45,633 nucleotides of DNA, from NCBI GenBank assembly GCA_903926465.1, contig CAIYJE010000005.1, forward strand, positions 1-45,633, given 5' to 3'. The notes beneath the pieces were generated by a model that was not told where the DNA came from, made no database searches, and worked only from the letters and a program-made list of their open reading frames with translations. Below are positions 1-45,633 of the stretch, one piece after another; positions within the stretch are counted from its first letter, which is position 1; every line of letters begins with the position of its first letter. The stretch is from an uncultured Planctomycetales bacterium. GTDB lineage: Bacteria; Planctomycetota; Planctomycetia; Isosphaerales; Isosphaeraceae. The position numbers and the translations under genes are program-made.

Positions 1-1
1 G

Positions 2-169
2 CGCATTGTGATGAACTTCTATACGGCCAAGCGGCTACTCACGGCTCTGGCAATGACCGTCCAGCGGCATGAAGGAACCTTTGGATCAATCGAACTCGAT
101 GTTCGCCGCAGGGCAGGGGCGCTGCAGCCAACCCAGGTGCCGTTGCCAGGCTCGATTGTGCGTGACTGA
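2..169 (+). CDS. DUF3467-like protein, 3' end only
   Basis: An open frame enters from the left edge and runs 55 codons to a TGA. The visible residues include RIVMNFYTAKRLLTAL and a following RHEGTFGSIEL, which is the shape of the end of DUF3467 proteins (a short bacterial family with an R-(I/V)-x(5)-AKRLL-x-AL block followed by a Y/H-E-x-x-FG-x-I block). The 5' half lies outside the window, so no start or RBS can be judged. The function of DUF3467 is not established. Identification is by motif shape only. The frame is uninterrupted and the tail after the motif is low in recognisable features. Confidence 0.6.
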   Translation, partial: RIVMNFYTAKRLLTALAMTVQRHEGTFGSIELDVRRRAGALQPTQVPLPGSIVRD

Positions 170-226
170 CCTGCGTCCACGGCCTCACACCTATCCCTAG
201 ACCAAGCAATAGTCCGGAGCATCCTG

Positions 227-320
227 ACCGCGATTCATGATTGCGTTTCAGCGCTAGCACAACAGCCCCCGGCAGTCTCTTGGGGTTGAAAGTGTGTGCA
301 ACCCACTCGTGAACCGCGGT
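227..320 (+). repeat. Palindromic repeat element, copy 1
   Basis: About 94 bp with inverted ends (GCGATTCATGATT at the left, and the complement of a similar sequence around GTGAACCGC at the right) and a central block PuGTCTCTT(C/G)GGGTTG. It matches, in opposite orientation and with about 75-85% identity by eye, the element that interrupts the adhesin pseudogene near 18977-19060. Shared landmarks are GTCTCTT, GGGTTG, GTGTGCAACCCA/ATGTGCAACCCA and TGAACCGC. It sits between the DUF3467 stop and the next gene. Unlike the other copy I see no clear flanking duplication, which suggests that it is older. Confidence 0.6.
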
Positions 321-345
321 AAAACGGGATGCTCGGGCTGTTTTC

Positions 346-927
346 TTAGTGGGCCCGCACGCGACCACGTTGCGAGAGTACCAGCGCGGTGTGAGCTTGG
401 GGCACGGCGGTCTTGGGTGGATGGTACCCCTGGGGTGGCACCCAGATCCCAAAACTTTGACCGGCCGCGTTATCCGGCTGACGGGCCGAAACGGCAATCG
501 TGTACAGGCGGCCGTCAGAGTCGCCCCCAGCCACCCGGGCCTGCAAGTGGGTCTGGAACGAAAACGTGTAGCGGCCGACCTCGTCAGGGACCGGATGGCT
601 CTTCACGTCTCCGTGCGGCATGTCCAGCCGGTACTCGTCCACCACCAGAAAATTGGCGAGCGCTGCTCCCTGATGGGGGCCGACCTTGTAACTACCGGTC
701 ACCGTGATCGGCACATACTGGCTATTGGGTGGGTAGATAATTTGCGGGTTAATGGCCACCTTGAAATCACTGATGGTCAACAGTTCACGACGCTCCAGTG
801 CCAACCCCGCCAGATTGGGACGGCAGCTCCGGACCGGGGCCCGTTCAGCCGCCCGGCGACCAGAATAGCCCTTGTTGGTTTTGACGTCTTTGCGCTGGTG
901 TCGCCAGCGGTTTGACCTACGCCCCAT
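346..927 (-). CDS. Small secreted protein with planctomycete LExRxLL N-terminal motif
   Basis: This encodes 193 residues of unknown function. The N-terminus is rich in Arg/Lys (MGRRSNRWRHQRKDVKTN) and is followed around residues 41-53 by LAGLALERRELLT, a form of the LExRxLL motif (Pfam Planc_extracel type) that marks exported proteins in planctomycetes. The rest looks like one beta-rich domain with many short hydrophobic strands. ATG at 927 is preferred over an upstream in-frame codon because GAAGGTGG lies at a suitable distance and because the motif is then placed about 45 residues in, as in related proteins. It stands alone; the next gene (exbB) is divergent. The motif supports export, but the role is unknown. 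Confidence 0.7.
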   Translation of the reverse strand: MGRRSNRWRHQRKDVKTNKGYSGRRAAERAPVRSCRPNLAGLALERRELLTISDFKVAINPQIIYPPNSQYVPITVTGSYKVGPHQGAALANFLVVDEYRLDMPHGDVKSHPVPDEVGRYTFSFQTHLQARVAGGDSDGRLYTIAVSARQPDNAAGQSFGIWVPPQGYHPPKTAVPQAHTALVLSQRGRVRAH

Positions 928-1163
928 GCCACACCACCTTCTCTGCCAGGCCAAGTCCAGACCAAGCCGCCTGCCCGCTCCCAAGATTCTGCTTCATTCT
1001 ACTGGACAGGCAATCGGAAAGTTTGGGGTGGCCACCACACAGATAATCTCCGCGACGTAGGCAAAATATGCCGACTGCGCGTATTGCGCAGCTCACGCGG
1101 CCGTTTACCGGTTACCCACCAGCTGTGGAGAGCCATCCCCAGGCACCCAAAGCGTGGCACCGG

Positions 1164-1193
1164 TTGACAGAAACCGGGTAAAATCGGAAGAAT
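1164..1193 (+). promoter_or_regulatory. Candidate sigma-70-type promoter for exbB/exbD
   Basis: A perfect TTGACA at 1164-1169 is followed after 18 bp by AAGAAT, a 4/6 match to the -10 consensus. This would place a start site roughly 75 nt upstream of the exbB ATG at 1276. The -35 is convincing but the -10 is weak, so this is only a candidate. Confidence 0.3.
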
Positions 1194-1275
1194 CTGAAGT
1201 TGATATCCGCGGCAGAACGCAAGCGCCCGATTCTGGGCCGAGCGGCCGACGAGGCGAAGGGAGAGGAGTCCCACC

Positions 1276-2208
1276 ATGGGCCGCTATGGCCGCATCGTCT
1301 TCTTGGGTCTGGTGCTAGGCACCAGCACATCCTGGACCGAATTTTCCCAGGGGCAAGAACCGGGCCTCGAATCGATTTCGAATCCGGCTTCAGAGCCTGG
1401 ACGTAGTATCAAACGTGACCCGGGTGACAGGGGCATTGGTATTGGCCGCGAAAGCCTGTTAAGGCTGATCCAGAGTGCCAACCCCCTGCTCTGGCCGCTC
1501 ATGGCTTGTTCGGTGGTCATGGCGGGTTACATCTTCGAACGCGGACTGGCCCTGCGGCGAGCGCGGGTCATTCCCAAAGAGTTCGGCCAGCGGTTTCTGG
1601 AACGCCTGGGGCAGGGCAAGCTCGATCGGGAACGAGCCCTGGAACTTTGTCGAGCCAATGACAGCCCCCTGGCCCGGGTTTATGGCCATGCTCTGCGGTA
1701 CTGGGGCCAGCCGGCCGCCACTATTCGCCAGGCACTTGACCACGACGCCGCCAGTGAACTGCTCGGCCTCCGGAAGAATGTCCGGGTCCTGAACGCCACG
1801 GCAACCATTGCCCCGCTCCTGGGTCTGCTGGGGACCGTGGTGGGCATGGTGGAATCATTCGACGCCGTGGGTGGCGGACGCGTGGGCGGCGATTCCCGAA
1901 GCGCGGCTCTGGCCCACGGGATTAGCCTTGCACTCATGACCACCGGCGTTGGCCTGGCCATCGCCATTGTCTCAATCTGCTTCTACTACTACTACCTGCA
2001 GCGGATTGACAACCTGGTGCACGAACTTGATAACCAGGCCCGCCAGGTCATCGACCTGATCTCGGCCGAGGCGATCCGCGCCAGTATGGCTCCACCGCCC
2101 GTGATGCGGGGCCCCATGGTTGGACCAGGGCCCGATGCCGGCCCAGGCCCCGCCGCCGATCCGGGCCGGCCCCCCGGACGATCGCTCGGGCGTGTGGAAA
2201 CCCACTGA
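1276..2208 (+). CDS. exbB: MotA/TolQ/ExbB proton channel family protein
   Basis: A 310-residue inner-membrane protein of the ExbB/TolQ family, which forms the proton-conducting ring that powers TonB- or Tol-type work at the outer membrane. Three membrane segments fit the family: about 70-87 (LLWPLMACSVVMAGYIF), 174-194 (TATIAPLLGLLGTVVGMVES, the most conserved block) and 215-241 (ISLALMTTGVGLAIAIVSIC). The first 26 residues resemble a signal sequence, an extension common in longer ExbB proteins, and the C-terminal 45 residues are Pro/Gly rich and probably disordered. GGGAGAGGAG precedes the ATG. exbD follows after 75 bp in the same direction, so the pair is likely one operon. ExbB versus TolQ cannot be separated by sequence reading alone; no TonB gene is seen here. 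Confidence 0.9.
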   Translation: MGRYGRIVFLGLVLGTSTSWTEFSQGQEPGLESISNPASEPGRSIKRDPGDRGIGIGRESLLRLIQSANPLLWPLMACSVVMAGYIFERGLALRRARVIPKEFGQRFLERLGQGKLDRERALELCRANDSPLARVYGHALRYWGQPAATIRQALDHDAASELLGLRKNVRVLNATATIAPLLGLLGTVVGMVESFDAVGGGRVGGDSRSAALAHGISLALMTTGVGLAIAIVSICFYYYYLQRIDNLVHELDNQARQVIDLISAEAIRASMAPPPVMRGPMVGPGPDAGPGPAADPGRPPGRSLGRVETH

Positions 2209-2283
2209 TCGGAACGTCTCACCAGAGCCCGGTCAGGGATCGCCTGTTGACCAGGATCTTCGCCCCCAGGAAGGGACCCACTC

Positions 2284-2718
2284 ATGCTGGCCGACCGATG
2301 GCACGCCGACGAGCAACCGCACATTAACATGACACCCATGGTGGACGTTGTGCTGTGTCTGCTTGTCTTCTTCATGGTGGCCACACGGCTTTATGACTGG
2401 GATGACACCCAGTTTGAGGTCAAAGTTCCCCAGGTTGGTAGCGCGGCCCCGTTGACTACCGCCCCCGAAGACCTCGAACTTTCCATCGAGGGCCCTGGCA
2501 AAATCTCTGCGCTGGGTAAAATTTATGACCTGACCAGCCTCACGGCCCTGCTCAAGCAGGCCAAGGCCGGTTATGCCGACCAAGCCGTGCAGGTCCGTGG
2601 CGATGGCAGCCTGGCTTACCAGGCCCTGGCCGATGTCCTTTCCTGCTGTGATGAAGCCGGCATTTCCAACATCCGGCTCAGGGTCCGCCCCCGCGATGAT
2701 GGGCCCACCCGCCCCTAA
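2284..2718 (+). CDS. exbD: ExbD/TolR biopolymer transport protein
   Basis: A 144-residue protein with one N-terminal membrane segment preceded by the family signature INMTPMVDVVLCLLVFFMV. Asp21 in this segment is the expected proton-carrying residue. The remainder is a small periplasmic domain ending near residue 140, the usual ExbD length. The start is supported by AGGAAGGGA ahead of the ATG. It partners the ExbB gene just upstream; together they would convert proton motive force into movement of a TonB/Tol-like protein that is not encoded in the window. The acidic/polar residues before the membrane segment (ADEQPH) fit cytoplasmic placement of the N-terminus. Confidence 0.9.
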   Translation: MLADRWHADEQPHINMTPMVDVVLCLLVFFMVATRLYDWDDTQFEVKVPQVGSAAPLTTAPEDLELSIEGPGKISALGKIYDLTSLTALLKQAKAGYADQAVQVRGDGSLAYQALADVLSCCDEAGISNIRLRVRPRDDGPTRP

Positions 2719-2977
2719 GGCCCTGGATCCGAGGCCGGGACGGGCGAACTCCAGGTCCGCAGCGTCTGGCTCAAGTTTGAGGTCACTACCTCTCCAAGCC
2801 CCAATCAGCCACTTGATTCCCAAACACTCACACCCCGAACCGCAAGGAAAACCGGCACAGTCGTGAGAATTCACACAGAATTTGGTAGCTTGGTGGACCT
2901 TACGCAAACGTGGGCACGGCCAACTGACCACCCGGCGCCCCCTGCCCATCTGGAACGCCCGGCTTGAGACTGCCCCC

Positions 2978-3679
2978 ATGGATTCACTCATCCAGATTTT
3001 TGATGCGATTTTCCACCCCGACAAGCTGAATGAGCTGGCAACGTATCTGGGCCCCTGGCTGTACGTGGTCATGTTCGCCATCATCTTCGCCGAGACCGGC
3101 CTGGTGGTGACCCCCTTCCTGCCGGGCGATTCCCTGCTGTTCGGACTGGGCGCCATTGCCGCCGCCGAGGGGTCCAACATCAACCTGCCTCTGCTGGCAG
3201 GGCTCCTGGTGGTGGCGGCCATTCTGGGAGACGCCGTTAATTACACAATCGGCCGCTGGATTGGCCCCAAAGCATTCGCCAGTGAAAAATCCAAGCTTCT
3301 GAACAAGAAGCATCTGATCCGCGCCCATGAGTTTTACGCCAAGCACGGTGGCAAGACCATCATCCTGGCCCGGTTCGTACCCATCATCCGCACGTTTGCT
3401 CCGTTCGTGGCCGGTGTGGGCGAAATGAGCTATCTAAGATTCGCAGCCTACAACATCGTGGGTGGCGTGGTCTGGATCTTGCTCTTCTTGCTCGGCGGCT
3501 ACACCTTTGGCCAGCTTGCCTGGGTCAAATCCAATCACAAGCTCGTGTTCGGGGCCATCATCCTGATCTCGGTTCTACCGCTCATCTGGGAAGTGCTGCA
3601 GGCTCGCCTGGCCTCGAAACGGGGAGACTCGGCCCTGCTCCAGGCCACCACCCTGGGCGAAGACATCAGCAACCCCTGA
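2978..3679 (+). CDS. DedA family membrane protein (VTT domain)
   Basis: A 233-residue polytopic membrane protein of the DedA/VTT family, which in other bacteria is linked to lipid carrier recycling, envelope integrity and drug or pH resistance. Typical blocks are seen: ETGLVVTPFLPGDSLLFGLG near residue 30-55, then GRWIGPKAF, and the hallmark ILARFVPIIRTFAPFVAG with conserved Arg/Pro residues, followed by two hydrophobic helices. The ATG at 2978 is chosen over an in-frame TTG at 2882 because family members start just before the DxxxHPDKLNE-like segment and the extra 32 residues look non-coding. The gene is convergent with the histidine kinase that ends at 3817. Its specific substrate cannot be inferred. 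Confidence 0.88.
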   Translation: MDSLIQIFDAIFHPDKLNELATYLGPWLYVVMFAIIFAETGLVVTPFLPGDSLLFGLGAIAAAEGSNINLPLLAGLLVVAAILGDAVNYTIGRWIGPKAFASEKSKLLNKKHLIRAHEFYAKHGGKTIILARFVPIIRTFAPFVAGVGEMSYLRFAAYNIVGGVVWILLFLLGGYTFGQLAWVKSNHKLVFGAIILISVLPLIWEVLQARLASKRGDSALLQATTLGEDISNP

Positions 3680-3792
3680 GCCAGCTCACGCTCAGACCGG
3701 GATTGGTGCCAAGTTCGCGACGGGCACCCGTCCCAGGTTTTGGAGGCGGCATGAAAGTAGCCGAATACAATGGACCCAGCGATAACTTGACA

Positions 3793-3806
3793 CCTTGGCA
3801 CCAAGG
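3793..3806. other. Short palindrome between convergent genes
   Basis: CCTTGG-CA-CCAAGG is a perfect 6-bp inverted repeat in the 137-bp gap between the convergent dedA-like and kinase genes. It could weakly terminate from either side but has no T-run. Confidence 0.2.
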
Positions 3807-3816
3807 CATCTTGGGA

Positions 3817-6246
3817 TCAGGAGGTTGAGGTTCCAGGGACCATCATCCGACCGGCGATGGGAAGTAACACCCGGAAGGTGGTTCCCTGCCCAAATTCAGT
3901 CTTGACCTCAATCCGTCCCTGGTGTTCTTGCACGATCCCCAGACAGATCGCCAGACCCAGACCGGTCCCAACTTCCTTGGGTTTGGTTGTAAAGAACGGC
4001 TCGAAGAGCCTGGGCATGACTTCGGGGGAAATCCCCACTCCGTTGTCCGTGATCTCAATCACACCCCAGGGGGGCTCGGGATAGGTACGAATACGGATCC
4101 AACCCTCAGGCCGATTGGCCTCCTCAATCGCCTGTTGCGCATTGACCAGCAGGTTAAAGACGACTCGATGAATTTGGGCAAACACGCAGAGAATCCGAGG
4201 GCAGGCAATATCATCACGCTCAATCACAATTTTATGCGAGGAAAGCTGTTCGCGAGCCATCTCCAAGCTGGAAGTGACCAGTTCGCTCAGACCGACCGAT
4301 TCAATCACCGGTCGATCCATCAGCGCAAAGCCGCGCAAACTCTTCACGAGCTCGGCAATTTGGGTCACCCCCTTGCGGGTGCTCGCCAGAATGGGACCCA
4401 GGTTCTGGCGGATGTACGGAAGGTCAATCACCTTGGCCACGTCAACCACGGGCTGAATGAGTTCAGGACGCTGAACTTTTAGCTCTTCCCGCACGGGCTC
4501 GATCGCATCGACCATATTCATTAATTCGTGCGCATAGTCATCAATCACGGCCAGGTTGCTGACCACAAAAGCCAGCGGATTATTGATCTCATGAAGCATT
4601 CCTGCCCCCAGCAGTCCCAGCGAGGCCAGTTTCTCGGCCTGAGCAAGCCGAAGCTGCAACTTGGTTCGCTCAGACACGTCACGGATCGAAGCCAGAAACA
4701 GCTGGCGACCGGGGAGATTGATGCCCGTCAGGGCCATCTCCATGGGAAAGTGCTCGCCGTTCTTGCGTCGACCGGTCCACTCGGTATGCTTTCCCAGGTT
4801 TGTGATCAACTTGTTTTGAATGATTTGTTTGACGGCATTCGGATCTTTTGACCACCCCTCCTCGTGGATCAGGCGAGTGAACGACTGTCCCAGTACCTCT
4901 TGCTCCTGATAACCGAACAAGTGCTGGGCAGACGGGTTAAAGACCTGAATCTCACCCTCGGCACTAAACACCACAATAGCATCCAGATCCCCTTGAATCA
5001 GTGCTTCGTTCATTCGCTCTTTGATGACTCGCGCTTCTTCGGCAGTCTTATGCTTGGAGATATCGCGAGCCACGGAGAGGAGCTGGGGGCGATCCTGAAA
5101 ACGAATCGCCGTGTATACGATCTCGACCGGAAACGCGGTGCCATCTTTGCGGCGATACTCGGTCTCCATCGGAGAACTCGGGCCGGTTTGTGCCGCCTCA
5201 AAAACGGCCTGATACTTGCTGAGATCGTTACTGGGCTCGATGGCAGGCAACGTCAGGCTGAGCAAGTCGGGCTCAGCATAGCCCAATTTCTGGCACGCTG
5301 TGGAATTGGCGAACAGTATCCGCGCATCGCGGTTCAAGAAGACAATCGCATCACTGGAATGGTCACTCACCAGTTTGTAGCAAAGCAGATCTTCACACTG
5401 GTTTTCCAAAATCCGGGTCTGGTTCTGGGCCAAGGTCTCCTTGGCCTCCAGCAACGCATTCAGGGTGAGAATCTGCGACCGTGTAATCTCTGGGCTGAGA
5501 TTCAGGGGGCGTGCGTCACCGGCAAACCGCGGCCCCCCCACAAACGGCAAAAACGCGAGCTTGGTATACAGCGCCAGCGGCCGAAACAGGGCCAACTGAT
5601 CGGGGGAGATCCGTACCCGGCTGAACATCAGGACCGCGAACAGGCTGCCACCAGGCAGCAGCCCGCCAAAACCAAAAACCGAATCAATTCCGTATCGTTG
5701 CACAAACTCCGCTTGCGCAGGCAACGGGGCAGCGCCGTCGGTAGGTTCCAGATGAAAGACCTGGTAAAGCTGAGGCTCAATCGGCACCGATGGGTGGCTC
5801 TGGGGCTCCAGAACCAGGCTGGGCTCAATTTGAAGCTGTTCGAGGAGCTTGGCAATCATCGGCAATTGGCCAAGATCCTCTGGGCGCATCAGCGGAATCA
5901 CCGCGTGCGCGCTGGAACCCTGACGGTTGGTCCAGGCTGGCTCAACCCCCATGCTGCCCAGCAGCGTCAGGCACATGACCTTGGAACAGTCCGCGCGCTC
6001 CTTTACGGGCAAGCGTGCCACTGCCCGCTTCTTGAGCGATGCTTCCAGTAGGTCGACCGGCAGCGTGACAAACAGCCGGGTAAGAACGCAGGCCGGTTTC
6101 CCCTCCTCGTCGCACAGCTCGTGAAACAGGGTTTCAGCAATCCGCTGGGCGGCTGCTTCCATGGAGTCACAGTCATCACGCAGGTGATGCAAGCGACGAC
6201 CCAGGCCGATAAGTTCCGAGAATTGCAGCTCATCAAGGTTGAGCAT
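3817..6246 (-). CDS. PAS-domain sensor histidine kinase A
   Basis: An 809-residue soluble sensor kinase (no membrane segment seen). Residues 1-250 form an unrecognised domain that is shared with kinase B at 7167-9572 (shared blocks include LTLLGS, EPQ-YQVFH and SVFGFGGLLPG). Two PAS domains follow (about 295-405 and 415-535), each with the FPVE/FPME strand. The dimerisation box LHEINNPLAF places the phospho-acceptor at His552. The ATPase domain has an N-box (NLLVNAQQAIEE), G1 (DNGVGIS) and G2 (GTGLGLAIC). ATG 6246 is preferred over an upstream GTG because MLNLDELQF aligns with MFNL of kinase B, AGGA precedes it, and His552 then has the same number in both. The gene lies downstream of the response regulator and has no adjacent regulator of its own downstream. 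Confidence 0.9.
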   Translation of the reverse strand: MLNLDELQFSELIGLGRRLHHLRDDCDSMEAAAQRIAETLFHELCDEEGKPACVLTRLFVTLPVDLLEASLKKRAVARLPVKERADCSKVMCLTLLGSMGVEPAWTNRQGSSAHAVIPLMRPEDLGQLPMIAKLLEQLQIEPSLVLEPQSHPSVPIEPQLYQVFHLEPTDGAAPLPAQAEFVQRYGIDSVFGFGGLLPGGSLFAVLMFSRVRISPDQLALFRPLALYTKLAFLPFVGGPRFAGDARPLNLSPEITRSQILTLNALLEAKETLAQNQTRILENQCEDLLCYKLVSDHSSDAIVFLNRDARILFANSTACQKLGYAEPDLLSLTLPAIEPSNDLSKYQAVFEAAQTGPSSPMETEYRRKDGTAFPVEIVYTAIRFQDRPQLLSVARDISKHKTAEEARVIKERMNEALIQGDLDAIVVFSAEGEIQVFNPSAQHLFGYQEQEVLGQSFTRLIHEEGWSKDPNAVKQIIQNKLITNLGKHTEWTGRRKNGEHFPMEMALTGINLPGRQLFLASIRDVSERTKLQLRLAQAEKLASLGLLGAGMLHEINNPLAFVVSNLAVIDDYAHELMNMVDAIEPVREELKVQRPELIQPVVDVAKVIDLPYIRQNLGPILASTRKGVTQIAELVKSLRGFALMDRPVIESVGLSELVTSSLEMAREQLSSHKIVIERDDIACPRILCVFAQIHRVVFNLLVNAQQAIEEANRPEGWIRIRTYPEPPWGVIEITDNGVGISPEVMPRLFEPFFTTKPKEVGTGLGLAICLGIVQEHQGRIEVKTEFGQGTTFRVLLPIAGRMMVPGTSTS

Positions 6247-6267
6247 CAAGAAAATCCTGCCTGGGAC

Positions 6268-6316
6268 GATACGGCACCTGCAGATCAGCGGCACCACGGC
6301 TGAAGCTTAGGTCGCC
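6268..6316 (-). promoter_or_regulatory. Conserved leader blocks upstream of kinase A
   Basis: Reading toward the kinase A start on the minus strand, GGCGACCTAA (6307-6316) is followed by GTGCCGTATC (6268-6277) and then the ATG at 6246. The same two 10-mers precede kinase B (9634-9643 and 9592-9601) at nearly the same distances, although the sequence between them has diverged. The blocks are either leftovers of the gene duplication or conserved control sites; the spacing to the ATG differs by 2 nt, so they are not part of a shared longer coding frame. Confidence 0.35.
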
Positions 6317-6474
6317 AGATCCGCCGGCATACGTGGTGTTCCTGTGAATCACCATGGAGTATCGGAAGCCCAAGTCCTGCGAAAGCCCAAGGTCACGAGG
6401 CGCACGGGGTCATGAAGCCGTCGGTTTAGGAACCACGAACATCAAGAAACCTCCCCTTTTAGTGACGGAAGCGA

Positions 6475-6492
6475 GGAATGAACGGAATGGAC
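6475..6492. repeat. GAATGGAC-type short repeat
   Basis: GGAATGAACGGAATGGAC consists of two 9-bp near-copies. Similar GAATGGAC/GTCCATTC units occur in the gaps at 22050-22082 and 27492-27539. Confidence 0.4.
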
Positions 6493-6641
6493 ACGCCTGA
6501 CGCCTGAGTGGCCTGGCCTGGTCGATCATGTCTCTCCATTCCATCTATCAGGCCCATACTTAATCCTGAGATTCACAGACCGTACGCACCAAGACCAACC
6601 GCGCCAAGGTCTCTGAATCATCAGGCCCCCCTGGACCCTGG

Positions 6642-7163
6642 CTAACTGGGCTCCAGGGCTTCCAGGCACGCTCGCAGCATCTGGTTCTCTTCCTGGGCTT
6701 GCTTCAGAGCCTGGCGACAGTTTGCTAGTTCTTCGAACGTTTGAAAGATCCGGTGATACTCCACTGCCGCGTCATCCACCGCAGTGATCAGTTCCTCGGG
6801 ATACCAGGGTTTGCTGATGAAGCGGTAAACATGCCCTTGATTGACGGCGCTCACCAAGGATTCCAGGTCGGTATACCCTGTGTAAAGCATCCGGATTGCC
6901 TGCGGATACTTGGACTTCATCTTCGCCAGCATCTCAACCCCGGTCACGTCCGGCATCCGCTGATCGGTCAGGATAATCTCGACTTCGTGCTTGGACATCA
7001 GCTCAATGCCCTCGGCCGCGGAATGCGCGCGAAACACGTTGTAACGCCGACGTAGCAGGTGGTAAACCGTATTGCACACCTCGGGCTCGTCATCCACAAC
7101 CATCAGACCGTGTCGATGTTGCGCTTCACTTACTCCTGTGGCTTGGGACTCCGCAGCCGTCAT
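6642..7163 (-). CDS. Response regulator (REC domain with helical tail)
   Basis: A 173-residue protein with a receiver domain at about residues 19-135: acidic pair in MVVDDEP, phospho-acceptor Asp67 in LTDQRMP, a Thr in MLYTGY and a Lys in ISKPW. This fits the RpfG/HupR-like receiver subfamily. There is no DNA-binding or enzymatic output domain; residues 140-173 look like an amphipathic coiled coil (FEELANCRQALKQAQEENQM). The gene starts 3 nt after the kinase B stop, with AAGGAG embedded in the end of the kinase, so the two are translationally linked. It probably receives phosphate from kinase B, and perhaps from kinase A. With no output domain it may act by protein contact or as a phosphate sink. 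Confidence 0.9.
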   Translation of the reverse strand: MTAAESQATGVSEAQHRHGLMVVDDEPEVCNTVYHLLRRRYNVFRAHSAAEGIELMSKHEVEIILTDQRMPDVTGVEMLAKMKSKYPQAIRMLYTGYTDLESLVSAVNQGHVYRFISKPWYPEELITAVDDAAVEYHRIFQTFEELANCRQALKQAQEENQMLRACLEALEPS

Positions 7164-7166
7164 GTG

Positions 7167-9572
7167 CTAACTCCTTCGTCCCGAGATCGGAAGACTCACC
7201 CGAAAGGTGGCTCCCAGCCCAGGTTTACTTGAGACCTCGATCCGGCCCTTATGATTGGTGATGATCCCGTGGCAGATCGGCAATCCGAGGCCCGTCCCTT
7301 GTCCCACCGGCTTGGTTGTGAAGAATGGCTCAAACAGCCTGGGTAACACTTCAGGGGAAATCCCAGCCCCGTTATCTTCAATCTCGATGATCCCACAGGG
7401 TGGCTCGGCACGCGTGCGAATGGTGATCCGACCACCAGAACGATGGGCCGATTCAATGGCTTGCTGCGCATTGATCAGCAGGTTGAGAACCACCTGATTG
7501 ATCTGGGCCACCACGCAGATGATCGGTGGAGCCGGGGTATCTTCTCGCACAATTTCAATCCCATGCGCGGAGAGTTGCTGGCGAACCATTTCCAGACTGG
7601 TACTGACCACGTCTTTGAGCTCGACCGGTTCCACCGCCGCACGATCCACCCGGGTAAAGTCCCGGAGGTTCTTCACAATCTCGGCGATCCGGGCGACCCC
7701 CTTTCGCGTGCTGGCCAGAATCGGGTCCAGGTTCTGTTTGATATAGGGTAGATCAATATCACGAATCACGGCCTCAATCGACTGAAGAATCTGAGGGTGG
7801 TCCTTGAGGACCGTATGGATCGGCTGGGTAGCATCAATCAACTCTAAAAGCCCATGCGCATAAATTTCAATGACAGCCAGATTGCTGGCCACGTAGGCTA
7901 GCGGGTTGTTGATCTCATGGGCCACCCCCGCGCTCAGCAGGCCGAGCGAGGCCAACTTCTCGGCCTGAGAAATCCGAAGCTGCATCTTGTTTCGCTCGGT
8001 GAGGTCACGAAATGAGGCCAGAAAAATCAGACCTTCCGGGAGATCGATGGAAGAAATTCCCATCTCAACCGCAAACCGCTCACCACTCTTGCGCCGGGCG
8101 GTCACCTCAACGGTTCTCCCAATGATTTTGGGGATCCGCGTTCGGACATAGCGCTCGATCCCGGCCAGGTGCCGGGCTTGATCTTCCTCGGGCATCAAGA
8201 TCGTCGCGGGCTGGCCCATCGCTTCTTGTTTGGTAAATCCAAACATTTGCTCAGCGGCCGCATTGAACAGTTGAATGCGTGCCTCGGTGTTGGTCACCAC
8301 AATGGGATCCAGGGTTCCTTCCGTCAGGGCCCGGTAAAAGCGATCCTTGGCAATTCGAGCAGCCTCGGCGGCTTTGCGGTCGGTGATATCACGAACCACG
8401 CAAAGAACATACGGTTGACTCTCGTACGGGATGGGCGTCACCACAATCTCAACCGGAAAGAGCGTGCCATCTTTGCGGCGGTGCCGGGTTTCAAATGCCG
8501 GTAGATTCCCTTGTTGCGCTAAATCGAATACGCTCTGATATTGTGCCAGATCATAGACAGGATCAAAATCGGGTACGGTCAGGGTCGTCAATTCCTGCTT
8601 GGAGTACCCCAGCCGATAGCAGGCCGCCGCATTGGCGTAAATCACCCGTGCATCGCGGCCCAGAAAGAACATGCCGTCATTGGAACGATCGCTCATTAAT
8701 TGAAAACGTCGAAGCTCTTCCGACTGTTTTTCCAGGTTCCGGGTCTGCTCGATGGCGATGATCTCTTTGGCATTGAGCAGCGTTTCCAACGCGAGCGCAC
8801 GCGATTGGGCGCTCGCCTGTCCCGGCTTGTGCGGAAGCTTCTCTCCTTCCAAGACCGGTCCGTTGACAAACGGCAGCAGCGACAGCTTGATACTCAATGA
8901 GAGCGGCCGGAATTGAGCGGCCAGGTCGGCCGAGATCCTGACTCTGGTGAACAGCAGCACGGCATAAAGGCTCGATCCCGGAAGCAGACCGCCAAACCCA
9001 AGCACCGACTGGATTCCATGGCGATCGACAAACCCGGCCTGTGCCGGCACCGAGGGGGAACCAACGGCCTCTTCAATATGGAAAACCTGATAGATCTGGG
9101 GCTCAACCTCGTCAATGGGGTAACGGTGGGGTAAGACCAGGCGATTGGGATCGATACCAAGCTGTTCGATCAGCTTGCTGATCATCGGAGCTTGTTTCAG
9201 CACCTCTGGGCCCGGCAACGGAATCACGTCGTGATTCACCGAGCCGTGGCGGCCGTTCCAGGCGGGCTCAATCCCCTTGCTACCCAGTAATGTCAGACAG
9301 ACCACGTTTGACGGTTCATGGCTCACCGGTTCGGACAACCGGGCCAAGGCGCGCTGCCTGAGCAAATCAGGGAGCGCACCGAGTGGGCGAGTGACAAACA
9401 GGCGGGCCAAGGCACAGGCAGGCCGCCCCTCGTTGTCCACCAGCTCATCAAACAGCGTGGAAACAATGCGTTGGGCCACCGCTTCCATCAAAGCGTCGTC
9501 AGTACACGGATGCCGTAATCGGTGAACCAGCTCAAGCAGATCGCTGAATTTCGGACGGCAAAGATTAAACAT
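7167..9572 (-). CDS. PAS-domain sensor histidine kinase B
   Basis: An 801-residue paralogue of kinase A with the same order: an unrecognised N-terminal domain (1-250), two PAS domains, a dimerisation box VAHEINNPLAYVASN with His552, and an ATPase domain with NLLINAQQAIESA, DNGAGIS and GTGLGLPICHG. No membrane segments are seen, so it should sense a cytoplasmic signal. ATG 9572 is chosen over an upstream TTG because it aligns with the kinase A start (MFNL/MLNL) and gives the identical His number. The response regulator follows directly. The two kinases plus the regulator look like a local tandem duplication in which one regulator copy was lost or never gained. The N-terminal domain ends in a GGLLPGSSLYAVLLF block that resembles a GAF-type fold, but this is a guess. 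Confidence 0.9.
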   Translation of the reverse strand: MFNLCRPKFSDLLELVHRLRHPCTDDALMEAVAQRIVSTLFDELVDNEGRPACALARLFVTRPLGALPDLLRQRALARLSEPVSHEPSNVVCLTLLGSKGIEPAWNGRHGSVNHDVIPLPGPEVLKQAPMISKLIEQLGIDPNRLVLPHRYPIDEVEPQIYQVFHIEEAVGSPSVPAQAGFVDRHGIQSVLGFGGLLPGSSLYAVLLFTRVRISADLAAQFRPLSLSIKLSLLPFVNGPVLEGEKLPHKPGQASAQSRALALETLLNAKEIIAIEQTRNLEKQSEELRRFQLMSDRSNDGMFFLGRDARVIYANAAACYRLGYSKQELTTLTVPDFDPVYDLAQYQSVFDLAQQGNLPAFETRHRRKDGTLFPVEIVVTPIPYESQPYVLCVVRDITDRKAAEAARIAKDRFYRALTEGTLDPIVVTNTEARIQLFNAAAEQMFGFTKQEAMGQPATILMPEEDQARHLAGIERYVRTRIPKIIGRTVEVTARRKSGERFAVEMGISSIDLPEGLIFLASFRDLTERNKMQLRISQAEKLASLGLLSAGVAHEINNPLAYVASNLAVIEIYAHGLLELIDATQPIHTVLKDHPQILQSIEAVIRDIDLPYIKQNLDPILASTRKGVARIAEIVKNLRDFTRVDRAAVEPVELKDVVSTSLEMVRQQLSAHGIEIVREDTPAPPIICVVAQINQVVLNLLINAQQAIESAHRSGGRITIRTRAEPPCGIIEIEDNGAGISPEVLPRLFEPFFTTKPVGQGTGLGLPICHGIITNHKGRIEVSSKPGLGATFRVSLPISGRRS

Positions 9573-9591
9573 CAGGGGGATCCAACCGCAA

Positions 9592-9643
9592 GATACGGCA
9601 CGCGCACAAGCGGAGTGCAACTCTTGCTGGAGTTTAGGTCGCC
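9592..9643 (-). promoter_or_regulatory. Conserved leader blocks upstream of kinase B
   Basis: GGCGACCTAA (9634-9643) and GTGCCGTATC (9592-9601), both read on the minus strand, match the blocks upstream of kinase A in order and spacing. Their retention while the intervening bases have changed hints at shared control of the two kinases. Confidence 0.35.
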
Positions 9644-9834
9644 GGCCTCCTGACAGAGATCTCTGGGTGTCTGATGTTCCCCAGATACACCCAAGACAAG
9701 CATTTCAGACCGATCGGCGTCAGGGCATCGAGCGTTCGGAGCGACTCAAGGCGACAAGGCGATTAAGTTCGGCAGCCAACATCGCCAGACAGCGGCTGGC
9801 GTGCCGGGAAGCCTGCTCGTCAGGCCGTTGAACC

Positions 9835-10134
9835 TCAGCCTTCCTCGGGCTTCAACGCTTCTTCCAGCATATCCAGCGGGACGGATTCCAGTCGCCCGCC
9901 CAGCAGCGCGGTCAGTTGCAGGCCCACCATGGCCTCGCTGCTGCTCCGGCGTGGGTCCCTGAGCAGTTCCAGAAACGGCTCGGCACCAATCAATACAGCC
10001 TTGGGTTTGCCATGAACCGTGAGCACAAACCGAACGTCAGACCGCTCCAGTTCGCGCAGGATTCCAGGGAGGTTCTGGTGCAATTCCCGGCTGCCGATGA
10101 TGCGAACCGGGGTTTCAGGCGTTTTCTCCGCCAT
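9835..10134 (-). CDS. Phd/YefM-type antitoxin, no toxin partner seen
   Basis: A 99-residue protein. The N-terminal half RIIGSRELHQNLPGIL...LTVHGKPKAVLIGAEPF has the Phd/YefM antitoxin pattern: a short beta strand, a helix that ends in the LPxxL block, then two strands of the G-K/R-P-x-A-V-L/I type. Such proteins dimerise, bind operator DNA and neutralise a toxin (Doc, YoeB or VapC class) through the C-terminal tail. AGGATGG lies before the ATG. No toxin-like frame of the expected 80-140 codons is found on either side (about 260 bp downstream and 410 bp upstream were checked), so it appears to be an orphan or to act as a stand-alone DNA-binding regulator. Confidence 0.7.
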   Translation of the reverse strand: MAEKTPETPVRIIGSRELHQNLPGILRELERSDVRFVLTVHGKPKAVLIGAEPFLELLRDPRRSSSEAMVGLQLTALLGGRLESVPLDMLEEALKPEEG

Positions 10135-10544
10135 GTCTTACCATCCTGGAGTCAGAGGTGCCGGCACCTGGGCGAAGCGGGCCTGATTGATCTCGGCGAT
10201 TGCCTGGAACCAACGCAGAACATCCGCCAGGAGCAATCGCACTTGCGATCAAAAAGATAGCTTCCAAGAACGGAAGCAACCGCCTTCGACCAACCAGAAC
10301 GGCGTCGAATGACGTCAACCAAGAAAGGCTGGGCCTGAACCCTGAATCCGTGCCAAACCCAGATCGGGCCAGGCATGGGAACTTTTTCGCCAGGATCAGA
10401 GCCGCATGGTTTGATTGTAGTTCGATCAGGCCTGGCAATTCAAGCTAGGGCAACCCCGGTGCCGGAACCAACCGGCCTACCCTGACCGGTTCGGCTTCGT
10501 TCAAGCCAGGCCCAGTACCTGCAATGCCTGAGGGTTGAGCCCCG
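10135..10544. other. 410-bp gap without a recognised gene
   Basis: This lies between the antitoxin start and the NhaA stop. A frame of about 107 codons exists on the minus strand but its residue composition is unlike a folded protein, so I do not call it. A hairpin GCTTCC-AAGAAC-GGAAGC sits at 10260-10277. The promoter of the antitoxin gene is expected here. Confidence 0.35.
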
Positions 10545-11933
10545 TCATGCCCCGTGACCCAGGGTCACGGTCGGTGCGCCTGGCTCTGGTAAATCCGGCA
10601 CCGTGCCTGGACGGCGTGCCAGCCAGCCCAGGCCCAGAAGCGCGGCCACGAATGAGCCGGCCAGCACCCCCATTTTGGCCCGGTCAAGCCGAACGGCATC
10701 CTCAAACGCCAGGCCGGCGATGAAGAGGGCCATTGTGAAACCAATGCCACAAAGCAAACACGCCCCAAACAGCTTGGACCAGGTAACCCCGGCCGGCAAG
10801 GCCGCCAACCGCAACCGGACCGCCAGCCAGGAAAAACTCATCACGCCAATCGGCTTGCCCAGCACCAGGCCCAGCAGCACGCCCAGGGTGATGGGGCTGC
10901 GACACGCATCCGCCAGCCCACCCGCACTCACCGCCACGCCGGCGTTTGCCAGCGCAAACAGGGGCATAATCACCCAAGAAACCCAAGGCACCAGCGCATG
11001 CTCAAGCCGCCTGAGCGGTGTTTGCACCGCCTCACACGCCAGCTCCAGGGTCTCTACCACCTCAAGTTCATGCCCCGAAAGCGCCTCAGGCTGCCGTTCA
11101 TCCCCGTGATCCTGAAGCTGATTGACCAGGTCACGGGTCAACTGCACAAATGCACGGCCGTTGATCCGCCGCCGGTCCGGAATCGCCAGCGCCAGCAGCA
11201 CCCCCGCAATGGTGGCATGAACACCGGAGGCCAGTACGGCCAGCCACAGCCCAATTCCCACCAGCAGGTAAACCAGCGGCCGTCGGACATGAAACAGATT
11301 GAGAACCACCAGCAAACCCAGCAGGCAGCCGGCGGCGGCCAGCGCCGCAAGATTCAGGCCCGAACTATAGAAAATGGCAATCACCAGCACCGCACCCAGG
11401 TCGTCCACAATGGCCACCGCCGCCAGGAACACCTTGAGCCCAACGGGCACCCGTTTCCCCAGCAGTGCCAGCACCCCCAGCGCAAACGCAATGTCGGTGG
11501 CCATGGGTACGCCCCAGCCACGCTGACCACCGCCGCCCAGGTTTAATGCCGTGAAAATGAGAGCCGGCACCAGCATGCCTCCCAGCGCGGCCGCCATCGG
11601 CAAGGCGGCACGCCGCACCGACGCCAGTTCACCCGAAAGCACCTCACGCTTGATCTCTAGCCCTACCATCAGGAAGAAAATGACCATCAGGCCATCATTG
11701 ATACATTCCCCAAGCGACTCTTCGATGTGAAACCGCCCGAAATCCAGCTCCAGCGGGGTGTGCCAGAACGCAAAATAACTGGCACCCACCGATGAGTTGG
11801 CCCACACCAGCGCAATCAGGGCGCAGACGATCAGAACGATGCCACTGGTGGCCTCGGTCTGGAGGTACCGCTGAAACGGGCGAATCAGCCGCTCGGCCGG
11901 CGTGGGCGGAAATGGGAACGGGCGGTGCTTCAA
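10545..11933 (-). CDS. nhaA: Na+/H+ antiporter NhaA
   Basis: A 462-residue inner-membrane antiporter that exchanges cytoplasmic Na+ for protons. Family blocks are clear: EATSGIVLIVCALIALVWAN at the first membrane helix, INDGLMVIFFLMVGLEIKRE, GVPMATDIAFALGVLALLG, and the AIVDDLGAV block whose two aspartates (177 and 178) correspond to the ion-binding pair of E. coli NhaA. I chose the TTG at 11933 because GAAGGAG lies 6 nt upstream and the protein then begins about 20 residues before the first family block. A longer frame from ATG 12071 would overlap mobA by 25 bp, has no RBS and adds 46 residues unlike the family. A hydrophilic loop of about 50 residues occurs after IPDRRRINGRAFV. The gene follows mobA on the same strand. 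Confidence 0.92.
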   Translation of the reverse strand: MKHRPFPFPPTPAERLIRPFQRYLQTEATSGIVLIVCALIALVWANSSVGASYFAFWHTPLELDFGRFHIEESLGECINDGLMVIFFLMVGLEIKREVLSGELASVRRAALPMAAALGGMLVPALIFTALNLGGGGQRGWGVPMATDIAFALGVLALLGKRVPVGLKVFLAAVAIVDDLGAVLVIAIFYSSGLNLAALAAAGCLLGLLVVLNLFHVRRPLVYLLVGIGLWLAVLASGVHATIAGVLLALAIPDRRRINGRAFVQLTRDLVNQLQDHGDERQPEALSGHELEVVETLELACEAVQTPLRRLEHALVPWVSWVIMPLFALANAGVAVSAGGLADACRSPITLGVLLGLVLGKPIGVMSFSWLAVRLRLAALPAGVTWSKLFGACLLCGIGFTMALFIAGLAFEDAVRLDRAKMGVLAGSFVAALLGLGWLARRPGTVPDLPEPGAPTVTLGHGA

Positions 11934-12046
11934 CCGAAGCTCCTTCGGCTCAATAGTCCAGATTGACCAGTGGACGAAAGTATCACGGTCTGGGCCCAAC
12001 TCGTCAACCGCGGCATTCACCAGTACAAGCCAGCCCCACCCGGGCC

Positions 12047-12682
12047 TTAACCTAACACCGAACTCGGCCATTCGGCCAGGGCCCGCTCGTACTCTTCCGG
12101 CGTGTTGAGGTTGCGCAAAGTGGCAAGCTCTGGGTCATAACCCCGCAAGATCTCGGGGCCCAGCACCCTGGCCCGCAAAGACTCTTCCAAACTGCTGAGC
12201 CGGAACTGCCCGGCCGCCAGCATCGTTTCCATCACCGGCAGCACAACGCTCCGCCGGTACAGTGCCGCCAGAGGATGCCGGTAGCCCTCAACCCACGGAA
12301 TCACCAACTCGACCTCGGCGGCCGCCATCTGCTGAACCAGACCAAGAATCCAGCCGGGTGCCAGAAACGGAGTGTCTACGGCCGTGGCATAAACCAGGGC
12401 AATTTCGGTCGGCAGGGCCGCCATGCCGGCGGCCAACCCCTGCAGCGGACCCCGGCCGTACACCGCATCACGCGTTACCACCACCCCTGGGGGCAAGGCC
12501 GGCAACTCCTGCCCAGCGGCCGCCACCACCACCACAGGCCCTTCCCCCATCGCCAGCCACACACGGTCGACCATCCATTCCAGCAGGGTCTGACCCCCAA
12601 ACGGGAGCCAGGCCTTGGGTCGGCCCATACGGCGACTCTCTCCACCACACAGAATCACCGCTCCCAGACGCTCCGCAGCCAT
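12047..12682 (-). CDS. mobA: Molybdenum cofactor guanylyltransferase MobA
   Basis: A 211-residue nucleotidyltransferase that would attach GMP to molybdenum cofactor to make the bis-MGD form. The N-terminus GAVILCGGESRRMGRPKAWL is the GTP-binding signature of the family, including the G-G-x-S-x-R-M-G and the catalytic-site Lys. The later DTPFLAP block carries the Mg-binding Asp. ATG 12682 has AGGA 8 nt upstream; longer frames start with a TTG and add unrelated residues. A likely client is the molybdopterin oxidoreductase encoded at 39525-41621, 27 kb away. The gene is divergent from the DUF4919-like gene and precedes nhaA on the same strand. Confidence 0.88.
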   Translation of the reverse strand: MAAERLGAVILCGGESRRMGRPKAWLPFGGQTLLEWMVDRVWLAMGEGPVVVVAAAGQELPALPPGVVVTRDAVYGRGPLQGLAAGMAALPTEIALVYATAVDTPFLAPGWILGLVQQMAAAEVELVIPWVEGYRHPLAALYRRSVVLPVMETMLAAGQFRLSSLEESLRARVLGPEILRGYDPELATLRNLNTPEEYERALAEWPSSVLG

Positions 12683-12890
12683 GATCAATCCTGGACCCAG
12701 AGAAAGGGAACCGCTTACCACCCCAACACCAACCCAGCCGCACAAACTCAATCATTCTCCGAACCAGACCACCTCCGCAAGCGATGCGCCCAAGCGAATG
12801 CCTGTGGACGATTCATCGGAGGGGGGTCAGAATCAAAAGGTACCAACCTGGCCCTTACACCCTGGACGGGAAATCCCAGGAACCTGACCC

Positions 12891-13550
12891 ATGTTCGCAG
12901 CGCTCACGCTTAGCCTGGCGACATTGTTCTGGTTCAGCAACCTCCAAGCGTTGCCAGCGTCAACCAACCCCGACCGGGAATTTCACCGCTTACTCGAAAA
13001 TGCCAAGGACCACCCTGCCGCAACAAACTGGCCGGCGCTCCGGCTGGCATTCTCAAAAACCACCGCCTATTACCCCGACCTTGAGCCGTTCGACCCCACC
13101 CCCCTGGACCAGGAACTCAAGAGCGGTGAGCGTGCGGCCGCACTGGTTTTGATCGACCGCTTGCTGGAGGGGCGCTGGGTTGAACCTGAGCCACACTTTT
13201 ACGCAGCGCTGGCCTGCGACCAGCTTGGTGAGACGGCCCGCAGAGACCTACACCTGGCGTTCGGTCGCGGACTCAGAGCGGCCATGACCACGGCCGGCGA
13301 TGGTCGGTCTGTAGAAACCGCCTATCCCGTGCTTTTTCCCAGTGAAGAAGCGTATCTCTTGCGGTACCTGGTTCAGGCAAACCCCAGCCCCCACACTCAG
13401 GTACAACACAAGGGGCGACATTATCACGCGCACACCGTGACAACCGCCCCAGACCACGATCTCACGATCTATTTTGATGTCGAAATCCCGTGGAAAGCCC
13501 GCCTGGCCCGCCAGATTTCAGGACCAGGGCTCAATCCACCGCAGCCTTGA
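12891..13550 (+). CDS. DUF4919-like exported protein
   Basis: A 219-residue protein starting with a hydrophobic signal-like segment (MFAALTLSLATLFWFSNLQA). It is followed by a helical part with an (L/F)-D-Q-E...A-L-x-L-I-D arrangement that suggests helical repeats. The C-terminal third contains AGDGRSVETAYPVLFPSEEA and a closing LTIYFDVEIPWKA, both of which match the pattern of DUF4919 proteins (GDG-x-S-x-ETA and Y-F-x-I). The function of that family is unknown. AGGA stands 10 nt before the ATG. It lies 59 bp upstream of the small membrane protein and may share a transcript with it. The family assignment is from memory of the pattern only. Confidence 0.6.
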   Translation: MFAALTLSLATLFWFSNLQALPASTNPDREFHRLLENAKDHPAATNWPALRLAFSKTTAYYPDLEPFDPTPLDQELKSGERAAALVLIDRLLEGRWVEPEPHFYAALACDQLGETARRDLHLAFGRGLRAAMTTAGDGRSVETAYPVLFPSEEAYLLRYLVQANPSPHTQVQHKGRHYHAHTVTTAPDHDLTIYFDVEIPWKARLARQISGPGLNPPQP

Positions 13551-13609
13551 AACCCAAAACTCGACCCTTCATTCCACACCCACCCAAATCACCAAGAACA
13601 ACTTTCCCG

Positions 13610-13861
13610 ATGCCTAAACCGTCTGACTGGCTACTGGTGATCATGCTACCCAGCATGTTCTTGATTCTGGCGATTGGCCTGTTTTTGGTCATGCGCAAGG
13701 TGTTTCGCGATTCCGACGAGGCCGCCCGGAACCCCATTCCCACCTCCGCGCCAGCCAGCAATACCCGGTTACTCTGGCTGGGGCTAGGGCTGGGTATGGT
13801 GGCCGTGACGTTTGCCTTGGGTGCGCTTTTGCTGGTGGCCTGGAATGTCCGGCGATCTTGA
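13610..13861 (+). CDS. Small two-helix membrane protein
   Basis: An 83-residue protein with two strong membrane segments, about residues 7-27 (WLLVIMLPSMFLILAIGLFL) and 53-76 (LLWLGLGLGMVAVTFALGAL), joined by a charged loop (VMRKVFRDSDEAARNP). No catalytic motif is seen and the family is not recognised. ATG 13610 is the only sensible start; an open frame reaches further upstream (to 13490) but overlaps the preceding gene and encodes proline-rich nonsense. The 59-bp spacing suggests co-transcription with the DUF4919-like gene. Confidence 0.6.
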   Translation: MPKPSDWLLVIMLPSMFLILAIGLFLVMRKVFRDSDEAARNPIPTSAPASNTRLLWLGLGLGMVAVTFALGALLLVAWNVRRS

Positions 13862-13918
13862 TTTTTATTCAAGCCGGCAGACCCCCAATGACGAGACCAG
13901 ATAAGTGATGCCGTGGGA

Positions 13919-13935
13919 ATCTCCCGGAGGGAGAT
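13919..13935 (+). other. Hairpin upstream of the porin gene
   Basis: ATCTCCC-GGA-GGGAGAT forms a perfect 7-bp stem. It is 42 bp before the chosen porin ATG. It could be a regulatory leader or a remnant terminator for the small membrane protein; there is no T-run. Confidence 0.25.
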
Positions 13936-13977
13936 CCGCGCGCTTAGGTTGCCCCCTCCAGCAGATTGAGCCAGGCA

Positions 13978-15627
13978 ATGGGCGGAGGCCCGGTTCGAAC
14001 AGCGCTGAGCAAGTTCCAGCGGCTCGTCCTCGGACTGGCCCTGATGGGTGTTGCGCACCCAGCCATGGCCCAGGACCAAACACCGGGCCCCAGCCTCGAA
14101 GCACGACTCCAGCAACTTGAGGCGATGAACCGAGCGGTGCTTGAGCAGAATCGCCAGCTGCTCGAACGCGAGACCCAGCAACGAACCGAATCTGAAGCCC
14201 GGTACCAGTCTCTTGAGCAACGCTACGAGGAACTTCGGACCCGGCTGGAAGCACAGCCCGTGGGCCCCGCAAACGCCCGATCGATCGAACCTGCGGCCGA
14301 CTCGCTAGAGGAGCTCAGCTCCGAGAGCGTGCCAGGCTCGCTCTGGCACCTCACACCCGAAGCGCCCCAGGCTCGGCCCCAGTCTTGGCAAAAACCGCTC
14401 AGGGCCCAGTTCGGCGAAGGATTTGAGTTCACCACCACCGACGAAGAGTACTCGCTCAGGCTCCACATCCTGGACCAGACCGACTTCAAGAACTTCGTGC
14501 CCGGCAACCAGTTCCCCGCCAAGAGCGGCCTCTACATCCCCCGCGTCCGCCTGTACTTCGAGGGCCAGCTCACCCAACTGTTTGACTACGAAGTTTCACT
14601 TCAGCGCAGCGTGGACGGCGTGTGGGACCTGCTGGACGCCAACCTGCGGGTGAACGCCGATCGCCGGTTCCAGATGATCTTCGGCCGCCAGCTCGTGCCC
14701 TACAGTTATGACTGGTACGACCACCTGGAACAGCACTTCATTACCCCCGAACGGGCGTTGTTTCCACTGAACTTCGGCCTTTCACGTGAGGCTGGCCTAC
14801 TGGCGCGCGGCTTCTTGTTCGATGATCGGCTCCAGTACGCCTTGGGCGGGTTCGATGGCCGGCTGGTAGGCGTGGCCGACGACAACAACACCCGAGACGC
14901 GGTGGCCTACCTCAACGCCCGACCGTTTTTGAAGTCTGAGCAGTTCCCACTGCTGCAGTACCTGAACCTGGGAGCCTCTGGCTTCATTGGCCGGCAGCTT
15001 GGCGCGCAGCCGCCGCTGCCACTGCGGACCTCGGTCCAGTCGTCCGAAAACGACGAGGCCGCCAACCAGGCCTCTTCAGAAATCCTGTCGTTTCGTGAAG
15101 ATGTGGTGGCGCTCGGCCAGCGTTATGGCGCGGCCCTGCACCTGGCCTGGTATTACAAGCAGCTTTCGCTGGAATCAGAATTCAATACCGGCCACGTCCA
15201 GTTCGCACAAAACGGACATCCGGCCAATCGGCCCGTGGTCCCGATTACCGGTTACCACGTGGCGGCCGGCTACTTCCTGACCGGCGAAACCGTGACCGGC
15301 CGGAAGATGGTCGATCCCTTGCGTCCGCTGATGAAACGCGAAGGGGGCGGCGTGACCGGCCTGGGCGCCGTGGAACTGTTCGCCCGCTACAGCCGGCTCA
15401 CCCTCTCTCCTTTGGTGTTCCAGGACGATCTGGCCGACCCCAACGCCTGGACCCGAGACGCGTACGCCACCGACGTGGGCTGGAACTGGTACCTCAATCG
15501 CTACATCAAGCTCTATTTTGACTGGCAACACGTGGGCTACAGCTCGCCCGTGCTGATCAACCCCCACAGCGATCTGTATAGTCGCACCAACGACCTGTTC
15601 TGGATGCGCTGCCAGATTTACTTCTGA
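13978..15627 (+). CDS. OprP/OprO-type porin
   Basis: A 549-residue outer-membrane protein. A signal peptide is seen at residues 1-31 (hydrophobic LVLGLALMGVAHPAMA). Residues 35-90 form a Gln/Glu-rich coiled coil (ARLQQLEAMNRAVLEQNRQL), probably a periplasmic trimerisation stalk. The rest is a beta-barrel with phosphate-selective porin O/P blocks such as IPRVRLYFEGQLTQLFDYEV, QMIFGRQLVPYSYDWY and a terminal strand ending in QIYF with a C-terminal Phe. Such porins pass small anions. ATG 13978 has only a weak RBS; an in-frame TTG at 13966 is an alternative with four extra residues. The gene overlaps the convergent methyltransferase by 10 bp at their stop codons. Confidence 0.88.
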   Translation: MGGGPVRTALSKFQRLVLGLALMGVAHPAMAQDQTPGPSLEARLQQLEAMNRAVLEQNRQLLERETQQRTESEARYQSLEQRYEELRTRLEAQPVGPANARSIEPAADSLEELSSESVPGSLWHLTPEAPQARPQSWQKPLRAQFGEGFEFTTTDEEYSLRLHILDQTDFKNFVPGNQFPAKSGLYIPRVRLYFEGQLTQLFDYEVSLQRSVDGVWDLLDANLRVNADRRFQMIFGRQLVPYSYDWYDHLEQHFITPERALFPLNFGLSREAGLLARGFLFDDRLQYALGGFDGRLVGVADDNNTRDAVAYLNARPFLKSEQFPLLQYLNLGASGFIGRQLGAQPPLPLRTSVQSSENDEAANQASSEILSFREDVVALGQRYGAALHLAWYYKQLSLESEFNTGHVQFAQNGHPANRPVVPITGYHVAAGYFLTGETVTGRKMVDPLRPLMKREGGGVTGLGAVELFARYSRLTLSPLVFQDDLADPNAWTRDAYATDVGWNWYLNRYIKLYFDWQHVGYSSPVLINPHSDLYSRTNDLFWMRCQIYF

Positions 15628-16340
15628 GACCTGTCCAGCGATTCCGCAGCAGCCGGCACAAACGCGCAGCAGCCATAAAGATTATCGCGAAACAACAAGC
15701 CCAGTGCTAGAAACCCGCACGTCTGGGTGGCCGCATGCATCCAGGACTCTTCCTCGGGAAAATCAGAACTCCGGATATGCTCCAGGGTTTCCTCAATCTC
15801 CTGGAGGCTGAGCGTCTTCCAGTGCTGACGGATGTCTTGCTCCAGTGCCTGGCAATACCCTTGCCGCGTTTGGCCTGGGTGCCGAACCTCATCGATCCAA
15901 AGAAAGACCCCAGCGGGCTCCAGCACGCGCCGGATCTCTTGCACCAAGGCCTGCTTCTCGGCCTGTGAAAAGTGATGCAGGCAGTAACTGGCCAGCACCA
16001 TATTGAAGGCGGCATCGGGTTGCCGGCTCAGCGCGGTTCGAACATCTTCGCAGACCAGATCCATCTGACCCCCACCAAGCTCCGAACCGATGCCAGGCCT
16101 GGATTGCAACCGGGCCAGCGCATCGGCCGAGGTATCAATGCCCACGTAGAGCGAAACCGGTGAAGCTTTCAGGCACTCGTACGCCATCCAGCCATCGCCA
16201 CAGCCAAGGTCCAGCACCCGTAATGGGGCAACTTGTTCGGCGAGTGAGTTCGCCACCTTGGCCGAGATCGCCTGATGCCGCATGTAGTCATGCAGCAGAA
16301 TGCGGGAATACAGACTCCACTCGTCAAAGATGTTGTTCAT
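15618..16340 (-). CDS. Class I SAM-dependent methyltransferase
   Basis: A 240-residue soluble enzyme with the Rossmann-type SAM site: motif I RVLDLGCGDGW at residues 41-51, an acidic residue at the end of strand 2 (YVGIDTSADAL), and post-motifs NMVLASYCLHHF and LEPAGVFLWIDE. It is of the small-molecule methyltransferase type (Methyltransf_11/25-like); the substrate is not evident. ATG 16340 is used; an in-frame TTG five codons earlier is a weaker choice. It is convergent with the porin gene, and the decayed surface protein gene lies upstream on the same strand, 255 bp away. Confidence 0.85.
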   Translation of the reverse strand: MNNIFDEWSLYSRILLHDYMRHQAISAKVANSLAEQVAPLRVLDLGCGDGWMAYECLKASPVSLYVGIDTSADALARLQSRPGIGSELGGGQMDLVCEDVRTALSRQPDAAFNMVLASYCLHHFSQAEKQALVQEIRRVLEPAGVFLWIDEVRHPGQTRQGYCQALEQDIRQHWKTLSLQEIEETLEHIRSSDFPEEESWMHAATQTCGFLALGLLFRDNLYGCCAFVPAAAESLDRSQK

Positions 16341-16421
16341 GAGTGCGGATCCCAAGTTCTGATTTGCCCACGATCGTTCAGGCCCAGTTTACCCTGATCC
16401 ACAACGAAGACTGAAGTCGAG

Positions 16422-16444
16422 CCTCTGGTTGGGGCCGCCAGAGG
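16422..16444 (-). terminator. Hairpin downstream of the adhesin pseudogene
   Basis: CCTCTGG and CCAGAGG pair across a 9-nt loop, about 150 bp after the natural stop of the decayed surface protein gene and upstream of the methyltransferase. It has no clear U-tract, so it is only a candidate for separating the two minus-strand genes. Confidence 0.25.
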
Positions 16445-16594
16445 TAGGTTTCACGAGTGTAGTGAAATCTGCGGAAGATGACCATTTTGATGGTTCACAA
16501 CGCCATGAGGACGGCGTGAATTCTGGCCGGAGACGGACCTTCAATGGTTGCCACCAGCCAGAACAAAGCACCGAGGTTCAACCCAACGCCGAGC

Positions 16595-17089
16595 TCAACC
16601 GAAGAAGAGTCCGCTGAACACAGCGTTGGTGTTACTGGTGTTCAACACCCGGACGGTTACGTGACCGGAGACATTCCAGACCAGATAAATCCCGTTCTGG
16701 AAACTCGAAACAGCGCGGGAATCCAGAACATTGCCCGTCGCAGTATCGAGCACCTGAATGGTTTCAGAGCGATTAGCGCTGTCCCAATCAACCGCATAGA
16801 GAGCTACCCGATGAGTCTAACCATCGTTGAGATTGACTCGGAGATCAAACGAATCATTACTGAACCAGGTTGCTGCCATACGATCGGTAGACCTGACAGC
16901 CGATTTTTGCAGGGCCCGAACATTGGTGGTGCAAGGATTCCAGACAATGCTACGGCTATTCTCCACGGCCACGGCTGCATAACTAGGCAGGCTCGGGTTG
17001 TTGGCGCTAGGGTCTTGGTTGATATCAAAACCATCGGCTCCATAGCCCCCCTTCCAGGTTCCCTGGGTCAGGATCTCCTGCTGCACAAA
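16595..17089 (-). repeat. Adhesin C-terminal module 3
   Basis: The third tandem module of the decayed surface protein, about 164 codons, from FVQQEILTQGTWK to the natural end SGLFFG and TGA. One in-frame TAG (plus-strand cta at 16817-16819) replaces the Lys codon found at this place in module 2 (LNDGKTH). Confidence 0.75.
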
Positions 17090-17611
17090 CGCAGCCTGAC
17101 CGAATGCCACCGGTGCGCCGCCGAAGAAAAGACCACTGAGAACGGCATTGGAATTACCGGAGTTGGTGATGGTGAAGGTCACACTCCCGGATATATTCCA
17201 TACCAGGTACGCACCATTGTGAAAGCTGGACAGTGTGCGTGCATCAAGGACCGTACCAGACACATCATCAATCACCTGCACAGTCTCGGTTCGTGATGTC
17301 GAGTCCCAGTCCACGGTATAGAGCGCGATCTCATGGGTCTTGCCGTCGTTGAGCTTGACATCAATCGAGAAGCCGCTGTCGCTGAACCAGGTACCGGCAA
17401 TGCCCGTAGTTGCCGCTGGTGCGGGTTTGCGAAGCGCGCGACTATCTGTCGTGTCCGCGTTCCAGAGATAATTGAAAGTGTTACTCAGGCTAACACTCGC
17501 ATAACTGGGGATCTGTGGGTTGCTGGCACTCAGATCCTGACTGATGTTATACCCATCTACCCCATACATAGACTTCCAGTTCCCTTGGGTCGCCAGATCT
17601 TGCTTCACGAA
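17090..17611 (-). repeat. Adhesin C-terminal module 2
   Basis: The second tandem module, 174 codons, without lesions. It shows the consensus best: FVKQDLATQGNWK at the start, YGVDGYNISQDLSASNP, LYTVDWDSTSRTETVQVIDD, SSFHNGAYLVWNISG and a closing NAVLSGLFFGG. Confidence 0.8.
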
Positions 17612-18139
17612 GCTCGCCTGACTAGACAGCGAGGAGGCACCACCAAGGAAGAGTCCACTGATCACGGCATTGGTGTTGCTGGGACTGGTATTCGTGACCT
17701 TGAAGGTGACCCCGCCAGCAATGTTCCAGACAAGGTAAGAGCCTCCATGAAAGCCAGACATCGAGCGGGTATCAAGCACTACGCCCATGATATCATCGAT
17801 CACTTCAATCGTCTCGGATCGAACGGTGCTACTCCAGTCGAGAGCTTAGAGGGCAACTTGATGGGCTTGTCCATCCTTGATCTGAACGTCTATGGAGAAG
17901 TTATCAGCGTTGTACCAGGTAGCCGCAATCCGGTCACTTGAGCCATTCGCGGCTTTCTGCAACGCGCGACCGTTGGTAGTGGAAGGGTTCCAGACATAAT
18001 CAAGCACGTTCGTGAACGTAACGGTGGCATATGCCGGAACGCTAGGGTTATTCGAGCTGATATCCTGACTGATCTTCTAGCCATCGCCGCCATACTCTGA
18101 CTTCCAGTTCCCCTGGGTGCTGTCATCTTGCTGAAGAAA
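17612..18139 (-). repeat. Adhesin C-terminal module 1
   Basis: The first tandem module, 176 codons, from FLQQDDSTQGNWK to SGLFLGGASSLSSQAS. It has two nonsense codons: TAG in place of the Y of YGxDGYxISQD (18077-18079) and TAA in place of the Y in ALYxxDW (17846-17848). Confidence 0.75.
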
Positions 18140-18967
18140 CGTGGCAATTCCTGGAGGGGCCGCCGTAATCGTCTGGCTGAGGTCCGAAGCGGTACTATTG
18201 CTGAAATTTCCATCGGCTGAGGTGTAACCGCCGAGATAGCATGAGTTCTCACGGACAGCGTAGAAGTGGTCAGGCTGGCGATACCGCTCACATTCAGTGT
18301 GACTGAGGGACCATAGTTCACCCCATCCACCAAGAACTGTACCGACCCAGTGGGGATTCCCAAGCCAGCTACAACCGCAGCCGTGAAGGTAACGGGCAGC
18401 CCATACACGGCTGATGCCGCCGACGCGGTAACGGTTGTTGTTGTACTCTCTCCATCCACTATTGTTACAACACCGTTCGAAACGTTGCTAGCGATCTGCA
18501 ACCGGTGTGCGTAGAGATTCAGTCCATTCAAGTCCAGGGTGGTGCCTGCTGGTACACTCAGAGTATCCACATAAACCGCTTCCTGACTGACACTCCCCGT
18601 ACTATTCACGGCCTGATCGACAAGCCTTACATAGGTTTTGTTGCCTAGCGCAATCGTACCATAGGCAAAATTCTGGAAAATATCCAGCCACCGTGGTACC
18701 CATGTCCCGACTCATGGTCTCCAGCAACTGCGGATTCGACACGGAACTCACGCCGTCGAAGACCACAGTACCAGCGCAGTTCCAGCCACTGGAGTGGTGT
18801 GTATCACCTAGCACACTTGCCAACAACCGGATCCGCCCATCCGATGAACTTTTAATCACACCTGGTTTATCCAGAACGACCGTCAAACTTATCTGCAACA
18901 TTCCCTGGTTCGATGCCGAGATGTTGCCACAGTTACCGAAACTACTGGGACTAATGGTCAGGCTACC

Positions 18968-19069
18968 ACCGCTTAAAGCGGTTCAGGTTTGGGTTGCACA
19001 TACAAACAACCCGAAGAGACAGCCGGGGCCGGCTGCCCTACATGTGCAACCCAATCTTGAACCGCTTAA
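18968..19069 (-). mobile_element. Palindromic MITE-like insertion, copy 2
   Basis: A near-perfect palindrome is inserted in the adhesin pseudogene. Each arm is about 25-28 bp (AGCGGTTCAGGTTTGGGTTG at one side; the other arm pairs at about 25 of 28 positions) around a core with CCGGGGCCGG-like symmetry. ACCGCTTAA occurs at 18968-18976 and again at 19061-19069, so the insertion added exactly 93 bp. It can be read as an 89-bp element with a TTAA target duplication, or as an 84-bp element with a 9-bp duplication. Removing 93 bp restores a continuous reading frame (EVLSGGSLTIS). The insert is in frame but carries a TGA. It is too short to encode a transposase, so it would need one in trans. Confidence 0.75.
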
Positions 19070-20243
19070 CACTTCCGAATTCACTCCCTTCACCGGCACT
19101 CTGCCCGAAAGCACCTGCATACCACTCACCTGGGCATAATCACTAACAGGCGTGACATTCACCACCAACTTACCGTTCGAATCCGCCGTCACTCCCACTT
19201 CCTCCATGGCCGCCTTGAATGACCCGCCCGCAGAACTGTAAACATCAAAGTTCGTCAGCACCGCCACGCCGTTCACAGTCACATCAAACACACTCTGACC
19301 AGGGGCATTGGCCATTTGATCCGCAAAATCCAACCCCAGCGTAAAACCAGCGCCCGGTGACAGATTGCCCAGCGTGTAACTGAACGAACCCCAGTTATCT
19401 CGCGATGACTGATACACAGTCTGAGACGCAGGATCAGCCACTCCACTGGTGTCTATCTCGTTCGCCGTAATTGCAGCGTAACCACCGCTATACCCCGTAT
19501 CATAACTATAGCCGGCGACGGTCCCGCCTGTGTTATCGGCGAGGATCTTGCCCTGGTAGATAAGGCTTGTTCCGGACAGAGAACCATTACTACCCCGCAC
19601 CGTGATCCCCGTACCAAGCGTCAGGGTAGATCCGGAGCCCGCATAAATACTGTTGTAGATCGACTTCCCGAAAATCACCGAACCAGTGCCGCTCAGCGCC
19701 TGATCCCCACCCGAACAATAGAGCCCCCCGAACTCGCACCGACGCCATTACCCAGCCAGATGTTCGAACCTTGAAGCATCAGACCATTCTGGACATACAG
19801 AAAACTGCCCAGTAGTTCCAGGTCGCTCGTCGCCGTCACTCCATCAAAGGTTCCACTTGAGTTCACCTTTAGCAAAGCACCACCACTGCCAAGAATTGTG
19901 GCATGGGCAATACTGCCACTATTGATCACCAGAGATCTTAATGTATCGATTTCCATAACATCCACACTTACCGAGATCCAGATATCGGGTCGATTTCCAG
20001 TATTGCCAATCGAGGCCACATCATTCGCACCCGGAAGGACATTTCCTGCCCAGTTCGCAGAGTCCCGATAATTGGTGCCATTCCCATCCAGCCCGCCGCT
20101 CCACACCATGGTAGAGAGCAGCATTCGCCTTCCAGGTCTTCAAACCGAACCCGAACATTTTGCCCGAGGACACGTCTGCGCGTGACGGCAGAGGCGGTTC
20201 GTCGAACTGGAATCCATCGGCGCAGACTTGCAGGAATTGACAT

Positions 20244-20616
20244 GTTGAGCAAACTCCTGAATGTCGTGTCAATGGAGCGACACTTATCTATTCACGCCAC
20301 CAAACTCGCCGCCCTCGCAACAGCCTTATCTGCACGAGGCGGTACGAGTACACCGATCACCGTATCAGCATTGATGAGCTAACCCAAGAATCATTTTGAC
20401 AAAACAATCCAAATCTCTACTTACTACACCCCAAGCCCTTCGCCTGTAACGACTTAAACATCCTGACTCGTGAAAACAATCGTAGACGGTCTCAAGATAT
20501 TCTTGAGCTTTTCCGCCCAGCCGTCCTGGGGTTTTCCCTGGAGCAACCGGTCTGCTGACGATAGAATGAAACTGTAAATTCCTCGTTTCGATCCACAACC
20601 ACCAGGGGTCGCCGGC
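20244..20616. other. 373-bp divergent gap
   Basis: This lies between the start of the decayed surface protein (minus) and the DUF1501 gene (plus). No credible gene is seen. It should hold promoters for both directions; one -10-like TAGAAT lies at 20562-20567. The left part looks richer in A+T than the flanking genes. Confidence 0.35.
20562..20567 (+). promoter_or_regulatory. Candidate -10 box for the DUF1501 gene
   Basis: TAGAAT lies 50 bp before the chosen GTG start. The same hexamer is seen at 39471 and 45288 ahead of plus-strand genes or the window edge. No good -35 accompanies it. Confidence 0.25.
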
Positions 20617-22029
20617 GTGCTTGAGCTTGGCCGGATGCATGGTCGAACCTGTCAATCGGCATCGCGGCGGGCGTTCCTTCAGGCGGGCAGCCTGGGGGCA
20701 CTTGGCCTGAGCATGGCCGACCTGTTCGCCCTGCGCCAGGCACGGGCCGTGAACGTGAACGCTCCTGAGGCCGGCTCTGCTCGCGCAGTGATCATGCTCT
20801 GGCTTTGGGGCGGCCCCAGCCAGCTTGAGACGTTTGACCCCAAGCCAGACGCACCCCTGGAGTACCGCGGCCCGTTTGATACCATTGCCAGCCGGGTGCC
20901 AGGCTTCCACATGGGGGAACTGCTCCCCGGCCTGGCACAACGGGCCGATAAGTTTGCCGTGCTGCGGGCCATGAACCACCCGTCGAATGACCACGGGGTG
21001 GCCGGCACCATCGCGCTCACCGGTTCAATTGCCGGTGCCATTGATCTGGGCGGCAAGACGGCCGGCGGGGCCCTGCAGCCCAGCACCGGGGCCATTGTGG
21101 GGCGCCTGGCCCGTGACGGCCGCTGGGCGTCCAGTTCTGCACCACGCCCCTTACCCCCGTATCTGATCCTTGGGAATATCCTGCACCAGGGGCATAAACG
21201 GGTGGTGGGCGAAGGGGGCGGCCTGCTGGGCAGTGCGTATGATCCGTTCCGGCTCGACTATGAGCCGGGCGTGGGCCTGAAGGTGCCCAATCTGGACCTG
21301 CCACAGGATCTGCCGGCCCCCCGGCTGGCCGCACGCTGGGGGCTGCTGGAGCAGCTTCAGCCGGGTGGGGGTGATAGCTCAAAGCTCAAGGCTCTAGCAG
21401 CCATGGACAACCATTATAGCCTGGCCCGCAGCCTGATCACTTCGCGCGCGGGGCTGGAAGCGCTCGATGCCGAGGGGGAACCGCTGGCCCTGCGTGAAAG
21501 TTACGGATCTTACCGGTTCGGCCGCTGCTGCCTGATTGCTCGTCGGCTGGTGGAGGCGGGCTTGCCGTTCGTGCAGGTGAACTGGAGCACCCACGTGGAG
21601 GGGCCGGAAGATGCCGGTGACGGTGGCTGGGATATGCATGACAATTACTTCTCGATCATGCAAGATCGACATGGCTGGATGTTTGACCGTTCGGTCTCTG
21701 CGCTGCTGGACGACCTGGATTCACGCGGGCTGCTGGCCAGCACCTTGGTGGTGGCCGTGGGTGAGTTCGGGCGCACGCCCAAGATTAACGACAAGGCCGG
21801 CCGCGACCACTGGAACCCCTGCTACTCGGCCATGCTTGCCGGCGGTGGTGTGCAAGGGGGCCGGGTGATTGGCTCGTCAGACAGGCGCGCGGAACATCCG
21901 GTGGATCGCCCGACCACGCCGGCCGACCTGGGGGCCACCATTCTGGCTGCCATGGGGGTAACCGCCGCCGATATCACGAGCCTGGGGCTTACACCCGCCG
22001 GCCAGGCAATTGAAGAGCTGTTTCGGTAG
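20617..22029 (+). CDS. DUF1501 domain protein with Tat-like leader
   Basis: A 470-residue protein of the DUF1501 family, abundant in planctomycetes and usually paired with DUF1549/DUF1553 cytochrome proteins, which are absent here. It has an alkaline-phosphatase/sulfatase-like fold by family knowledge. The N-terminus holds a twin-arginine motif in SASRRAFLQAGSLGALGLSM, so it is probably exported folded. Typical blocks: IMLWLWGGPSQLETFDPKPD, NHPSNDHGVAG, and VGEFGRTPKINDKAGRDHW with the conserved G-R-T-P and D-H-W. The GTG at 20617 has AGGGG 8 nt upstream and gives the usual ML-x-L-G-R-x(4)-C start; ATG 20635 is an alternative. Confidence 0.88.
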   Translation: MLELGRMHGRTCQSASRRAFLQAGSLGALGLSMADLFALRQARAVNVNAPEAGSARAVIMLWLWGGPSQLETFDPKPDAPLEYRGPFDTIASRVPGFHMGELLPGLAQRADKFAVLRAMNHPSNDHGVAGTIALTGSIAGAIDLGGKTAGGALQPSTGAIVGRLARDGRWASSSAPRPLPPYLILGNILHQGHKRVVGEGGGLLGSAYDPFRLDYEPGVGLKVPNLDLPQDLPAPRLAARWGLLEQLQPGGGDSSKLKALAAMDNHYSLARSLITSRAGLEALDAEGEPLALRESYGSYRFGRCCLIARRLVEAGLPFVQVNWSTHVEGPEDAGDGGWDMHDNYFSIMQDRHGWMFDRSVSALLDDLDSRGLLASTLVVAVGEFGRTPKINDKAGRDHWNPCYSAMLAGGGVQGGRVIGSSDRRAEHPVDRPTTPADLGATILAAMGVTAADITSLGLTPAGQAIEELFR

Positions 22030-22049
22030 TGTGCGCTGACGAGGTGTCA

Positions 22050-22082
22050 GGACTTGAATGGACGGCATGGACTTGAATGGAC
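22050..22082. repeat. GAATGGAC-type short tandem repeat
   Basis: GGACTTGAATGGAC occurs at 22050-22063 and 22069-22082 (19-bp period), followed by a third degenerate unit (CGAATGAAC). The motif is shared with the gaps at 6475 and 27492. Confidence 0.5.
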
Positions 22083-22116
22083 CGAATGAACAAAAGAATC
22101 CGGATATGATAGGTTC

Positions 22117-23055
22117 ATGCCAAACTTCAACGATCAAATTCTGAACCACAACGGCCTGCTGTTCCTGGCATGCATACTTCTGTACACGCTGCCTGTTACC
22201 GTGGTTTCCCAGGAACCACCGCCCGAGCTCCAGCGCCTGACCACCGACGGCAAAGACAAGCAACGCCCCGCGTGGTCGCCAGACGGTCGCACCCTGGTCT
22301 TTGCGCGGCATGAGCCGGAAGGGGCGTACGGGGCCTCGATCTGGCTGTACCTAATCGACCCCAAAAACCCGAACGGCCTCAAGCGCCTGACCGACCGCGA
22401 ATTGCCGGAGTATCACGCCACGTTTGCCCCTGATGGGGCTCAAATGCTGATGGTCACGGTCTCTCAGTCTGGTACCCAGGGGAACCTGGATATTGCCAGG
22501 CTAGACAAGGTGGGCGGCAAGCCAGAAACGGTGGTGGGCGACCAGAACGGCAAACTCTCGCACCAAGATTGGCCGGCCTGGGCGCCTGATGGCAAGCAGT
22601 TCGCGTTCTCGTCCACCCATGACGGCAACCAGGAAATCTATCGCTGCAACCTCAATGGAGCAGACGTGACCCGGCTCACCCAAAGCCCCGGCCATGACGC
22701 CCATCCGTGTTACACGCCAAACGGCACCCGGATCCTCTTCAGCACCGACCGCTGGGGCGGCCTGGAACTGGCCAGCATGGCCGTGGATGGCACCGATCTG
22801 ACCCGGCTCACCCAGAGCCCCGGCCTGGATGACTTTCCTGCCGTTTCGCCGGACGGCAAGCGGATTGCCTTTGTCTCCAACCGTGACGGCAATTCTGAGG
22901 TTTACGTCTGTGACCTCGATGGCGGCCAGCCGGTGAACCTCTCCCGCAATTCTGCGCGAGACACCCAGCCCACCTGGACCCCCGACGGCACGGGCATCAC
23001 CTTCGTTTCCGATCGCCAGGGGGGCACCGACCTGTACACGATCAAGGTCCAGTAG
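22117..23055 (+). CDS. TolB-like beta-propeller (PD40) protein
   Basis: A 312-residue exported protein: hydrophobic segment at residues 13-31 (LLFLACILLYTLPVTVVSQ), then five to six PD40 repeats of the form P-x-W-(S/A/T)-P-D-G-x-x-(I/L)-x-F (WSPDGRTLVFA, WAPDGKQFAFSS, VSPDGKRIAFVSNRDGN, WTPDGTGITFVSDRQG). These make a TolB-type beta-propeller in the periplasm or at the outer membrane. It lacks the N-terminal TolB domain and no Pal or TolA gene is near, so a Tol role is not supported. A TATGAT hexamer at 22105-22110 lies only 6 bp upstream of the ATG and could be a -10 for a leaderless message, but no -35 fits. Confidence 0.8.
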   Translation: MPNFNDQILNHNGLLFLACILLYTLPVTVVSQEPPPELQRLTTDGKDKQRPAWSPDGRTLVFARHEPEGAYGASIWLYLIDPKNPNGLKRLTDRELPEYHATFAPDGAQMLMVTVSQSGTQGNLDIARLDKVGGKPETVVGDQNGKLSHQDWPAWAPDGKQFAFSSTHDGNQEIYRCNLNGADVTRLTQSPGHDAHPCYTPNGTRILFSTDRWGGLELASMAVDGTDLTRLTQSPGLDDFPAVSPDGKRIAFVSNRDGNSEVYVCDLDGGQPVNLSRNSARDTQPTWTPDGTGITFVSDRQGGTDLYTIKVQ

Positions 23056-23148
23056 GCCTTGGCGATTTTTTTGGGATGGAACCGGGCGGCTGCTGTCTAC
23101 GGGGATGTAAGACGAACCTCGGCACCCAGGTACGTGAGCCCTGGCACC

Positions 23149-23661
23149 ATGAATCCCGACCTGCTCGGACGCCTGATTGACCGCCACGCACCAGCGCTTG
23201 AGCTGTACGCGCGGCAATGGTGTGACACGGCCGAAGACGTGGTGCAAGAGGCGTTTGTGAAGCTGGCCGGCCAGAATCCCGCGCCTGATCACCCGGCGGC
23301 CTGGCTGTTTCGGGCGGTTCGTAATGGCGCTCTGAACGCCGCCACCGCCAGCCGCAGACGTAGGCGGCATGAGGCCCAGGCCGCGGCCGGCGCTTTGGCC
23401 TGGTTCAACCCCAACTTATCCCATGAGCTAGAGCCCGAGCAGGCCCAGGCCGCACTGGCGGCCTTGCCCATGGAACAGCGAGAAGTGATTGTCGCCCACC
23501 TCTGGGGCGGCTTGACGTTTGCGGAAATCGCGAGCCTGGTTGAGTCGTCAGCCAGCTCGATTCATCGCCGGTATCAGGCCGGCATTCACACACTCAGAGA
23601 ACACCTGGGGGTTTCATGTCCACTCCTCTCCACCCGGACCGGGCCGACGACAACGGACTGA
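23149..23661 (+). CDS. ECF-type RNA polymerase sigma factor
   Basis: A 170-residue sigma-70 family protein of the extracytoplasmic type. Region 2 is seen in CDTAEDVVQEAFVKLAGQ and AAWLFRAVRNGALNA; region 4 in LAALPMEQREVIVAHLWGG followed by LTFAEIASLVESSASSIHRR, the helix-turn-helix for -35 recognition. No extra C-terminal domain. ATG 23149 is chosen over an upstream frame starting at 23059, because the added 30 residues look non-coding and the ATG sits just before region 2. The next gene overlaps it by 46 bp and encodes a single-pass membrane protein, the arrangement expected for a sigma factor and its anti-sigma or sensor partner. Confidence 0.88.
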   Translation: MNPDLLGRLIDRHAPALELYARQWCDTAEDVVQEAFVKLAGQNPAPDHPAAWLFRAVRNGALNAATASRRRRRHEAQAAAGALAWFNPNLSHELEPEQAQAALAALPMEQREVIVAHLWGGLTFAEIASLVESSASSIHRRYQAGIHTLREHLGVSCPLLSTRTGPTTTD

Positions 23662-24155
23662 CCGACCTGGAGCAGGCGCTGGGCGCGCTCCGGCCTGTCA
23701 GCCACATCCAGCGCGATCAGATTCTGTTCCTCGCGGGGCAACGGTCAGCCGCTCCACCACAGCCTGGCCGCTTCTGCACCAAGCTCTGGCCGGCTCTGGC
23801 CGCCAGCCTGGCGGTGGTCGTGCTGGGCCAGGGGGTGCTGCTGGCACGCCGACCGTTGAAGGAGATTGAGGTTGTGTATGTGCAGGTGCCCCAGCCCCCT
23901 GCTCCTGCACCTGTCACGCCTCAAGCTACCGCCCTGGCTCAGATCCCAACCGCCGCCATCAGGCCTCAGCGCTGGCTTGATGCCCCAGGCCCCACAGCCA
24001 CAAACCGCTTGAGCTGGCAATTGATCCGCTACGGCCTTGATGCCCTGCCCGCCACGCCCGTGGCCGCCCTGGCACCCAGCGAAGCGCCACTCACGGCCGG
24101 CCAAAACTTCCAGAACGACGTTCGTAGGCTCATGAACCCCGGAGATCCCTCGTGA
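23616..24155 (+). CDS. Single-pass membrane protein, candidate anti-sigma factor
   Basis: A 179-residue protein. Residues 1-48 are hydrophilic and presumably cytoplasmic (TDLEQALGALRPVSHIQRDQ), residues 48-70 form one membrane helix (LWPALAASLAVVVLGQGVLL), and the rest is a Pro/Ala-rich extracytoplasmic part. No zinc-binding HxxxCxxC anti-sigma motif is seen, so the role rests on gene order: it overlaps the sigma factor gene by 46 bp in another frame and overlaps the next gene by 4 bp. GGGGG lies just before the ATG. It could equally be a structural membrane protein of the same regulon. Confidence 0.6.
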   Translation: MSTPLHPDRADDNGLTDLEQALGALRPVSHIQRDQILFLAGQRSAAPPQPGRFCTKLWPALAASLAVVVLGQGVLLARRPLKEIEVVYVQVPQPPAPAPVTPQATALAQIPTAAIRPQRWLDAPGPTATNRLSWQLIRYGLDALPATPVAALAPSEAPLTAGQNFQNDVRRLMNPGDPS

Positions 24156-25726
24156 CCACTCGCAACTTCCTTCGATTCAAAACCTGGGGCAGGCACCCCG
24201 CAGACTCGGAGCCAGTCCCGGTTTTGCGATCGGCTCTTCTGTCGCTGGCCTTGCTGGCAGCGCCAGTTCAGGCAGCAGCACCGCCGCAAGACGCAACGGC
24301 CACCGGACGACCGGCCGAACCTCCAACCGAAATCACGCTGAGGCCGGCCGGTGAGCCGGTACCCGCCCTCAAGTATCGCCTGGTCCCGGAACGCAAGGAC
24401 CAGGTGCGTGGCAACGCCGCCCTGTTCTATCATCGTGCCATCCAGATGCTGATCCAAGACCGCGGTAGCCGCGCGGCCGAAGATCAGCGTGTGCCAGGGC
24501 AGAAGCTCATCGCCATCGATGAGCAAGTGGCCAACTGGGCCAGTAAACCACTGGGCGAACTCCCACGTGAGGAAGCCAAAGAGCTGATTGCCAACCGGTT
24601 CAACCAGGTTCTGAGCGAGGTGGACCTGGGGGCCAGCCGCGCCACGTGCGACTGGGAGTTTGACCAGCGCACCGAGGGGATTGCCATGCTACTCCCCGAG
24701 ATCCAGGAAATGCGGTCCCTGGCCCGACTGGTGGCCGTGAAGGCCCGCCTGGCCATTCTTGAAGGCCAGACTGTCGAGGCCATGCACTGGATCGAGACCG
24801 GCCTGACGATGGGCCGGCACGTGTCCCAGGGCCCCACTCTGATCCAGTCTCTGGTCGGCATTGCCATTGATAGCGTGATGAGCCAGTGCCTGCTCGACTT
24901 GATCCAGGCCCCCGGCACCCCCAGTTTGTACTGGGCCTTGGCCGACCGGCCTCGCCCGTTCATCGATCCCCGCTATCCGTTTGAAGGAGAACGGTACCTG
25001 CTCGAAAAGGAACTCCCCGAACTCAAGGACCTGGCCAGCCATGTCTGGAGCGCCGATGAGGCACGCCGGTTCGCGGATGAACTTCAACGCAAACTGTACG
25101 CGCTCAGTTCGGACCAGGCGACCATCGCCAAGGGTGCCGCTGAAGACACATTCAGCTTCGGCCGCCGGCTGGGAATTGCCGCCATGTCTGCCAAGCTCTA
25201 CCCGGAAGCCAAGAAGTCACTCCTCGCGCAGGGCTGGGCTGAAGAGAAGATCAAAGCCATGCCGGTCATCCAGGTCGCCTGCCTGCATACCATTCTTGAG
25301 TACCAGAAGCTGCGTGACGATACCTATAAATGGCTCAACCTTCCGTACCCCCAGTCGTACGACAAGATCGACCAGGCGATGCAGGCCACCATGGCCAACA
25401 AGCTGAAAAATCCACTCCTGACCATGTTCAGCCTGCTGACTCCGGCCCTGAACTCGGCAAGGATGGCGTTCCTGAGGCTCGATCGCCAGTTCGACGCGCT
25501 GCAAGCGATGGAAGCCATTCGGCTGTACGCACACAGCCACCATGGTACGCTGCCACCTAGCCTGGAGGCGATCACCGAGGTCCCGGTGCCCATGGATCCA
25601 GCCACCGGCAAACCGTTTGAGTACCAGGTAACGGGAGAGACCGCCACACTCACGTCACCCGTTCCACCAGGCGGCCCAGACCACCCCAGCTTGAAGATCA
25701 ATTACCGGCTCACCCTGGCGAAATAA
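24152..25726 (+). CDS. Exported protein of unknown function
   Basis: A 524-residue protein, translated from a GTG that overlaps the previous stop (GTGA) with GGAG 7 nt before it. A signal peptide is visible at residues 26-43 ([18 protein letters not shown]), but the 25 residues before it are unusual and are encoded by a 53-bp dispersed repeat (24174-24226). A TTG at 24224 directly before the signal peptide is an alternative start without an RBS. The body is largely helical (residues 80-430). The C-terminal 80 residues ([20 protein letters not shown], then [14 protein letters not shown]) resemble the minor-pseudopilin/DUF1559-like tail common in planctomycete exported proteins. Its place after the sigma/membrane-protein pair suggests that it belongs to that regulatory unit. 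Confidence 0.7.
24174..24226 (+). repeat. 53-bp dispersed repeat, copy 1
   Basis: GATTCAAAACCTGGGGC at the left and ACTCGGAGCCAGTCCC plus GGTTTTG at the right. The last 25 bp are identical to 25788-25812 and the full 53 bp differ at about 8 positions. The ends can pair (CAAAACC with GGTTTTG, then GGG with CCC), so it is a REP-like hairpin. This copy lies inside the coding sequence of the 524-residue protein. Confidence 0.65.
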
Positions 25727-25759
25727 ACACCCGTCCATTCTCTTTTCCCCTTGAACATG

Positions 25760-25812
25760 GATTCCAAACCTGGGACCGGCGCCTCAAAGACTCGGAGCCA
25801 GTCCCGGTTTTG
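25760..25812 (+). repeat. 53-bp dispersed repeat, copy 2
   Basis: The same length and order of blocks as 24174-24226 (CCAAACCTGGGAC ... GTCCCGGTTTTG). It lies in the 110-bp gap between the two exported-protein genes, ending 24 bp before the next ATG and clear of its RBS. Confidence 0.65.
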
Positions 25813-25836
25813 TCTCACGCTTCCGGAGATTTCTCG

Positions 25837-27363
25837 ATGCTGTTCTCGCTGCCTTTCCTGTTCGCACTCGGCCTGCCCGCCCAGGCACAGGCCCCGGCCG
25901 ATCCGGCTACGGTCATTGCCCCGTTCGTGGGCGAAGAGGTTGCCGCACTGGTCCATGCCGACCTCACCAAGCTGGACTTCGTGGCCACGGTCAAGCGACT
26001 GGCTGGCCCGTTTGCCACCGAGAAAGATTTTGCCCAAGGCCTGACCACCGCCAGCGGCGTGCTGGACTCGCTCAAAAAAGCTGGCGCTCAGAACGTCTTT
26101 GTGATGGTCGATCCCACGGAATTTCCGAACATTCCCTTGTTCGTGTTTACCGTCAAGCCTGGGACGGATCCCAAGCTGCTCCAGGCCCTGCTGGCAGGCA
26201 TGCTGCCACAACAGGGGCCCACACCCACCGCCGTGGAAGTGATCGGGAACCTTGTGGTGGGCGGCTCACCCGAAGTGGTGGGCTTTGCTCGTACCGGGAA
26301 GTATCCCCCGCGGGCCGACTTGGCGGCCGCCTTTACCGCGTCCGGCAACTCGCCGGCCCAGATCCTCATCATCCCCAGCTCCGTTCAGCGCAAGGCGTTG
26401 GAAGAGAGCTTTCCCACCCTGCCACCCCAGCTCGGCGGCGGCCCTATCACCACCCTGACCCAGGGTATGAGCTGGGGCTCATTGTTCCTGTCCACCGGTG
26501 CCGAGCCTAGCCTCAAACTTCTGATCCAGGGCACAGACGCTGCCACGGCCGGCCAGCTCACCAAACTCACCAGCGCTTTCAAAGCACTGGCCATTGAACA
26601 GGCCAAAAAAGAGCCGCTCGCGGCTCCCCTCGCTGCCGTGTTTGAAAAGGTTGCCCCCCAGCAGCAAGGGGACCAGGTGGTGATGGAGATGAGCCCACGC
26701 CTGATGGGCGATATGCTCATTCCACCCGTGCAGGCCGCGCGCGAAGCCGCCCGACGCTCTCAGTGCGTCAATAACCTCAAGCAGATCGGCCTGGCCATGC
26801 ACAACCACGCTGCCACCTACGGAGACCGTTTTCCACCGGCCGCCATCGCCAGCAAAGAGGGCAAGCCACTGCTAAGCTGGCGGGTGAAGATCTTGCCCTA
26901 TCTTGAGCAGCAACCACTCTACAGCCAGTTCCACCTCGATGAACCCTGGGATAGTGAGCACAACAAGACCCTGATCGGCAAGATGCCGGCCATGTACGCT
27001 TGCCCCAGCGGCAAACTGGAATCGACTCTAGGCAAAACCCCCTACCTGGCCCCGCGCGGCAAGAACACCATTGTGACCGGTGCGCAAGGGGTGAGGCTCC
27101 AGGAAATTACCGACGGCACCTCGAACACGATCATGGTGGCCGAGGCCGGTGATGATGCGGCCGTGATCTGGACCAAGCCCGACGACTGGGAGATTGGCGA
27201 GACCGTGGATTTCAAGCCGCTGATGGGGCACCACCCCAAGGGTTCTAACTTCCTGTTCGCCGATGGCTCGGTGCGGTTCATCGTCGAAACCATCAAGCCC
27301 GCCGTCTTGAAGGCCCTGCTCACCCGCGATGGCGGTGAAGTCATCAACGCCAACGATTTCTGA
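25837..27363 (+). CDS. DUF1559 (SBP_bac_10) protein with a non-pilin N-terminus
   Basis: A 508-residue exported protein. ATG 25837 with CGGAG upstream is followed by a signal peptide ([19 protein letters not shown]). Residues 20-280 form a domain I do not recognise. From about residue 285 the DUF1559 pattern begins ([20 protein letters not shown], then QIGLAMHNH), and it ends with [13 protein letters not shown], which is the H-x9-DG motif of planctomycete pseudopilin-like proteins. Most DUF1559 proteins start with a prepilin GFTLIELLVVI helix directly before that QAAREAARR block; here the helix is replaced by a folded domain behind a Sec signal. DUF1559 function is unknown. Confidence 0.85.
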
Positions 27364-27416
27364 GCTGGGTGCTGTTATCGAACCTGGTTTGATCGCTACA
27401 CAAGCCGCCGGTCACG

Positions 27417-27443
27417 GGCGGACCCTCTCTCCCAGGGTCCGCC
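27417..27443. terminator. Strong hairpin between convergent genes
   Basis: GGCGGACCCT and AGGGTCCGCC form a perfect 10-bp stem with a 7-nt loop, 54 bp after the DUF1559 stop. There is no T-run on either strand, so it may stop transcription weakly or protect the 3' end. Confidence 0.4.
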
Positions 27444-27491
27444 GGAATCGGCGGGTGTGGTATTTGGTCAGGAAATTCCCGGGCTTATTCG

Positions 27492-27539
27492 GTCCATTCC
27501 GTCCATTGGATCTTCAAAACACGCTGGTCAGGAATGGAC
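27492..27539. repeat. GTCCATTC/GAATGGAC inverted short repeat
   Basis: GTCCATTCCGTCCATTGG starts at 27492 and GGAATGGAC occupies 27531-27539. It is the same motif as at 6475-6492 and 22050-22082. Confidence 0.4.
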
Positions 27540-27770
27540 AAGAAAGAAACCGCCAGTCGGATCAAAGAGTATTCACGAACCCGGGCAGGCAGTTTTAAGC
27601 CACCCATTGCTGACGCTTGGAACGCTACGATGGTTAACGCTTATTCTCCGCACCCCAAGCGAAGATTAGCCAATCTAATCTCCGCAACGGGCTGATCCTT
27701 ATGGACCCAATGGACGGTAGGTACCAGCCTGGATTCGACTGAGTCGTTTCCGTGGCTTTCCTGATCTTCT

Positions 27771-29195
27771 TCACTTGGCGGCAGTGGCTGGCGGTGCCGG
27801 TGGCGTGTAACCAGGTGCCGCAATAATCGTGCGCAGGGGCTTCCCTTCGGCCAGGTCCCACACAATCACCGCGCCGTCCCAGCCGCCCGAGGCTGCAGTC
27901 TTGCCATCGGGGCTCACCGCCACGCTGTAGACCCAGTCGGCATGCCCAGACAGGGTCTTGGCCACCTTGCTGTCGGCCGCCGTGATCACCTTGACGGTCT
28001 TATCGCTACAGCAGGCCAGCACGCTCGCACCGTCGGGTGTGAACCGGAGCTGAAACACAATGCCGCCGGTACCGGCCTCACGCACCTGCTTGCCGTCTTC
28101 GTCGGGGTTCCACCAGCGCAGCTTGTTGTCGGCACCACCGGAAACCACCGACTTGCTGTCTGGCATCCAGCCCACGGCGTACACAATTTCGCCATGGCCG
28201 GGGAACGTAACCAGCGACTCCTTCTTCTCAACGTCAAACACCTTGCTCGTCTTGTCTCGGCTGGCCGAGGCCAGCCGCTTACCGTCGGGGCTGAACGCCA
28301 GGTCGAAAATCCAGTCGGCGTGGTCTTCAATCGTCGCGTAGGGCTCGCCCGTCTCCACCTTCAAAATCCGGATCGTGCGGTCGGCACCGGCGCAGGCCAC
28401 AAGCTGACTATCGGGGCTGAAAGCCACGGCATAAATCACGTCGTTGGATTCCGCCAGATCTCGCGCGGGCTTACCGCCACCGTCAGGCTCGGCAAGCCAT
28501 AACTGCGCCTTGCCGAACTGGCCGGGATCTCCACTAGCCGTAGCAATCCACTTGCCGTCTGGGCTGTACACCACGTCATAAACCCGCTCACTCAGGCCGC
28601 GCAGCCGCCGCCCAAGCACACCGTCATCCTTCTTCCAGAAGTTGATCTCATGATAGCCAGATGTGGCGATCTGATTGTTATCCAGGCTGAACGCCACGGC
28701 CGTGATGGGCACCACCAGCGGGTACTTCTCTGGCACCTCCACCACCATCTGCTTGTGCAAGAGCGCCGTCCAGTCTTCGGTCTGGTCGGTACCGTCATAC
28801 ACGGCCCCTTCCTTGACCCACCGGGTTAGCAACTCCAGCGATTCAGGCTTCATCGGGGCTTGCTTGTACGGCATCCGCGGTTCGGCGTCTGGCTGGCAGA
28901 TATCCAGCAGGTAGCTCTCTTCCACGTTACTGGGAGTTACGGCCGCGCCGTTGGGCCCACCCTTGGCCAGTGCCTTGAAGTTCGTCATGGCGTACTTGCC
29001 GTCAGACTTGCGGGCATTGTGGCAGGCAATGCAATTCTGCACGAGCAGCGGTGCCACGTCTTTCATGAAGCTCAACGGCGGGCTGGCCGGTGTTGGCACC
29101 GGTGCCGCCGGCGCGGGATCTTGGGCCACGCAGATCGGTTGCCCGGGGGCAACCGTGAGCAAACTCAGGGCGAGCACAGCAAGGAAGCGAGACAT
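27771..29195 (-). CDS. Cytochrome c-like and WD40-repeat exported protein
   Basis: A 474-residue protein. After a signal peptide (MSRFLAVLALSLLTVAPGQP) comes a planctomycete-type cytochrome c domain with the haem-binding CIACH (Cys55, Cys58, His59) and possible Met ligands in PRMPYKQAPM. Residues about 160-460 hold six to seven WD40 repeats (for example YDVVYSPDGKWIATASGD, FDLAFSPDGKRLASASRD, YSVAVSPDGKTAASGGWDG) that make a beta-propeller. Haem attachment implies a periplasmic location. The ATG at 29195 begins the signal peptide; AGGAA is 7-8 nt upstream. The PPC-domain gene is 170 bp upstream on the same strand, a pairing that is common in planctomycetes. The enzymatic role, if any, is unknown. 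Confidence 0.85.
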   Translation of the reverse strand: MSRFLAVLALSLLTVAPGQPICVAQDPAPAAPVPTPASPPLSFMKDVAPLLVQNCIACHNARKSDGKYAMTNFKALAKGGPNGAAVTPSNVEESYLLDICQPDAEPRMPYKQAPMKPESLELLTRWVKEGAVYDGTDQTEDWTALLHKQMVVEVPEKYPLVVPITAVAFSLDNNQIATSGYHEINFWKKDDGVLGRRLRGLSERVYDVVYSPDGKWIATASGDPGQFGKAQLWLAEPDGGGKPARDLAESNDVIYAVAFSPDSQLVACAGADRTIRILKVETGEPYATIEDHADWIFDLAFSPDGKRLASASRDKTSKVFDVEKKESLVTFPGHGEIVYAVGWMPDSKSVVSGGADNKLRWWNPDEDGKQVREAGTGGIVFQLRFTPDGASVLACCSDKTVKVITAADSKVAKTLSGHADWVYSVAVSPDGKTAASGGWDGAVIVWDLAEGKPLRTIIAAPGYTPPAPPATAAK

Positions 29196-29365
29196 GGGGA
29201 AGGTTCCTGGCAAGAAGAGCACGCGCTGGATAGGCAAGCCATCGTGTGTGGAGTTGTGCGGAACGGATCGGTGTGGGTCGTGGTAGTGATTGGGAATTTC
29301 ATCACACGGGACAGACATCATTTAGACCTGCAGCCGGTCCCGGTGTGGCAAGACCGCTTGGTGGA

Positions 29366-31750
29366 TCACTTGGGAACCACAACCTTGGAGGGGAGCGGCA
29401 TCGGTGGCAGATTGTAATCTTTGTCGGCCAGCTTGAAGGTGGCCACGGCAAGCTGGGCACTGGTTTCGGCGGCGGCGGCGTTCGCCTCGGCCACCACTTT
29501 GAGCACAAATTCGGCCATCTCGGGAGCCAGGGTCACCGGTTCCGCTTTCAGGCCGGCCGGCAAGCCGTTGATTTGCAGGGTCAGCGGCAGGTTGAAGCCG
29601 GCCCGGCGGACCACCTTCCCCTTCACCTCGATCGTTTCGCCAGGCTTGATCTCCAGCTTGGGTGTGGCCAGCTCGACCCCCACCGGGCGGACCACGTTCA
29701 GCGTGACCACCGGCACCCCGAAGACCTGGTCTTTGTCTTGGAACTTCCCCTTGGCCGTGAAGCCCAGAGTGACCGGGCCCACTGCAGCCTCGGCGGCAAT
29801 ATTCACTGCCACGGCCCCTTCGGCTGCCTCGGCGGCAATTTTCACTTCGGGCACGGCAATACCGGGCGGCAGCGGCAGCGGTTGCACCGTCAGCTCCCCC
29901 TTGGCCGGGTCGCCCGTGCGGGCCACCTTCAAGGGCACACTGGCCGGGTAACCATGCACCGCCTCGATGGTATCGGTGGGCGATTCCAGGGTGATGATTC
30001 GTGGCTGGGCCGGGGCCGCCGCCAGGCCGAACTGGGACACGCTGTTCAAAGGCACATTGGCCGGCGCTGCCCCCTGTTGCGCAAAGACCACCACCTTCGT
30101 GCCGTGCGACTTGATCGAGCCGCCAGCCTCTGGGCTGACCCCTTGAAGATCAAGCACCACCGGTCCGAACGCCGCGTCGGCCGCGGCGGAAAGGCTGATT
30201 GCCCCAACAGGCTGCCCGTCAGAGACCTGACCAGCCCGCGCCAAGAGACCGGCCGGAAGGTTGGCAACGTTCAAGGTCAAGGGGCCGTTATACCCCTGAC
30301 GAACCACCGCCACCGGCACGGTCACGGTTCCCCCCTTGGGAATGCTCACCTGGGGGTCGCCGGCAAGCTGAACGTGGAACGTGGGGGCCGCCGGGCGAAC
30401 CTCGATCCGGTACGGATAGCCCAGACCCCCGTGCTTGGCCACATCGCGAATGACCAGGGCCAGCTCGGTCACGCCGCCGGGCACGGTCACATCCACCGAA
30501 GGGTCAGCCGAGGTGGTGTTGATCGGCTTGCGAGGCTGGTCAGGCAGCCCACCCGCGGGCACCGCCGTATCATCGCCCGTGGCAATCGACTGGTTATTGG
30601 CCGCGTTCAGGACCGCCAGCGAGCCGTCCATCTCCGAATACAGGTCGGCCGCGTGCACCTGAATGCGCACCACCTGGCCAGGGGTCACCGCCAGCAAAAA
30701 CCGATCTTCATCTCCAGGGGCGTCCAGCCGGCCGTTGAAGATGACCGGAGCCACCCCGCGCACCGGCGGTGCGGCCGGATCGGCCGGTTCACGCAGCTCG
30801 GGAAGATCCGAAACCTCAAGCGGCCCAGGCAACTCCACGTCATAAACCGGGTCGGTGGGGCTGGCCAGCCCCAGCATGTGATTGGTGATCCGGGGTCGGA
30901 CGGTCAGCGGCCCTGGCGAACTGGTTAGCCGTTCAGCGCCCACCGCCACCTCGGTTCCGGCCAGCAAGGTCCCGCCCCGGAACTCAAACCCAACCGTTTC
31001 CCCCTTGCGGCCACCCTGGGGATAGATCTCCGCCACAGCCGGCAGGCTCCCCATAGTCAGGCGGTACGACGCCCGACCACCGCCCGTGTACTTGGAGTCT
31101 GAAAACTCGACCACATACTCGCCATCTTCGGGCAGTTCCACAATCAACCGGGCATCCGTGAACAGCCCAGCCGTATCATCCACCGAGGCAATGAACTTGC
31201 GCCCCACCGTGTTGAGCCGGATCTGGGGATCAATGCCCGACCCAATTCGTGAGCACCAGGCCTCCAGGAGCAGCTTCTGCCCCTTGACGCCGGTGAACTT
31301 GTAAAAATCCACATCCGCGCCGGCAAGCTGGCCTTCAATCACGCCCGGCAGGGCCACGGCTTGGGCCTGCTCAAAGGTGTTATTGGGCTCAACCTCGGCC
31401 ACATTGGGCACCTGGCCAAGCGCCAGCAAGAACGGGTTCGAAATCCCGTCATCGGTCTGGATTCGGACCGGATACACCCCAAGCGCCACCCCGGCCGGCA
31501 CCGTGAGCTTGGGCTTCCAGGTTTTGCCGTCCTCACTGGGCTTCTCGGGCGGCTCCACATTCACAGGAATAGGTGCAACCAGGCGCGGGTTGGCACCCAG
31601 ATTCGCGCCCTGGAAGTCCACCATGGTGGCCACGCCACGGGGTAGACCGGCCGGGCTGATGTTGCCAATCGACGGGGTATCGGCCCGCAGAGCGCCGGCC
31701 AGACCAAGAACCAAACCAAAAGACGCGAGGGGGAATAGACGAACGACCAT
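29366..31750 (-). CDS. Large exported PPC-domain protein
   Basis: A 794-residue protein with signal peptide (LFPLASFGLVLGLAGALRA). It begins with an IPT/TIG-like strand segment (PSIGNISPAGLPRGVATMV). Around residues 115-230 is a bacterial pre-peptidase C-terminal (PPC) domain: EVEPNNTFEQAQAVALPGVI, DVDFYKFTGVKGQKLLLE and a closing YRLTMG. A second PPC-like region follows (DEDRFLLAVTPGQVVRI). The C-terminal 300 residues form repeated Ig-like domains with many Pro-Ala-Gly turns. No catalytic motif is seen, so it is likely a structural or binding protein of the cell surface. It heads the two-gene unit with the cytochrome-WD40 protein. GAGGGA is found about 10 nt before the ATG. Confidence 0.82.
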   Translation of the reverse strand: MVVRLFPLASFGLVLGLAGALRADTPSIGNISPAGLPRGVATMVDFQGANLGANPRLVAPIPVNVEPPEKPSEDGKTWKPKLTVPAGVALGVYPVRIQTDDGISNPFLLALGQVPNVAEVEPNNTFEQAQAVALPGVIEGQLAGADVDFYKFTGVKGQKLLLEAWCSRIGSGIDPQIRLNTVGRKFIASVDDTAGLFTDARLIVELPEDGEYVVEFSDSKYTGGGRASYRLTMGSLPAVAEIYPQGGRKGETVGFEFRGGTLLAGTEVAVGAERLTSSPGPLTVRPRITNHMLGLASPTDPVYDVELPGPLEVSDLPELREPADPAAPPVRGVAPVIFNGRLDAPGDEDRFLLAVTPGQVVRIQVHAADLYSEMDGSLAVLNAANNQSIATGDDTAVPAGGLPDQPRKPINTTSADPSVDVTVPGGVTELALVIRDVAKHGGLGYPYRIEVRPAAPTFHVQLAGDPQVSIPKGGTVTVPVAVVRQGYNGPLTLNVANLPAGLLARAGQVSDGQPVGAISLSAAADAAFGPVVLDLQGVSPEAGGSIKSHGTKVVVFAQQGAAPANVPLNSVSQFGLAAAPAQPRIITLESPTDTIEAVHGYPASVPLKVARTGDPAKGELTVQPLPLPPGIAVPEVKIAAEAAEGAVAVNIAAEAAVGPVTLGFTAKGKFQDKDQVFGVPVVTLNVVRPVGVELATPKLEIKPGETIEVKGKVVRRAGFNLPLTLQINGLPAGLKAEPVTLAPEMAEFVLKVVAEANAAAAETSAQLAVATFKLADKDYNLPPMPLPSKVVVPK

Positions 31751-32290
31751 GGCGGGGGTCCCTCGGCGTGGGCGGGTGGGAGAGGAACAAACGCGAAAGG
31801 CGGGAATGAACCAGGGCGGTGGTACCGGTCCAGACTCATCCAGTCTAGCACTTCGGCACTCTAACCACCGTGCCCGCCCGTCCTGAGAATGTCAAGCCTT
31901 TGCGGGTTGGGTGAAGCGTAGGGGAGACAACGAGACGGCTTTGCACCTTGTTGAGATCGGCTTCATGGAAGAACGGCCGACCCTGCCGCAGTCGCTGCGG
32001 CAAAGTCGACCGGTCTGGCGTGTACCACGCCCTCCCAAGGTCTCAATGAATTGGTCAAAAATGGACGGTACGTTAGCATTCAGTCGAATTCCGTAAAACC
32101 TTGGGGACGGATTGTCTGAAGCCCTGACGGGGCGATTCAATGGAACTTGAACCGCCCTGGGAGGGCATAGATTTTTTCGCGGGCGACCTTAACCCAGCCC
32201 GGTGGGCTGGGCTGTCATGAAACAGGCTTTCAGCCCTCAAAACCGAGACCTTTTCCTTGATTCACCGAATTTGGCTGAATGGTTACGACG
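31751..32290. other. 540-bp gap with multi-hairpin element
   Basis: No credible gene is seen. The right half holds a series of short hairpins (32121-32240). The left part should contain the promoter for the PPC-domain gene: TAGACT on the minus strand near 31844-31849 is a weak -10 candidate. Confidence 0.4.
32121..32240. repeat. Multi-hairpin intergenic element
   Basis: Four small stems follow each other: GCCC-TGAC-GGGC at 32121-32133, GCCCT-GGG-AGGGC at 32154-32166, CCAGCCC-GGT-GGGCTGG at 32194-32210, and GGCT-TTC-AGCC near 32224-32234. The pattern of GC-rich hairpins with AT-rich joints (TAGATTTTTTCG, TCATGAAACAG) resembles dispersed hairpin clusters common in planctomycete and verrucomicrobial genomes. 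I see only one copy in this window. Confidence 0.5.
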
Positions 32291-32914
32291 TTACTTGCTG
32301 AGATCTTTGAGCCTGAGATTGCGGTACTCGTGTACGCCATCTTCGGCCTGGAGGCCAAGATAGCCCAGCTTCAGGGCATCTGCGGTGTCGGTGGTGGAAA
32401 CCAGCTCGCCGTTCAAACGGACTTCAATTCTGGGCCCGACAATCTTGATGTCGTATTCGTTCCACTCACCGTCAGGCTTGAGAGCCTTCTGCGTCAATTC
32501 CACGTTCAGATCATTCTTGCAGTTGAAGATCATGGCCATCCGGCGCGTGTTCTCGACCTGCACCTCATACTTTTGATCTGGCCAGTCTTTGCCTTCAATG
32601 CCCGCCCGCAGAAAGACGCCACTATCTTGCTTGGGTTTCATGAAACGGAATTCCAGGTGCAGCAGGAAGTCCCCGTATTTCTTGTCGCTCCTGAGCCAAC
32701 CGTGCCCCTCGTGGTGCTTTATCACGCCGTCTTCCACCACAAACTTGGCGCCGTTCATTAAATGCCAGCCATTCAGGGTCTTGCCATCGAACAGACTGAC
32801 AAACTCCTCTTCAGCCTTGTCCACGCCCCAAGACACCGTAGGCACGCCCCAAAGCCACAACCCGGCAACGGCAACAGCCGCAAGACTTTGGGTAACAGTA
32901 CGCTTGTGAACCAT
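32291..32914 (-). CDS. DUF1080 (3-keto-disaccharide hydrolase-type) exported protein
   Basis: A 207-residue protein with a signal peptide (LAAVAVAGLWLWGVPTVSWG) and one concanavalin-like DUF1080 domain: FVSLFDGKTLNGWH at the start, then YGDFLLHLEFRF, DSGVFLRAG, YEVQVENTRR, and a closing LGLQAEDGVHEYRNLRLKDL. The family includes 3-keto-glycoside hydrolases, but many members have no tested activity. GAGGTGAAGC precedes the ATG, and a small hairpin (GTTGATC/GATCAAC, 32932-32951) lies just upstream. It is not clearly linked to other sugar genes here; the ABC importer is 3 kb away on the other strand. Confidence 0.87.
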   Translation of the reverse strand: MVHKRTVTQSLAAVAVAGLWLWGVPTVSWGVDKAEEEFVSLFDGKTLNGWHLMNGAKFVVEDGVIKHHEGHGWLRSDKKYGDFLLHLEFRFMKPKQDSGVFLRAGIEGKDWPDQKYEVQVENTRRMAMIFNCKNDLNVELTQKALKPDGEWNEYDIKIVGPRIEVRLNGELVSTTDTADALKLGYLGLQAEDGVHEYRNLRLKDLSK

Positions 32915-33326
32915 GCTTCACCTCGGGAGAGGTTGATCTTTTCCGATCAACGGAGATTCCCCAATGACGGATGAGCTTGACCGATCTGGTCACACGCCGC
33001 GTCACCCATCAACAGGATTCAAGCAGGCTGGATCGGTCCGGTCAACATTCCGCCGGTTCGGAACCTGGCTCCATTTCTCGGCCGCCCCCACTCGGGTGTC
33101 ACTCATGGCCTCGACCGATGGCGGCCGGTGGAAACTTCACTCAGGAAAGGCTTCAGAATGGATTGGTCCGGGGGGGGGAGGAGTGGCAGAGATCCTGGAG
33201 CATGACGGGCGATCCAAGCGCCTGGTCTTGTGAAGGTGGGGCGTTGCCAAGACGCTGCCGTCGCTCTCGGGAATCGTAGTAAACTGGGGGCCAGGCATTT
33301 CCTTAGAAGAAACGAGGTTTACCGGT
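32915..33326. other. 412-bp divergent gap
   Basis: No gene is called. It has a hairpin at 32932-32951 beside the DUF1080 start, a run of nine G at 33170-33178, and a short frame of about 90 codons whose sequence looks random. It should hold the promoters for DUF1080 (minus) and the interrupted AlbA_2 gene (plus). Confidence 0.35.
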
Positions 33327-34502
33327 ATGGAACCAAAAGAACTCGGGGAAATGGCCTCGCGCGGGGAAGACAGCATGCACCAGTTCAAGCGTGAAGTGAC
33401 CCACGCAACCACCCTTGCCCGTGAAATTGTGGCATTCGCCAACTCTGGCGGTGGACAGATCTTCATAGGCGTGGCCGATGACGGGACCGTGCGAGGTATC
33501 ACTGGAACCCAGGTCCTGGAATTGAATCAGCTGATCGCCCATGCCGCCACGCAAAATGTGCGGCCACCACTGAATGTGATCAGCGAAAACGTGCCCGTGC
33601 CTGACGGGGTAGTGATTGTGGTCACCGTACCGCCGGGTCCAGGGAAACCGTACCAGGACAACGAAGGCAGTTTCTGGGTCAAAAATGGAAGCGACAAGCG
33701 AAAGGTGACGGCCAGGGAAGAACTTCAACGCATGTTCCAGAGCGCACTTTTGGTCCACGGCGACGAGGTTCTGGTACCTGGAACATCACTGGACGATGTG
33801 GATGATGGGGTCTTCTGAAAGTTTTTCAAACACCGCTTCGGGGAAGATTTCGACCCACAAACCCGTTCCATGGCGCAACTGCTCACCAACATGCGGCTTC
33901 TCAGGGAAGAGACGTTCACAATTGCCGGCGGCCTGCTTTTTGGCAAATCCCCTGAGCTCTTTCTACCGGTTTACCATATCAAAGCCGTTCGGTTTCCAGG
34001 CAATGCCATCCATGCTTCCACGTTTATTGATAGCGTCGATTTACGGGGACGCATTCAGCAGCAGTTTGAGGATGGACTTGGATTTTTGCTGCGCAACATT
34101 CGTTTCGAGCAGGGAACGCAGGGTGTTAACGCGGTCGGGAAGCCTGAAATTCCAAGACTCGTGTTTGAGGAACTACTTGCCAACGCGCTGATTCACCGTG
34201 ATTTCTTCATCTCGGCTCCGGTTCGAATTTTTGTTTTTGATAATCGCATTGAGATCATCAGCCCAGGCCACTTGCCAAACAACCTGACCGTGGCCAATAT
34301 CCGCAGTGGAAACTCAAATATCCGCAATCCGATTCTGGCATCGTACGCAACCCATCTTTTACCTTACCGTGGGCTTGGCAGCGGAATTTTCCGGTCTCTG
34401 AATGCGTATCCCGAGATCGAGTTCGACGATGACCGTGCCGGCAACCAATTCAAGGTCACGATTCGCCGGCACCCGTGGTCGATAACCAGCGAACGTCCGT
34501 GA
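33327..34502 (+). pseudogene. AlbA_2 / HATPase_c_4 protein interrupted by one TGA
   Basis: A continuous 391-codon frame is broken only by TGA at 33816-33818 (codon 164). Before it lies a Schlafen-type AlbA_2 domain (EIVAFANSGGGQIFIGVADD, VTVPPGPGKPYQ, FWVKNGSDKRK). After it lies the second half of the family with the ATPase-like block (EELLANALIHRDF, DNRIEIISPGHLPNNLT, LPYRGLGSGIFR). Members of this family are predicted ATP-binding regulators or helicase-related proteins, often in mobile or defence contexts. The context VF-stop-KFFKHRFG suggests that an Arg codon CGA became TGA. The lesion may be recent, an assembly error, or read through. The downstream half has no convincing RBS of its own. 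Confidence 0.8.
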
Positions 34503-34666
34503 GCCGTGCCAAGCCCCACTCCGCACCAAAGAACTGCGTCGGTCTGGCATTGAATCCAAAGACCACATCCACAACACTGATCCAGAACTTTCCGGAACCG
34601 CCGCCGGTTCCGTTCAAGCCCCCTCTGAAAACCGCACCACACTCGCATAAGAACAGGGAACAACGC

Positions 34667-35059
34667 ATGCCAACCTCGAAGAAGCTCTGGATCGCCGGCT
34701 GGGTGATCTCGGCCCTCATGGCCCTCGTGCTCATGGGCCCCAGCGCCATGAGCAAGCTCACCGAGTGGGAGGGGAAGGAAAAGGCGTTCGAACATTCCGG
34801 GTTCACCGTCGACCTGATGAAGAAGATCGGCATCCTGGAGGTTCTGATCGCGGTGGTTTACCTGATCCCTCAATGCTCGTTCCTGGGTGCCATTTTGATC
34901 ACCGGTTACCTGGGCGGCGCGGTGGTGACGGACCTGCGGGTGGGCGAGTCATTCATTGCGCCGATTATCATTGGCGTGCTGGTGTGGGTGGGCCTGGCGC
35001 TGCGGCGGCCGGAAATCTGGCGGCTGGCGCTGGGTCGCGGGTCTGTGAGCAAGGGCTGA
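34667..35059 (+). CDS. DoxX family membrane protein
   Basis: A 130-residue protein with four membrane helices: WIAGWVISALMALVLMGPSA, IGILEVLIAVVYLIPQ, FLGAILITGYLGGAVVTDL and APIIIGVLVWVGLALR. The KxGILE and GAILxTGYLGGAVxxxLR blocks are those of the DoxX-like (DoxX_2) family. Some DoxX proteins are subunits of thiosulfate:quinone oxidoreductase, but most have no known role. AGGGA is placed 7 nt before the ATG; the longer upstream frame is Pro-rich and unlikely. It follows the interrupted AlbA_2 gene by 164 bp. Confidence 0.82.
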   Translation: MPTSKKLWIAGWVISALMALVLMGPSAMSKLTEWEGKEKAFEHSGFTVDLMKKIGILEVLIAVVYLIPQCSFLGAILITGYLGGAVVTDLRVGESFIAPIIIGVLVWVGLALRRPEIWRLALGRGSVSKG

Positions 35060-35267
35060 ACTTGAGAAAGTAAGCAACACCATGGACCAGAACGGCGGGG
35101 CGCTGAGATTTCCCGGTTGATTCGATATCAACGACTTCGCCGCCAGGTTCGGCAACTCGATCGGGACAACAGTGGAGATCAACCTCCTTGTGGCAAGTTC
35201 CCAGAAGTCAATGGGTAAGGTACAAACGATTTCTGGGCCCACCGTTGTGGCTGAGCAGGTGATTGCC

Positions 35268-35474
35268 ATGGATACGCGGATCGAGGACACGTTCGATGGA
35301 CAGGTGTTCCGACCATTACGACCGATTTCGTTACCCCCCAACACCAATGTCTGACTCATTGTCGAGGCCATGCAGGTGCCACCGCGCTCGTTCCTGGAGA
35401 CTGCCCAGTCACTGAATCCTGAAGGCCCCCCAGACTGGTCAAGCCATCTCGGACAAAGATCACGCGACACATAA
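35268..35474 (+). pseudogene. AF2212-like (DUF104) antitoxin remnant with in-frame TGA
   Basis: A 68-codon frame MDTRIEDTFDGQVFRPLRPI-SLPPNTNV-stop-LIVEAMQVPPRSFLETAQSL continues to a TAA. This is the pattern of short AF2212-like antitoxins (xAxFDGxxFxPxxPxxLPxNTxVxLxVE). The stop TGA at 35352-35354 stands where these proteins have Arg before the LIVE strand, so a CGA to TGA change is likely. No PIN-domain toxin is seen next to it. This is the second gene within 1.6 kb with a single TGA at a probable Arg position. A further open stretch upstream (35085-35267) is not recognised. Confidence 0.65.
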
Positions 35475-35751
35475 ACCTTGGTCCTGAGCGACCAACATCC
35501 CCTCGGTCTCGAAACTGGTTGTTTTCCACGGCTGGATACCTCAATCCAACTCCAGTCGCCGGCCATCTCCCACAACCTCGGCCAGGGTGAGTGCATGCTT
35601 CCGGGTTTCACCAAAATCCTCAAGGAAGAAACATTCCCAACCCCGGTTCCCTCTTTGAATTGCAACGGCAGGGGCTATCCTGGAGAATCTGGATATTCTC
35701 GCCCTCGATCCTTCGTTGGTCGGGTCACCTGCTCCTCTTCCCGGGGTTGTC

Positions 35752-36804
35752 ATGCGTAAACGAGCTTCTTTCGCCCGCTGGGTTTCCGTTGTCTGCCTGG
35801 CCGTGGCCGGCTGTGGTGGAGAATCATCCAACCCTGGTAGCCCGTCGGCAACCGGTGGTGGGGCCAAGGCCGGCGCCCGGCCCAAGGTGGCCTTTGTTTC
35901 CAACAACCCGGCCGAATTCTGGACGATCTGCGAGGCCGGGGCCCGCAAAGCCGCCGACGAAGTGGATGTGGAACTCCAGTACAAGCGGCCCCAAGACGGT
36001 GCCGCCGCCACCCAGAAGCAGATCATTGAAGACCTGCTCGTGGGCAAAACCCAGGCCATTGCCATCAGCGTGATCAGCCCCGATAACCAGATTGCGTTCC
36101 TGGACGAGGTGGCCGCCCGCATCCCCCTGCTCTGCGTGGATAATGATGCTAGCAAGAGCAAGCGCAAGGCCTACCTGGGCACCGCCAATCTCAAGGCCGG
36201 CCGGAGCGTGGGCGAACTGGTCAAGCAGGCGCTTCCCAACGGCGGCAAGGTGGCTCTGTTCGTGGGCCAGCTCGACCCGCTCAATGCCCGTGAACGCCGC
36301 CAGGGTGTGATTGACGTGCTGGAAGGGGTGGAAAGTCAGGGGCTCAGGGACACGCCAGACGGCAAGACCTACGGCAAGTATGAACTGCTGGGCACGTACA
36401 CCGATAATGTTGATAAGAACAAGGCCAAGGACAACGCCTCAGACGTGCTGGCCAAGAACCAGGGGGCGGAAGACCTTTGCCTGGTGGGGCTGTGGGCCTA
36501 CAACCCGCCCGCCATCCTGGCCGCCGTCAAAGATGCCAACCGCGCAGGCAAGGTCCACATTGTGGCCTTCGATGAGAATGATGAGACCCTGGAGGGGATC
36601 AAGAAGGGTGAGATCCTCGGCACCATCGTTCAGAGCCCCTATGAGTTTGGTTATCAGTCTGTGAAGCTGATGGCCATCCTGGTGCGTGAGCCGGACGAGG
36701 CCGTGATCCCTGCCGACGGGATCATTGACATCCCGCACCGGGTGATCACCAAGGCAAACGTGGACGAGTTCCACGCCGAGCTGAACAAGCTGCTGGGCAA
36801 ATGA
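35752..36804 (+). CDS. Sugar-type ABC transporter substrate-binding lipoprotein
   Basis: A 350-residue periplasmic-binding protein of the ribose/xylose class (Peripla_BP_4). The leader ends in a lipobox AVAGCGG with Cys21 as the lipid site. The mature part starts with KVAFVSNNPAEFWTICEAGA and carries AAATQKQIIEDLLVGKTQAI, AISVISPD, VDNDASKSKRKAYLG and a hinge block VHIVAFDEND. It would bind a sugar or related ligand and deliver it to the permease. GGGG precedes the ATG; an earlier GTG would add 12 residues. The stop overlaps the ATPase start by 4 bp (ATGA). Confidence 0.9.
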   Translation: MRKRASFARWVSVVCLAVAGCGGESSNPGSPSATGGGAKAGARPKVAFVSNNPAEFWTICEAGARKAADEVDVELQYKRPQDGAAATQKQIIEDLLVGKTQAIAISVISPDNQIAFLDEVAARIPLLCVDNDASKSKRKAYLGTANLKAGRSVGELVKQALPNGGKVALFVGQLDPLNARERRQGVIDVLEGVESQGLRDTPDGKTYGKYELLGTYTDNVDKNKAKDNASDVLAKNQGAEDLCLVGLWAYNPPAILAAVKDANRAGKVHIVAFDENDETLEGIKKGEILGTIVQSPYEFGYQSVKLMAILVREPDEAVIPADGIIDIPHRVITKANVDEFHAELNKLLGK

Positions 36805-38345
36805 CCGTCGCCACGTCTGCCATGGAACCTCCCGTGCAAACTCCCCTGCTGGAAGTTGAACGAATCTCCAAGCGTTATGGTGGAGCCCAGGCCCTGAGCG
36901 GCGTGGGTCTCCGCCTGTACGCGGGCGAAGTGGTCGCCCTGATTGGTGAAAACGGGGCCGGTAAATCGACCCTGATGAAGATCCTGGGCGGAATTGTGAT
37001 CCCCGACGAAGGGGAAATTCGGATCGTCGGTCAACCGGTGCGCCTCAGCTCACCGAGCCAGGCCATGGATCTGGGGATCAGCCTGATCCACCAGGAATTG
37101 AACCTGGCCGACAATCTCTCGGTTGAGGCCAACCTGTTCCTGGGGCGTGAACTCACCTGGGGCGGGCCGCTGGGCCTAGCCCGTGGCAAGGCCATGGAGG
37201 CGAAGTCGCGTGAGTTGCTGGCCAGGGTTGGGCTCAACGTCTCGCCCCTGGAACGGCTAAGCAACCTGACCCCCGGTCAGAAGCAGCTCGTGGAAATTGC
37301 ACGCTCGCTATCCATGGACGCCCGTGTCCTGATCATGGACGAGCCCACCTCCAGCCTGGCCCAAAAAGAGACCGACCGGCTTCTGGAGGTGATCCGAGAA
37401 CTCCGCCAGCAGGGAGTTTGCGTGGTGTACATCAGCCACAGGCTCCGTGAGGTGGAAGCCGTGGCCGACCGCGTGGTTGGTCTGCGAGATGGCAAGAATG
37501 CCGGCGAAATGACCCGCGCCCAGATCAACTACGCCGCCATGGTGCAGATGATGGTGGGGCGTGAAGTCGATCTTCACCAGCGGAACGCGGCCGACTCTGG
37601 CGCCAGCGATCGGGGCCCCGTGCTGCGGGTTGAAAAGCTCAGGCATGCACTTTCCAGAGGGGAAGGCGTGTCGCTGGAAGTTCGGCCCGGAGAAATTGTG
37701 GGCATGGCCGGCCTGGTCGGGGCCGGTCGCACCGAATTCGCCGAGACCCTGTTCGGAATCCGTCCGCGCGTGTCTGGACAAGTCTATCTGGAAGGCCAAC
37801 TCGGCAAGATCCAGCGCCCGGCCGACGCCATTGCCCTGGGCATGGCCCTGGTTCCCGAAGACCGCCGCCAGCACGGTCTGATTCTGGCCGAATCCATTGG
37901 CGGCAACATTGCCCTGCCCAACCTGGACACACACCAGGTCGCCCGCCTGCTCCGCTTCTCCAAAATTCGACACACCGCGCACCAGGGGGTCACCTCGTTG
38001 CGCATCCGCACCACCGGCATTGCCAAACCGGCCGGCCAGCTTTCTGGCGGCAACCAGCAGAAGGTGGTGCTGTACAAGTGGCTGCACAGGCAGCCCAAGC
38101 TGCTCATTCTGGATGAGCCAACCCGGGGCGTGGATGTGGGTGCCAAAAAGGAAATCTATGACCTGATGCACGACCTCACCCGCAAAGGGGTCGGCATCCT
38201 GATGATCTCCAGCGACCTGGAAGAGATCCTTCACCTGAGCGACCGGGTGGTGGTGATGCACGAGCATCAGAAAACCGGCGAACTGACCCGCGCTCAACTC
38301 TCTGAAGAATCGATCATGCGGCTTGCGACAGGGTCCCAATCATGA
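36801..38345 (+). CDS. Sugar ABC transporter ATP-binding protein (double ATPase)
   Basis: A 514-residue protein with two ABC domains, the RbsA/MglA/XylG layout. Domain 1 (about 15-250): Walker A GENGAGKST at 49-57, signature LTPGQKQLVEIA, Walker B VLIMDEPTSSL. Domain 2 (about 265-500): a degenerate Walker A GLVGAGRTE, typical for this class, signature LSGGNQQKVVLYKWL, Walker B LLILDEPTRGVDVG. It drives import through the permease encoded next. Both ends overlap neighbours by 4 bp, so the three genes are translated together. The substrate cannot be read from the sequence; no sugar-specific enzyme genes lie close by. Confidence 0.92.
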   Translation: MTVATSAMEPPVQTPLLEVERISKRYGGAQALSGVGLRLYAGEVVALIGENGAGKSTLMKILGGIVIPDEGEIRIVGQPVRLSSPSQAMDLGISLIHQELNLADNLSVEANLFLGRELTWGGPLGLARGKAMEAKSRELLARVGLNVSPLERLSNLTPGQKQLVEIARSLSMDARVLIMDEPTSSLAQKETDRLLEVIRELRQQGVCVVYISHRLREVEAVADRVVGLRDGKNAGEMTRAQINYAAMVQMMVGREVDLHQRNAADSGASDRGPVLRVEKLRHALSRGEGVSLEVRPGEIVGMAGLVGAGRTEFAETLFGIRPRVSGQVYLEGQLGKIQRPADAIALGMALVPEDRRQHGLILAESIGGNIALPNLDTHQVARLLRFSKIRHTAHQGVTSLRIRTTGIAKPAGQLSGGNQQKVVLYKWLHRQPKLLILDEPTRGVDVGAKKEIYDLMHDLTRKGVGILMISSDLEEILHLSDRVVVMHEHQKTGELTRAQLSEESIMRLATGSQS

Positions 38346-39412
38346 GCAAAGGCGAATCCAGCAACATGTTCCGGACCTTCTTTTCCAACCCCACGGTTGG
38401 CCGCATTCTTGGCGTATTCCTGCTGGTGCTGGTTCTCTACGGCCTGATGGTAGGCATTGAGGAGAACGCCCGATCCCTGGAAAACCATCAGAATATCGCC
38501 CGCCGAATCGGCGAGTGGGGCATTCTCACGCTGGGGGCGGCGTTTGTGATTATCACCGGCGGGATCGATCTCTCCATTGGCTCGGTCGTCTGCCTGAGCG
38601 CGGTCTCGTTTGGCATTCTGCTGGAAAACGGGGCCAATCCCGTGGTCGCCGCGCTCATTGTGCTGGCCGGTGCCGGCCTGATTGGCCTGTTTCACGGTTT
38701 CTTGATCACCCGGCTCAATCTGCAACCGTTTGTCGTGACCCTGTGCGGCCTGTTCATCTACCGCGGCCTGGCCCAATTTTTGAGCCTGATCGATTTCAAA
38801 CGACTGCTTGACCCCGCGCTCAGGGGCACGGGCCGGATTTTGAGAGACTCTTCCAGAGACGTGGGCGTGGGGGGCCGCGGCGACCTGGGCTGGTTCTTCT
38901 GGCTCCAAAAAGGGGATTTCCTGGGTGTCCCCATGCCGATGTGGATCTTTGGAATTTTGGCCCTGATCGCGGCCATCTTTCTGCACGCCAGCGTTTATGG
39001 CCGGTACCTGTTTGCGCTCGGACACAATGAACAGGCCGCCCGCTACGCCGGCGTTCACACCAACCGCTACAAGGTGCTGGCCTATTTCCTCTGCTCGCTG
39101 CTGGCAGGACTGGGTGGCATCCTGTTCCTGATGAAGATCAATAGCGCGTCTCCCAGCAACGCCGGCAACTGGTTTGAGCTCTACGCCATTACCGGGGCTG
39201 TGCTGGGTGGTACCAGCTTGCGGGGAGGTGAAGGGACGATCATCGGTATCCTGCTGGGGACCGCCGTCTTGCCGCTGCTCAAAACCCTGGTGATCTTCGC
39301 CGGCATCCCCAGCGATATGGAATTCTCGGCCATCGGTCTGGCCCTCTTGCTGGGCACCCTGGCCGATGAACTCCTACGCAGGCATAGTGAAAAGGCCCGC
39401 AAGGGGGCCTGA
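38342..39412 (+). CDS. Sugar ABC transporter permease
   Basis: A 356-residue inner-membrane permease of the RbsC family with about nine hydrophobic helices. Family blocks: LTLGAAFVIITGGIDLSIGS, the NLQPFVVTLCGLFIYRGLAQ block, the RYAGVHTNRYKVLAYFLCSL loop that contacts the ATPase, and ELYAITGAVLGGTSLRGGEG near the end. An insertion of about 45 residues between helices 5 and 6 (DSSRDVGVGGRGDLG) is a little longer than in RbsC. The ATG overlaps the ATPase stop by 4 bp (ATGA). The last codons lie inside a short direct repeat (39383-39434). Confidence 0.9.
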   Translation: MSKGESSNMFRTFFSNPTVGRILGVFLLVLVLYGLMVGIEENARSLENHQNIARRIGEWGILTLGAAFVIITGGIDLSIGSVVCLSAVSFGILLENGANPVVAALIVLAGAGLIGLFHGFLITRLNLQPFVVTLCGLFIYRGLAQFLSLIDFKRLLDPALRGTGRILRDSSRDVGVGGRGDLGWFFWLQKGDFLGVPMPMWIFGILALIAAIFLHASVYGRYLFALGHNEQAARYAGVHTNRYKVLAYFLCSLLAGLGGILFLMKINSASPSNAGNWFELYAITGAVLGGTSLRGGEGTIIGILLGTAVLPLLKTLVIFAGIPSDMEFSAIGLALLLGTLADELLRRHSEKARKGA

Positions 39413-39434
39413 CCATAGTGAAAAGGCCCACAAG
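39383..39434 (+). repeat. Direct repeat spanning the permease stop
   Basis: CATAGTGAAAAGGCCC-(G/A)-CAAG occurs at 39383-39403 and 39414-39434 (31-bp period, one mismatch). The first copy encodes the last residues of the permease, the second is after the stop. It looks like a small tandem duplication of the gene end. Confidence 0.6.
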
Positions 39435-39438
39435 ATCT

Positions 39439-39456
39439 CCGGCCCACGCGGGCCGG
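39439..39456 (+). terminator. Candidate terminator after the ABC operon
   Basis: CCGGCCC-ACGC-GGGCCGG is a perfect 7-bp GC-rich stem with a 4-nt loop, 27 bp after the permease stop, followed by CCTTTGAAATTT. The T-tract is interrupted, so strength is uncertain. Confidence 0.5.
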
Positions 39457-39470
39457 CCTTTGAAATTTCG

Positions 39471-39476
39471 TAGAAT
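39471..39476 (+). promoter_or_regulatory. Candidate -10 box for the oxidoreductase gene
   Basis: TAGAAT lies 48 bp before the ATG at 39525, just after the candidate terminator. No clear -35 lies 16-18 bp upstream, because that space is occupied by the hairpin. Confidence 0.3.
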
Positions 39477-39524
39477 GCCGGCTCTGATTCCATTGGCTCA
39501 CGACTACCAAGGAGGGCTGGGTCC

Positions 39525-41621
39525 ATGACTGAAGCCGCGCGGCGATCCACGGTCCGGTGTGTGTGTCCGCTGGATTGTCCGGATACCTGCCAGATGGTGG
39601 TCACGGTTGAGAACGGCCGGGCCGTTGATCTGCGGGGGGCCAAAGATCACCCCTTCACGCGCGGGTTTTTGTGCCAGAAGATGGCCAGCTACCTGGATCG
39701 GGTGTACAGCCCAGAGCGGCTCACGCACCCGCTGAAACGGGTGGGACCCAAGGGGTCTGGCCAGTTCGAGCCGATCTCCTGGGATGAGGCGCTCGACCAG
39801 ATTGCCGGGCGGTTCCAAGCCATCGCCGCTTCAACAGACGGGCCCCAGGCCATTCTGCCCCATAGCTATTACGGCACCATGGGCAAGCTCCAGGCCAGCA
39901 GCCTGGACCGGCGGTTCTTCCACCGGCTGGGGGCGTCCATCCTGGACCGGACCATCTGCGCCTCGGCCGGCAGCCAGGGCTATGAATACACCCTGGGCAA
40001 AGGGCGGCTGGGGGCCGACCCCATGGCCGCCGACCGCTGCCAGTTGATGATTAACTGGGGCTCAAACACTGCCAGGACCAACAGCCACCTTTGGAGCCTG
40101 ATGGTGGCAGCCCGCAAGCAGCACGGCGCCACCATCGTGACCATCGACCCGTACCGCAGCACCACGGCCGAACGCTCAGACTGGCACTTGCCGATCCGGC
40201 CCGGCACCGACGCCGCCCTGGCGCTCGGCCTCATGCACGTGATCTGGCGAGACGGGCTTCAAGATCAGGCCTACCTGGATCTTGGCACCGTGGGAGCCAG
40301 CGCTCTGCGTGAGCGTGCCTTGCAAGAGTACGGCCCCACGCGGGTGGCCGAGATCACCGGTTTGAACGTGGAAGCCATTGAAAAACTGGCCCGCCAATAT
40401 GCCACCACGCAACCCAGCCTGATCCGCCTGAATTACGGCCTGCAGCGGCACGGGGGCGGTGGCATGGCCGTGCGCACCATCGCCTGCTTACCGGCACTGG
40501 TTGGGGCCTGGCGGCACCATGGCGGCGGTGCGCTGCTTTCCACCAGCGGCGCTTATGAGTTTGCCTCGGAAAAACTCACCAGGCCCGACCTCTCGCCCGC
40601 TGGCACCCGGGTCATCAACATGAACCAGCTCGGAGAGGCGCTGATGGGGGAACTGCCGGGCCCGCCCGTGCGCGCCTTATATGTTTATAACAGCAATCCC
40701 GCGGCCGTCACGCCCAACCAGTCCAAGGTGCTGGCCGGGTTACAACGAAACGACCTGTTCACCGTGGTCCATGAGCAGTTCCAGACCGACACCGCCGATT
40801 ATGCGGATATCGTGCTACCGGCCACCACACAACTGGAGCACGTGGACCTGCACGGTTCCTACGGCCACCAGTTCGTGATGCTGAACCCGGCGGCAATCGC
40901 CCCGGTGGCGGAGTGCCGGTCCAACAACACCGTCTTTCGCGCTCTGGCTGGGCGGCTTGGGTTTGAGCCCGAACTGTTCCCAGACGATTCCGCACTGATT
41001 GAACAGGCCCTGGCCGGTGGCCCGCCGCTGGCCGGAATCACGCGTGAGCGGCTGGAGGCCGAAGGGTCAATTCGCCTGAACGTGCCACAGGTTTATATGC
41101 CCTTTGCCGAGGGTCGGTTTCCCACCGCTTCCGGCAAGTGCGAGCTGTACTCGGAGACGATGGCCCTGGCCGGCCTGGACCCCCTGCCCACCTACACGCC
41201 CCCGCACGAGGATCCCCAAGCCAGGCCCGACCTGGCCGCGCGGTTCCCACTGCAACTGCTGAGCCCGCCCCGCCCCCAGTTCCTGAACTCTACCTTTGCC
41301 AACTCCCAGCAACACCTTCAATCCGCCGGAGACCCCACGGTGGAACTTTCGGCGCACGACGCCCAGGCCCGCGGCCTGAGCGACGGCCAGTGGGCCGAGG
41401 TCTTCAATGATCGGGGGTCGTTCCAGGCGCGGGTGGCGTTACTGAACTCGGTGCGGCCCGGAGTGGCGGTGGCCACCGGAATCTACTGGAACAAGCTCAG
41501 CCGCGGACGGACCAATGTGAACGCAACCACCAGTTCCGCGCTCACCGACTTTGCAGGCGGCGCCACGTTCTTTGATAACCTGGTGGAAGTGCGGGCACTG
41601 GCCGAGCCTGACCCTGCTTGA
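39525..41621 (+). CDS. Molybdopterin-dependent oxidoreductase, cytoplasmic
   Basis: A 698-residue enzyme of the MopB (DMSO reductase/formate dehydrogenase) superfamily. The N-terminal cluster motif CPLDCPDTC with Cys14, Cys18, Cys22 and Cys50 (GFLCQK) should hold a 4Fe-4S centre. Bis-MGD binding blocks include LMINWGSNTARTNSH, IVTIDPYRSTTAERSD, LPIRPGTDAALALGLMH and a C-terminal domain with LLSPPRPQFLNSTFANS. There is no twin-arginine leader, so it acts in the cytoplasm. It resembles the YoaE-like group whose substrate is unknown. AAGGAGG makes a strong RBS. MobA at 12 kb could supply the guanylated cofactor. No electron-transfer subunit gene lies next to it. Confidence 0.9.
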   Translation: MTEAARRSTVRCVCPLDCPDTCQMVVTVENGRAVDLRGAKDHPFTRGFLCQKMASYLDRVYSPERLTHPLKRVGPKGSGQFEPISWDEALDQIAGRFQAIAASTDGPQAILPHSYYGTMGKLQASSLDRRFFHRLGASILDRTICASAGSQGYEYTLGKGRLGADPMAADRCQLMINWGSNTARTNSHLWSLMVAARKQHGATIVTIDPYRSTTAERSDWHLPIRPGTDAALALGLMHVIWRDGLQDQAYLDLGTVGASALRERALQEYGPTRVAEITGLNVEAIEKLARQYATTQPSLIRLNYGLQRHGGGGMAVRTIACLPALVGAWRHHGGGALLSTSGAYEFASEKLTRPDLSPAGTRVINMNQLGEALMGELPGPPVRALYVYNSNPAAVTPNQSKVLAGLQRNDLFTVVHEQFQTDTADYADIVLPATTQLEHVDLHGSYGHQFVMLNPAAIAPVAECRSNNTVFRALAGRLGFEPELFPDDSALIEQALAGGPPLAGITRERLEAEGSIRLNVPQVYMPFAEGRFPTASGKCELYSETMALAGLDPLPTYTPPHEDPQARPDLAARFPLQLLSPPRPQFLNSTFANSQQHLQSAGDPTVELSAHDAQARGLSDGQWAEVFNDRGSFQARVALLNSVRPGVAVATGIYWNKLSRGRTNVNATTSSALTDFAGGATFFDNLVEVRALAEPDPA

Positions 41622-41776
41622 TTGGTGTTTGTCCTGGTGCGTGTTGGCCAACCGACAACTTTCAGGCTTGTACACTGTCCAGGCACGATTCAGATCCACC
41701 CGGATCGTGCGTGAACGCGTATCGCCGGCGGCAGGCTCTGCCTGATTGCCTGATCGCTCCAGATGTGGCATATTTC

Positions 41777-41826
41777 AGAGGAGAACTGTGGAGATCGCCC
41801 CTCTCATTCTTGATTCGAACCACTGA
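41777..41826 (+). promoter_or_regulatory. 12-codon leader ORF coupled to the kinase start
   Basis: AGAGGAG (41777-41783) is followed by GTG at 41788 and a 12-codon frame (VEIAPLILDSNH) whose TGA (41824-41826) overlaps the kinase ATG (41826-41828) as TGATG. The kinase ATG itself has no RBS. The natural reading is that ribosomes load at the leader ORF and restart at the kinase. The spacing of 4 nt from GGAG to GTG is a little short. Confidence 0.5.
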
Positions 41827-44396
41827 TGAGCACCAGCGACCCCCACGCCCACCCCGAGCCTCAAGAACCGGCCATCAGCCGTGCCACTGGCGAGCCCGCC
41901 GCACACGACGCGATCACCAGGCCCAATCTGTCGAGCCAGCATGCCCCGTTCGCCGCACTCCAGGAACGCTTGGGGCCGTTCATCATTGACCGCAAGCTTG
42001 GCCTCGGTGGGCAGGGGACCGTTTATCGAGCCATCCAGCTCGTTCCCATCCAGCGCGTGGTGGCGCTCAAGATCCTGAATATCAGCGTCGAATCGAAAGC
42101 CGATGCCATACAACTGCGCAAAGAGGCCGAACGGTCGGCCCGGATCGTACACCCGGCCGTTCTGCCCATTTATGAGTTCGGCCAGGCCGATGGCCGCGCC
42201 TATCTCGCCATGCCACTGGTTGACGGCGGCACCCTGGCCGACCTCATCAAACAGCGCAAACACAGACTCGCAGGCAACCCACCCGCCGACTTGCTCAGAC
42301 TGGCAATCCTCAATGAAGAGCCGTTCCAGGAAGAGGCCGTGAACCTGATCGGCCGAATTGCCCATGCCCTGGCCGTCGCACACGAAAAACATATCGTTCA
42401 CCGAGATATCAAGCCCTCCAACATCCTGATCGATCGCCAGGAACTCGGCTCCGTTTATCTCTCGGACTTCGGCCTGGCCCGCGACCTGGATAACATGACC
42501 CTGCTCGACGCCAGCAGCGAGCCCGGCACCATCGCCTACATGGCCCCCGAACGGCTCAAATCCCAGCGCGGATATGACGAATTTCGCTCAGACGTCTACT
42601 CTCTGGGCATCACACTCTACGAACTCGTTACACTCAAGAAAGCCCGGAATATTCCGCCCAACTATTCACCGGGGCTTTATCTGAGGCAAACACTCGACCA
42701 GGAAATCACGCCACCACGCCAGATCAAGCCCAGAATCCACCCCGACCTCGAGGCGATCATCCTCAAGGCCACGGACTTCAGCCCCGCCTATCGATACCCC
42801 AATGCCGGCGAACTGGCGGCCGACCTCGATCGCTTCCGCGCCGGCGAATCCGTACTCGCCCGGCCGCTCGGACCGCTGACTCGCAATCTGCGCAAATTAA
42901 GAAAGTACCGCAAGTACCAAACACCCCTGGCCATCGGGTTGGCCACACTGCTTACACTGGGACTGGTCTGGCAAGGGGTCAACCTGTATGCCGGCGAACT
43001 CCGGAGCAAGGCCCGCACCCTGCTGGAGAAAGGGGATTTCAGCGAGGCCAGCTACGTGGCGGCCCAGGCCCAGGCCGTCTCTGGCAAGAACCCAGAGATG
43101 CTCAACCTGCTCATGGACCTGATCCGCGAAACCGTTCGCCAGTACCGCACCAGCGACGACACCACCGCCTTCGAACATATTCACAAACTCTATGCGGATT
43201 ACGTCAAGCTGCAACAGCGCATGGCCGCGTCGCCCGAAGACGCTGAAGCCGCCCGTAGAAACTTTGCGTTCGAGCTCTCGCTCGCCAAATTCCGTGTGGT
43301 TTCCGATCGGCCCGACACGTGGGTCACGTTCCATCCCACCACCCGCGACGGCCAACCTCGACAAGTGCCACCGCTCTATGCGCTTTGGGCGGGCGGCGAA
43401 CACCAGCCAAGCCAACAGGCCGAGGTGATCGATGGGGTTTACTGGGTCACCGCTTATCAGCCATCCACCGGCTCGTTCGTCGAGTTTCCCTACCACGTGC
43501 CGCACAACGCCTTCATGGAACCCGCCTCATTGGTACTGCACCCACGGACCCACCTCGAAACGGCCCACCTGGTGACCAAGATTGAAGGCGGCTCGTTCAA
43601 GATGGGAGTGAACAATCTGTCAACGGCCGAGTCCCCCGAACATCCGGCCACCGTCCCACCGTTTTATCTGGGAACCGGCGAGGTCACGCAGCAGGCATTC
43701 GATGCATACCTGACCGAGAACGACACACCCGGCAATACCATCCTCTTCCGGCGTGATCGTGAACCACTCACCATTGACCAGTTCCGTCACCAGCGCTGGC
43801 CACAAACCGGACATCCCAGCCCAGACGAGGCGATGCTACCCTGGACCGAAATGATCTTCGAGACGGCGGTTCAATTCGCCGCCTGGTACGGATGCCGACT
43901 CCCGTCCGAGACCGAACTCGAATACACGGCCAGACGCAATGATGGGCCCCTGATCCCACCCGGCAGCCCTGAAAACTGGGACAACGCCGGCCCCCCCTGG
44001 AATACCTTGCACCCGGTCGGCTCGCTTCCCCAAGATCAGATCTCCGTGGAGCCCGGAGGCGCAAAAATCTCGGGCCTTTATGGCAATGCCTTGGAATGGA
44101 CAGTTTTCAAGTTTCGCTCTTACCAGGACTGGAGCAACGAGGGGGAAAACGTCATCCATCGCAAATCCATTCCAGCTCCCCAGGACCGCAATGCCATGGC
44201 CTACGAACTGTTTGGGCAAGCGACCCGCTGCGGAGTGACTGAAACATTTGGGAAACCACGTTGGGTGCTCGGCTACGTGGAACGATTTTTTCACCAGAAA
44301 GCGACCGGCAACAAGTACCTTGGCTTTCGCCTGGCCCGATCCGAACAACCAAAAATCCCGATCGAAAAACTCAGGATTCCCCCAGGCCAGAAATAA
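41826..44396 (+). CDS. Ser/Thr protein kinase fused to an SUMF1 (FGE-sulfatase) domain
   Basis: An 856-residue membrane protein. Residues 50-340 form a Hanks-type kinase: glycine loop GLGGQGTVY (59-67), ATP-binding Lys82 in VVALKIL, catalytic HRDIKPSN (His192, Asp194), SDFGLARD (Asp214) and GTIAYMAPE. A membrane helix follows at about 366-388 (TPLAIGLATLLTLGLVWQGV). Residues 390-500 are helical, then 585-850 form an SUMF1/FGE-sulfatase domain (IEGGSFKMGVNN, YLGTGEVTQQAFDAYL, LPSETELEYTAR, GLYGNALEWT, GFRLARS). SUMF1 domains in this fusion class are usually binding modules without formylglycine activity. The kinase would be cytoplasmic and the SUMF1 part outside the membrane. Substrates are unknown. 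Translation seems coupled to a leader ORF. Confidence 0.92.
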   Translation: MSTSDPHAHPEPQEPAISRATGEPAAHDAITRPNLSSQHAPFAALQERLGPFIIDRKLGLGGQGTVYRAIQLVPIQRVVALKILNISVESKADAIQLRKEAERSARIVHPAVLPIYEFGQADGRAYLAMPLVDGGTLADLIKQRKHRLAGNPPADLLRLAILNEEPFQEEAVNLIGRIAHALAVAHEKHIVHRDIKPSNILIDRQELGSVYLSDFGLARDLDNMTLLDASSEPGTIAYMAPERLKSQRGYDEFRSDVYSLGITLYELVTLKKARNIPPNYSPGLYLRQTLDQEITPPRQIKPRIHPDLEAIILKATDFSPAYRYPNAGELAADLDRFRAGESVLARPLGPLTRNLRKLRKYRKYQTPLAIGLATLLTLGLVWQGVNLYAGELRSKARTLLEKGDFSEASYVAAQAQAVSGKNPEMLNLLMDLIRETVRQYRTSDDTTAFEHIHKLYADYVKLQQRMAASPEDAEAARRNFAFELSLAKFRVVSDRPDTWVTFHPTTRDGQPRQVPPLYALWAGGEHQPSQQAEVIDGVYWVTAYQPSTGSFVEFPYHVPHNAFMEPASLVLHPRTHLETAHLVTKIEGGSFKMGVNNLSTAESPEHPATVPPFYLGTGEVTQQAFDAYLTENDTPGNTILFRRDREPLTIDQFRHQRWPQTGHPSPDEAMLPWTEMIFETAVQFAAWYGCRLPSETELEYTARRNDGPLIPPGSPENWDNAGPPWNTLHPVGSLPQDQISVEPGGAKISGLYGNALEWTVFKFRSYQDWSNEGENVIHRKSIPAPQDRNAMAYELFGQATRCGVTETFGKPRWVLGYVERFFHQKATGNKYLGFRLARSEQPKIPIEKLRIPPGQK

Positions 44397-44549
44397 TAAA
44401 TCCGCGTGGAACGAACCCCAGTAAATGTTCACCTGTCCAGAATTTGCCAGACTGAAGAAGCCGGTGTGGAAGCGACTGCTCCCGGGCTTTTCCAAGGTTC
44501 TGGCCCGCAGTTCCACCACGGAACTGCCGCGCAACTGGAGGGAAAGATA

Positions 44550-45065
44550 ATGACGACCCTGAATCCGCAGATCGCTCCACGCCTGCCTGTGAAGGTTTTC
44601 TACCCCGACACATCTGCAACAGCCCCGAACAATGGGTACTACGAAATAATCAGTTCCGGAACTTCGATCACGTATTCCACGCAATTCGGTTATTTCCTGG
44701 ACAACAACAGTGTCCAGTACCTGATCCCGCTGGTGAAGCCGTACACCTCGGGCACCTTGACCACCATCTCCGGCCCAGACATGCAGATCCAGGTCACGAA
44801 CCCATACACTGGCTCAACCCTGTGGTATGGGCTGACGAACATTGTGACCAGCGATAGCCACAGGTGCTGGGTCTGTTTGTGGCCCGGGCAATCGAGCGCA
44901 TGGTCGGGCGTGGCGTCGCAAACGGTGTCTGGCACGAACACATCTCAGGCCAGCGTTGCCTGGTCATCCACCAGTACGTTGCAGTACACCCTGTGCAAGA
45001 ACCTGACTGTATCCTCGGGATTGCCAACTTATGCGTTCTTGCAACTGATCTTCCCTGCCGTGTGA
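44550..45065 (+). CDS. Small unknown protein downstream of the kinase
   Basis: A 171-residue protein of a family I do not recognise. It has no signal peptide. It is rich in Ser, Thr, Tyr and Asn, with alternating hydrophobic and polar residues (YYEIISSGTSITYSTQFGYF, TISGPDMQIQVTNPYTGSTL), so a beta-sandwich is plausible. It holds three cysteines (two in HRCWVCLW, one in LCKNL). The ATG has GGAGGGAAAGATA just upstream, a strong RBS. It follows the kinase-SUMF1 gene by 153 bp on the same strand and could be a substrate or partner, but that is only position-based. Confidence 0.6.
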   Translation: MTTLNPQIAPRLPVKVFYPDTSATAPNNGYYEIISSGTSITYSTQFGYFLDNNSVQYLIPLVKPYTSGTLTTISGPDMQIQVTNPYTGSTLWYGLTNIVTSDSHRCWVCLWPGQSSAWSGVASQTVSGTNTSQASVAWSSTSTLQYTLCKNLTVSSGLPTYAFLQLIFPAV

Positions 45066-45394
45066 TGGCGCGACTGAAGATTTGAAGCACTCCGGGATCG
45101 CCGGGGGGAGCCGGCATCGGCCGAGCAGGTTCCCTTCGCGCGGGCCGGCAGACCTATCAAGGCCTACTCCCGGAATTGAAACCATTCTCGCTCCGGGCGG
45201 ATGATGCACCTTGGCGCGGCCTGAGCGCGGGCCAATAGGGCCGATGTCGTGATGACGGTGCCAGTTTTCTGGCACGCGTGGCCTTGCTAGAATCGGCGCA
45301 ACCGGGCGTGGCGATGGCGACTGGCCTGTACAGGAACACGCTGATGCGGGGCCGCACGAACTTTGGGGATAGCGCGGGCACGTGTACTCCTGGT
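45066..45394. other. Gap with hairpin and -10-like box
   Basis: No gene is called in these 329 bp. GTGCCAG-TTTT-CTGGCAC at 45258-45275 is a perfect 7-bp hairpin, and TAGAAT at 45288-45293 resembles the -10 boxes at 20562 and 39471. It may be a promoter for a gene to the right of the window. Confidence 0.3.
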
Positions 45395-45633
45395 CAGAGC
45401 CGCGAACGGAAGTGAGCGACCCTCTCTCATGGAAAAATCAGGACCAGCAACATAAGGTTCACCAGCCACGCGATTTCTTCTTACAGAGCCGAGAACGGAA
45501 GTGAGCGACCCTCTCTCATGGAAAAATCAGGACCAGCAACACAAGGTTCACCAGCCACGCGATTTCTTCTTACAGAGCCGCGAACGGAAGTGAGCGACCC
45601 TCTCTCATGGAAAAATCAGGACCAGCAACACAA
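45395..45633. repeat. 89-bp tandem repeat, truncated by the window edge
   Basis: Units begin with CAGAGCCG(C/A)GAACGG at 45395, 45484 and 45573, an exact 89-bp period. The units differ at only a few positions (C/A at the eighth base; AACATAAGG versus AACACAAGG). Each contains GTGAGCGACC, CTCTCTCATGG, ATCAGGACCAGC and a GCGATTTCTTCTTA end. The third copy is cut off, so the true copy number is unknown. No coding frame is supported across the units. Confidence 0.85.

Follow-up and report, generated by a model that had tools for sequence, protein, structure and literature searches.

The signalling helix has been described as a conserved coiled-coil helix, about 40 residues long, that lies between signalling domains (PMC1592074). 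In the family Isosphaeraceae, a cluster (L075–L092) composed of a multi-PAS kinase, a stand-alone receiver (RR1), a receiver-kinase and a second receiver is the gene arrangement with which the present locus is best compared, and a named relative of its kinases is found in Singulisphaera sp. GP187, which belongs to the same family as the host of the locus. Among the open-access papers listed by our searches, we recognised nothing on the gene cluster described here, on the N-terminal domain of its kinases (N-domain) or on the RR1 cluster.

Here, we have analysed a stretch of DNA of 45,633 nucleotides (the window) from an uncultured Planctomycetales bacterium of the Isosphaeraceae, which carries a soluble cluster of two histidine kinases, K1 and K2, and one response regulator, RR. 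The reading that we consider probable, with some reservation, is that a kinase with a GAF-like sensor was duplicated whole, that both copies feed the one receiver, and that the output of the receiver lies in its tail.

Organization of the locus

The cluster lies on the minus strand in the order K1 (7167–9572), RR (6642–7163) and K2 (3817–6246), exactly as a preliminary description made from the sequence alone had placed it. K1 encodes a soluble histidine kinase of 801 aa starting at the ATG at 9572; a TTG at 9620 is a possible alternative start, and the residues that it would add are unlike those preceding the K2 ATG. K2, which starts at the ATG at 6246, encodes 809 aa with a K1-like architecture. 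RR starts 3 bases past the K1 stop, and a gap of 395 bases (6247–6641) separates it from K2. The K1 leader and the stretch just before K2 give a local alignment score of 36.5, none of 300 mononucleotide shuffles exceeding 28.0, and on the strength of this resemblance K2 may have a transcription start of its own. No consensus promoter was found in the RR-K2 gap, promoter-like and terminator-like sites are about as numerous as in shuffled sequences (2 vs 2.4 and 9 vs 6.4, respectively), and no known RNA element in the window reached its gathering score.

With regard to the surroundings, a Phd/YefM antitoxin-like gene of 99 aa (9835–10134, minus strand; Pfam 29.0 bits vs a cut-off of 29.8) lies upstream of K1, and an NhaA-type Na+/H+ antiporter gene is located at 10545–12071 (minus strand; Pfam Na_H_antiport_1, E 5e-153). 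On the plus strand, a row of MotA/ExbB-type, ExbD-type and VTT-domain membrane genes occupies 1276–3679.

Domain architecture and catalytic core of the kinases

K1 is composed of a GAF-like N-domain, a linker, two PAS domains, a DHp helix and an HATPase domain. The N-domain covers residues 1–241 (8850–9572, minus strand, as are all coordinates of the cluster), as judged from an alignment with 29 other sequences and from fold models, and is followed by a helical linker at approximately residues 250–290 (8703–8825), recognised by inspection of the alignment. The two PAS domains occupy residues about 298–523 (8004–8681; Pfam), the codon of the acceptor His lies at 7917–7919, and HATPase_c was assigned by Pfam to 7185–7508, where the N, G1, F and G2 boxes are intact by inspection. 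In K2, the corresponding N-domain is encoded at 5530–6246 (profile and alignment) and the acceptor His codon at 4591–4593.

Two PAS domains and HATPase_c were detected by Pfam in each kinase, the latter with E-values of 6.4e-26 in K2 and 5.6e-25 in K1, and HisKA remained below the Pfam cut-off in both (15.9 and 22.2 vs 26.9 bits). The motif HEINNPL is present in all 15 kinase cores aligned, K1 and K2 among them. By their DHp helix with an acceptor His and their HATPase_c domain, K1 and K2 thus qualify as histidine kinases, and both copies keep what their sequences indicate to be an intact catalytic core. Counted from the ATG starts, both proteins have their acceptor His at position 552. No obvious membrane helix is present, the highest 19-residue hydropathy means being 1.83 (K1) and 1.79 (K2), and five motif blocks occur once per kinase at residues 30, 51, 92, 157 and 192. 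In all of these respects, namely the number of PAS domains, the position of the acceptor His, the absence of a membrane helix and the identical positions of the five blocks that it quoted, the preliminary description agrees with the present results. NCBIfam equivalog models (EspC, EspA and others) also matched K1 and K2, all far below their cut-offs (best 25 of about 90 matches), and were set aside.

Origin of the pair

Over 800 aligned residues, K1 and K2 share 54% identity (E 0.0), a value that varies between the N-region (138/255), the second PAS domain (53/130) and the ATPase region (82/121). In a kinase-core tree of K1, K2, 12 operon kinases and the GP187 kinase, K1 and K2 are sisters with a support of 100/99; when three distant outgroup fragments were added, their support was 82/99, in a run whose bootstrap had not settled. 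They are also sisters (100/100) in an N-domain tree of 30 sequences, and at a threshold of E 0.001 the genome has no further copy of the N-domain. The trees show K1 and K2 to be whole-gene tandem duplicates. Duplication also accounts for the N-domain that the two kinases had been described as sharing and for the same number of their acceptor His, so that the identical numbering cannot serve as independent evidence. An origin of K1 and K2 in separate lineages, which had been named as an alternative, is contradicted by both trees.

The split between K1, K2 and the GP187 kinase on one side and the 12 operon kinases on the other has a support of 96/97 (only 59/89 with the outgroup fragments added), and the N-domains of these three kinases group at only 52/87 in the N-domain tree. 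K1/K2 and the GP187 kinase may share a single fusion event or stem from separate ones.

The two copies have diverged unequally. In the core, the branch of K2 is 2.8 times that of K1 (0.77 vs 0.27), and the difference is smaller in the N-domain (0.55 vs 0.42). Because of this long core branch and the 395 bases that separate it from RR, K2 could have gained another partner. If so, K2 would be insulated, serving a different receiver since the duplication, and only K1 would feed RR, as an ordinary pair accompanied by a paralogue. This arrangement appears rather unlikely to us, although it deserves weight: K1 and RR are 3 bases apart, K2 lies downstream of the long gap behind a K1-like leader, and the genome holds 35 matches to the receiver family, which means that other partners exist. 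Against it stands the segment around the acceptor His, which is common to K1 and K2. Both have A, S and N at H+7, H+11 and H+12, positions that we take, from EnvZ work, to be specificity positions, and the S-N at H+11/H+12 is confined to these two among the kinases compared (N-N in 12 of the 13 others and N-D in one).

The receiver and its relatives

RR contains a Response_reg domain at residues 21–129 (Pfam, E 8.4e-20), followed by a tail of about 44 residues, and Pfam detected no output family, as had been stated for the regulator. The motifs VVDDEP, TDQRMP, LYTG and SKPW are present. With an acidic pair, an acceptor Asp, a Thr/Ser and a Lys and without an output domain, RR (6642–7163) has the sequence features of a stand-alone receiver, and its tail, similar to those of the RR1 proteins, is coiled-coil-like by inspection. 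In a receiver tree, RR falls within RR1 and not with the receivers of receiver-kinases (100/97), on a branch of 0.86 for which the program issued a long-branch warning. A match at 1e-15 is found in 30 of the 40 relatives searched.

The context of RR1 was examined in 17 loci with a stand-alone relative, plus one locus (L087) of the own genome. A receiver-kinase lies downstream on the same strand in 16 of the 17 loci, with gaps of up to 741 bases (BLAST), and was confirmed by Pfam in both loci scanned (L077 and L084); in the 17th (L091), the receiver-kinase match runs off a short contig. A K1-like kinase is located directly upstream of RR1 in 12 of the 17 loci (BLAST) and is lacking at that place in the other five. 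A second receiver follows beyond the receiver-kinase in 12 of 17 loci and was confirmed by Pfam in the three scanned. The RR1 cluster is a candidate relay. In the window, the receiver-kinase position downstream of RR is taken by K2. The own genome has a receiver-kinase on another contig (L087:5365-6669), which starts 12 bases from the contig end.

Since 12 of the 17 loci have a K1-like kinase immediately ahead of RR1, it is plausible that the two kinases of the window serve one receiver. In the favoured reading, one ancestral kinase, which had a GAF-like N-domain and a helical linker in front of its two PAS domains and HisKA/HATPase core, was duplicated whole, and K1 and K2 would both probably phosphorylate RR. 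The GAF-like domain would most likely bind a cytosolic small molecule, and its state would be passed on to the kinase by way of the linker and the two PAS domains. With diverged sensors, two related signals may then set the phosphorylation of one receiver, the output of which would most likely be a protein-protein contact through its tail; the RR1 relatives presumably act likewise on the adjoining receiver-kinase.

Two other roles for the pair may be considered. K1 and K2 might be opposed on RR, one acting mainly as kinase and the other mainly as phosphatase owing to differing affinities of their GAF-like domains for the ligand. Duplicated and unequally diverging copies around one receiver would suit such a division, as would the HEINNP motif kept in both, but no sequence feature was found that separates a kinase-biased from a phosphatase-biased copy, and we consider this improbable. 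Alternatively, RR could serve as a sink or shared buffer for phosphate and produce no output itself, as its missing output domain and its position between two kinases might suggest. The preliminary description had offered signal integration or a sink. The 12 of 17 loci make its two-kinase, one-receiver part plausible, whereas nothing tested speaks specifically for a sink, and the RR1 relatives keep both the coiled-coil-type tail and the downstream receiver-kinase (16 of 17), suggesting a specific partner. The fixed tail and fixed neighbour of this receiver family favour an effector or relay role, and we give a sink a quite low probability.

Nature of the N-terminal domain

Residues 1–250 of K1 and K2 have no Pfam match, and a comparison of the 30 N-domain members with Pfam gave seven families at E 10 or less, the best at 0.05 and none of them GAF. 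No NCBIfam family matches the K1 N-domain; eight NCBIfam families each matched one of the 30 members (best 0.0045), and PADLOC also gave matches (best 0.057), all of which were judged to be due to chance. By sequence, no solved structure matched better than E 0.86 with a single sequence or 0.23 with a profile.

Two AlphaFold2 models, each based on an alignment of three sequences (K1, K2 and the GP187 kinase locus L012), were weak, with a mean pLDDT of 48.9 and a pTM of 0.47 for K1 as query and 60.8 and 0.66, respectively, for L012. For both, the leading Foldseek matches in PDB are GAF/cyanobacteriochrome sensors and LuxR-type pheromone-binding domains. The best E-value is 4.8e-4 for the K1 model, with two matches at 0.001 or below, and 1.4e-3 for the L012 model, with none at 0.001 or below; among the matches listed, TM-scores on the query range from 0.22 to 0.43. 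VIA-align placed phytochrome modules first (Z 10.0 over 155 residues, rmsd 3.7; Z 9.3 over 153 residues, rmsd 3.9), and methionine sulfoxide reductase fRMsr, which we take to have a GAF fold, reached Z 9.0. In a BFVD search, three of the first 10 matches are named GAF proteins.

Profile comparison points in the same direction. The 30-row N-domain alignment matched a set of 30 GAF_2 domains from related genomes in hhalign at E 0.0027 (probability 11%, 62 columns), and at E 0.0045 without the three Isosphaeraceae rows. The controls gave 0.42 (PAS), 0.77 (receiver) and 0.11 (HATPase), and the lowest E in column shuffles was 0.067 for a set of eight and 0.037 for a further 100. GAF_2 itself, used as a positive control, matched five phytochrome GAFs of the phylum at E 1.1e-6, and the N-domain matched the same five at E 0.42. 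Taken together, the models and profiles suggest that the N-domain is GAF-like; it appears to be neither phytochrome-like in sequence nor a member of a GAF family filed in Pfam. The term "unrecognised" used for it previously therefore holds in the sense that no Pfam or NCBIfam family covers it, but no longer in the sense that nothing resembles it, given the GAF-like character of the weak fold models and, weakly, of the profile.

That the N-domain is specifically a haem or bilin sensor and not a general ligand-binding GAF-like domain is highly improbable and was not supported by the phytochrome-GAF profile comparison and the PHY search: phytochrome chromophore-binding modules are its best VIA-align neighbours, but phytochromes are numerous in PDB, so that a GAF-like model would tend to find them, the profile match to the five phytochrome GAFs is no better than the controls, no PHY domain was found in the genome, and no Cys or His is invariant across the 30 members, though H114 is shared by 90% or more of them and M130 by every one. 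Haem binding as such is neither supported nor excluded.

Distribution of the N-domain in fused and split forms

With a 3-row profile, the N-domain was found in at least 38 of the 392 sampled genomes of the phylum, its own included; three of these match only at E 3.5e-4 to 7e-4, and 17 come from one family (f49). A 30-row profile detected it in at least 10 of 397 genomes of the class. Both numbers are lower bounds because at most seven candidates were scored per genome. Within the Isosphaeraceae, two of 45 genomes have the N-domain, including that of the window. Plasmids, phages and viral contigs gave no match, and a contig scan bearing on the distribution outside Planctomycetota, based on two insensitive back-translated patterns, yielded a single relative; similar sequences may occur in other phyla.

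Apart from K1 and K2, proteins that begin with the N-domain include a hybrid kinase (L147, same gene as in L037) and a GGDEF protein in which Pfam found an additional, ordinary GAF domain (L024). At most of the loci L022–L036 (families f49 and f98), proteins of 520–545 aa carry, behind the N-domain, a helix of related type, then a segment that is hydrophobic by inspection and finally a C-terminal part that is uncharacterised; the one scanned (L022) matched no Pfam family.

The two genome surveys also revealed 18 stand-alone N-domain frames of 245–317 residues, all of them contained in the 20 regions retrieved for this comparison. Of these frames, 12 lie directly upstream of a signalling partner on the same strand, with gaps of -22 to +39 bases. 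According to Pfam, which was applied to all 12, the partners are eight histidine kinases (L128, L129, L130, L131, L132, L137, L138 and L145), one GGDEF protein (L133) and three cyclase/Ser-Thr kinases. The L145 pair was read from an internal ATG, and Pfam lists only ATPase and PAS domains for its partner. At the last three loci (L135:3285-5979, L136:114-2841 and L140:2412-5067), the N-domain gene overlaps by about 10 bases a gene that fuses an adenylate/guanylate cyclase to a Ser/Thr-type protein kinase. The 12 pairs cover nine families and are not independent, four of them (L130–L133) coming from one genus of f49. Six stand-alone genes were not counted as paired: L142 lies at a contig end, L143 and L146 have no close same-strand partner, and the reading frames downstream of L134, L139 and L141 are unclear. 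A further N-domain protein of 456 aa (L144) is also followed by a kinase.

Several partner genes of the stand-alone N-domains open with a helix of the type LRSQxAALExLLEVxE, which also comes after the N-domain in the fused kinase of GP187 and, with a weaker resemblance, in those of the window, in an alignment whose rows were picked by eye; the K1 linker at approximately residues 250–290 is the segment that resembles it. The coexistence of fused and split forms points to a sensor-effector pair with putative docking. More tentatively, and at somewhat less than an even chance, the N-domain may found a GAF-like family as yet without a name, members of which would also act as independent sensor proteins that dock on the opening helix of the partner, K1 and K2 being fused and duplicated versions in which two sensors address one coiled-coil-tailed receiver.

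Significance

The cluster follows ordinary two-component logic with an input module that no model describes, and this N-domain is, on the sequences compared, neither unique to the pair nor kinase-specific. It is the part worth keeping: neither Pfam nor NCBIfam yielded a model for it, and with kinases, GGDEF proteins and cyclases alike it occurs in a fused and in a split form. A model would annotate many proteins. The split pairs offer a simple system in which to follow the communication between a soluble sensor and a kinase by means of a helix.

Comparison with known systems

LuxR-type acyl-homoserine-lactone binding domains (TraR, CepR2 and SdiA) are among the leading Foldseek matches of both models but have no sequence match to the N-domain, and they are coupled to a DNA-binding domain, an architecture unlike that of K1 and K2. 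The GAF modules of phytochromes and cyanobacteriochromes are the top VIA-align neighbours (Z 8.2–10.0, best 50 listed per model), from which the N-domain differs by the lack of profile similarity to the five phytochrome GAFs of the phylum, of an invariant Cys, and of a PHY domain in the genome. With regard to GAF domains in general (PF13185 GAF_2 and PF01590 GAF), the order of helices and strands predicted in the weak models is compatible with GAF, about 62 columns near the C-terminus of the N-domain match the final part of GAF_2 (E 0.0027), and both types of domain precede kinases and cyclases as a cytosolic input. Nevertheless, no Pfam GAF model reaches the N-domain, though a separate GAF domain was found in L024; the N-domain has about 240 residues vs the 136 positions of the GAF model, an additional helix that separates strands one and two in its predicted structures, and conserved blocks of its own.

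The linker of K1 is comparable in length and place with the signalling helix (PMC1592074).

The kinase of Singulisphaera sp. GP187 (L010/L012, an ORF of 730 aa) has an N-domain 46% identical to that of K1 and a related core. Unlike K1 and K2, it has one PAS domain and neither an adjoining receiver nor a second kinase among the L012 ORFs, both by inspection, and for its N-domain the 241-aa stand-alone protein of L014 is a closer relative (63%) than the N-domain of K1. Finally, the Isosphaeraceae cluster of multi-PAS kinase, RR1, receiver-kinase and receiver resembles the locus in that RR groups with RR1 and that its kinase is 35–45% identical to K1 and K2 over the PAS domains and core, whereas the window has K2 in place of the receiver-kinase and a kinase that bears the GAF-like domain.
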